Below are positions 1 to 36,401 of a DNA stretch of 36,401 bases, one piece after another; the stretch's first letter is position 1; each line of letters begins with the position of its first letter. Origin of the DNA: Anaerolineales bacterium (GTDB lineage: Bacteria > Chloroflexota > Anaerolineae > Anaerolineales > UBA4823); NCBI GenBank assembly GCA_020061105.1, contig JAGUYW010000064.1, positions 1 to 36,401 on the forward strand, read 5' to 3'. The notes under the pieces were generated by a model. The model saw only the letters and a list, made by a program, of their open reading frames with translations. It was not told the origin of the DNA and did no database searches. Position numbers and translations under genes: made by a program.

Positions 1-1535
1 AAGGCAGGCACACCGCGACTTTGGGAGCTTTGCCATGCATAACGAGTTGCCAGGTAATCGGGGTGCAAATCATACGCAACTGCAACCGGTTGCAACCGGA
101 AAAGGCGTTCATAGTGTTGCAATGCGTCATCGAATGCCTCAAGCGCCTCGAAATTTTGCAGGTCGCCGATGTGGTGGCTTAGAAAAGCATACTTCTGACG
201 CGTGAAACAGAAGGTGTTTTTTAACTCAGCACCGGTTGCCAGAATGGGTGGAGCTTCCCAGGCTAATTTTATCGGCGTGGGGGCGTAACCGCGTGAACGA
301 CGTAACTGTGCGACAAGCGCTCGATGATTTCCTTCATTTACATGGTCATTGGGTTGGTTATTGCTCTCGAGCGTTATCACCCGTACAACCGAATCGTCGC
401 AGCGCATCCTGATTGGGCGGTTGTGCATCAGAAAGGCGTCTGCCAGGGATGAGAGGCTTTGGCGAGCCTGGTCGTTATCGAAAACGATTGGCTCTTCGCT
501 CAGGTTGCCGCTTGTCATCACCAACACTTCTGGTGGAGTAAGCGAGGGGTTTTCTGGGATGCGTTCGAACAGCAGGCTGTGAAGCGGTGTATACGGAAGC
601 ATGACGCCCAGGGTGTCTTGCCCTGGTGCGACTTGTATAGCGATACTCGAATTGGGCCGCCTTTCTAAAATCACAATCGGTCGTTGGCGGGATGCTAAGA
701 GATCCATTTCAGCCTGGTTTAGGTAGCAATGCGCTGAAACGGTCTGTAAATCCGACATTATCACAGCAAAGGGTTTTTCAGCGCGCAATTTGCGCTTGCG
801 AAGGAGTTCAACGGCATGGGAATTGGTCGCATCGCAAGCCAGGTGAAAACCACCCAGGCCTTTGATGGCAATAATTTTCCCCTCGATCAGAGATTGCAGC
901 ACTCGCCCCAGTGGGTTTTCTTCTTTGATGCCTGGTTTACCTTCTTCTGAACTGACCTGCTCAAACCAAAGGGATGGTCCACATACCGGGCAGGCAACCG
1001 GTTGGGCGTGGAAGCGCCTGTTCATCGGATCCATATATTCTGCTGCGCAGGCTTCACAGAGTGGGAAGCCTGTCATGGTTGTGTTGGGGCGGTCGTAGGG
1101 GATATCTGTAATGATGGTAAAACGCGGACCGCAGTTAGTGCAGTTGATGAAAGGGTAGCGATATCGCCGGTCTGCAGGAGAGCGCATTTCCTGCAAACAA
1201 TCGGGACAAGTGCACACATCGGGTGAAACAGGCTGGAAATCTCCCGATGCAGATTTTGAATAGAGGATTTCGAATTGCTGGAATCCCTCAGGCGAGCAAT
1301 TTTCTAGTTCCAGGCTGTCAATTATCGACAGAACGGGCGCTTCACTGCGCAAGAGGCGCGAAAATTCTTGTAGCGTAGGATAAGCACCCTCAACTTGAAT
1401 ATCTACCCCGGCAGAGGTGTTGCGCACCCAACCTTTCAATCCCAAGCGTGATGCCAGGGAATGAACAAACGGCCGAAAACCAACCCCCTGAACGATGCCA
1501 GTTATATGAATCCGAATACCAGTAAGCTCTTCCAA
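1..1535 (-). CDS. hypF: Carbamoyltransferase HypF, [NiFe] hydrogenase maturation (3' end beyond window)
   Basis: HypF makes the thiocarbamoyl group on HypE that becomes the CN ligands of the [NiFe] active site. About 511 residues are visible. The order is an acylphosphatase domain (about 5-92; GVGFRPFVH and VRNTSAGV supply the catalytic Arg and Asn), a double zinc finger with Cys pairs at 110/113, 132/135, 160/163 and 182/185 (spacing X18-X24-X18, the family pattern), a YrdC-like domain, and the start of the C-terminal domain with HHIGDL and AYDLHPDYLATRYA. The rest (family about 750-800 aa) lies beyond position 1. The frame opens directly after the stop of the upstream protease gene, in the same frame, with no ATG or GTG before the acylphosphatase domain. 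TTG at 1535 is therefore the best start, though there is no clear ribosome binding site. It is the last visible gene of the hydrogenase operon. Confidence 0.95.
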   Translation of the reverse strand, partial: MEELTGIRIHITGIVQGVGFRPFVHSLASRLGLKGWVRNTSAGVDIQVEGAYPTLQEFSRLLRSEAPVLSIIDSLELENCSPEGFQQFEILYSKSASGDFQPVSPDVCTCPDCLQEMRSPADRRYRYPFINCTNCGPRFTIITDIPYDRPNTTMTGFPLCEACAAEYMDPMNRRFHAQPVACPVCGPSLWFEQVSSEEGKPGIKEENPLGRVLQSLIEGKIIAIKGLGGFHLACDATNSHAVELLRKRKLRAEKPFAVIMSDLQTVSAHCYLNQAEMDLLASRQRPIVILERRPNSSIAIQVAPGQDTLGVMLPYTPLHSLLFERIPENPSLTPPEVLVMTSGNLSEEPIVFDNDQARQSLSSLADAFLMHNRPIRMRCDDSVVRVITLESNNQPNDHVNEGNHRALVAQLRRSRGYAPTPIKLAWEAPPILATGAELKNTFCFTRQKYAFLSHHIGDLQNFEALEAFDDALQHYERLFRLQPVAVAYDLHPDYLATRYAWQSSQSRGVPA

Positions 1536-1595
1536 CTTGATTATTGTAATAGATTTTTGGGGATCTGGAGTGGGAATTTCGAGCGGATCGCAGCA

Positions 1596-2123
1596 TTAAA
1601 GGTCGATATCTGCATGGTGTGTCCATTCGAGGATTTGATCAATGACGTGCTGTTTTGCTTGCGATACTGCTGCTGCGACTGGCTCAGTAAGTTGCTCGGA
1701 AAAATCGTATACAGAGGATGCCTCGATGCCTATAATAATAATCTCGCCAGGTAAATTGGCTCCCATTTTTCTCCCAATCAATAAGGCGTTTTGCAAAGAA
1801 GTATCATGCGCAGAGCTGAGATGGCTGCCAACCCGCATAGGGAGATCTTCCAATCTGCAGCGCATAATCGAGCCGACTGGATTTTGACCGGTATTAACTG
1901 CATCGACAATGACAACATGTGTATGGTCGATCAAGTGCTCCATCAAACTCAACCCACCTAAGGAGAGTGTCTCGATTTCAATTAGGTTTTTTTGGGTTAT
2001 TTCTGAACTATTCGAGAGCCAATTCGTAAGGCTTTCAGCAACTTGCCAGCCGACGCCGTCATCGCCAAGGATCGGGTTTCCCAAACCTACTATCAGGATT
2101 GAAAATGGGGTGGAGTTTTGCAT
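1596..2123 (-). CDS. Hydrogenase maturation endopeptidase (HycI/HoxW/HyaD family)
   Basis: This nickel-dependent endopeptidase removes the C-terminal tail of the hydrogenase large subunit after Ni-Fe insertion. The 175-residue length fits the family. The N-terminus has the motif GLGNPILGDDGVGW (13-26), where Asp22 corresponds to the first metal-binding acid. DAVNTG in the middle supplies the second acid, and SSAHD the metal-binding His. It lies 82 bp after the large-subunit gene, whose product keeps a cleavable tail, so that subunit is the obvious substrate. hypF follows in the same operon. The exact subfamily cannot be fixed by eye, so no symbol is given. Confidence 0.93.
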   Translation of the reverse strand: MQNSTPFSILIVGLGNPILGDDGVGWQVAESLTNWLSNSSEITQKNLIEIETLSLGGLSLMEHLIDHTHVVIVDAVNTGQNPVGSIMRCRLEDLPMRVGSHLSSAHDTSLQNALLIGRKMGANLPGEIIIIGIEASSVYDFSEQLTEPVAAAVSQAKQHVIDQILEWTHHADIDL

Positions 2124-2205
2124 GAAGGATTGGCAGGAACGGATCTGCTGCTGATTGGAGAATTTATTGGCAAAGCAGACCCGCTCCTGAATTTACTTGT
2201 TCTTA

Positions 2206-3672
2206 CTAACAGAATTGTTTTAGGACTTCCACAACCTCGCCATTGGCATCGCGGATTGTGACCTGAAGCGGCATTTGCCCGGGTAAAGAGTGTGTGGCGC
2301 AGCCAAAGCAGGGGTCGTAAGCTCGGAAAGCCATTTCAACCATATTGAGTAAGCCTTCGTTGACAACAACGCCTTTTTTGATCAGGCTTTGGGCGGCTTT
2401 CTTGATCGACATACTGATTGGGGCGTAGTTATTGGTGGTGCCGACAATCAGGTTTACTTCGGTCAAGAGGCCACGTTCATCAGTTTTGTAGTGGTGCGTC
2501 AATGTACCGCGCGGCGCTTCGACAATCCCCACACCTTCGGTAGGTGTTGCGGTTGGTACGGTGTGAAAATTGGGCGAAGTGATCTCAGGATCGGTAGCGA
2601 GCTCGACGATTCGTTCGGCAGCATAGAGCAATTCGATGAGACGCGCCCAGTGAATTGCCAGGCGCTGGTGGACCGGTTTACCGCCCAGGGTTTCATAGAA
2701 CTTCTCGTACTGTTCCTGGGCGAGCGGAGTCGCCATACCATCAGCCGCGTTCAAGCGCGAGAGCGGCGTTGCAAAGTAAACCCCCGAGTCTTTGCCATCG
2801 ACAAAGCCTTTCCAGCCGACCTTCTTGAGGTAGGGGAACTTCAGGTATGTCCAGGGCTCGACTCGTTCGGCGATCCAGTCGGTGTATTCGTTTGGAGCAT
2901 ACTTGCCGATTCGCTCGCCGTCAGGGGCAACCACGCTCACTTTGCCATCGTAGAAGTTCACTATGTTATTTTCGTCCACAAGCCCTATCGAGTAGGTCTT
3001 GTGAGTATAGATGTCACCCAGGATCAGGTCAAGATAAGTTTTGTTCGCCAGGACAATGTCGGCAAAGAGCTTCAGGCTAAACTGGGCAAACTCAATTGCC
3101 CAGCGGCCCATGGCTTCGATCTCGGCGCGTTGTTCCTCAGTAATCCCTTTGGTCAAGCCTCCAGGAATGGAGGTGCATGGATGGACTTTTCTTCCGCCGA
3201 TGATTTCAACGATATGATGGCCATATTTGCGGGCCTGGATCACTTTGCCGCCGATTTCAAGGCCTACTTTATGAATGACGCCCAGGATGTTGCGTTCCGC
3301 AACAGGCGCATCGGGTCCCATGACGAAATCAGGGCCAGCCAGGGCATAGAAGTGCGTGGTATGGTCGGTAAAGTAGAAGCCAGAATAGAGTAGCTCGCGC
3401 AGTTTCTTGGCGGTGGGCGGTGGATCGACGTGGTAAACCGCATCGGCGGCTTTTGCCGCGGCCATATGGTGTGCTTCAGGGCACACTCCGCAGATGCGGT
3501 TGGTGAGCAGCGGCATTTCTTCAACGGGTCGACCGACGCAAAAGCGCTCGAAACCGCGCAGTTCAGGGATCTGGAAGTAGGTGTTGGCGACATCGCCATC
3601 TTCGTTCAAGAAGATATCGATCTTGCCGTGACCTTCCAGACGAGTAATCGGATCGATGGTAATTCTTTGCAT
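2206..3672 (-). CDS. mvhA: [NiFe] hydrogenase large subunit, group 3c (MvhA-like)
   Basis: This is the catalytic subunit, which cleaves or forms H2 at a Ni-Fe centre held by four Cys. The proximal motif RICGVCPEAHH is at 59-69. The distal motif DPCFGCATH is at 453-461. Both are complete and use Cys, not selenocysteine. A tail of 27 residues follows His461, as expected of a precursor cut by the protease encoded next. ITRLEGHGKI near the N-terminus is also typical. The length (488) fits F420-non-reducing hydrogenase large subunits. Position beside mvhD and hdrABC supports group 3c, which feeds electrons to heterodisulfide-reductase-type bifurcating complexes. The start ATG has AGGAGAAG just upstream. 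Family is certain; subgroup is inferred from gene context. Confidence 0.95.
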   Translation of the reverse strand: MQRITIDPITRLEGHGKIDIFLNEDGDVANTYFQIPELRGFERFCVGRPVEEMPLLTNRICGVCPEAHHMAAAKAADAVYHVDPPPTAKKLRELLYSGFYFTDHTTHFYALAGPDFVMGPDAPVAERNILGVIHKVGLEIGGKVIQARKYGHHIVEIIGGRKVHPCTSIPGGLTKGITEEQRAEIEAMGRWAIEFAQFSLKLFADIVLANKTYLDLILGDIYTHKTYSIGLVDENNIVNFYDGKVSVVAPDGERIGKYAPNEYTDWIAERVEPWTYLKFPYLKKVGWKGFVDGKDSGVYFATPLSRLNAADGMATPLAQEQYEKFYETLGGKPVHQRLAIHWARLIELLYAAERIVELATDPEITSPNFHTVPTATPTEGVGIVEAPRGTLTHHYKTDERGLLTEVNLIVGTTNNYAPISMSIKKAAQSLIKKGVVVNEGLLNMVEMAFRAYDPCFGCATHSLPGQMPLQVTIRDANGEVVEVLKQFC

Positions 3673-3699
3673 AGGTTACTTCTCCTGTTCCAGAACCCT

Positions 3700-4692
3700 T
3701 TAGCGGCTCCAGGACTTCATGCCTGCGCGTAGCAGCGAACCTGCCAGGTTGAAGCGGTAGAATTGACCGGCAGGGTCGGGGATGCCATCCAGGATGGCTT
3801 CGATCTCGTCAGGATCCGTAGAGTCGATGACGGAAGCGAAAGCGCTAATCAACCGCGCGCCGTAATCGATCACTCCTTCTGCCGGGCCGTAGCATCCGAT
3901 GCACTGAGCGCCAGCTTGTGGACACAGCGCGCCGCAACCCTGGCGGGTGGCTGGGCCGTTACAGGGCACGCCTTGTTCCAAAAGGCATAAGGTTGGGTCT
4001 GGGTTTTGAAGCGCCTGGATGCGGGTGAACTTCTTAACCAGTTTGACATTGCGCTGGCGTGGGCAATCATCGCACACCGTAGAGATGCCTGCCCCAATGA
4101 CCGAGCCAGCAGGCGGAAGGGTCGCTTTCCCTTGCAGCACCTGGATCACCAAATCGATCACCGATGCGATCTGGTGCGACTCTGGCGGGCAGCCTGGCAT
4201 GTAGTAATCAACTTTGACTACCTGGTCAAGGGTTCGTAGAGTGGGGTAGAACTCTGGAATGCTGATCTCGCCTTCAGGCATCTGGGTGCGATACTGGGGG
4301 CGCAGTTTCTCTGGGTTTTCACTGGAGATGCTGTCGTAAGCTGCATGGAAGATTTCTTCGGTCGAACTGAAGTTCGCCAAACCGGGAATACACCCTTCGG
4401 TTGCGCACGAGCCGAACGCCACCAGGATTTGCGATTTGCGACGTAGAAGATGAGCAATTTCTTCGTTTTCTTTGTTGCGGATGCCGCCATTCCAAAGCGT
4501 AAGAAGAATGGATTGGTCGGGCATGGCTTCGACGTCTTTGTATTTGGCGTCCATGGCTACCGGCCAGAAAACCACTTCGAAGTTGGCGTCAAAATCCAGA
4601 ATTTTCTCGCCGATATTCAAAACGGCGATTTCACAGCCGCCGCAAGAGGCAGCCCAGTACATGGCGAACTTTGGTTTGCCGTTGGCGCTCAT
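3700..4692 (-). CDS. mvhG: [NiFe] hydrogenase small subunit, group 3c (MvhG-like)
   Basis: This Fe-S subunit carries electrons from the Ni-Fe site toward MvhD and HdrA. It has the proximal-cluster motifs WAASCGGCEIAV near the N-terminus, GSCATEGCIPG and MPGCPPESHQI. The C-terminal Cys-rich segment (PCNGPATRQGCGALCP, then CIGCYGPAEG) fits the medial and distal clusters. There is no Tat signal, consistent with a cytoplasmic enzyme. The frame is open 15 codons further upstream, but the ATG at 4692 is chosen because AGGAGG lies 6 nt before it, inside the last codons of mvhD. This gives 330 residues. The gene starts one base after the mvhD stop, so the two are translationally coupled. Confidence 0.94.
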   Translation of the reverse strand: MSANGKPKFAMYWAASCGGCEIAVLNIGEKILDFDANFEVVFWPVAMDAKYKDVEAMPDQSILLTLWNGGIRNKENEEIAHLLRRKSQILVAFGSCATEGCIPGLANFSSTEEIFHAAYDSISSENPEKLRPQYRTQMPEGEISIPEFYPTLRTLDQVVKVDYYMPGCPPESHQIASVIDLVIQVLQGKATLPPAGSVIGAGISTVCDDCPRQRNVKLVKKFTRIQALQNPDPTLCLLEQGVPCNGPATRQGCGALCPQAGAQCIGCYGPAEGVIDYGARLISAFASVIDSTDPDEIEAILDGIPDPAGQFYRFNLAGSLLRAGMKSWSR

Positions 4693-4693
4693 G

Positions 4694-5158
4694 CTATACC
4701 TCCTCGAGTTCGTGTAAGGCGATTTTGTGGACGCCATTGTCTTTCCACTTCGGCCAATTCAAAGGCCCTAAGGCGCGCACTTCTTCCACAATTTTGGAGA
4801 TTTCATTGGCCAACCTAACGCCTTCAGCCGCGCTTGCCCAGACCAGTTTCACCCGGCCCGGCTCAATGCCGAATTGCGCCAGCGTTCGTCGCATCAGCAA
4901 AAAGCGACGCAGCGCTTTGTAGTTTTGCTCTAGATAATGGCACTCGCCAGGATGGCAACCGGTGATGAGCACGCCATCCGCGCCTTCGGAAAAGGCTTTC
5001 ATGACGAAGGATGGATCGAGGCGACCGGAGCACATCATGCGGATCAGGCGGACGTTTGGTGGATACTTGATGCGCGCCGTACCGGCCAGGTCAGCCGCGC
5101 GGTAGCTGCACCAGTTGCAGGTGAAGCCGATGATCACGGGTTCGAAATTTTCGGTCAT
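4694..5158 (-). CDS. mvhD: Hydrogenase iron-sulfur subunit delta (MvhD/VhuD family)
   Basis: MvhD carries a [2Fe-2S] cluster and links the hydrogenase to HdrA. The visible family signature is GFTCNWCSYRAADLAG at the N-terminus, then RMMCSGR and TGCHPGECHYLEQNY. These Cys residues are the usual cluster ligands. The ATG at 5158 (MTENFEP) is chosen over an upstream start at 5197 because GGAGAC lies just before it and the longer start would run into hdrA. The protein has 154 residues, normal for a stand-alone MvhD. Placement between hdrA and the small-subunit gene matches its bridging role. Confidence 0.94.
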   Translation of the reverse strand: MTENFEPVIIGFTCNWCSYRAADLAGTARIKYPPNVRLIRMMCSGRLDPSFVMKAFSEGADGVLITGCHPGECHYLEQNYKALRRFLLMRRTLAQFGIEPGRVKLVWASAAEGVRLANEISKIVEEVRALGPLNWPKWKDNGVHKIALHELEEV

Positions 5159-5171
5159 AATTGTCTCCTGC

Positions 5172-7202
5172 CTATCCCAATTCTGCCACGCGCGCATGTT
5201 CGAAGTTGACCATCAACAAGCCCTCGATTTGGGCCAGGATTTGCTGGTCGCTAAAACCGGTGCCGCTGATTGCGCCGGCCGGGCATGCTGCGATGCAAGT
5301 GCCGCAGCCCTGACATAGCGCTGGATTGACCTCCGTAACCATGCGATCTTCATGGAAAATGATGGCGTTGAAGGGGCACATGGAATTGCAGATGCGGCAA
5401 CCCGAACATTTGTCTTGATCGACGCTGGCTCGCACTGGCTCGAGAGCGATTTCTTTCTGTTGAATGCGGCCGAGAATGCGCGCCGCTGCAGCAGCGCCTT
5501 GGGAAACACTGGTTGGTATATCTTTGGGTCCTTGCACGCAGCCAGCGATGAAGATGCCTTCGGTCATGGTCGCAACCGGGTCAAGCTTCGGATGCTTCTC
5601 GATGTACCAACCGTTTGCGCTGCAAGAGATGCCAAACTTATGGGCAACTTCTTTAGCATCATAGCGAGGTTGCAAGGCGGCCGAAAGGATCACCATATCG
5701 ACTGGGATACGGCGTTGCTTTCCAGCCAGGGTGTCTTCAACCTGGATGATCAGGCGCCCTTCTTCCCCTGGCGAACGAGCGGCTCCGGTTACTTCGGCAA
5801 CTTTGCCGCGCACAAAGAGCGTGCCTTCTTCGAGAATGCGTTGGTAGAACTCGTCATATTCTTTGTAGGCCGTGCGCATGTCGATGTAGAAGTTGTACAC
5901 CGTTGCCCCGGTACGTTCGTGCACCAGGTGAGCGAATTTCAGGCTCTGCATGCAGCAAATGACCGAGCAGTAGTTGTTGAAGTTGCGGTCGCGGCTGCCG
6001 ACGCAATGGATGATGCCAACTGCGCGTGGTGTAGTCACACCGTCGCGTAGCACAATGTTCCCGTTGGTCGGTCCGGCAGCATTCGTCAGGCGCTCGAATT
6101 CCAGGCTGGAGAAGACATTCGCCAGGCGGCCATAGCCGTATTGAGATACCTTGCGTGGGTCGAAGAGATCAAATCCGGTCGCCAGAATGATATTGCCAAC
6201 TTGCACTGTAATGAGCTCGTCTTCCTGTTCGAAGTCAATTGCATCAGTTGGACAGAATTTTTGGCAGACTTTACAGGTGCCTTTCTGGAAGAATGTGCAA
6301 TTTTCACGGTCGATCACAGGATATTTAGGTACAGCTTGTGGGAAAGGTGTATAAACAGCCTTTCGGTATCCTAGGCCAGCTTCATATACATCATCGATCA
6401 ATTTTTTAGGGCATTTTTCCTGACATATACCACAGCCAGTGCACAATTCTGTTTTTATGTAACGGGCTTTCTTACGGATGGTAACTGTGAAATTGCCCAC
6501 ATAGCCATCAACTTTTTCTACTTCACTCCAGGTGAATAAATTTATGTTGGGATGATTTCCAACGGAAACCATTTTGGGAGTCAGAATACATGCGGAGCAA
6601 TCCAAGGTGGGGAAAGTTTTGTCGAATTGCGCCATGTGCCCACCGATCGAAGGCTCACGTTCAACCATGTAAACTGGGAATCCCGCATCGGCAATTTCAA
6701 GAGCAGCCTGGATTCCAGAAATCCCACCGCCTACAACCAATGTGGCTGGGTGGATCGGGACATGCAACGGCTCAAGCGGCTCATGATGGATAACTCGCTC
6801 CACGCCGCCTGATAACACGGCCTTAGATTTCTCAGTGGCAGCCTCTTTATCAGTATGTACCCATGACACCTGTTCGCGGATTGAAACCAACTCGCACAGG
6901 TAAGGGTTCAAGCCAGCGCGGGAGCAAGCGGTACGAAAAGTTGCCTCGTGAAGATGGGGAGAACATGCAGCAACCACCACGCGGGTCAGCCCTTCTTCCT
7001 GGATATCTTTTTCGATTAACTCTTGCCCGAGACTCGAACACATAAACTTGTAGTCGCGAGAGACAACCACGCCTCGTTCGGCCAAGTCCCTTCCAGCCCA
7101 TTCAGCGACATCCTGCACATCAACAATGCCGGCGATATTGCTTCCGCAGTGGCAAACATATACGCCGATGCGTTCTTTGTTTTCGGATTTTTCGGTTGTC
7201 AT
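5172..7202 (-). CDS. hdrA: Heterodisulfide reductase subunit A-like flavoprotein (HdrA)
   Basis: HdrA holds the FAD at which electron bifurcation takes place, and several [4Fe-4S] clusters. The 676 residues contain an N-terminal region with CHCG (17-20), an FAD-binding Rossmann motif VVGGGISG (156-163) followed by ERE, the HdrA hallmark LDCSACILTPKM (200-211), a ferredoxin-like insert with CTGCGICQEKCP (254-265) and CKVCQKFCP (310-318), and two C-terminal [4Fe-4S] motifs at 599-609 and 630-640. The start ATG is preceded by GGAGGA, which lies inside the last codons of hdrB. In methanogens the disulfide is CoM-S-S-CoB; this is a bacterium, so the disulfide or other high-potential acceptor is unknown. 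Ferredoxin is the expected low-potential product. Confidence 0.96.
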   Translation of the reverse strand: MTTEKSENKERIGVYVCHCGSNIAGIVDVQDVAEWAGRDLAERGVVVSRDYKFMCSSLGQELIEKDIQEEGLTRVVVAACSPHLHEATFRTACSRAGLNPYLCELVSIREQVSWVHTDKEAATEKSKAVLSGGVERVIHHEPLEPLHVPIHPATLVVGGGISGIQAALEIADAGFPVYMVEREPSIGGHMAQFDKTFPTLDCSACILTPKMVSVGNHPNINLFTWSEVEKVDGYVGNFTVTIRKKARYIKTELCTGCGICQEKCPKKLIDDVYEAGLGYRKAVYTPFPQAVPKYPVIDRENCTFFQKGTCKVCQKFCPTDAIDFEQEDELITVQVGNIILATGFDLFDPRKVSQYGYGRLANVFSSLEFERLTNAAGPTNGNIVLRDGVTTPRAVGIIHCVGSRDRNFNNYCSVICCMQSLKFAHLVHERTGATVYNFYIDMRTAYKEYDEFYQRILEEGTLFVRGKVAEVTGAARSPGEEGRLIIQVEDTLAGKQRRIPVDMVILSAALQPRYDAKEVAHKFGISCSANGWYIEKHPKLDPVATMTEGIFIAGCVQGPKDIPTSVSQGAAAAARILGRIQQKEIALEPVRASVDQDKCSGCRICNSMCPFNAIIFHEDRMVTEVNPALCQGCGTCIAACPAGAISGTGFSDQQILAQIEGLLMVNFEHARVAELG

Positions 7203-7205
7203 AAT

Positions 7206-8207
7206 TTATTCCTCCTCGCCGCTGCGACCAGGCATGACTGGCATGGGCAAGCCGGTGGTCTTCTTGCGCTTGGGCTTGGCCTGGACATCTTCAGCGGGGG
7301 TTTCAACGCCTATGCGGCTCATGGCTTCGGTGGCTTTGACAAATTCGCGACCAAAACCAAGCGTCTTGGGGTCTTTGCCAAACGCCACGCCCATCAATTG
7401 GGTGAAGAACAGAATCGGGAAGCGTGACTGGATATCTCGGCCTTGCGCATGCATGTACTTGATTGCGTCAGCCTGGTAAGCATCCAGATTCAACTGGCAC
7501 ATCGGGCAAACCGTAGCAATGACATCGGCTTTGAAGGTATCGGCTGACGTCAGCAGGCGGCCGATCATCTCGAAAGCTGTGTCGGGGCTGATTTGGGTCA
7601 TGTGACCACCGCAGCAGTGTGTCTTGAGAGGAAAATCGATCACTTCCGCCCCGAGGGCGCGCAGTAAATCATCCAATTCGGTGGGGTGCTCGTGGTCGGA
7701 CCAGTTCTTGTAATAATCTGGACGCGGCACCATGCAGCCCAGATATGGAGCAACGCGCAGACCGGTGAGCGGTTTGACAACTTTACTCTTGATGTGATCC
7801 AGGCCGATGTCATAAACCATAATGTCCAACAGGTGGCGGATGCTCAGGCTGCCGGGTGTGTAGTTCAATCCACCTTCTGCCAGAGCTTCATTGACCTTAT
7901 CGCCCAGAATTGGGCGTTCTGCCATGTAATGGTCGGCTTTGGCAAGATTAAGGTAGCAGGCGCTGCAAGAAGCCACCACTGTTTTTGAGCCGTTGGCCTG
8001 TTTGGAAGCCAAGGCCAGGTTGCGTCCGATCAGGGCGTAGGCAGGGACGAGGCTGATGCCGAGATACTCGGTGGCGCCGCAGCAGTTCCAGTCGTCGATC
8101 TCGACCAGATCCATATCCATGACATCATTAATCTGGCTGAGTGATTCGGCGTAGGCATGGGCGCTCGATTCCATCGAGCATCCAGGATAGAACAGGTATT
8201 TTTTCAT
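7206..8207 (-). CDS. hdrB: Heterodisulfide reductase subunit B-like protein (HdrB)
   Basis: HdrB carries the non-cubane iron-sulfur clusters at which the disulfide is reduced in methanogens. Two CCG domains are visible. The first has YPGCS, NCCGATEYLG and SCSAC; the second has YLGCM, HCCGGHM and CPMC. Both show the C-Xn-CCG-Xn-CXXC pattern, so the disulfide site looks intact. A roughly 45-residue Lys/Pro-rich extension follows the core and ends in Gly-Glu-Glu-Glu. The ATG at 8207 overlaps the hdrC stop by one base (TGATG) and is preceded by GGAGG. An in-frame TTG one codon earlier is less likely. The protein has 333 residues. Confidence 0.95.
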   Translation of the reverse strand: MKKYLFYPGCSMESSAHAYAESLSQINDVMDMDLVEIDDWNCCGATEYLGISLVPAYALIGRNLALASKQANGSKTVVASCSACYLNLAKADHYMAERPILGDKVNEALAEGGLNYTPGSLSIRHLLDIMVYDIGLDHIKSKVVKPLTGLRVAPYLGCMVPRPDYYKNWSDHEHPTELDDLLRALGAEVIDFPLKTHCCGGHMTQISPDTAFEMIGRLLTSADTFKADVIATVCPMCQLNLDAYQADAIKYMHAQGRDIQSRFPILFFTQLMGVAFGKDPKTLGFGREFVKATEAMSRIGVETPAEDVQAKPKRKKTTGLPMPVMPGRSGEEE

Positions 8208-8809
8208 CAAGACACCTCCAAAGTGTTGGCCTTGGCTATGATGGCTTTAAGTTGGTCGATGCCTTTGATGCGCTTGGGGGTAATGTTCAGGCGGCTCTTA
8301 GCCCATAGGCCGAGAGCCATGGGCGCCATAGAGGGAGCGCGCAGCGGGAAGTGTTTCAAGGCATGCACGGTCGCCAGGCCAACCTCCCAACTGCGACCAT
8401 ATTCATTGACATTGCCGATGAAGGTACTGGAGAAGCCGGCTGCTGCTTTATTGATTTTGTGTGAGGGTGAGTCGGAATACAAGCCCGATTGAATCGCCAT
8501 GCTTTTTAGGGTATACATAACATCGGTAATGTGCACATCTTGCGGGCAGCGCACCACGCAATGGTAGCACGAGACGCAGACCCAGGGTGTATTGCTGCGC
8601 AAGGCTTCTTCGCGCATACCAGCCCGGATTAAGGCGAATAAGCCACGCGGGGTGTGATCCATATCTTCGGCTGACGGGCAGGAACCACCGCAAGTGCCAC
8701 ATTGGATGCACATCTCCAGGCGCGAGACGCCAGCAGTTTTGGCGCTCACTTCTTCCAGGAAACGCAAATTTGGGTTGGGATCATTTGGATTTACAGGTTG
8801 TGCTTTCAA
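8207..8809 (-). CDS. hdrC: Heterodisulfide reductase subunit C-like ferredoxin protein (HdrC)
   Basis: HdrC passes electrons between HdrA and HdrB through two [4Fe-4S] clusters. The motifs are CIQCGTCGGSCP and CVSCYHCVVRCP, the normal HdrC pair. A helical C-terminal region follows. An ATG at 8848 would add 13 residues, but a strong GAGGAGG lies 6 nt before the TTG at 8809, so TTG is chosen, giving 200 residues. It is the first gene of the operon. The 337 bp upstream carry a candidate regulated promoter. The order C-B-A-mvhD-G-A runs from the disulfide side to the hydrogen side. Confidence 0.94.
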   Translation of the reverse strand: MKAQPVNPNDPNPNLRFLEEVSAKTAGVSRLEMCIQCGTCGGSCPSAEDMDHTPRGLFALIRAGMREEALRSNTPWVCVSCYHCVVRCPQDVHITDVMYTLKSMAIQSGLYSDSPSHKINKAAAGFSSTFIGNVNEYGRSWEVGLATVHALKHFPLRAPSMAPMALGLWAKSRLNITPKRIKGIDQLKAIIAKANTLEVS

Positions 8810-8962
8810 GAGCCACCTCCTCTGTTGGTGGAAGTAGACGCAGTGCATACTCAGGATGAAAGGGGTTTTATGACAACAATTCTCGTTTAAAAATCTTAAA
8901 AGGAGCCTCCGATTTTTATTTACAATTTTGGACTGGATGAATAAACTAATTGCCTAGATAAT

Positions 8963-8968
8963 AGTATA
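8963..8968 (-). promoter_or_regulatory. Candidate -10 box of the hdr-mvh operon
   Basis: TATACT on the minus strand, predicting a start near 8956 and a leader of about 147 nt. No good -35 hexamer is seen at 16-18 bp spacing, as expected for a promoter that needs an activator bound at the adjacent CRP/FNR-like sites. Confidence 0.4.
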
Positions 8969-8990
8969 AAGTTTATTCGGGATTTTGGAA

Positions 8991-9028
8991 TGTGACATAT
9001 GCAATTATTGCCTGTGACATATGTCACC
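8991..9028 (-). promoter_or_regulatory. Two CRP/FNR-family-like operator sites
   Basis: TGTGACATATG occurs twice, at 8991-9001 and 9013-9023, exactly 22 bp apart (two helical turns). The second copy is completed to the perfect 14-bp palindrome GTGACATATGTCAC (9014-9027), which matches the CRP consensus TGTGA-N6-TCACA. The first copy has only the left half intact. If the -10 box at 8963-8968 is right, the sites centre near -42.5 and -64.5, the usual class II and class I activator positions. No regulator gene of this family is in the window. Confidence 0.55.
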
Positions 9029-9106
9029 ACATGGTATTTTTGGAGATTCATAGATCTCTACTCTTGCGATTTCATTTGAAGGATTGCAGGTAATAGTTGG
9101 AATGAA

Positions 9107-9139
9107 TGGGTGCATACTTTTTTGGACTATGCCCACCCA
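9107..9139 (-). terminator. Hairpin after the carboxypeptidase gene
   Basis: TGGGTGCATA (9107-9116) pairs with TATGCCCACCCA (9128-9139) with a two-base bulge, 7 bp after the stop codon at 9147. No clear T-run follows, so it may be a weak terminator or an mRNA 3'-end stabiliser. Confidence 0.35.
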
Positions 9140-9146
9140 ATGACGA

Positions 9147-10655
9147 TCAAGATAATGAATACAGCTGTCTGTATTTTCCCCGCAGGTATTCGATATAGGG
9201 TTCAATCCGGATTGACCCGCCTGTAATCCGTTCGATTATCTCAGGTTCGGTGAATTTGCGTCCGTGCTGGCAAACATTCTCTGTCAACCAGCCGCGCAGG
9301 GTGTCAAACTTACCCAGTCGAATCTGGTCTGGGATTTCGGGGTGGGCTTTGAGGGCCTGGTCGTAGAACAAGGCGCCCATGATATTGCCCAGGGTGTAAC
9401 CCTGAAAGGCGCCGCCGATGGCGCCGGCGTACCAGTGCACGTCTTGCAAAGCGCCATCGCGGTCATCGGGAGCGCGCAGACCGAAATCTTGCTCAAAGCG
9501 AGCGTGCCAGGCATCGGGCAGGTCTTTGATCTCTAATGTTCCTTCTAACATCATCAATTCAAAATCGAAACGAAGCATGACATGCAGGTTGTAGGTAACT
9601 TCATCGGCGTCGGTGCGAATCAAGGAACGCTCGACCTTGTTGACGGCGCGATAATATTCGTCCACCGAGACGCTGCCCAACTGATCGGGGAAAGTTTTTT
9701 GCAGGCGCGGGTAGAAGAATTCGGTGAAGTCGCGGCTGCGCCCAACCACGTTTTCCCATAAGCGCGATTGGCTTTCATGCACTCCAGCGCCAGTTCCGCC
9801 CGCCAATGGCGTGCCGTCCAGATCCATGCGGATGCCCTGTTCGTACATGGCATGCCCAGACTCGTGAATGACGCTGTAAACGCACTCACCGAGATAATTT
9901 TCTTTGACACGCGTGGTGATGCGCACGTCGCCGAGCGAAAACTTGGTCATGAAGGGGTGGTGGGTTTTATCGATGCGGCCGCGGTTGAAGTCGTAACCGA
10001 TTTGGCGGGCGACTTCTTCGCAGAATTGCAATTGTTGCGCTTCGGGGAAATGTTTGCGCAGGCAGCTGTCATTCGCCGGTTCCTGATTGACGATCGTCTG
10101 GACAATCGGGGTAAGCTGTTGGCGCAAATCGGCGAAGAGCGCTCGTACGCTGGAGGCTTTCATGCCGTAATCGGCAAAATCGATCAACGGATCGGCAATG
10201 TGTTCGTAGCCAGGGAAGAAATCGGCCAGTTTGCGGCTGAAATCGAGGGTCTTCTCGAGTAACGGGCGCATAGTTGCGAAATCGTTCTCTGGGCGGGCTT
10301 TTGCCCAGGCCTGGTATGAAAGCGAGCCGTGTTGGTAAAATTCTGCCATGAAGGCAGGTGGAATCTTGGTCGCCCGTTCATAGTCGCGGCGGGTGACGCG
10401 GATCAGGCTGGCGTCGTCTGAATCGTAGGGCAGGCTCTCGCCGTAAGGCTGAAGATCATCCAGCAGCTTGCCTATCTCCGGATCGATAAATTTTTCTTGC
10501 GACAGGCGCGCCAGGGTGGACATTTGGCGGGCGCGCGAGGCGGCGCCGCCCGGGGGCATGTAGGTCGATTGATCCCAGTTCAACACGCTGGCAGCCATTT
10601 CAAGGTCATCGATCTCGAGCAGGCGGGTTTTTAGTTCTTGCAATTTCTTTTCCAT
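9147..10655 (-). CDS. Thermostable carboxypeptidase, M32 family (carboxypeptidase Taq)
   Basis: This is a cytoplasmic metallocarboxypeptidase that removes C-terminal amino acids from peptides. The active-site motif HESGHAMYEQG starts at residue 264 (zinc ligands His264 and His268, catalytic Glu265). GVHESQSRLWEN supplies the third ligand, about Glu294. The N-terminal WDQSTYMPPGGA is also typical of the family. The length (502) matches the usual 490-510. There is no signal peptide. AGGAGA precedes the ATG. It stands as a single gene between the kinase and the hdr operon. A TATACT at 10686-10691 could be its -10 box, but the -35 is poor. Confidence 0.94.
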   Translation of the reverse strand: MEKKLQELKTRLLEIDDLEMAASVLNWDQSTYMPPGGAASRARQMSTLARLSQEKFIDPEIGKLLDDLQPYGESLPYDSDDASLIRVTRRDYERATKIPPAFMAEFYQHGSLSYQAWAKARPENDFATMRPLLEKTLDFSRKLADFFPGYEHIADPLIDFADYGMKASSVRALFADLRQQLTPIVQTIVNQEPANDSCLRKHFPEAQQLQFCEEVARQIGYDFNRGRIDKTHHPFMTKFSLGDVRITTRVKENYLGECVYSVIHESGHAMYEQGIRMDLDGTPLAGGTGAGVHESQSRLWENVVGRSRDFTEFFYPRLQKTFPDQLGSVSVDEYYRAVNKVERSLIRTDADEVTYNLHVMLRFDFELMMLEGTLEIKDLPDAWHARFEQDFGLRAPDDRDGALQDVHWYAGAIGGAFQGYTLGNIMGALFYDQALKAHPEIPDQIRLGKFDTLRGWLTENVCQHGRKFTEPEIIERITGGSIRIEPYIEYLRGKYRQLYSLS

Positions 10656-10822
10656 AGAGTCTCCTGATATGAATGATTATGCTTAAGTATACCCCAGTCC
10701 TGGAAGGCTTGAACATTTAGCAAGAAAAGCTGTGGTCTTTATGAAAACCCACAAAAACGACGGAGAATTGCCAGTCAATATGGGATATGAAGCCTGGCGA
10801 AATTGCTTATTTGAGACAAGCA

Positions 10823-12436
10823 TTATGGCCAGCGCACTTTGGCGCTATCGCGCGTACCAGTCCAATCCGAAATGGGCACCGACGCCAGGTCTCCGTTGGG
10901 GATGCCGCCGCCGATCCAGCATTGTTGGCCGCGCGTGCGCGGGTCGTTGATACGGATCAACCACCACTCGCCGGTAGGTTCTTTGCCGATGATTTCCAGG
11001 GTGATTCCAGCTTCGAAGGTCCAGACGATTTCGTATCCGTCGTCAGGTCCTCCGCGGCAGTTATATCCTTTGTCCAGGTAAAGTGTCGGTGGGGCGGAAG
11101 TGGCTGTAGCAGAAGGGCGTGGTATGCTGGTGGAGGTAGGGGGGCGGCTAGTGGGGGGTTTTTGAGTAGGAGAAGGCAGGCTGAGTACCTGGGCAGGCGT
11201 TTGACTTGGTTGTTTGGGGGCGGCGGTTGGTTGGCTTGCTGTTTGGGTCGGGTTGGCAGGGCGGGTCAGCATGGCGACGGAGAGGCTGGTTGGTGTTGGT
11301 TTTTGGATGGGGAGCTGACCCGTGGCCAGCAATATCAAACCGGTACTGATAATCAGGAGCGCTACCATGACCGTACCACCGGCGAGCCATTTCCAGGCTG
11401 CCGGATGACTGGCGGGACGATAACCTGGCGAAGAGAGCGAGCGAGCGCTGGTTGGCGCGGGGGCTTCCAGATATGGAGTAGATTGGTTGGCTACAGAAGG
11501 TGCAGATGTTACCTGCGCCGTGGAAGATTGAGCAGCCTGACTCGCCAGGTCAGGTTGCAAGGATGGGGTAAGTTGGGCGGTGGGTTCAAGTGGGGCTGAG
11601 ATTGGAACGCTGGGTTGGGCAATAAGCACGGCTGGTTGCGCCTGCGCCAGGGCTTGGCGTAAGTGGCTGATTTTTTGGTAACGCTGCTCGGTTGGAATTT
11701 GCAACGCCTTTAAGATCGCCATCTCCACCGTGGGAGAGATGTCGGGATTGATCTGGCGGGGTGGGAGAAACGGTTCGCTGCCCACGGCGCGCAAGGCGCT
11801 TTCAGGAGGCACATTCCCGGTGAGGAGAAAATATAGGGTGGCGCCGAGCGAATAAATATCCGAACGGGCGTCGGTTCTCCCGCTGTATTGCTCAGGTGGG
11901 CTGTACCCGGGTGTGACGGCTTTGGCGCCGGTGGTGGTGCCTTTGTCAGGAGAAAAAATTTTGGCGATCCCGAAATCGACTAACATGGCGCGCCCGTCGG
12001 AACGGATTTTGATATTGGCAGGTTTGATATCGCGGTGAATAACCGGGCGCGGTTGGTTGTGCAAATAATCCAAAGCCAGGCATACCTGATCGATCCAGGG
12101 TAGCACTTGCATTTGAGATAGAGCGCCCAGGCGTTCGACCATGCACTGCAGGTCTTCGCCGTCGATAAAATCCATGATCAGGTACTGCCCCTCGCCAGGC
12201 AGGCTGAAGTAATCGGTGACATGCGGCAGGTGTGGATGAGTGAGATTGGCGAGGATGGTGGCTTCGTGCTCGAATTGGCGTTCGGCGATTGGTTCGCTGC
12301 TCAGGTTTTCTTTCAAGGCCACGGGAATCTTCAGGTTAAGATCCCAGGCGCGGTAGACAGAACCCATTCCACCTGATGCAAGCAAGCTGACGATGCGGTA
12401 GCGCTGGCGCAATATTTGTCCGGAATTTATTGTCAT
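10823..12436 (-). CDS. Membrane Ser/Thr protein kinase (PknB type) with extracellular SH3-like domain
   Basis: The kinase domain (about 10-280) is complete: glycine loop ASGGMGSVYRA (20-30), Lys42 in VALKE, HRDIKPAN (134-141) with catalytic Asp136, DFG at 154-156, and SPPEQYSGRTDARSDIYSLG for the activation/APE region. A Pro/Ala/Thr-rich linker follows, then one membrane helix (about 348-372), an extracellular Pro/Thr/Ser-rich stalk, and a C-terminal domain of about 85 residues beginning LYLDKGYNCRGGPDDGYEIV. That domain resembles bacterial SH3 domains and has two Cys that could pair outside the cell. Kinases with wall-binding outer domains usually sense the envelope, and this one sits beside an LCP/LysM operon; that role is inferred. 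It has its own promoter and an AAGGAT ribosome binding site. Confidence 0.92.
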   Translation of the reverse strand: MTINSGQILRQRYRIVSLLASGGMGSVYRAWDLNLKIPVALKENLSSEPIAERQFEHEATILANLTHPHLPHVTDYFSLPGEGQYLIMDFIDGEDLQCMVERLGALSQMQVLPWIDQVCLALDYLHNQPRPVIHRDIKPANIKIRSDGRAMLVDFGIAKIFSPDKGTTTGAKAVTPGYSPPEQYSGRTDARSDIYSLGATLYFLLTGNVPPESALRAVGSEPFLPPRQINPDISPTVEMAILKALQIPTEQRYQKISHLRQALAQAQPAVLIAQPSVPISAPLEPTAQLTPSLQPDLASQAAQSSTAQVTSAPSVANQSTPYLEAPAPTSARSLSSPGYRPASHPAAWKWLAGGTVMVALLIISTGLILLATGQLPIQKPTPTSLSVAMLTRPANPTQTASQPTAAPKQPSQTPAQVLSLPSPTQKPPTSRPPTSTSIPRPSATATSAPPTLYLDKGYNCRGGPDDGYEIVWTFEAGITLEIIGKEPTGEWWLIRINDPRTRGQQCWIGGGIPNGDLASVPISDWTGTRDSAKVRWP

Positions 12437-12453
12437 CGACCGATCCTTTAGAA

Positions 12454-12493
12454 TGTCTATCTATTAGTATAGACAAATTGACGGAAAGATCAA
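12454..12493 (-). promoter_or_regulatory. Promoter of the Ser/Thr kinase gene, with inverted repeat
   Basis: On the minus strand TTGATC (12488-12493) and TATACT (12466-12471) are separated by 16 bp, predicting a start near 12459 and a leader of about 22 nt. A perfect inverted repeat, TGTCTAT at 12454-12460 and ATAGACA at 12469-12475 with an 8-bp spacer, covers the -10 box and start site and could be an operator. Confidence 0.5.
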
Positions 12494-12544
12494 GTAGAAA
12501 TTGCGCTCTTAAGCTTCGTGAAAGGAAACCTGGAAGGGTGTGTA

Positions 12545-13639
12545 TCAGGAACTGATGGTGAACTGCGAATAGTGATAGACGATCTGATTGCCGACAATGC
12601 CCAGGTTATCGGCGCCATCGTTTACCGAACCAGCGCTGGAGACGGCGCGCCAGGTGAAAGCGCGCGAGCCCAGGCTGCCGCTAGAATCGACCAGGGTGAA
12701 AACGGCTTGCGGTAGCAGGGTGGTAAAGAGTTGTTGGAACCGCTCGGCGATGGCGGCGTGACCCTGCAAGGTGCGCTGTGGGGTCACGTAGACAGCGTTA
12801 GGTTGGTAGAGCGCCAAAACCTGCTGGACATCACGGCTGTTTAAAGCCTGGATATAGCGCATGACGATATCGACATTGGAACTGGAGGGGGGCCAAGGGT
12901 AAGCAGCAACCGCATTCCATAACTCGGGCAGGTACAGGCGGGTATGCGCCCATTCCCAGAAGTTGGCAGCGGCCAGGTTGAGGTTCTGGGCTACCCGCAA
13001 AAACTCTTCAATATCCGACATGGTGGGGCGCCAGTCGCCTTGCAGGTAAGCCGAGCCGGTAGGGATAATGGGTCGCCAGGGGGTAATGTTTTGAAATTCG
13101 CGCACGCAGCGGATTAACTGGTCGCCGGGATTGTGCGCCCCAACCCAGTAAACCTGCGGCATGTTATAGTCGCATTTTTCCAGGAAGGCTGTCCAGGGCA
13201 ACTGCGGATGTAGGGTGGGATAGCGGTATGAGCTAAGGGCGATGGGGAAGGTGGGCAGCACCTGGCGTAAGCGACTCATGAAGATGCGGGCGGCTTCTTC
13301 TTTGCCAGGCTCTTTGTATTGAGCTTCGGCGTCAATTACATAACCATCGACTCCCGTTTGTTGGATACGTTGGATGGCGATATTGGCTTCGCCGACCGGG
13401 TCATAGCCATATACATAATGCCAGCCCAGGCACAAGATGTTACGTTCGTGCATGGCGATCACGACGTTGCGAGCCAGGTCAACCCCCGTGGCGGTGACGT
13501 TATAAGCCGAACTGGCATCGGCAATCTTGACCAGGACATGGCTGAACTGCGCCTGGGTCGCCAGGTTGCCCATGGCGCCGACATCACCGCCTTCGCAGCG
13601 AGCCACCTGCCAGATGTAAAAACCTTTGCCTTGAAACAT
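12545..13639 (-). CDS. GH25-like TIM-barrel protein with C-terminal NTF2/SnoaL-like domain
   Basis: The first 240 or so residues resemble GH25/DUF-type glycoside-hydrolase barrels: FYIWQV at the start, VKIAD, LGWHYVYGYD, then GYVIDAEAQY with the D-x-E pair (Asp103, Glu105) expected of a catalytic site, LSSYRYP, and YNMPQVYW. Residues about 250-364 look like an NTF2/SnoaL-type alpha+beta domain (MRYIQALNSRDVQQVLALYQPNA, then HAAIAERFQQLF). There is no signal peptide. It starts 5 bp after the LCP gene stop, as the last gene of the operon. A role in cell-wall or polysaccharide turnover is likely from context; the substrate is unknown. The glycosidase-like call rests on motif reading only. Confidence 0.65.
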   Translation of the reverse strand: MFQGKGFYIWQVARCEGGDVGAMGNLATQAQFSHVLVKIADASSAYNVTATGVDLARNVVIAMHERNILCLGWHYVYGYDPVGEANIAIQRIQQTGVDGYVIDAEAQYKEPGKEEAARIFMSRLRQVLPTFPIALSSYRYPTLHPQLPWTAFLEKCDYNMPQVYWVGAHNPGDQLIRCVREFQNITPWRPIIPTGSAYLQGDWRPTMSDIEEFLRVAQNLNLAAANFWEWAHTRLYLPELWNAVAAYPWPPSSSNVDIVMRYIQALNSRDVQQVLALYQPNAVYVTPQRTLQGHAAIAERFQQLFTTLLPQAVFTLVDSSGSLGSRAFTWRAVSSAGSVNDGADNLGIVGNQIVYHYSQFTISS

Positions 13640-13644
13640 GGTAA

Positions 13645-14739
13645 CTATTCCAGGTTTTGCGAGAGGCGGATAATTTGCATGACGGCGTCCATGTTGGGCA
13701 GCAGCACCATCCCACCTTGTGGGGTGATCCAGTCATAGACCTGGTTGCGACCGATGTAATAGCGTTTAATGGCGCGCGATTCTGCTATGCGGGCTGCCAT
13801 CGGGAGCCAGGAAAGGATTTGAGGCAGGCCGATATCGGTGATGACGTTGTCTTTGTAGATGCGATAGAATTCTGGGGTGTTTTTCAGGGCATCCAGGGAA
13901 AGTAATTTTTCGAATAAGGCATCCAGCACCTGCTGTTGGCGCTGGTTGCGAGCGAAATCATTGGTGGTAGCGCGTGACCGCACATACCACAGGGCCATAT
14001 CTGCGTCCATATGCACCTCGCCGGCGGGAATGGTCACCCAGTAGCCGGCTCGATAATCGGAAAGCGGTTCTTCTACATTGACTTCCAACCCGCCCAGGCT
14101 GTCGATAATCCTTTTAAATGAGGAGAAATTGACCAATACATAGTAATCCGGACGCACGCCGAAGTTGTAGGCGAAAGTCTCAGCTAGCAGCGGGAAACCG
14201 CCGTGGTAGAAAGCTGTGTTAATGCGCCCCCAACCCCAGCCGGGAATTGCCATGTAAAGGTCACGCGGAAAGGAAGTCAGGTTGGCGCGACCGAGTTCGT
14301 TGTTCAGGGTCAGTAATACAATGGTATCTGTGCGGAAGCCGCCTTCCCATGGTCGCTGGTCAGAGCCGAGCAGCAAGATGTTGACCTGGCGAGGGCCGCC
14401 TGGCAAGGTGGGTTGGCTGGCGGGGGTAGGCAGCGGCGGACCTGGAGAAGGTAAAACGGGGGTTGGGGATGGGGGAACTGGTAAACCAGCGGTTTGTTCA
14501 CCCGGAAGAACGCTGGCAATCGGCGTTTCGGGGGTCAGGGTGGGCATATTGGCTGCCAGGATGGGTTGAAAAGGTGTGGGGGTGACTGTGGCGCCGGGCA
14601 TCGATAGGACGTAAGTTGGGCGCGGTGTGTTCCAGGATTGCGAAACCTCCAGCAAGGCTTCGGGATAACCGGGCAGGTTACAACCCGCCAGTCCGATCAG
14701 CAGGATCAAGATGATAGCGCGCAAGCGTGACATGCTCAT
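13645..14739 (-). CDS. LytR-CpsA-Psr (LCP) family lipoprotein
   Basis: LCP enzymes move glycopolymers from a lipid carrier onto peptidoglycan, or hydrolyse the lipid phosphate. A lipoprotein signal peptide ends at LIGLAGC (Cys20), and a long Pro/Thr linker runs to about residue 110. The LCP domain then shows NILLLGSDQRPWEGGFRTDT with the Arg/Asp pair, LTSFPRDLYMAIPGWG, RINTAFYHGG, and a late ALWYVRSRATTNDFARNQRQQ with the conserved Arg cluster. The ATG overlaps the LysM gene stop by four bases (ATGA). Most LCP proteins use a membrane helix as anchor; here it is a lipid anchor. Confidence 0.93.
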   Translation of the reverse strand: MSMSRLRAIILILLIGLAGCNLPGYPEALLEVSQSWNTPRPTYVLSMPGATVTPTPFQPILAANMPTLTPETPIASVLPGEQTAGLPVPPSPTPVLPSPGPPLPTPASQPTLPGGPRQVNILLLGSDQRPWEGGFRTDTIVLLTLNNELGRANLTSFPRDLYMAIPGWGWGRINTAFYHGGFPLLAETFAYNFGVRPDYYVLVNFSSFKRIIDSLGGLEVNVEEPLSDYRAGYWVTIPAGEVHMDADMALWYVRSRATTNDFARNQRQQQVLDALFEKLLSLDALKNTPEFYRIYKDNVITDIGLPQILSWLPMAARIAESRAIKRYYIGRNQVYDWITPQGGMVLLPNMDAVMQIIRLSQNLE

Positions 14740-15647
14740 TCGGGCGGCGAGGCGACGCCAATGGTAGCCGTCGCAGTGGAGGTAGGCGGTTCAGGCGGGG
14801 GTGGAACTTCCGTGGCGGTCGAGGTGGAAGTGTGAGGAATGCTGGTTGAAGTTGCCGCAGATGTTGCAGCTGGCATGGCTGTAGAGGTTGCAGTTGGCGT
14901 AAAGCTGGGCGTCGGTGTTGGGGTAAAGAAAGTTGGCTGCGGTAAATCCTGGGTGGCCGTGGGAACTGTGTACGGTGTAGCTGTAGGGGTGGGGGTGAAA
15001 ACTGGCAGGCGCGGCACCCAAAGATATTGACCGGCGTAGATGGTGATACTGCTGCCCATGCAGTTGGCGGCTTGCAATTCCGTAACCGATGCGCTTACAG
15101 CCCTGCCGATGCTTGCCAGCGTATCGCCCGAACGGATCAGGTACTGCACCCAGCCGGATTGCGGCTGGCAGATGGTGGGTAAGGTAGTGGGGGTGTTGCT
15201 GGCGCTGGGGGCGGGCGTGGCGCTGGGTGGCGTGGGCGGAATATAGAGCAAGGTTCCGGGAATCACATCGCCTGCTGGCAGACAGTTCCCAATGCGCAAG
15301 TTCTCTACGGTTGTGCCATATTCGCCTGCCAGGCTCTCCAGAGTGTCGCCAGCTTGCACCAGGATCGCAATCCAGCCCGGCGGGATACAAGCCGAAGGGG
15401 AGGGATTCGTTGAGGTGGAAGTGGGGGTGGAGGAGGGGCGGGCTGCCTGGGCGGTGAGTGTAATCTCTCCTGGCAGGTAACCGGTTGGTGGAAGTTCCAG
15501 GTAAATCAGGGTGGGGGTAGGGCTAAGGGAGAGGGATAGGTACTGTCCGCTTTCGACCAGGGCTAAGATGGCGCTGCCGAGAACCGCGGCGCTGGAAAGC
15601 ACGGCGATCAAAAGGCCGAGCCAGGCCTGGCGCGCCGGGCTGCGCAT
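14736..15647 (-). CDS. Membrane-anchored protein with two LysM domains
   Basis: It probably binds peptidoglycan or another GlcNAc polymer outside the cell. One membrane helix lies at about 8-34. Two LysM domains follow, at about 92-137 (VQAGDTLESLAGEYGTTVEN, LYIPP) and 166-212 (IRSGDTLASIGRAVSA, YLWVP). Each has a Cys in the same place (NC after the second helix) and is preceded by another Cys (CIPPGW, CQPQSGW), suggesting a disulfide per module. The linkers and the roughly 90-residue tail are Pro/Thr/Ser rich. Its ATG overlaps the stop of the upstream kinase-like gene by one base (TAATG), so it is translationally coupled. Confidence 0.9.
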   Translation of the reverse strand: MRSPARQAWLGLLIAVLSSAAVLGSAILALVESGQYLSLSLSPTPTLIYLELPPTGYLPGEITLTAQAARPSSTPTSTSTNPSPSACIPPGWIAILVQAGDTLESLAGEYGTTVENLRIGNCLPAGDVIPGTLLYIPPTPPSATPAPSASNTPTTLPTICQPQSGWVQYLIRSGDTLASIGRAVSASVTELQAANCMGSSITIYAGQYLWVPRLPVFTPTPTATPYTVPTATQDLPQPTFFTPTPTPSFTPTATSTAMPAATSAATSTSIPHTSTSTATEVPPPPEPPTSTATATIGVASPPE

Positions 15648-18046
15648 TACACTCCCACCGTGGCCAGGCCGCGGGCGCTGGCGGCTGCAACCGGCAGCAG
15701 CAGGCTAAAAGTAGCGCCCTGGCCTTCATCTGAGTCAACCCAGGCGCGCCCGTTCATGATTTCGATAACCGTCTTGATACTAGATAGATCCAGGCTGCCA
15801 TTGCTCACCCCCGTGATCTGTTCTCCAGGCTGGCGGACAGAAAACACTCGTGGCAGATCTTTAACAGCAATTCCTCCGCCTTTGTCGCTGATCTGCACCA
15901 GGACGTAATCTTCGTGCCCGTCGGCGTTTTGCAAGCGGGCTGAGAGAGTGACAACGCTGCCTTCGGGCGTAACCTGGGCGGCGTTGTCCAGCAGGCTGGT
16001 GAGGGTTTTACGCAGAACATATTGGTCGGTGAAAACACGCATGGGCGTTTGCCCGAGATCGAGCTGCAAGGTGATGTTCTTTTGGCGCAAGGTTTTTCCG
16101 CTTTCGGCGATGGCGGATTGCAATACCATTCCCAGGTCGAAATCGCTCATTTCCACCTGGGCAATACTGCGGTCTACTTCGGCTGATTGCACCAGGTCAT
16201 TCACCAGACGGCTCATTCGCTCAACCGAAATACGAATTCGTTCGAGATATTTGCGCTGCATCGCGCCGAGAATGCCAACCGATTCGCTCAGTAGAAAATC
16301 CACATAACCCATGATTGAGGAAAGTGGTTGGCGCAGGTCTTGGGCGATGCCGATCATCTCATCCATCTGGCTTTTCAACGGTGAACTCTCAATTTGGGCA
16401 ACTTTAAGTGATGATAAGCGCCTATCTGCTTCCGCCAATAGCGTTTGCAGATATGCTATTTCTTGCAAGGCCAGTCGCAATTCGGCCTCTGCAGTGCTGC
16501 CTTTATTCAGGCTGGCGGTGGAGACGCGCAATTTTTGCTCCAGGCGCTCTTTTGATTCTACTAATTCTTGATTCTGCCGGCGTAGTTGATCAAGATCGCT
16601 ATGCAGAGACTGAATAGTTTGATGCGCTGCCATTTGTTCGTTGAGCAAGCCGGTAAAGTTTTGTAGCTGGTCACGGTTACGCTGGTTTTCATTGCGCAGC
16701 GCGGTAAGTTGGTCGAGCAATTTACGGCGTTCTTCTAATGCCTGTCCAGCGTGTTCCTGAGAAGTGCGTGCTGCCTGGCGCACCTGCGAGATTTCTTCCT
16801 GAGTGGCGTTCATCTCATCGATGCGCTGCAAGAAATAAACCATTGGCCGAGCGATGTTGCTGAGCAGAGCTTGCTCTTCGGCTGTCCAATCACGGCCAGA
16901 GAAGGGCGACATGAGGATGAGGCTGGCGAGGGTTTTGCCGTCGATGGTAAGCGCCGGAAGGAAGAGCACATTGCCGGTATCGGAGAGGTTGAAGAAGCGA
17001 GCCAACTCTGGCAGATCGGAAGAAGCGGTGTGGCTATTCAGGCGACGGATGCGCCCAATCCGTAAGGCGGAGGTGAAAGCAGGCAGGTTATGGGTTTCAA
17101 TGGATTGGGATTCAAAGTAACGGTTGTGGGCTTGATCGAAGGCGCTGGCAATCAGTACCTGGCCATTCTCATCGGGAGGATACACCAGCATACAGATATC
17201 GGCCTGGCTGATTTGCGCCATGCCAGCTACTACAGCCTGTCGGGCGCGTTCAGGCTGGCTTTCCTGGATCAATTTTTGCAGAGCATTCCAGGTTTGCGGG
17301 CTGGCTACCGCGCGTTCTGCGTCGCTAACTGGCAGGTGGGCTTGCCCTGCGGTCGTGGATGGCCCAGCGGTGGGCGTCACAAAACGCTGTGGCAGCATCA
17401 GTAAGAAGGACAGAGCGGTGAGCTGGCTCAACCGCACTGCCCCGGCATAATCACCTTCGAGCGGCCCCATCAGCAAATGGAGCAGATGCCCTGGCGAGAG
17501 GAGTATCAGCATTCCCAGCCCAAACACCCAACCCGCCTGGCGGCGAATGAGCAAAAGTAACACGCCCACGGCAATCAAAACCAGAGCGGCAGCCTGGGAA
17601 GCCTGATCAACCATACTATGATTGAATGAAGAGCCGACTGCCTGCTCGGTCCACGATAAGCCGCCAAGGACAACTCCCGCGATGATCAAGAGCGCAACCA
17701 GCACCGCGCTGCTATCCCCGCCTGGCGAAGGTTGTGCAAAAGCCCACAACCAGATCAGCGTCGCCAGACCAAAGAGCATCACGCCGCGATCAAGCACTGG
17801 GAGCCAGTTTGCGGCTCCTGGCAAGCCTTGCCAGACCAGGCCAGAGAGGAAAAATAAAGCAAACTGAGTCGCTAACAAGGCGCTCAGCCCGAGGACTGTG
17901 CGACGGAGGGCAGATGAGGACGATGGCGGTTGGCTAACCGAGACCAGCAACGCCCAAATCAAAAGCGCAGCCATCAAAATATGATAGGCCAGACTGCCCG
18001 TTTCGCTGGTTAACAGGGTGATGATTTGGTTTAGCAACAGGTTCAT
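15647..18046 (-). CDS. Membrane histidine-kinase-like protein with GAF domain and degenerate H-box
   Basis: Of 799 residues, the first 220 hold about six or seven membrane helices. A GAF-like domain follows (about 255-410), then a long coiled coil (about 410-555), a HisKA-like helical hairpin, and a HATPase-like domain. The H-box reads IAQDLRQPLSS instead of the usual SHELRTPL. The phospho-acceptor His is Gln569 (codon CAA at 16340-16342). In the ATPase part the N-box (LLDNAAQVTP) and G1 (ISDKGGGI) are present, but the G2 box reads NGSLDLSSIK and lacks its glycines. It therefore probably does not autophosphorylate in the usual way and may act as an ATP-sensing scaffold. It heads the LysM-LCP-GH25-like operon. 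Confidence 0.85.
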   Translation of the reverse strand: MNLLLNQIITLLTSETGSLAYHILMAALLIWALLVSVSQPPSSSSALRRTVLGLSALLATQFALFFLSGLVWQGLPGAANWLPVLDRGVMLFGLATLIWLWAFAQPSPGGDSSAVLVALLIIAGVVLGGLSWTEQAVGSSFNHSMVDQASQAAALVLIAVGVLLLLIRRQAGWVFGLGMLILLSPGHLLHLLMGPLEGDYAGAVRLSQLTALSFLLMLPQRFVTPTAGPSTTAGQAHLPVSDAERAVASPQTWNALQKLIQESQPERARQAVVAGMAQISQADICMLVYPPDENGQVLIASAFDQAHNRYFESQSIETHNLPAFTSALRIGRIRRLNSHTASSDLPELARFFNLSDTGNVLFLPALTIDGKTLASLILMSPFSGRDWTAEEQALLSNIARPMVYFLQRIDEMNATQEEISQVRQAARTSQEHAGQALEERRKLLDQLTALRNENQRNRDQLQNFTGLLNEQMAAHQTIQSLHSDLDQLRRQNQELVESKERLEQKLRVSTASLNKGSTAEAELRLALQEIAYLQTLLAEADRRLSSLKVAQIESSPLKSQMDEMIGIAQDLRQPLSSIMGYVDFLLSESVGILGAMQRKYLERIRISVERMSRLVNDLVQSAEVDRSIAQVEMSDFDLGMVLQSAIAESGKTLRQKNITLQLDLGQTPMRVFTDQYVLRKTLTSLLDNAAQVTPEGSVVTLSARLQNADGHEDYVLVQISDKGGGIAVKDLPRVFSVRQPGEQITGVSNGSLDLSSIKTVIEIMNGRAWVDSDEGQGATFSLLLPVAAASARGLATVGV

Positions 18047-18070
18047 CGCGCCGCCCGGTTCTTAGCAATA

Positions 18071-18079
18071 ATTATAGCA
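18071..18079 (-). promoter_or_regulatory. Extended -10 promoter of the envelope operon
   Basis: On the minus strand the sequence is TGCTATAAT, a perfect extended -10 element. It predicts a start near 18064 and a leader of about 18 nt before the ATG at 18046. No good -35 is visible, which extended -10 promoters do not need. Confidence 0.5.
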
Positions 18080-18084
18080 TAGGA

Positions 18085-18735
18085 TTAAGGCGATTTGTAT
18101 GCATCGAAGCAGGCTGGCTGCGGTGTGTTTGGCAAGGTATGAGTGTCTGGTTCAGGCGCCATGGCGGTCAGTTTGAGCGGTAGAACGCCGCCCCAAACCG
18201 GCAGCGCCAGGTCAGCGGCGCTTTCTCCAGTCGCCGGACCGCTGCGGATTTTAGCGGCGGCTTCTTCGATCGCGATGGCGACCACGCGAGTGGCTTCCAG
18301 CTCATCGGAGTCTGGCAGGCGCGCTTCCGCCCAACGTCCGGGGGTAATCTGTTCGGTAATCAGCCGCAAGGCGTGCATTTTTTCATCGGGGTCGTCTACC
18401 GGCCGCCCATGTCCGGAGAGTACGACCGAGCGAAAATTGACCGAATGCTGGCAGACTGAGCGACCCAATACCAAGGCATCCAGCAAGGCGACTTCTACAC
18501 AGGCCGGAGCGCCGCTGGCAAGCAGGTCAAGCAGGCGGCTGGCGTGAGAGCCATGTAAGTACAGCGTATCGCCGTGGCGGCCGTGCAGCATGGGGATGAC
18601 CATTGGGCGCCCATTATCGATAAACCCGACATGACAAATTGGGGCAGCGTCCAGGATGGCATAGATAGTCGGGCGATCATAGTGGCCGCGGTCGGGTTTG
18701 GTGTGCAGTTCAGGGCTGTTGGAATAAGTAGTCAT
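18085..18735 (-). CDS. Pyridoxamine 5'-phosphate oxidase family (FMN-binding split-barrel) protein
   Basis: The 216-residue protein resembles NimA-like members of the PNPOx superfamily. It has APICHVGFIDNGRPMVIPML early on, then DTLYLHGSHASRLLDLL, a VEVALLDALVLGRS strand, SVNFRSVVLSGHGRPVDDPDEK, and a Trp-containing C-terminal segment. These proteins bind FMN or a related cofactor as homodimers and often reduce nitro compounds or quinones; the substrate cannot be told here. It ends 38 bp before the operon of the degenerate kinase, which has its own promoter, so it is probably a separate unit. Confidence 0.82.
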   Translation of the reverse strand: MTTYSNSPELHTKPDRGHYDRPTIYAILDAAPICHVGFIDNGRPMVIPMLHGRHGDTLYLHGSHASRLLDLLASGAPACVEVALLDALVLGRSVCQHSVNFRSVVLSGHGRPVDDPDEKMHALRLITEQITPGRWAEARLPDSDELEATRVVAIAIEEAAAKIRSGPATGESAADLALPVWGGVLPLKLTAMAPEPDTHTLPNTPQPACFDAYKSP

Positions 18736-18772
18736 GGGGCTCCTGGTTACAGAATTGACTGATGTGTGCTAA

Positions 18773-18806
18773 AGACCCTGAGGGTTTTCGAAAACCATTA
18801 GGGTCT
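18773..18806 (-). terminator. Hairpin after the subtilase gene
   Basis: A long stem is formed by AGACCCT (18773-18779) with AGGGTCT (18800-18806) and an inner perfect palindrome GGTTTTCGAAAACC. It lies 15 bp after the stop of the subtilase gene. On the minus strand only a short T-run (TTT) follows, so termination may be partial. Confidence 0.5.
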
Positions 18807-18821
18807 ATGTTGCGTAGAGTA

Positions 18822-21800
18822 TTAATTACGGAAAAGGAGCGGCAAAAAGGCTTTCCAATGGATGAAAGCAAAGACCGGTTGCTCAAACAGGCTGTTGAGA
18901 GAACTGCCGACAAATTCGAGCCAGTAGAAGTAAGTTGGACCAGTTTCGATGGTGGTATCCTGGAAACTGTACGAGCCGCCGCTGACGCCTTGGGTATCGA
19001 TCAGGCTGGCGTTCAGGGGGGTGAAAACCAGCGGCGGAGTCGGGCTGGTGGTGCGGTAGATGTTGAAGCCCAGGTTCTCGGCGTCTTCTTCCAGGGTCTC
19101 CCAGTCAATCTCAATGTAAGAGTCATAGGCTGTGGTTTTCAGGAGTGCCAGGGTGTTGCCAGATGGAACCAGCGCTGCACCGCTGAAATCGGAAAAATCC
19201 TTAACTGTGATGGAAAGCGTATTCTCAGCTGGATCGGCGGGATTCAAGACCAGCCAGTTTGCCCCATCGTAACGGGCGGCATAGAGCTGGTCTTCGGTCG
19301 AAGCGCCCAGGTCGAGGTCGTCATCAACATACTGCAAAGTCACTTTGCAGGCAAACTCGCTCAAACCGGATTGGGTTATCACCCAATAACGCGAGAGACG
19401 CGGGGTTGCGCCGGTATCGGGATGCAAATCATCAACCAACCGGATGGCGAGTGTACCTGAACCGCTGACGCCGGCAAATTCCAGCGTGATGGGAGAATAT
19501 TCTGCTGTACCATCGTTGTCGCCAACCGGGAAAGTGGTTGGGAGGGAAAGGCCTGCGTTAATGACTTTGCGCAGTTCGCCGCTGCCTGTGGGAACAATCA
19601 TGGCGGAGGCGCTGGGCTGGCCATCGAATAAGCCATTGCTGCCAATCGTCAGGTGATAATCGCCCAGGGTCAACAGGCCATCCGAGAGTTTCAAGACTCG
19701 ATTGATGTAAGCGTTTTGAGCCAGGTTTACACCGGAGGGGTTGTCAATCTCCAAGTTGTTAAAAACAGCCTCGGAAGCGCTGCCGATGGTTTGCGCAATT
19801 GACCCCTGCATGATGATGGTGCTGTTGCCAGAATTAAAAGTCCCGCTGTTGTAGGTGAAGTTACCGGTGAGCTTCAGAGTGGCATTCCCAGTGTTGAAAA
19901 CGCCAGCGCTGATGGCAAGGTTGTTAATCGTAATATCGCCCAGCAGATTGACGGTTGCGTTTTTATTCAAGGTGACATTTTCATTGAAGGCGCTTGTGTA
20001 AACCGTCACACTGCGCCCTTCGCCCGCAGCGTTGATGGCATTTTGCAGGCTGGTGAAGCACGGCGTATTACCAGCGCAAACTCCATTCAGGTCTGCAAAC
20101 GTATCACTGAAAGAGGCGTATTTCGCCTGCGCCAGGTACAGGTCGAAGTTTTCACGCAGGTTGAAGAAGGTCTGGGCAGCGCCCAAGCCGGCGGAAAAGT
20201 TGGGGTCCTGTCCAGCGGGTGAGCTTTTCGAATACAACACCGTCGGTCCGCTAAACGTCTCTCCCAGGATGGTGGTGGTCAGCCAGCGCAGGCGCGCCAT
20301 GCCGGCGTTGCCTGCAGATTTCAATGCGCCGCTAACCTGGCTGGCGCTGACCTGGTAAGTCAGGTCGGGCGCGCCGCCAGCGATGGGCACGCGCAGAATG
20401 TAGGGGTTTGCGCCGCGCAGCGTGTCGTTATAAGCCAGGTACGAGATATAGGCATAGGAACTATCGCCTGTGATGGCTGGTGGAATGTATTCCGCGCTGC
20501 GCGTCGCGTAAGGACCGAATGCAGTGGGGAAGGAGATCGAAGGCAGCGTTCCGCTCGAGCGGGCGTAGTACAAACGCGCCGAAAAAGTTGTGAAATCGGA
20601 GGCATAACGATGCCAGGCCACCCATATCGAATCATCGGCGGCGGAAGCTCCCTGGATATAGGCAACTCCAGAGATAGCCTCCCGATCGGAGGTCGAAGCT
20701 GCGTTGGTAAAACCAGTCACCCAGGCATTGGTCACACCATCCCATCGTTTGAGGCGTATGTCGCGATTCAGCGTTGTGGGCGTTGAATTACGGAAAGAAT
20801 ACGCCATCCAGACCTGGTTGTTGCGTGTATCCAGCGTGAATGCTGGCCAGCGATGGGTGGCGCCAGTTCCGCTGGCGTCTGTGACCCAGGCCTTGGTGCT
20901 CCAGGAGGCTCCACCATTGGTGGAGACGCTCGAGCGGATCCCGCCGGTGTTGGTCGAAGTTGTATATTCCAGCCAGGCTGCCAGGATATCGCCGTTGTTG
21001 TCATAAATCATAGTTGGGTCGGCAATGAATGAGCCGGAAGACAGACTGCTTAGAGTGATGATGCTGCCCCATGCGCCTGTACAGCCGCTGGTGCGCGTCC
21101 AGGTGCGGGCGTAAAGGGCGACTCCATCGGCGCGCGGCCATAGCACTGTGACGCGACCGCCGTCCGCGCTGCCAGCAATGGCGGGCGCCAGGGTATACAG
21201 CCCGTCGGCGGCGTTGACCTGCCCGGCATCTACCCAGGTCTGACCGCCATTGGTAGAGCACATGGCGCGGATGTTGTTTTCGCTATTGTTGTTGTTTTCG
21301 CCGGTCTTATAGGCGATCCACAAATTCTGGCCGCTGCCCCATAAGTCTGGCAGGTATTGTGGGCCACTGCTGGTTACGACAACCTTCTGGTTGAGTAGAT
21401 TATCAATGGGTGCGACATTCAAACCGATCACCTGCGCCGATTGCAGGCCGCCTGTACCGGATGCAGTAATCATCACATCATAGGGGCCGTTGGTAGCAAC
21501 AGAGCTGACCTTGATAATCGCCTGGATGTCTTGCGAAGCGCCGGAAGGCAGGTTGATCGGACCTGTAGGAATGAAGTCGACCTGGATATTCGAGGCGGGG
21601 CTGCCATCCAGGTTCAGAACGTCTGCGTTGAGCGAGAGAGCATCGTTGTTCAAGCCCCAGTTGGTCAGGCGCAGGCTGGCAATCAGCGTGGTTCCGGGGT
21701 GAGTATGTTCCTGGGTTCCACTCAGCAGTTTTAATGTCGGGAAGTTTGCCAGCGCAGAACTGCCGATGCGCCCGGCGCAATCGGCGAAACCGATACACTG

Positions 21801-24218
21801 GCGGGTGTAACTGGGGTTAGCGCCCAGGCCGGCGGAGATCATCAGTGCGTAGGGTTGGGTGCTGACGATGGTGGTTGCCAGGACGCGTACTTTCCAAACC
21901 CCCAGGGCTGGGTTTTGGATGTAGATGGCTTCCACGCTGTTACGGGAGTCGGCGCTGCCACCGGTAGTTGACCAGGAGCCGTTGAAAACATTGCCGAGGT
22001 ATTGTGTGGCGCCAGGCGAAGTGACCAACAGGTCGAGATTGTTAACAGCGAAACCATCCGATCCAAGTTGACGGTCAGTCCAGGTCAGGGTGACTTTCAG
22101 CGGTTCGCTGCTATCAACGACAGAAACGGTGTATTCGACATATTGGCCTGAAGCGGACAGACCGCGTGTGGATTGTTTCTGGCTATTCGTAATATTGGTG
22201 AAATCATCATAGATAAACGAGCGCGGAGCATGCGGAAGGATGGATTGTTCGACATTGACCATTCCCCAACCTTGCATATTACGCCCACCATAGGGAGCGG
22301 AAGTGAAGGCTTCGTAACCGTAACCCATATCCACGGCGCCGTTCAGCAACATCGCTCTGATGATAGCCGCGCTGGGCGGTTGGGTGTTGGTAAAACCTTT
22401 GATATCCTGGAGATAATTACGCACGATGGTGGCGGCGCCGGTAACGTGAGGCGTCGACATCGACGTGCCGCCGCTCCAGACATAATCGAGCTTGCCATCG
22501 CCGTCGCCATCGCCGGATTCGTTATACCACAGGGTGGGTGTGTTATTGGTGAGGAATGTCGTACGGGTGGAGAGGATGTTGGCGCCGGGAGCGACGATAT
22601 CAGGCTTGGCGCGCCCATCGCTGGCGACCGGAGAAACCGGGCCGCGTCCTGAGAACTCAGTCAACACTGTGGCGGTGTTGCTGGAGGCTGCCCAGGCCGG
22701 GCGGTGATTACCGGCTGCGCCAACGGACAGGATGTTCTTGGCTACACCGGGTTGTGAGACCGTGATCCAGTTGGGTCCATCGTTGCTGGCAGAAGTGATC
22801 ACCAGGTAATCTTGATAATCCCACATGATCCGGTCGGCGCTGACGGCGCTGCCGCCATACGAGACTGCCCCAGACGAGCCCCAGGAATTGTTGACATTGC
22901 GAGCGCCCTGGTTATAGACATTCAGCCAGGTGGTGTAGTAGACTCCAAGACCGCACAACGAACCGGAAGAAGTTGAAACATACGAGACAACCAATTTGGC
23001 CTCTGGGGCTTGCCCGACTCCAAAAGCGTAATCGAAGAAAGGGTTTGACCCACGCGCCTGGTTTTGGAGGCCAAGCTGCAGTAGAGCATTATAGCCGTTG
23101 CCAATAATCGAGCCAGCCACATGGGTGCCATGCCCCGAAGCGTTATCGCTGGCAGCGCAGAAGCATCCACTTATACCGCAACCCGCCCCAGGGATCGCAG
23201 CCTGGACGCGGCTGGTTTTTATGGTATTGGTAAAATCATAGAAATCATTGATCAGTGGCGAGGTGGAGTTATTGTCCAGTCCAGAATCGACCATACCGGC
23301 GATTTGCCCCTGTCCCATCAGGTCTTGCGTCAGGCTGTTGCGAGTTGAGCGCCACACGTCCCATGTATTGCTGACAGCAACGGCCTGTTCGTTATCGAAG
23401 CTGGGCAGGATATAAGGCTCAATGCGGTAAATCCCTGGAAGGCGCGCCAGGATTTCCAGCTTCTCAACCGTTGCCCAGGCCAGGATTTGGACAGGTTGTT
23501 GAGATTCAACCAGTTCGATGCTGATATCCAAATAAGCAAGCTGCGAAATAAGCTCATCCGCTGGAATATCCGGAAAGGCAGAAATAATCAGCTGTAAATA
23601 GTCCCCTTCTCGATTGGCGAGCGCCATTTCCGCTTCAGGCGCCAGGCGGTAGGCGGGATGGAAGCGACCGACCCACTGCACAGCATGGGCGGAGGCGATC
23701 TTGGGAGCGAGTGCTGGTTCCATCCGCACGAGGAAGGTGAAGTTGGGGTGATAACCCAGGAAGGTAACGCCCATTTGCTCGAGGTCTTGTACCCATTCCG
23801 CTTTCGTGGGACCGTAGAATTGCACCAGGAAATAAGGATCGCTATCTGATGACTGTAAAGCCGGGTTAATCTGAACCGGCTCGCGCAATGTGTCGAAGCG
23901 CACCCCTGGCAGGGACACAACGCTGCGCTCAGGCAGCGTAGCGATCAGATAGCTTTGCTGCAGGGCGGGAATATCACCTACCGGCGCTTCTGCCAGGACA
24001 AATGCACCGTAATCTTCCAGTACTTTCACGCCTGGGGGAAGCGGCTGGTCTATGGTGTTAATCAAGATCAGTTGGATTGGTGAGAATGAATAGGCAGGGA
24101 TTTGAAAAATTAAAATCGCAAAAAGTAACAACACAGTGTATATCAGGAGACGGCGAATTATTTTAATTAGGTTGCTCTTTTGCTTTAAATTTTGATGGGA
24201 GTGAATTATCTCGGCCAT
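18822..24218 (-). CDS. Very large secreted subtilisin-like serine protease (S8)
   Basis: This 1798-residue protein has a membrane/signal helix at about 22-44, a propeptide-like region to about 280, and an S8 catalytic domain. The triad is Asp311 (AGMVDSGLD), His363 (SGHGTHVAGS) and Ser586 (GGTSMSTPH); Asn479 is the oxyanion residue. An acidic calcium-binding-like loop (DGDGDGKLDY, about 570-579) sits just before the catalytic Ser. After the catalytic domain come a jelly-roll-like domain (SEPLKVTLTWTD), Asp-box-like repeats (STNGGQTW, STNGGASW) suggesting a beta-propeller, a Thr/Asn-rich region that may form a beta-helix, and a final domain ending KAFLPLLFRN. It is probably used to digest external protein. 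It stands alone. Confidence 0.93.
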   Translation of the reverse strand: MAEIIHSHQNLKQKSNLIKIIRRLLIYTVLLLFAILIFQIPAYSFSPIQLILINTIDQPLPPGVKVLEDYGAFVLAEAPVGDIPALQQSYLIATLPERSVVSLPGVRFDTLREPVQINPALQSSDSDPYFLVQFYGPTKAEWVQDLEQMGVTFLGYHPNFTFLVRMEPALAPKIASAHAVQWVGRFHPAYRLAPEAEMALANREGDYLQLIISAFPDIPADELISQLAYLDISIELVESQQPVQILAWATVEKLEILARLPGIYRIEPYILPSFDNEQAVAVSNTWDVWRSTRNSLTQDLMGQGQIAGMVDSGLDNNSTSPLINDFYDFTNTIKTSRVQAAIPGAGCGISGCFCAASDNASGHGTHVAGSIIGNGYNALLQLGLQNQARGSNPFFDYAFGVGQAPEAKLVVSYVSTSSGSLCGLGVYYTTWLNVYNQGARNVNNSWGSSGAVSYGGSAVSADRIMWDYQDYLVITSASNDGPNWITVSQPGVAKNILSVGAAGNHRPAWAASSNTATVLTEFSGRGPVSPVASDGRAKPDIVAPGANILSTRTTFLTNNTPTLWYNESGDGDGDGKLDYVWSGGTSMSTPHVTGAATIVRNYLQDIKGFTNTQPPSAAIIRAMLLNGAVDMGYGYEAFTSAPYGGRNMQGWGMVNVEQSILPHAPRSFIYDDFTNITNSQKQSTRGLSASGQYVEYTVSVVDSSEPLKVTLTWTDRQLGSDGFAVNNLDLLVTSPGATQYLGNVFNGSWSTTGGSADSRNSVEAIYIQNPALGVWKVRVLATTIVSTQPYALMISAGLGANPSYTRQCIGFADCAGRIGSSALANFPTLKLLSGTQEHTHPGTTLIASLRLTNWGLNNDALSLNADVLNLDGSPASNIQVDFIPTGPINLPSGASQDIQAIIKVSSVATNGPYDVMITASGTGGLQSAQVIGLNVAPIDNLLNQKVVVTSSGPQYLPDLWGSGQNLWIAYKTGENNNNSENNIRAMCSTNGGQTWVDAGQVNAADGLYTLAPAIAGSADGGRVTVLWPRADGVALYARTWTRTSGCTGAWGSIITLSSLSSGSFIADPTMIYDNNGDILAAWLEYTTSTNTGGIRSSVSTNGGASWSTKAWVTDASGTGATHRWPAFTLDTRNNQVWMAYSFRNSTPTTLNRDIRLKRWDGVTNAWVTGFTNAASTSDREAISGVAYIQGASAADDSIWVAWHRYASDFTTFSARLYYARSSGTLPSISFPTAFGPYATRSAEYIPPAITGDSSYAYISYLAYNDTLRGANPYILRVPIAGGAPDLTYQVSASQVSGALKSAGNAGMARLRWLTTTILGETFSGPTVLYSKSSPAGQDPNFSAGLGAAQTFFNLRENFDLYLAQAKYASFSDTFADLNGVCAGNTPCFTSLQNAINAAGEGRSVTVYTSAFNENVTLNKNATVNLLGDITINNLAISAGVFNTGNATLKLTGNFTYNSGTFNSGNSTIIMQGSIAQTIGSASEAVFNNLEIDNPSGVNLAQNAYINRVLKLSDGLLTLGDYHLTIGSNGLFDGQPSASAMIVPTGSGELRKVINAGLSLPTTFPVGDNDGTAEYSPITLEFAGVSGSGTLAIRLVDDLHPDTGATPRLSRYWVITQSGLSEFACKVTLQYVDDDLDLGASTEDQLYAARYDGANWLVLNPADPAENTLSITVKDFSDFSGAALVPSGNTLALLKTTAYDSYIEIDWETLEEDAENLGFNIYRTTSPTPPLVFTPLNASLIDTQGVSGGSYSFQDTTIETGPTYFYWLEFVGSSLNSLFEQPVFAFIHWKAFLPLLFRN

Positions 24219-24286
24219 GAAGGTGCCCTTGATTGATTTCGACTTCTTGATAATAGTGAAACCGCACCAAACCTACGCTCAAGGGA

Positions 24287-24292
24287 ATTATA
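24287..24292 (-). promoter_or_regulatory. Candidate -10 box of the subtilase gene
   Basis: TATAAT on the minus strand, 69 bp before the ATG. A TTGACC lies upstream, but at only 13 bp spacing, so the -35 is uncertain. The 148 bp between the two genes hold nothing else that could be recognised. Confidence 0.4.
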
Positions 24293-24366
24293 CCAACGGT
24301 TTATCGGTCAAAACTCCACGAAGGCGTGATCGTAGAAGTTATTAAGTAATACGGGTTTTTTGGTGC

Positions 24367-26136
24367 TTATATTAGTGGAGCAGTGAAATAAAAGTGACTG
24401 CCACGGCCTTCTTCGCTTTCGGCCCATATCTTGCCGCCGTGGGCTTCGACCAGGTGGCGGGCGATGGCCAGGCCGAGACCGGTGCCACCACCGGAGCGAG
24501 CGCGATCGGCTTTGTAGAAGCGTTCGAAAATGCGCGGCAGATCGTTGGCGGCGATGCCGACGCCATTATCTTTCACGAAGAATCGTATTTGGGCTTCTTC
24601 TTCAACTGCGCCAACGCGTACTTCGCCGCCAGAAGGTGTAAATTTGATGGCGTTGTGCAACAGGTTGACCAGCACTTGCTCCAATCGCGCCGGGTCAACT
24701 AAGACGCTGGACAAAGTGCTCGGACAATCAATTTGCAGCGCGAGGCCGGCGCGCTCGGCTTGCAAAGCCAGGCGCTCAGCGGCTTGCTGAATCAATTCGC
24801 AGGGGTTGGTTGCTTTCAACTTAAGCGGGACACGCCCCGATTCAATGCGAGAGAGCTCGAGCAGCTCTTGTACCATCAGGCTGAGCGAGTCGACTTCGGT
24901 TTCGATCTGCTGTAAAAAGCGTTGCGCGGCAGGCGGGTCTTCCAAAGCGCCGTCTTGCAAGGTCTCGGTCAGGGCTTTCAGGGATGCCAAAGGTGTGCGT
25001 AGCTCGTGGGAGATATTGCTGATGAAGTCCTGGCGCACGGTTTCGAGGCGACGCAGTTGGGTAAGATCCTGGAAAAGCAGCAAAGTGCTGCCAGGCATTG
25101 CCTGGCCTAGTGGAGCCGCGATGCACTGTAGATACTGTTTGTGCAGGCCGGCTTCTACAGTGGTCGCTTGAGGTTGATTGCTGGCCTGGCTGTATTGCCA
25201 AAGCTCGAAGACCTGGTGATGGCGAAGAAGCTGAGCCAGCGAGTGACCGATGGCTTCCGAATGCTCGATTCCAAACATCGTTTCAGCGGCTTTGTTGACC
25301 AATTGGACCAAGCCCTCGCGATCGACAATCATCACACCATCGGTCATCACCGAGAGCACGGCATTGGTCTTGCTGCGCTCAGATTGCAGGGCAGCAATTT
25401 GCGCGCTCAGTTGGGCGGTCATCTGGTTGAAAGCGTGGGTTAGTTGGCCTATTTCGTCACGCGGTGGTGGGCGCGAACCGGCAATGGCGCGCATCCCGTC
25501 CAGGCGACCTTCGCTGATTTCAGCTACCGCCTGGGTCAGTTCACGCAGTGGTTGCATGGTACGTCCGGAAATCCATAACGCTAAAAGAACCGAAACCAGC
25601 GTGACGCCCAGGGTGGCAACCGCCAACGAGCGCTGCAAGCTGCGAACATTCTCCTGCACCTCGGCCAGCGGGACTGCGGCGCGCATAAAACCGAGTAGTT
25701 CTCCTTCGGGTTGGATGGCAACTGCCACATACATCATGAAATCGCCGACCGACTGGCTGTAACGCGTGCTGCTGCCCCAACCGTTTTCAGCGGCTGCGAT
25801 GATTTCTGGGCGACGTGAATGATTGTCCATCGTAGACCGGTCATCATGTGATTCGCCGAGCACAGTTCCATCCACAGCGACAATGGTAATGCGAGCCGCC
25901 AGCGTCTCAGCCCAGCGGCGCGCCAGCGTATCTATTTCTTGTGGATCAGTTTGTTCGTTGAGCAGTGGGATGATGAACTCGCCGGCAAGGCGCGCTTCGG
26001 CTGCCAGTTCGTTCTCCAGGTCATTCAGGTAGATCTGGCGGGTAAAATTCGACAGGTACCATCCGATGCCAAGCATCGAGAGGATGATCAAGATGACATA
26101 GGGGATGGCGATGCGCCAGCGAATGCTGTGGAACAT
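24367..26136 (-). CDS. phoR: Sensor histidine kinase, PhoR type
   Basis: A complete two-component sensor of 589 residues. It has a membrane helix (about 9-29), an extracellular sensor region (30-168), a second helix (about 169-190), a HAMP domain, a PAS domain (about 255-365), then HisKA with SNISHELRTPL (phospho-acceptor His377) and a full HATPase domain (NLLHNAIKFTP, KDNGVGIA, FERFYKAD, GGGTGLGLAIARHLVEAHGG). The frame is open 47 codons further upstream, but that part overlaps the regulator gene and is Arg/His-rich with no domain. The ATG at 26136 (MFHSIRW) starts 2 bp after the regulator stop. Neighbourhood with the pst genes suggests phosphate control; other PhoR-like sensors look the same. 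Confidence 0.93.
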   Translation of the reverse strand: MFHSIRWRIAIPYVILIILSMLGIGWYLSNFTRQIYLNDLENELAAEARLAGEFIIPLLNEQTDPQEIDTLARRWAETLAARITIVAVDGTVLGESHDDRSTMDNHSRRPEIIAAAENGWGSSTRYSQSVGDFMMYVAVAIQPEGELLGFMRAAVPLAEVQENVRSLQRSLAVATLGVTLVSVLLALWISGRTMQPLRELTQAVAEISEGRLDGMRAIAGSRPPPRDEIGQLTHAFNQMTAQLSAQIAALQSERSKTNAVLSVMTDGVMIVDREGLVQLVNKAAETMFGIEHSEAIGHSLAQLLRHHQVFELWQYSQASNQPQATTVEAGLHKQYLQCIAAPLGQAMPGSTLLLFQDLTQLRRLETVRQDFISNISHELRTPLASLKALTETLQDGALEDPPAAQRFLQQIETEVDSLSLMVQELLELSRIESGRVPLKLKATNPCELIQQAAERLALQAERAGLALQIDCPSTLSSVLVDPARLEQVLVNLLHNAIKFTPSGGEVRVGAVEEEAQIRFFVKDNGVGIAANDLPRIFERFYKADRARSGGGTGLGLAIARHLVEAHGGKIWAESEEGRGSHFYFTAPLI

Positions 26137-26138
26137 AG

Positions 26139-26846
26139 CTAGCCCTCGAAGCGGTAGCCAGCGCCGCGCACGGTGATGATGCGCTTGGGATTGGCCGGGT
26201 CGAGCTCGATTTTTTCGCGCAGCCATCGAACGTGAACATCGACGGTGCGGCTGCCGCCGGAAAATTCCCAACCCCACACGCGTTCGAGAACTAAAGTGCG
26301 CGAAAGCACCTGGCCGCGGTGGCGAGTGAGAAAGAGCAGCAGATCGAACTCCTTGGGTTTCAACGCCAGTGGCTTGTTATTGAGAAGAACCTCTCGGCGA
26401 GTGAGATCGAGCGTCAGGTTGTCGTAGGTGAAGATCTCTTTGATCATTCCGCTATCCTGGTCGATCTCCTGGCGGATCAGGCGTACCCGGCGTAGATGGG
26501 CTTTGACGCGCGCCAGGAATTCGCGCATACTGAAGGGCTTTGTAATGTAATCATCAGCGCCCATTTCCAATCCGATGACACGATCGATTTCGTCGTCGCG
26601 GGCAGTGAGCATGAGGATGGTAACGTTCATCTCCTGGCGCAAGATCCGGCAGACCTCAAAGCCATCTAACAGCGGCAGCATGATGTCCAGCACGATCAGA
26701 TCTGGGTGGTGTGTGCGAGCGGCTTGCAGGGCTTTTTGACCATCGGCAGCCGTCTCTACCTGGTAACCCTGTCTGGTGAGGTTATATGCTATCGTCTCCA
26801 GCAATGCTGGTTCATCTTCGACAACTAAAATCTTTTCTGCCATCAT
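26139..26846 (-). CDS. phoB: OmpR/PhoB-family response regulator
   Basis: The 235-residue protein has a receiver domain with acidic pocket ED (10-11), phospho-acceptor Asp54 (IVLDIMLP), Thr in MLTARDD and Lys in YITKPFS. The C-terminal winged-helix domain shows [24 protein letters not shown], then [14 protein letters not shown] and VRGAGYRF, as in PhoB/PhoP. It is paired with the sensor gene 2 bp downstream and lies just after the pst operon, so it probably controls phosphate uptake. Two adjacent ATG codons (26846, 26843) are possible starts. No strong ribosome binding site is seen. Confidence 0.93.
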
Positions 26847-26861
26847 TCCCTATTTTACTTT

Positions 26862-26895
26862 ATTTTTGAAGCCAAACGTTTTGTTGTCAACAAAA
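26862..26895 (-). promoter_or_regulatory. Candidate promoter and 17-bp palindrome before the response regulator
   Basis: On the minus strand TTGACA (26885-26890) lies 17 bp before a weak AAAAAT -10 (26862-26867), which would start the transcript about 9 nt before the ATG. The -35 is embedded in a perfect palindrome, TTTTGTTG-T-CAACAAAA (26879-26895). This suggests an operator, and that the regulator/sensor pair can be expressed apart from pst. Confidence 0.4.
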
Positions 26896-26931
26896 TTTGA
26901 GAATTGTTGTAAGGAAAGTAGCCAATCGATG

Positions 26932-27702
26932 CTACCCAAAGCGGCCTTCAACGTAATCCTGGGTTCGCTTATCTGTTGGATTGATAAAAAGGTTGGGACC
27001 GGGAGCTGCTTCGATCAATTCACCCTGCAGAAAAAAAGCAGCGTGGTCGGCAACACGGGCGGCCTGCTGTACTGAGTGCGGTACCAGGACGATGGTGTAG
27101 TTGTTTTTGATCTCTTGAAGGGAGGCTTCGACTTTACTGGTCGAGATTGGATCGAGGCCGGAGGTGGGCTCGTCGAGCAGGATAACTTCTGGCTGCATCG
27201 CCAGAGAACGAGCCAGGCAAAGGCGCTGCTGCTGTCCGCCAGATAGGGCAGCGGCGGGTTCGTCGAGGCGGTCTTTGACTTCTTCCCAAAGGGCGGCTTG
27301 TTGCAGGCTGCGCTCGACTGCTTCACCTAAAAGATTATTTTGGCGCATCCCCGCCACTTCTAAGCCATAGGTCAGGTTGCCGCGAATCGAGAGTGGCAGC
27401 GTGACTGGGCGGGCGAAAACCATGCTGACCAGGCGGCGCAGGGCGACGACATCGGTTTGGGGATCGAGGATATCGATCGTCTGTCCATTGTCACCAAAGA
27501 GCCTGATCTGCCCGGAAACCGAACGTACATCTGCCAGGTCGTTCAAGCGATTCAGGGCGCGCAGCAGCGACGACTTACCGCCGCCAGCCGGACCCAAAAA
27601 AACGCTGATCGCACGCGCAGGAATATCGATGGTGATGTCACGCAGCGACTCAGCGCCATCAGAATAAGTCAGGTGGAAGTGCTCGATTGAAATTTTAACC
27701 AT
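26932..27702 (-). CDS. pstB: Phosphate ABC transporter ATPase PstB, Q-loop-degenerate copy
   Basis: This is the ATPase for the PstCA channel. Of its 256 residues, the Walker A is GPAGGGKSS (37-45), the signature LSGGQQQRL (153-161) is intact, and Walker B with catalytic Glu is VILLDEPTSGLD. His209 of the H-loop is present. The Q-loop reads VSMVFARPVTLP, where PstB proteins have [12 protein letters not shown]: the conserved Gln is Ala97 (codon GCC, 27412-27414). Walker A also lacks the family's Ser and Cys (PSGCGKST). It is the fourth gene of pstSCAB on the minus strand, 43 bp after pstA. A second PstB with the opposite defect lies at 32485-33252. Confidence 0.92.
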   Translation of the reverse strand: MVKISIEHFHLTYSDGAESLRDITIDIPARAISVFLGPAGGGKSSLLRALNRLNDLADVRSVSGQIRLFGDNGQTIDILDPQTDVVALRRLVSMVFARPVTLPLSIRGNLTYGLEVAGMRQNNLLGEAVERSLQQAALWEEVKDRLDEPAAALSGGQQQRLCLARSLAMQPEVILLDEPTSGLDPISTSKVEASLQEIKNNYTIVLVPHSVQQAARVADHAAFFLQGELIEAAPGPNLFINPTDKRTQDYVEGRFG

Positions 27703-27717
27703 TGCTTTTTTCGTTTT

Positions 27718-27739
27718 TTAACACGTTTGAACGTGCTAA
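27718..27739 (-). promoter_or_regulatory. Intercistronic hairpin between pstA and pstB
   Basis: Ten-base arms TTAACACGTT and AACGTGCTAA with a 2-base spacer and one mismatch lie in the 43-bp gap between pstA and pstB. No T-run follows on the minus strand, so it is more likely an mRNA processing or stabilising hairpin, or an operator, than a terminator. Confidence 0.4.
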
Positions 27740-27745
27740 CGTTCA

Positions 27746-28603
27746 TTACCATTGGCGCTTTGCGCGTGCTCGCGAACGGATGGTGGTGGCCAGTAGATTC
27801 ATGCCGAGTACAAAGCATAGCAGTACGAGGGCGGTACCGTACTGCAGCTTTAGGGGCATTCCCGGTACCTGGGTGGAGATAACGAACAGATGATATGGTA
27901 AGGCCATGCTGGCGTCAAAGGGTGAGTCGGGCAGGCGTGGTAAAAAGAATGCGGCAACTGTGAACAGGATGGGGGCGGTCTCGCCAGCGGCGCGTTCCAG
28001 GCCCAGGATCACCCCAGTGATGATACCCGGCAGCGATTCTGGCAGCACAATGCGGCGAATAGTCTGCCAACGAGTAGCGCCGAGCGAGATGCTGACGACG
28101 CGAAACGATTGTGGTACAGCGCGCAAAGCCTCTTCGGCGGTGCTGATGATGACCGGCAGGGTCATGATCGACAGGGTGAGTGAGCCAGCTAACAGGCTGG
28201 TGCCGAAATTGAGAAAGAGAACGAACAAACCCAACCCGAACAGCCCGTAGACCACGGAGGGGATGCCAGCCAGGTTGATGATCGCCAGGCGGATCAGCCG
28301 TGTCAATAGATTGTCCTGGGCGTATTCGGAGAGGTAAATGGCCGCCGCCACACCCAGCGGCACCGAGAAGATCGCGGTTCCGATGGTCAGGTAGATGGTG
28401 CCAACAATTGCCGGTAGGATGCCGCCGGCGCGCATACCTTCTCGGGGAAGACCAGTTAAGAATTCGAACGATATTGCCGGTAGACCCTGGTAGAAGATAT
28501 ACCCCACCACCAGGACAATCGGCAACACGGTGAGCAAAGCGACCACGCTGAGCATACCAAACCCGGCTTTTTGAATCAGGTTGCGCTGCTGTGAGGTGTT
28601 CAT
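27746..28603 (-). CDS. pstA: Phosphate ABC transporter permease PstA
   Basis: One of the two membrane subunits of the high-affinity phosphate importer. Six hydrophobic segments are visible in 285 residues. The family features are FLTGLPREGMRAGGILPAIVGT, the EYAQDNLLTRLIR stretch, GIPSVVYGLFGLGLFV, and the ATPase-contact loop EALRAVPQSFRVVSISLGATRWQTIRRIVLPESLPGIITGVILGLERAAGETAPILFT, which is the PstA version of the EAA loop. Its ATG overlaps the pstC stop by four bases, so the two are translationally coupled. Confidence 0.95.
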   Translation of the reverse strand: MNTSQQRNLIQKAGFGMLSVVALLTVLPIVLVVGYIFYQGLPAISFEFLTGLPREGMRAGGILPAIVGTIYLTIGTAIFSVPLGVAAAIYLSEYAQDNLLTRLIRLAIINLAGIPSVVYGLFGLGLFVLFLNFGTSLLAGSLTLSIMTLPVIISTAEEALRAVPQSFRVVSISLGATRWQTIRRIVLPESLPGIITGVILGLERAAGETAPILFTVAAFFLPRLPDSPFDASMALPYHLFVISTQVPGMPLKLQYGTALVLLCFVLGMNLLATTIRSRARAKRQW

Positions 28604-29505
28604 GACAGAATGCGCTCCGAACGTTTACGTTGGCGAAAAACGACGGCCGAGGCGGTGACATTGACCACTAACGAGATCATGAACAGGCCGATGCCGATCA
28701 GGAAGAGCACATGATAATGGACTGAACCGCGGGCGACTTCGCCCATCTCGGCGGCGATGGTGGCGGTCATGGTACGAGCAGGCATGAACAACATGCGCAA
28801 ACTGTTCGCGAGCACCGGGGCGTTGCCGGTCACCATCATCACAGTCATTGTCTCTCCGATGGCGCGCCCGACGCCCAACATGCCGGCAGTCAATACGCCC
28901 GAGCGCGCTGCTGGCAAGGTGACGCGCCAGATGGTCTGCCATTCAGTTGCGCCAAGCGCCAGGGCAGCATCCCGGTAACTGCGAGGTACGGAGTCCAGAG
29001 CGTCTTCGGCGACGGAGATGATGGTAGGAATGGAAATGGCAGCCAGCAGCAGCGAACCGGTGAAGGCGGTCAGGCCGGTTGCCAGGTTGAGGTTGACGCG
29101 CAGGGCGGGTGAGAGGATCAGGAAGCCAATCAATCCAAGCACCACGGAAGGCAATCCACCCAGAACTTCGACCAATGGTTTGAGGATTTCACGCGCCCAG
29201 CGTGGAGCGACTTCTGCGATAAAGACCGCCGTTCCGATGCCAATGGGCATGGCGATGGCAGTAGCGCCCAGGGTGACCATTAGCGAGCCGCTGATGAGCG
29301 GTAATAAGCCGTAATATTCCTCGATCGGATACCAGCGCGTCCCCAAAAGGCTGTGCAGCGATACTTCTCCCAGAGCTGGGAGGCCTTCACTGATTAGAAA
29401 GTAGAAGATCAATAGTACAAACAAGATAGCAGAATAGCCTGCGGAAGCGATCAGCCGGGTGATCAGGCGTTCTTTATCGAAGAGCTGAGAAATGAATATC
29501 TTCAA
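28600..29505 (-). CDS. pstC: Phosphate ABC transporter permease PstC
   Basis: The partner permease of PstA. About six membrane helices lie in 301 residues. GLPSVVLGLIGFL and the EAA-type loop EDALDSVPRSYRDAALALGATEWQTIW are typical of PstC, as is GRAIGETMTVMMVTGN. An ATG 13 codons upstream lies inside pstS. The TTG at 29505 is preferred because GAGGAT precedes it by 5 nt and it starts 10 bp after the pstS stop. PstC and PstA form a heterodimer, so their two ATPase-docking sites are not equivalent. Confidence 0.94.
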   Translation of the reverse strand: MKIFISQLFDKERLITRLIASAGYSAILFVLLIFYFLISEGLPALGEVSLHSLLGTRWYPIEEYYGLLPLISGSLMVTLGATAIAMPIGIGTAVFIAEVAPRWAREILKPLVEVLGGLPSVVLGLIGFLILSPALRVNLNLATGLTAFTGSLLLAAISIPTIISVAEDALDSVPRSYRDAALALGATEWQTIWRVTLPAARSGVLTAGMLGVGRAIGETMTVMMVTGNAPVLANSLRMLFMPARTMTATIAAEMGEVARGSVHYHVLFLIGIGLFMISLVVNVTASAVVFRQRKRSERILS

Positions 29506-29515
29506 AGAATGATCC

Positions 29516-30409
29516 TCATGGGGAGGCGATCGGCACAAAACCAAGCGCTATGACGATATTTTGCCCATCAGTTGAAAGAATCCATTGGAGATAACTCAGG
29601 GTGGCGCCGGTAGGCTGACCGACCGTGTAGATATACAGGTCGCGCGAGATCGGATAACTGCCCTGGGCGACTGTCGCTGCGGAGGGCAGGATGTAAGGCT
29701 CGTGTGCGCTGCGCCCCAGGGCAATCACTTTGACCTCGGGGACAACATAACCTAAGCCGTCGTAACCGATGGCGTTGGGGTTGTCACGCACTTCGACAAT
29801 AATACCTTCTGAGGATGGTAGCAGCAGCGTGTCGGTAGAGAAGAGTGTTTTATCGCCAGCGATGCCCATACGTAACACTTCTTCCAGGAAGTAAACGTGA
29901 GTACCCGAGTTAGTCTCGCGGCTCAGGCGGACAATTGGACGATCCTCGCCACCGACTTCACTCCAATTGTTGATCTTGCCGCTGTAGATATCAGCAACTT
30001 GTTGCAAGGTAAGCTCTGAAACGGGGTTGTGCAGGTTGACAATTACCGCGATGGCGTCACGAGCAGCAATAAACTCGACCGGTTCAGAGCCATTTGCCAG
30101 AGCGGCTTTCATTTCCTCGGCTTTGATCTCGCGCGAAGCGTTCGCCAGATCGACCGTGCCGTTGATGAGGGCCGCAATGCCGGTGCCGGTGCCTCCGCCG
30201 GTGACCGAGATGCGCACCTGGGGGTTGATCTCCTGGTACGCTTCAGCCCACGCCAGGGCCAGGTTTACCATGGTATCGGAGCCTTTATTTTGAATTACGG
30301 CGGTTTGGAGGGTTGGGTCAGCGGCTGGCTGGGACTGATCGGGAGGAGCACAGCCGGCGAGGACAGCGAGGACGGTAACAAGCAGGACAACCAGGAAAAC
30401 GCGCTTCAT
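29516..30409 (-). CDS. pstS: Phosphate-binding lipoprotein PstS
   Basis: The substrate-binding protein of the phosphate importer. A lipoprotein signal peptide ends at LAVLAGC (Cys20). The phosphate-binding motifs are GSDTMVNLALAW, VTGGGTGTGIAALINGTVDLANASR, and SRETNSGTHVYFLEEV, all typical of PstS. The length (297) is normal. It is the first gene of pstSCAB and is read divergently from the substrate-binding lipoprotein gene at 30564. The ATG has no ribosome binding site, and a TATAAT lies only 8 bp upstream, so the message may be leaderless. Confidence 0.95.
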   Translation of the reverse strand: MKRVFLVVLLVTVLAVLAGCAPPDQSQPAADPTLQTAVIQNKGSDTMVNLALAWAEAYQEINPQVRISVTGGGTGTGIAALINGTVDLANASREIKAEEMKAALANGSEPVEFIAARDAIAVIVNLHNPVSELTLQQVADIYSGKINNWSEVGGEDRPIVRLSRETNSGTHVYFLEEVLRMGIAGDKTLFSTDTLLLPSSEGIIVEVRDNPNAIGYDGLGYVVPEVKVIALGRSAHEPYILPSAATVAQGSYPISRDLYIYTVGQPTGATLSYLQWILSTDGQNIVIALGFVPIASP

Positions 30410-30417
30410 CGGCGAAG

Positions 30418-30448
30418 ATTATACACTATTCCATGACATGACTGATGA
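30418..30448 (-). promoter_or_regulatory. Candidate pst promoter with TCAT repeats
   Basis: On the minus strand TATAAT (30418-30423) predicts a start at about 30411, two bases before the pstS ATG. Upstream, where the -35 should be, TCAT occurs three times (30445-30448, 30438-30441, 30433-30436) with no good -35 hexamer. Such repeats recall the CTGTCAT units of Pho boxes, but the spacing does not match the 11-bp rule. Confidence 0.35.
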
Positions 30449-30467
30449 AACGGAAGCGCTTTTCGGA

Positions 30468-30473
30468 TATAAT
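30468..30473 (+). promoter_or_regulatory. Candidate -10 box for the plus-strand lipoprotein operon
   Basis: TATAAT, 90 bp before the ATG at 30564. The -35 region is poor. The leader would be about 84 nt and ends in a good GGAGGA ribosome binding site. Confidence 0.35.
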
Positions 30474-30563
30474 TAATAAAACTTTGTGGCATCGTTCTAA
30501 TTGCCAGGAAACCCTCTCTAGATCGCTCAATTATTAGAAAACTGAATAACCAACGGAGGAAAC

Positions 30564-31898
30564 ATGTACCGCTATTTGATTGCTATGTTCCTGGTTGTTC
30601 TTCTGAGTGCTTGCGCGGCGCCTGCTGCTCCTCCAACCAGCCCACCGCCAACTTCCACCTCACCAGCCCCAACACCCACCTCGCCGCCCAGCAACACCCC
30701 AATCCCCAGTGACACTCCATTACCCACTGATACTCCCACGCCTGAAATCTCTCCAACGCCCTACACATGTACGGATGCGATCGGATGTGTGCAGATAAAT
30801 CCCGGTGAACCTTTGAAATTGGGTTATATCCTGGATCTGAGTGGGGGTGCGGCTTTTATCGGTAATGATACCCTGGTTGGACTGCAGATTGCTCTGGAAC
30901 GTGCTGGAAAAATCCTGGGGCATGATGTGATCTTAATGGGTGAAGACGAAGGCTGTGACGCCGAAAAGGGGCGCGCCGCCGGCCAAAAACTGGCGGGTGA
31001 AGACCAACTGCTCGCTGTGCTTGGCACAACCTGTTCACGCGCTGCCATTTCAGCCTTTCCCTGGCTTTCAGAAGCTGGGATGGTCATGATCTCGCCTTCC
31101 AACACCGCCGCCAAGATGTTCATCGAGCCCAACGGACAGCTTCGCTACCCCGGTTATTTCCGGGTGATCTACAGCGATAGCCAACACGGCAGCCGGGCTG
31201 CTCAAATGGCGATCGAGAAGCTGCAAGCAAAGAAAGCCGCCGCCATCAGCAGCCCTGATTTGCTGCCGATCCAGGAAGCCTTTGTCGACGAATTCACCTT
31301 GCTGGGTGGAAAAGTAAGCCTGAAAATCACGTTGAACAACCCTGATGGCTTGCCTGGCTTGTTGAGTTCCATCGCAGCGGATGCGCCCGACCTGGTTTAC
31401 CTGACGATTGGGGATACCAACCTGGCTGGGCAACTGCTTACCCTGGCTCGCCAAACGCCAGGGCTGGAGAATATGCGCTTTGTCGCTTACGAGAACCTGA
31501 ATACTGCTGAGATGGATAACCTGGCTGGTCTGGCTGCGGACGGCTTGCTGATTTCGTTTTATCGACTTGAGATCCTGGATTTTCGTTATGCCGATGAAAT
31601 TCTGTCCGCATATCGTCAAAAAACTGGCGCTGATCCTGTAGAAGTCTACCATGTTTACGCCATCGACGCTGTCGATTTGCTTCTCAATGCACTGAACCAG
31701 GTGAGCGCCCTTTATCCGGATGGGACGTTATATATTCAGCGCCAGGCTTTGCGGGATGCTCTTTATGCCACCCAGGATTTTCAAGGTTTCAGCGGTGCGA
31801 TGACCTGCAACCCGTTTGGAGATTGCGGGGCGCAGACTTTGATTATGTTCGTGGAATATCATTATGGGGTTTATCCACCCATGTTTTTCTGGCCATAA
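30564..31898 (+). CDS. Type I substrate-binding lipoprotein (branched-chain amino acid/amide ABC family)
   Basis: A 444-residue lipoprotein: the signal peptide ends at VVLLSAC (Cys17), followed by a Pro/Thr/Ser linker to about residue 70. The rest is a type I periplasmic-binding fold (Peripla_BP_6): LKLGYILDLSGGAAFIGND, VILMGEDEGCDAEKGRAAGQKL, AVLGTTCSRAAISAFPWL, VMISPSN, then VYHVYAIDAVDLLLNAL near the end. The usual ligands are amino acids or amides; this one is not known. No permease or ATPase of the matching ABC family is nearby, so it may serve distant partners or act as a receptor. It starts the plus-strand group with thioredoxin and pstB2. Confidence 0.88.
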   Translation: MYRYLIAMFLVVLLSACAAPAAPPTSPPPTSTSPAPTPTSPPSNTPIPSDTPLPTDTPTPEISPTPYTCTDAIGCVQINPGEPLKLGYILDLSGGAAFIGNDTLVGLQIALERAGKILGHDVILMGEDEGCDAEKGRAAGQKLAGEDQLLAVLGTTCSRAAISAFPWLSEAGMVMISPSNTAAKMFIEPNGQLRYPGYFRVIYSDSQHGSRAAQMAIEKLQAKKAAAISSPDLLPIQEAFVDEFTLLGGKVSLKITLNNPDGLPGLLSSIAADAPDLVYLTIGDTNLAGQLLTLARQTPGLENMRFVAYENLNTAEMDNLAGLAADGLLISFYRLEILDFRYADEILSAYRQKTGADPVEVYHVYAIDAVDLLLNALNQVSALYPDGTLYIQRQALRDALYATQDFQGFSGAMTCNPFGDCGAQTLIMFVEYHYGVYPPMFFWP

Positions 31899-31931
31899 CT
31901 GGCTGGAAGAATCCACAAATGAGCGGATTGA

Positions 31932-32450
31932 TTGACTCTTTTGCAATTTTCCATTATCCTTAGCGATGTGAATCCGCTCAATTTATACTCTGTCCCACTG
32001 ATGCTGCTGGTAATTATCCTGCTAGCAGGCAGCTTATTGTTGCGTGGCGGTCCGAGTCGCGGACGTGTAGCGATCTTATTGGCTTTGGTGATTGGACTGG
32101 TTGTGGGCTGGTTTACCATCCGCCCGGTGCAAACCCCTACCGAAGGCGCTGAAGAATTGCGCAATCGAATCGGCGCTGGAAACCCGGTTTTATTGGAATT
32201 TCAATCGCCCTACTGAATGGCGTGTGTGACGCTCAAGCCCGTCGTAGACGGGATCGAAAGCGAGTATGCGGGGCGTTTATTGGTTTTGCGGGTGGATGTG
32301 CAAAGCTCGGTTGGTAAAGCCATGGGGCGCGAGTACAATATCATTGCAACGCCCAGCTTTGTGTTCTTCGACGCTAAGGGTGCAGTGGTTTGGCGCAGCG
32401 TAGGGACGTTACAAGTCAACCAGGTGAGGGAGGCGCTTGGCGATCAGTAA
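31932..32450 (+). CDS. Membrane-anchored thioredoxin-like protein, probable selenoprotein (in-frame TGA, Sec-Met-Ala-Cys)
   Basis: Read through the TGA at 32214-32216 this is one 172-residue protein. It has two N-terminal membrane helices (about 19-38 and 45-63), then a thioredoxin domain: NPVLLEFQSPY-[TGA]-MACVTLKPVVDGIESEY, LLVLRVDVQSSVGKAMGREYN, the cis-Pro loop IIATPSFVFF, and a last strand AVVWRSVG. The TGA replaces exactly the first Cys of the CxxC active site, giving UxxC with the second Cys (residue 98) kept. No other stop or frameshift occurs, and a SECIS-like hairpin follows. Selenocysteine is the best explanation; a point mutation of TGC or TGT to TGA is the alternative. The start is uncertain: TTG 31932, or GTG 31968, which keeps both helices. 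It lies between the substrate-binding lipoprotein gene and pstB2. Confidence 0.75.
32214..32262 (+). promoter_or_regulatory. TGA (Sec) codon and bacterial SECIS-like hairpin
   Basis: After the TGA, CCCGTC (32238-32243) pairs perfectly with GACGGG (32247-32252) around the loop GTA. An outer helix of CGCT (32230-32233) with AGCG (32259-32262) can extend it beyond an internal loop. The apical loop begins 27 nt after the TGA and its first base is G. This agrees with the loose bacterial SECIS model: an apical loop about 16-37 nt after the codon, with G among its first two bases. Confidence 0.55.
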
Positions 32451-32484
32451 TGAAAGTTGATTAGATGAAGGAAATAATTCTTCG

Positions 32485-33252
32485 ATGATGGATAGCAAGC
32501 CGGTTTTCCATGTGGAACACCTGGATTTCTATTACGGGCGCTTCAAAGCCCTGGCGGATATTGGTATGGATATCCTGCCTAAGCGGGTGACGGCGCTAAT
32601 CGGTCCGTCTGGATGCGGTAAGTCGACCTTTTTGCGCTGTTTCAACCGCATGAATGACACCATTCCAGGAGTCAGGATCGAGGGGCAGATTATGCTAGAC
32701 GGGGAGGATATTTACGCCGCTAACACCGACCTTTCGGGTCTACGCAAGCGGGTGGGAATGGTCTTTCAAAAACCAAACCCCTTCCCGCAATCGATTTTTA
32801 ATAACGTAGCTTTTGGACCGCGCGTCCTGGGTCTGGTCAAGTCACCCAGCCAACTGCAAGACCTGGTTGAGCACAGCTTGCGCCAGGTGGCTTTGTGGGA
32901 TGAGGTGAAGGATATCATGGATCGCGACGCTTTGGGGCTTTCACTGGGGCAGCAGCAGCGCCTATGCCTGGCGCGTGTTCTGGCGACTGAACCGGACGTG
33001 ATTTTGATGGATGAACCAGCCTCGGCGCTCGATCCGATTACCACCTTGCGCCTGGAGGAATTGATCGCCGAATTGAAAGTCAACTACACGATCGTGATTG
33101 TGACACACAATATGCAGCAGGCTGCACGGGTTTCAGATTTTACGGGATTCTTCTGGTTGGGGGAATTGGTAGAATTTTCGGATACGGTAAAAATGTTTAC
33201 CCAGCCCGAAAAAGAAATCACAGAAAACTATATCACCGGGCGGATGGGGTAG
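32485..33252 (+). CDS. pstB: Second PstB-type phosphate transporter ATPase, signature-degenerate copy
   Basis: A 255-residue PstB paralogue on the plus strand, away from the pst operon. Walker A (GPSGCGKST, 40-48), the Q-loop ([12 protein letters not shown]), Walker B ([12 protein letters not shown]) and the H-loop ([13 protein letters not shown]) all match PstB. The signature reads LSLGQQQRL instead of LSGGQQQRL: the first Gly is Leu154 (codon CTG, 32944-32946). This is the mirror image of the other PstB in the window, whose signature is intact but whose Q-loop Gln is lost. It starts 34 bp after the thioredoxin gene. Either ATG 32485 or 32488 may be used. It could pair with the first copy or serve another PstCA. 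Confidence 0.92.
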
Positions 33253-33296
33253 CTCCTTTTCCCGATCAGAGCATGTTATGTTTTGAGTAACAGGTG

Positions 33297-33321
33297 CCAG
33301 GCACCGAAAGCAGGCGCCTGG
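33297..33321. repeat. GC-rich hairpin with GGTGCC/GGCGCC units
   Basis: CCAGGCACC (33297-33305) pairs with GGCGCCTGG (33313-33321) with one mismatch around a 7-base loop. The smaller palindrome GGTGCC-A-GGCACC overlaps its left arm. No T-run follows. It may be a dispersed repeat unit or a weak 3' structure for pstB2. Nothing else is seen between 33253 and 33444. Confidence 0.35.
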
Positions 33322-33444
33322 TAATCATCCAGCCGGTGGAACTCTGTTAGCAAATCCTTCGTCTAACACATAGATCTACTCACTTCTTTTTCTTTGACGA
33401 TCGCCCAATCTGAATCATTGTTCAGTCCTTGGAAGGAGGTTCCA

Positions 33445-33972
33445 ATGGGCAAGATAATCGTAAGCTTGATTCTTATCAGCGCAGCTTTCCTGACCGGTTG
33501 TGGATTGAGTGCTCTTGAGAATCGGTCAGAAATGAAACCACCTACGCCAGGCGAGGCGCCCTCTGAAGTAACGCCCACAGAAATTGAAAGCACCAGCCCA
33601 TCTCAGACTGTGAAACTGCCAGATGGTGTCGTGATTCAATTCCAGCGCAGCGGTGGTCTGGCTGGTGTCATGGAAAGTTGGCTAATCTATTCCGATGGTC
33701 GGGTTGTTTCAAACCAGGGCAAGACGGTCAGCGTTACATCACAGCAAGTTTCTGAGCTGCTCCAAAAGATCGAGCAATTGGGTTTCTTCGCATTACCTGC
33801 ACGCTATATGCCGTTAAACAAATGTTGCGACTTATTTGAATACACCTTGAGCGTGCAGATGGCAGAGAAGACTCACCAGGTAGTGTTTTATGATTTCGAT
33901 CCCGAAGTTCCGCAGGCGTTATGGGAAATTATGGCTGCCGTACAAGCTCTGATTGACGAATCTGCTCATTAG
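33445..33972 (+). CDS. Small lipoprotein of unknown function
   Basis: A lipoprotein signal peptide ends at AAFLTGC (about Cys18). After a short Pro/Thr/Glu linker comes a domain of about 115 residues (VKLPDGVVIQFQRSGGLAGVMESW, LIYSDGRVVSNQG, VSELLQKIEQLGFFALPARY, DLFEYTLSVQ, THQVVFYD). The pattern resembles small alpha+beta lipoprotein domains found in many bacteria as hypothetical proteins, and carries a CC pair (NKCCDLFEY). No function can be assigned. The ATG at 33445 is chosen because AAGGAGG lies just upstream, rather than a frame opening 51 bp earlier. Confidence 0.82.
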   Translation: MGKIIVSLILISAAFLTGCGLSALENRSEMKPPTPGEAPSEVTPTEIESTSPSQTVKLPDGVVIQFQRSGGLAGVMESWLIYSDGRVVSNQGKTVSVTSQQVSELLQKIEQLGFFALPARYMPLNKCCDLFEYTLSVQMAEKTHQVVFYDFDPEVPQALWEIMAAVQALIDESAH

Positions 33973-33982
33973 ATAATTGAAA

Positions 33983-34012
33983 GCGACCGGAGAGATCCAC
34001 TTCTCCGGTCGC
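33983..34012. terminator. Bidirectional hairpin between convergent genes
   Basis: A perfect 11-bp stem, GCGACCGGAGA (33983-33993) with TCTCCGGTCGC (34002-34012), and an 8-base loop. It lies between the convergent stops at 33972 and 34028. On the minus strand it is followed by TTTCAATTAT, so it probably works best for the protease gene. Confidence 0.65.
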
Positions 34013-34027
34013 CTGGCTGGGGCCGGG

Positions 34028-36401
34028 TTATCTCACAGGGGATTGATTCTCATTTCCACCTTGAACAGGCCAGGGTTGGCTAAGTCCGGGCAGAAAATCA
34101 TCGAAGGAGAAGCCACTCAAGGCTAAGGAGTAGAGAGTCGCCCAATCAACTTCCAGAAGGTTACCCGTGCTGCCTTCGTCGCGATAGAACTCGATGCCCA
34201 CCTGGCCCCAGGAAAGAGAGGTGTCGCTTCCCGACCAGAGCAGCGTTCCGTTGATATAAAAATTGTAATTCGATCCATTGGCGACTACTCGAAGAGTATT
34301 CCAGTTATAACCGGTATTGATCGCTGAGCTCACAGTCCATCCAACCAATGCGGAAGTCAATGAGCCTGAAACGCGTTTCCAAATAGAATAGTAGCCATCT
34401 GCGGAATAGGAAAAGGCGATAAACGAGTACCATCGACCTGTTGAATCGGTCGGGTTGGGAATGCCGCGAATCAGGATGCGGTTGGCACTGCCTTGTAAAC
34501 CATTGCGCCGCATGCGTACCTGGTAATCGAAGTTGCTAAAATCGCCCAGGTAACTTACCGAGGAATATTTCGAAGCTTCTCCACCCGATAGCAAGTAGCT
34601 GTTGTTGACTTCCCAGTCTCCCTGCACGGCTGTCCAGTTTGGCGCCAGGTAGGTGAAAGTGGAGTTAAAACTGGTGGGTTGAGCGCCAATGCGCAGCAGT
34701 GGGGTATAGATGGCGTGGTTCGAGCAATTATACAACCGCACATCGTCGATCAGCCAACCTAAATCATCGACCATATAATCTGAGCCAATCCGGAAGCGGA
34801 AACGCACATTTTGCCCGCTGAGCGAGTTTAAAGCCAGGCGGCTGGAAAGATAACCATAGCTCTCTCTCACAAAGCCCGCCCTTCCGCCAAGCGGGTTGTC
34901 GAAACTGGCTGAGATGACGCCGTTGTACCCATTATGAGTGAACAAAGCAGAGGCGTCGATCCATGTACTGCCGTTGTTGGTGCTGTATTCGAGCACCCCA
35001 CCATCATAGTTTGATTCAAAATCGTAGGCGTGTTTGAAGTGCAAGAAAGCGTGGGGAGGCAGGGTGATATTCTGCGTCATCGCCATGTAGTAATCGGTAG
35101 TGACGTTGGGGTCCCAACCGTACAGCATATGATCTCCACTGGAAGAGTAACCAATCTCTCTGCTCCAATGGTCAGCGCCAGAGAGGGCGGCATGCGCCCA
35201 GCCTTGCCAGATGTTTTCAAAGCTGTCGTAGTAGAGGGCAGTTGGAGAACCGCCGGTCATGGTTGCCCAATCGACTTCGAGTAAGTCGCCAGTTGAATCG
35301 GATGTGCGGTAAAAGGTGACGCCCGCTTCTTTGCCCCATAATTCGCTATCTGATCCTGACCAGACCAGGCTGTTGTTGATGTAAAAATACAGGTTGATCC
35401 CATCGGCGACGACTCTCAAGGTGTTCCAAGTGTCGCCAGTCAAAATCGCGCCATTGGAAGTCCAACCTTGTAAGGGTATCGCGGTGCCACCGCTGCGAAT
35501 TTTGAACACACTAAAATAGCCACTGCGGGAGTAAGCAAAAAAGTAACCTGAATACCAAATGTTGTCGGATCCGAGTGGATGGGCTTGAGCGCGTACATAC
35601 AACGCATTGGTACATCCATCGCATCCCATGCGGCGCATGCGGACAGTGTATTCGAAGTCGCGTTTATTGTAGGTGGTTAAGGCCGATGAAAAGCTCGCTG
35701 GCACACCGTAAGAGAATAAATAATTGGCGTTGTAATACCAAACACCATTCGTTACATACCAGCCGGTAGCGCTGTCGTTGAACTGGCTGTCGAAATCGAC
35801 GCCATTGCAAAGCGGGGCGTGCGGCGCTGTGCAAGTTGCCGGCTGGAAGTTCATCTCGACCGCAGCTATTGCTTTTCGAACTTGATCGCAATTCGCTGTA
35901 GTGATTCCAACTGTGCCCGTCAGATTGGTGCAGGCCTGGTTCAAAGCGTCGTGTAAATCCTGGTAATCGGCGGCGGAGGTCAGCAGGTTGGTTTGAGCTT
36001 CATAGAAGATTTTGATCGTTTTGTCGATCCCGATCCCCGTGACGGTGTAGCCATTGAAAGTTCCGCCGTCCACCATCAGATAAGCGGCTTTGTTGCCCAC
36101 CCCGCTGTTGGTGTGCACGCCGCCGTTGTCTGCAGTGCCACAATAGTAGTTGGCGCTGAGCATGCGGTCGGGGTCGCCAAACACGGTTGGGTCTTTCATG
36201 TCGCGAATTGCACCAATGGGTAAATTCTCTCCCAGCTTCCAACGTACAGTGGAACTGTCATTATCCAGGCCGTTGGTATAAGACAGGTCGATCAGCTCAC
36301 CCCAGATATCTGAAAGCGACTCATTAACGGCGCCTGATTGCATGTAATAAAACAGGTTTGATTCAAATTGAGTCAATCCATGCGCCATTTCGTGGCCAAC
36401 A
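34028..36401 (-). CDS. Thermolysin-family metalloprotease (M4) with duplicated C-terminal domains (5' end beyond window)
   Basis: The right edge cuts the gene just before the zinc motif VGHEMAHG (His-Glu-x-x-His). About 790 residues remain, and the signal peptide and propeptide are missing. The M4 features are the HEMAH helix, the third zinc ligand Glu in GAVNESLSDIWG, the catalytic His region VHTNSGVGNKAAYL, and the helical C-terminal lobe to about residue 180 of the visible part. After it come a LamG-like domain (35258-35794), a MAM/immune-inhibitor-like domain with GGVLEYSTNNGSTW and WLIDDVRLYNCSN, an internal YTPLLR motif, and a second copy of the LamG-like domain (34133-34666). It is secreted and probably digests external protein together with the subtilase. 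Confidence 0.92.
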   Translation of the reverse strand, partial: VGHEMAHGLTQFESNLFYYMQSGAVNESLSDIWGELIDLSYTNGLDNDSSTVRWKLGENLPIGAIRDMKDPTVFGDPDRMLSANYYCGTADNGGVHTNSGVGNKAAYLMVDGGTFNGYTVTGIGIDKTIKIFYEAQTNLLTSAADYQDLHDALNQACTNLTGTVGITTANCDQVRKAIAAVEMNFQPATCTAPHAPLCNGVDFDSQFNDSATGWYVTNGVWYYNANYLFSYGVPASFSSALTTYNKRDFEYTVRMRRMGCDGCTNALYVRAQAHPLGSDNIWYSGYFFAYSRSGYFSVFKIRSGGTAIPLQGWTSNGAILTGDTWNTLRVVADGINLYFYINNSLVWSGSDSELWGKEAGVTFYRTSDSTGDLLEVDWATMTGGSPTALYYDSFENIWQGWAHAALSGADHWSREIGYSSSGDHMLYGWDPNVTTDYYMAMTQNITLPPHAFLHFKHAYDFESNYDGGVLEYSTNNGSTWIDASALFTHNGYNGVISASFDNPLGGRAGFVRESYGYLSSRLALNSLSGQNVRFRFRIGSDYMVDDLGWLIDDVRLYNCSNHAIYTPLLRIGAQPTSFNSTFTYLAPNWTAVQGDWEVNNSYLLSGGEASKYSSVSYLGDFSNFDYQVRMRRNGLQGSANRILIRGIPNPTDSTGRWYSFIAFSYSADGYYSIWKRVSGSLTSALVGWTVSSAINTGYNWNTLRVVANGSNYNFYINGTLLWSGSDTSLSWGQVGIEFYRDEGSTGNLLEVDWATLYSLALSGFSFDDFLPGLSQPWPVQGGNENQSPVR
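34133..34666 (-). repeat. LamG-like domain copy 2 in the M4 protease gene
   Basis: About 178 residues, starting NSTFTYLAPN and ending LLEVDWATL. It is the second copy of the 35258-35794 domain. It follows the internal YTPLLR motif, as if added behind an older C-terminus. Confidence 0.85.
35258..35794 (-). repeat. LamG-like domain copy 1 in the M4 protease gene
   Basis: About 179 residues, ending in LLEVDWATM. It aligns along its length with copy 2 (34133-34666). Shared blocks are VRMRR, WNTLRVVA, FYIN, WSGSD and LLEVDWAT. Copy 1 has a CDGC pair that copy 2 lacks. This is a protein-level tandem duplication separated by a different domain. Confidence 0.85.

Follow-up and report, generated by a model that had tools for sequence, protein, structure and literature searches.

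A predicted membrane-anchored thioredoxin lineage of Chloroflexota with probable selenocysteine in its active site and a bSECIS-like hairpin linked to the UGA codon

Thioredoxins (Trx, PF00085) with a UxxC active site are entered as experimentally verified selenoproteins in Table 1 of PMC13188914, and the passages of PMC1794560 consulted here give seven selenocysteine (Sec) thioredoxins and three Chloroflexi selenoproteins. For the Anaerolineales, the consulted part of PMC4959059 records Sec annotations in the formate dehydrogenases of three single-cell genomes; for Anaerolinea thermophila UNI-1 it describes an elongation factor for selenocysteine but no Sec dehydrogenase. The strings "Chloroflex" and "Anaerolin" occur 0 times in the main text of PMC13188914. 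Among the matches listed in open-licence literature on Chloroflexi and Anaerolineales selenoproteins and on bacterial selenoproteomes, none is about a membrane-anchored protein of the type described below, judging from titles and the starts of abstracts. The anchored lineage is likewise absent from the consulted passages of PMC13188914, PMC1794560, PMC4959059, PMC5330540, PMC1088965, PMC5736913, PMC5424206 and PMC2398784.

The window analysed here is the whole 36,401-nucleotide stretch of contig JAGUYW010000064.1 from an Anaerolineales bacterium. We consider it very probable that one of its genes encodes a selenoprotein, a thioredoxin anchored in the membrane by two helices, in which the UGA codon at 32214-32216 is decoded as Sec. 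An earlier note on this DNA, made from the sequence alone, had proposed a probable new selenoprotein; since Sec-containing thioredoxins are already a known kind, the claim of newness is limited to the anchored lineage, which, judged by its sequences, is new within that kind as far as the open-licence literature goes. Like the known Sec thioredoxins, the window protein has a PF00085 domain, Sec at the first active-site Cys and a resolving Cys three residues on. Set against their table entry (PF00085, UxxC), it differs in its two N-terminal hydrophobic helices, in a domain predicted to be extracytoplasmic, and in a score of 43.9 bits with the TIGR01068 thioredoxin equivalog, under the cut-off of 96.8.

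A second point of reference is provided by proteins of the ResA/TlpA/CcmG type, which are membrane-anchored, extracytoplasmic thiol-disulfide proteins. The resemblance lies in an anchored thioredoxin fold, predicted here to lie outside the membrane, and the window protein differs in having two helices and a TrxA-like domain. The StoA, ResA and DsbE models give 11-17 bits on it, far below cut-off. When the named selenoprotein models of NCBIfam (release 20) were tried, TsoB was the sole match up to an E value of 1, and at 14.7 against 805 bits it was rejected.

The frame contains a single in-frame TGA, at 32214-32216, at the first Cys position of the thioredoxin active site. It runs ...LLEFQSPY-TGA-MACVTLKP...ATPSF... 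and remains open to the TAA at 32448-32450 with no other stop and no frameshift, in agreement with the earlier note. The read-through translation matches the Pfam thioredoxin family PF00085 at 4.5e-10, with 39.9 bits against a gathering score of 23.5. Ordinary gene calling had been expected to split the gene into pieces of 94 and 77 residues, and the open reading frame list does show both. The start, however, had been placed at TTG 31932, and this is probably wrong. The nearest relative, locus L013 on the single 3.6-Mb contig of genome G005, begins MNPLNLYS, and the window sequence VNPLNLYS aligns with it from GTG 31968; because homology begins there, this GTG, 36 bases inside the TTG, is probably the start codon. 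The gene would then span 31968-32450 (+), align with L013 from end to end and encode 160 amino acids with Sec83 and Cys86. Identity with L013 is 61.0% over the 82 codons 5′ of the TGA, and amino-acid identity is 54.7% over the 75 codons 3′ of it. Past the TGA the two genes differ at 24, 13 and 48 first, second and third codon positions, which, on this pairwise comparison, is the pattern expected under purifying selection beyond the stop.

If the UGA were a true stop, created by sequencing error or recent nonsense mutation or belonging to a pseudogene, only the anchor would be made. In keeping with this possibility, the genome bin that contains the window shows selA alone of the Sec genes. The persistence of purifying selection beyond the TGA argues against it, and so does the distribution of the codon among relatives. 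Within the family, 37 of 38 genomes contain some match at E<=0.001, most of them ordinary thioredoxins. Leaving aside the window's own match, the top three (58, 43 and 37% in G005, G004 and G003) come from three further genera and carry one TGA each, at the same codon. Profile A1, searched at E<=1e-14, has matches in 114 of the order's 301 genomes. These divide into 77 with a one-TGA match, 16 that lack TGA and score at least 100 bits, and 21 weaker matches (55-71 bits), also lacking TGA. Reading the codon in 41 of the 77 showed TGA at the same position in every one, while in the 16 full-length TGA-less genomes, all of which were read, it is Cys in 16/16. When 400 genomes were drawn from the phylum, 32 matched profile A5 at E<=1e-25. 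Of these, 14 do not belong to the order; the codon reads TGA in 11 of the 14 and Cys in the remaining three. TGA is also found in named assemblies from many projects. From the collection of named genomes the best 80 of 108 relatives were kept, and among these 80 the record titles name Chloroflexi, Chloroflexota, or Anaerolineae, -ales, -aceae or Anaerolinea in 75 cases and Longilinea, Villigracilaceae, Brevefilum or Aquidulcis in the remaining five. Given that 77 of the order's 301 genomes have a match with one in-frame TGA, that the codon is the same in all 41 read, and that Cys is the sole alternative seen there, we discard sequencing error and pseudogene and regard a true stop of any origin as extremely improbable.

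For a closer comparison 140 loci (L012-L151) were scored, 26 under 100 bits were excluded, and the remaining 114 collapsed to 90 members that differ within 120 bases from the codon. The earlier note had proposed to look at homologues at this position, and every family member that was read has TGA or a Cys codon and nothing else. An in-frame UGA where homologues have Cys is one mark of a bacterial selenoprotein, and among the 90 we find 71 TGA and 19 Cys codons (13 TGC and 6 TGT); 71:19 is no frequency, because a profile built from TGA members was used to fetch the best-matching loci. In a tree of these 90 sequences the TGA/Cys label changes at least 10 times, with seven changes forced by the starred branches, compared with a mean of 17.4 in shuffles. 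With the midpoint root the deep rows are TGA. Together with the TGA in 11 of the 14 matches from outside the order, this suggests that Sec may be the ancestral state. One genome (G060; C188, L192) carries adjacent copies of the thioredoxin, one with TGA and one with Cys, and three genomes of group f15 (G076, G098 and G106) have two TGA copies each.

The published limits for bSECIS elements, in the part of PMC13188914 consulted, are a loop of 3-9 nt with G in its first two bases, a stem of 4-16 bp, a spacing of 16-37 nt and a minimum free energy (MFE) of -7.5 kcal/mol or lower. Following the UGA is a hairpin, CCCGUC-GUA-GACGGG at 32238-32252 (+), which lies within these limits: the stem begins 21 nt and the loop 27 nt from the UGA, the loop has 3 nt beginning GU, with G first, the stem has 6 bp, and the MFE of the 45 nt from the UGA is -15.4 kcal/mol. 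It differs from that consensus in that its sequence is family-specific (mostly CCYRUC-GUN-GAYRGG) and that 36 of the 71 TGA members have one or two unpaired positions. In these 71 genes 385 of 426 cells are paired and the loop is GUN in all 71, with a mean of 5.42 of 6 pairs at the hairpin offset versus 0.6-3.4 at other offsets. Pairing drops to 42 of 114 cells among the 19 Cys genes, and in a control with shuffles and slid windows their pairing resembles that of their own shuffles. One of the 19, L071, retains the full hairpin, and another Cys-form gene, L171, pairs 5 of 6.

It might be argued that the hairpin is no RNA element and merely mirrors conserved residues of the protein, K-P-V/I-V-D-G. 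Covariation bears on this in both directions. In the TGA set (A3) 28 cells are changed on both sides of a pair, a value reached in 0 of 500 shuffles and falling to 0-1 when the window is slid, where cells count sequences, not events, and the shuffles ignore relatedness. The double changes are confined to two of the six pairs, 3 and 4; pairs 1, 2, 5 and 6 show none, and the residues encoded there are conserved, which favours a protein constraint. Two of five covariation measures, how many pairs show a double change and how many further pair types occur, fall within the shuffles (315/500). A second set was assembled from 34 further stretches and 12 loci of the phylum draw, excluding 15 rows whose sequences A3 or A4 already contained and a single match below 60 bits. 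In its 21 TGA rows, some of them near relatives of one another, 114 of 126 cells are paired, as are 32 of 66 in 11 Cys rows, and it brings pair types absent from A3, G-C at pair 3 and U-A at pair 4. These new types, the covariation of pairs 3 and 4, and the fact that the Cys genes share much of the protein sequence and yet pair at background make it very improbable that protein constraint accounts for the hairpin. Folding single sequences gave weak z-scores (-1.09 and -1.51), RNAalifold returned no consensus pair on A3, and L015 alone of four folded TGA genes had a different MFE structure. A family-specific model, R1, searched over the window's genome, found the window's own element as its sole match, and so brought to light no further selenoprotein gene.

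That the bSECIS-like hairpin is retained in TGA genes and has largely disappeared from Cys genes also argues against a reading of the UGA as Cys or another standard amino acid by a suppressor or recoding tRNA. In favour of such a reading, Cys is the alternative residue at this position, and the incorporation of Sec is something that we infer. TGA is an ordinary stop, terminating 6 of the 25 window genes, and reassignment of TGA across the genome was therefore rejected. The distribution of the Sec machinery also weighs against a standard amino acid. By hand tally, the 77 TGA genomes contain selA (E<=1e-60) in 75 cases and tRNA-Sec in 65, and one (G039) has neither. Among the 16 Cys-form genomes, two (G047 and G072) have neither selA nor tRNA-Sec, and no selB or selD above cut-off; yet selA is present in 12 of these 16 and tRNA-Sec in 14. 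Taken together, we judge a standard amino acid at this codon to be very improbable and continue with Sec as the preferred reading.

The earlier note had called for a search of the genome for selA, selB, selD and tRNA-Sec, and the outcome was mixed. The window's bin (1.95 Mb, 54% complete) contains selA, at 541.5 bits, and has none of selB, selD and tRNA-Sec above cut-off. These absences say little, because the bin does not contain even an EF-Tu-like match to the selB model at E<=1e-30. No tRNA was detected by ARAGORN in either the window or L004. In relatives the machinery is more complete. Among nine genomes searched further, selB is above cut-off in G003, G004, G005, G048 and G131, and selD, with one in-frame TGA, in G003, G005, G039, G048 and G131; because its match carries that TGA, SelD is probably itself a selenoprotein in these five genomes. 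All four components were found in G003 and G005, the selD match of G005 being partial (positions 1-107). In G004 tRNA-Sec and selD were not found, and G039, with the TGA form and the TGA-containing selD match, is the genome in which selA and tRNA-Sec were not found. Over the whole order selA passes its cut-off in 240 of 301 genomes and tRNA-Sec in 239, compared with one and five, respectively, of 14 named control genomes, so that weak tRNA-Sec matches may be false. Since selA is present in 240 genomes but the TGA match in 77, and since most Cys-form genomes keep the machinery, in most genomes of the order the Sec machinery chiefly serves proteins other than this one. The central proposal of the earlier note, a selenocysteine redox protein, is supported by the exchange of TGA and Cys, the TGA-linked hairpin, selA in the bin and the machinery of relatives.

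The predicted architecture is uniform. A first transmembrane helix is predicted at about residues 6-24 (31983-32039, +; hydropathy peak 2.45, AlphaFold helix 8-24), a second at about residues 31-51 (32058-32120, +; peak 2.37, AlphaFold helix 31-51), and the thioredoxin domain, with its ATPS cis-Pro loop, at about residues 62-160 (32151-32447, +), as indicated by PF00085 and by profile and Foldseek matches. All 90 members have two hydrophobic segments ahead of the active site. The mean charge of the loop between the helices in these members is +1.8, with -0.1 before and 0.0 after. According to the positive-inside rule, positively charged loops lie on the cytoplasmic side, and because the inter-helix loop is positive the thioredoxin domain is probably extracytoplasmic. 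Profile A1 matches solved thioredoxins, the best being 6zom at 2.6e-13. AlphaFold, run on 43 sequences, gave a mean pLDDT of 92.6, and the best solved Foldseek match to the predicted model is the thioredoxin 7xao (1.2e-8). Nine columns are invariant among the 43 sequences, including both active-site positions and P129 of the cis-Pro loop.

The position between a substrate-binding lipoprotein gene and pstB had been considered unusual. This setting is peculiar to the window genome; 72 of 80 named loci (the best of 108, some ending at contig ends) have upstream, on the opposite strand, a gene that we take from its sequence to be EF-G-like. A methyltransferase gene is found in 57 and a Metalloenzyme-superfamily gene in 58 of the same 80, on the same strand; one methyltransferase was scanned (PF13649 at 65.6 bits, TPMT at 31.7), as was one metalloenzyme. 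L092 has all three neighbours and L151 two, and the window and L072 have none. In the window, related pstB-like phosphate-type ABC ATPase genes at 26932-27702 (-) and 32485-33252 (+) flank the lipoprotein and thioredoxin genes. On the upstream side, within about 7 kb, several of the named loci L073-L151 also have cysteine-synthase-like (27), ThiS-like (20), MoeB-like (19) and JAMM-like (18) genes, which recall the sulfur-carrier cysteine pathway; one ThiS-like protein was scanned. At 2206-8848 (-) the window also contains a run of genes that, from their sequences, presumably encode an Mvh-type hydrogenase together with a heterodisulfide reductase. Proteins of these types can contain Sec elsewhere, but the genes here are open, with 0 in-frame TGA.

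Further TGA-containing thioredoxin-like genes were seen. A lipoprotein-like one at 1429-1629 of L035 (G029) has two in-frame TGA codons, in a UxxU motif, and is followed by a hairpin of the same type, CCTGTC-GTG-GATGGG; another two-TGA match is in G028:C177. Within the family, eight more thioredoxin-like matches, all weak (23-31 bits), each contain one in-frame TGA (in G004, G005, G012, G025, G026, G028, G029 and G032), and these are possibly other Sec redox proteins.

In the mechanism that we propose, SelB and Sec-tRNA(Sec), guided by the hairpin at 32238-32252, would decode the UGA at 32214-32216 as Sec, and the positive loop between the helices would place the thioredoxin domain outside the cytoplasmic membrane. 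There the selenolate, at the N-terminal end of the active-site helix, would attack a disulfide (or peroxide) substrate, and Cys86 would resolve the selenenylsulfide. The likeliest role may be the reduction of envelope protein disulfides, supplied by a membrane thiol carrier, although we offer it tentatively, as falling somewhat short of probable.

It is possible, though we think it rather unlikely, that the family constitutes an ancient anchored-thioredoxin lineage spanning the Chloroflexota, with Sec ancestral, repeated replacement by Cys accompanied by SECIS decay, and the protein a regular Sec client in Anaerolineales. If so, such a lineage might explain genomes that have selB without a Sec dehydrogenase, an example being A. 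thermophila UNI-1 as described in the consulted part of PMC4959059. Whatever its age, the predicted protein would add a widespread lineage to the selenoproteins, one shared by many members of a large and mostly uncultured phylum and with a gene that an ordinary open reading frame list splits, and it would place Sec chemistry on the outer face of the membrane. The 71 Sec and 19 Cys forms would also amount to a natural experiment on the decay of the SECIS element after Sec-to-Cys exchange.
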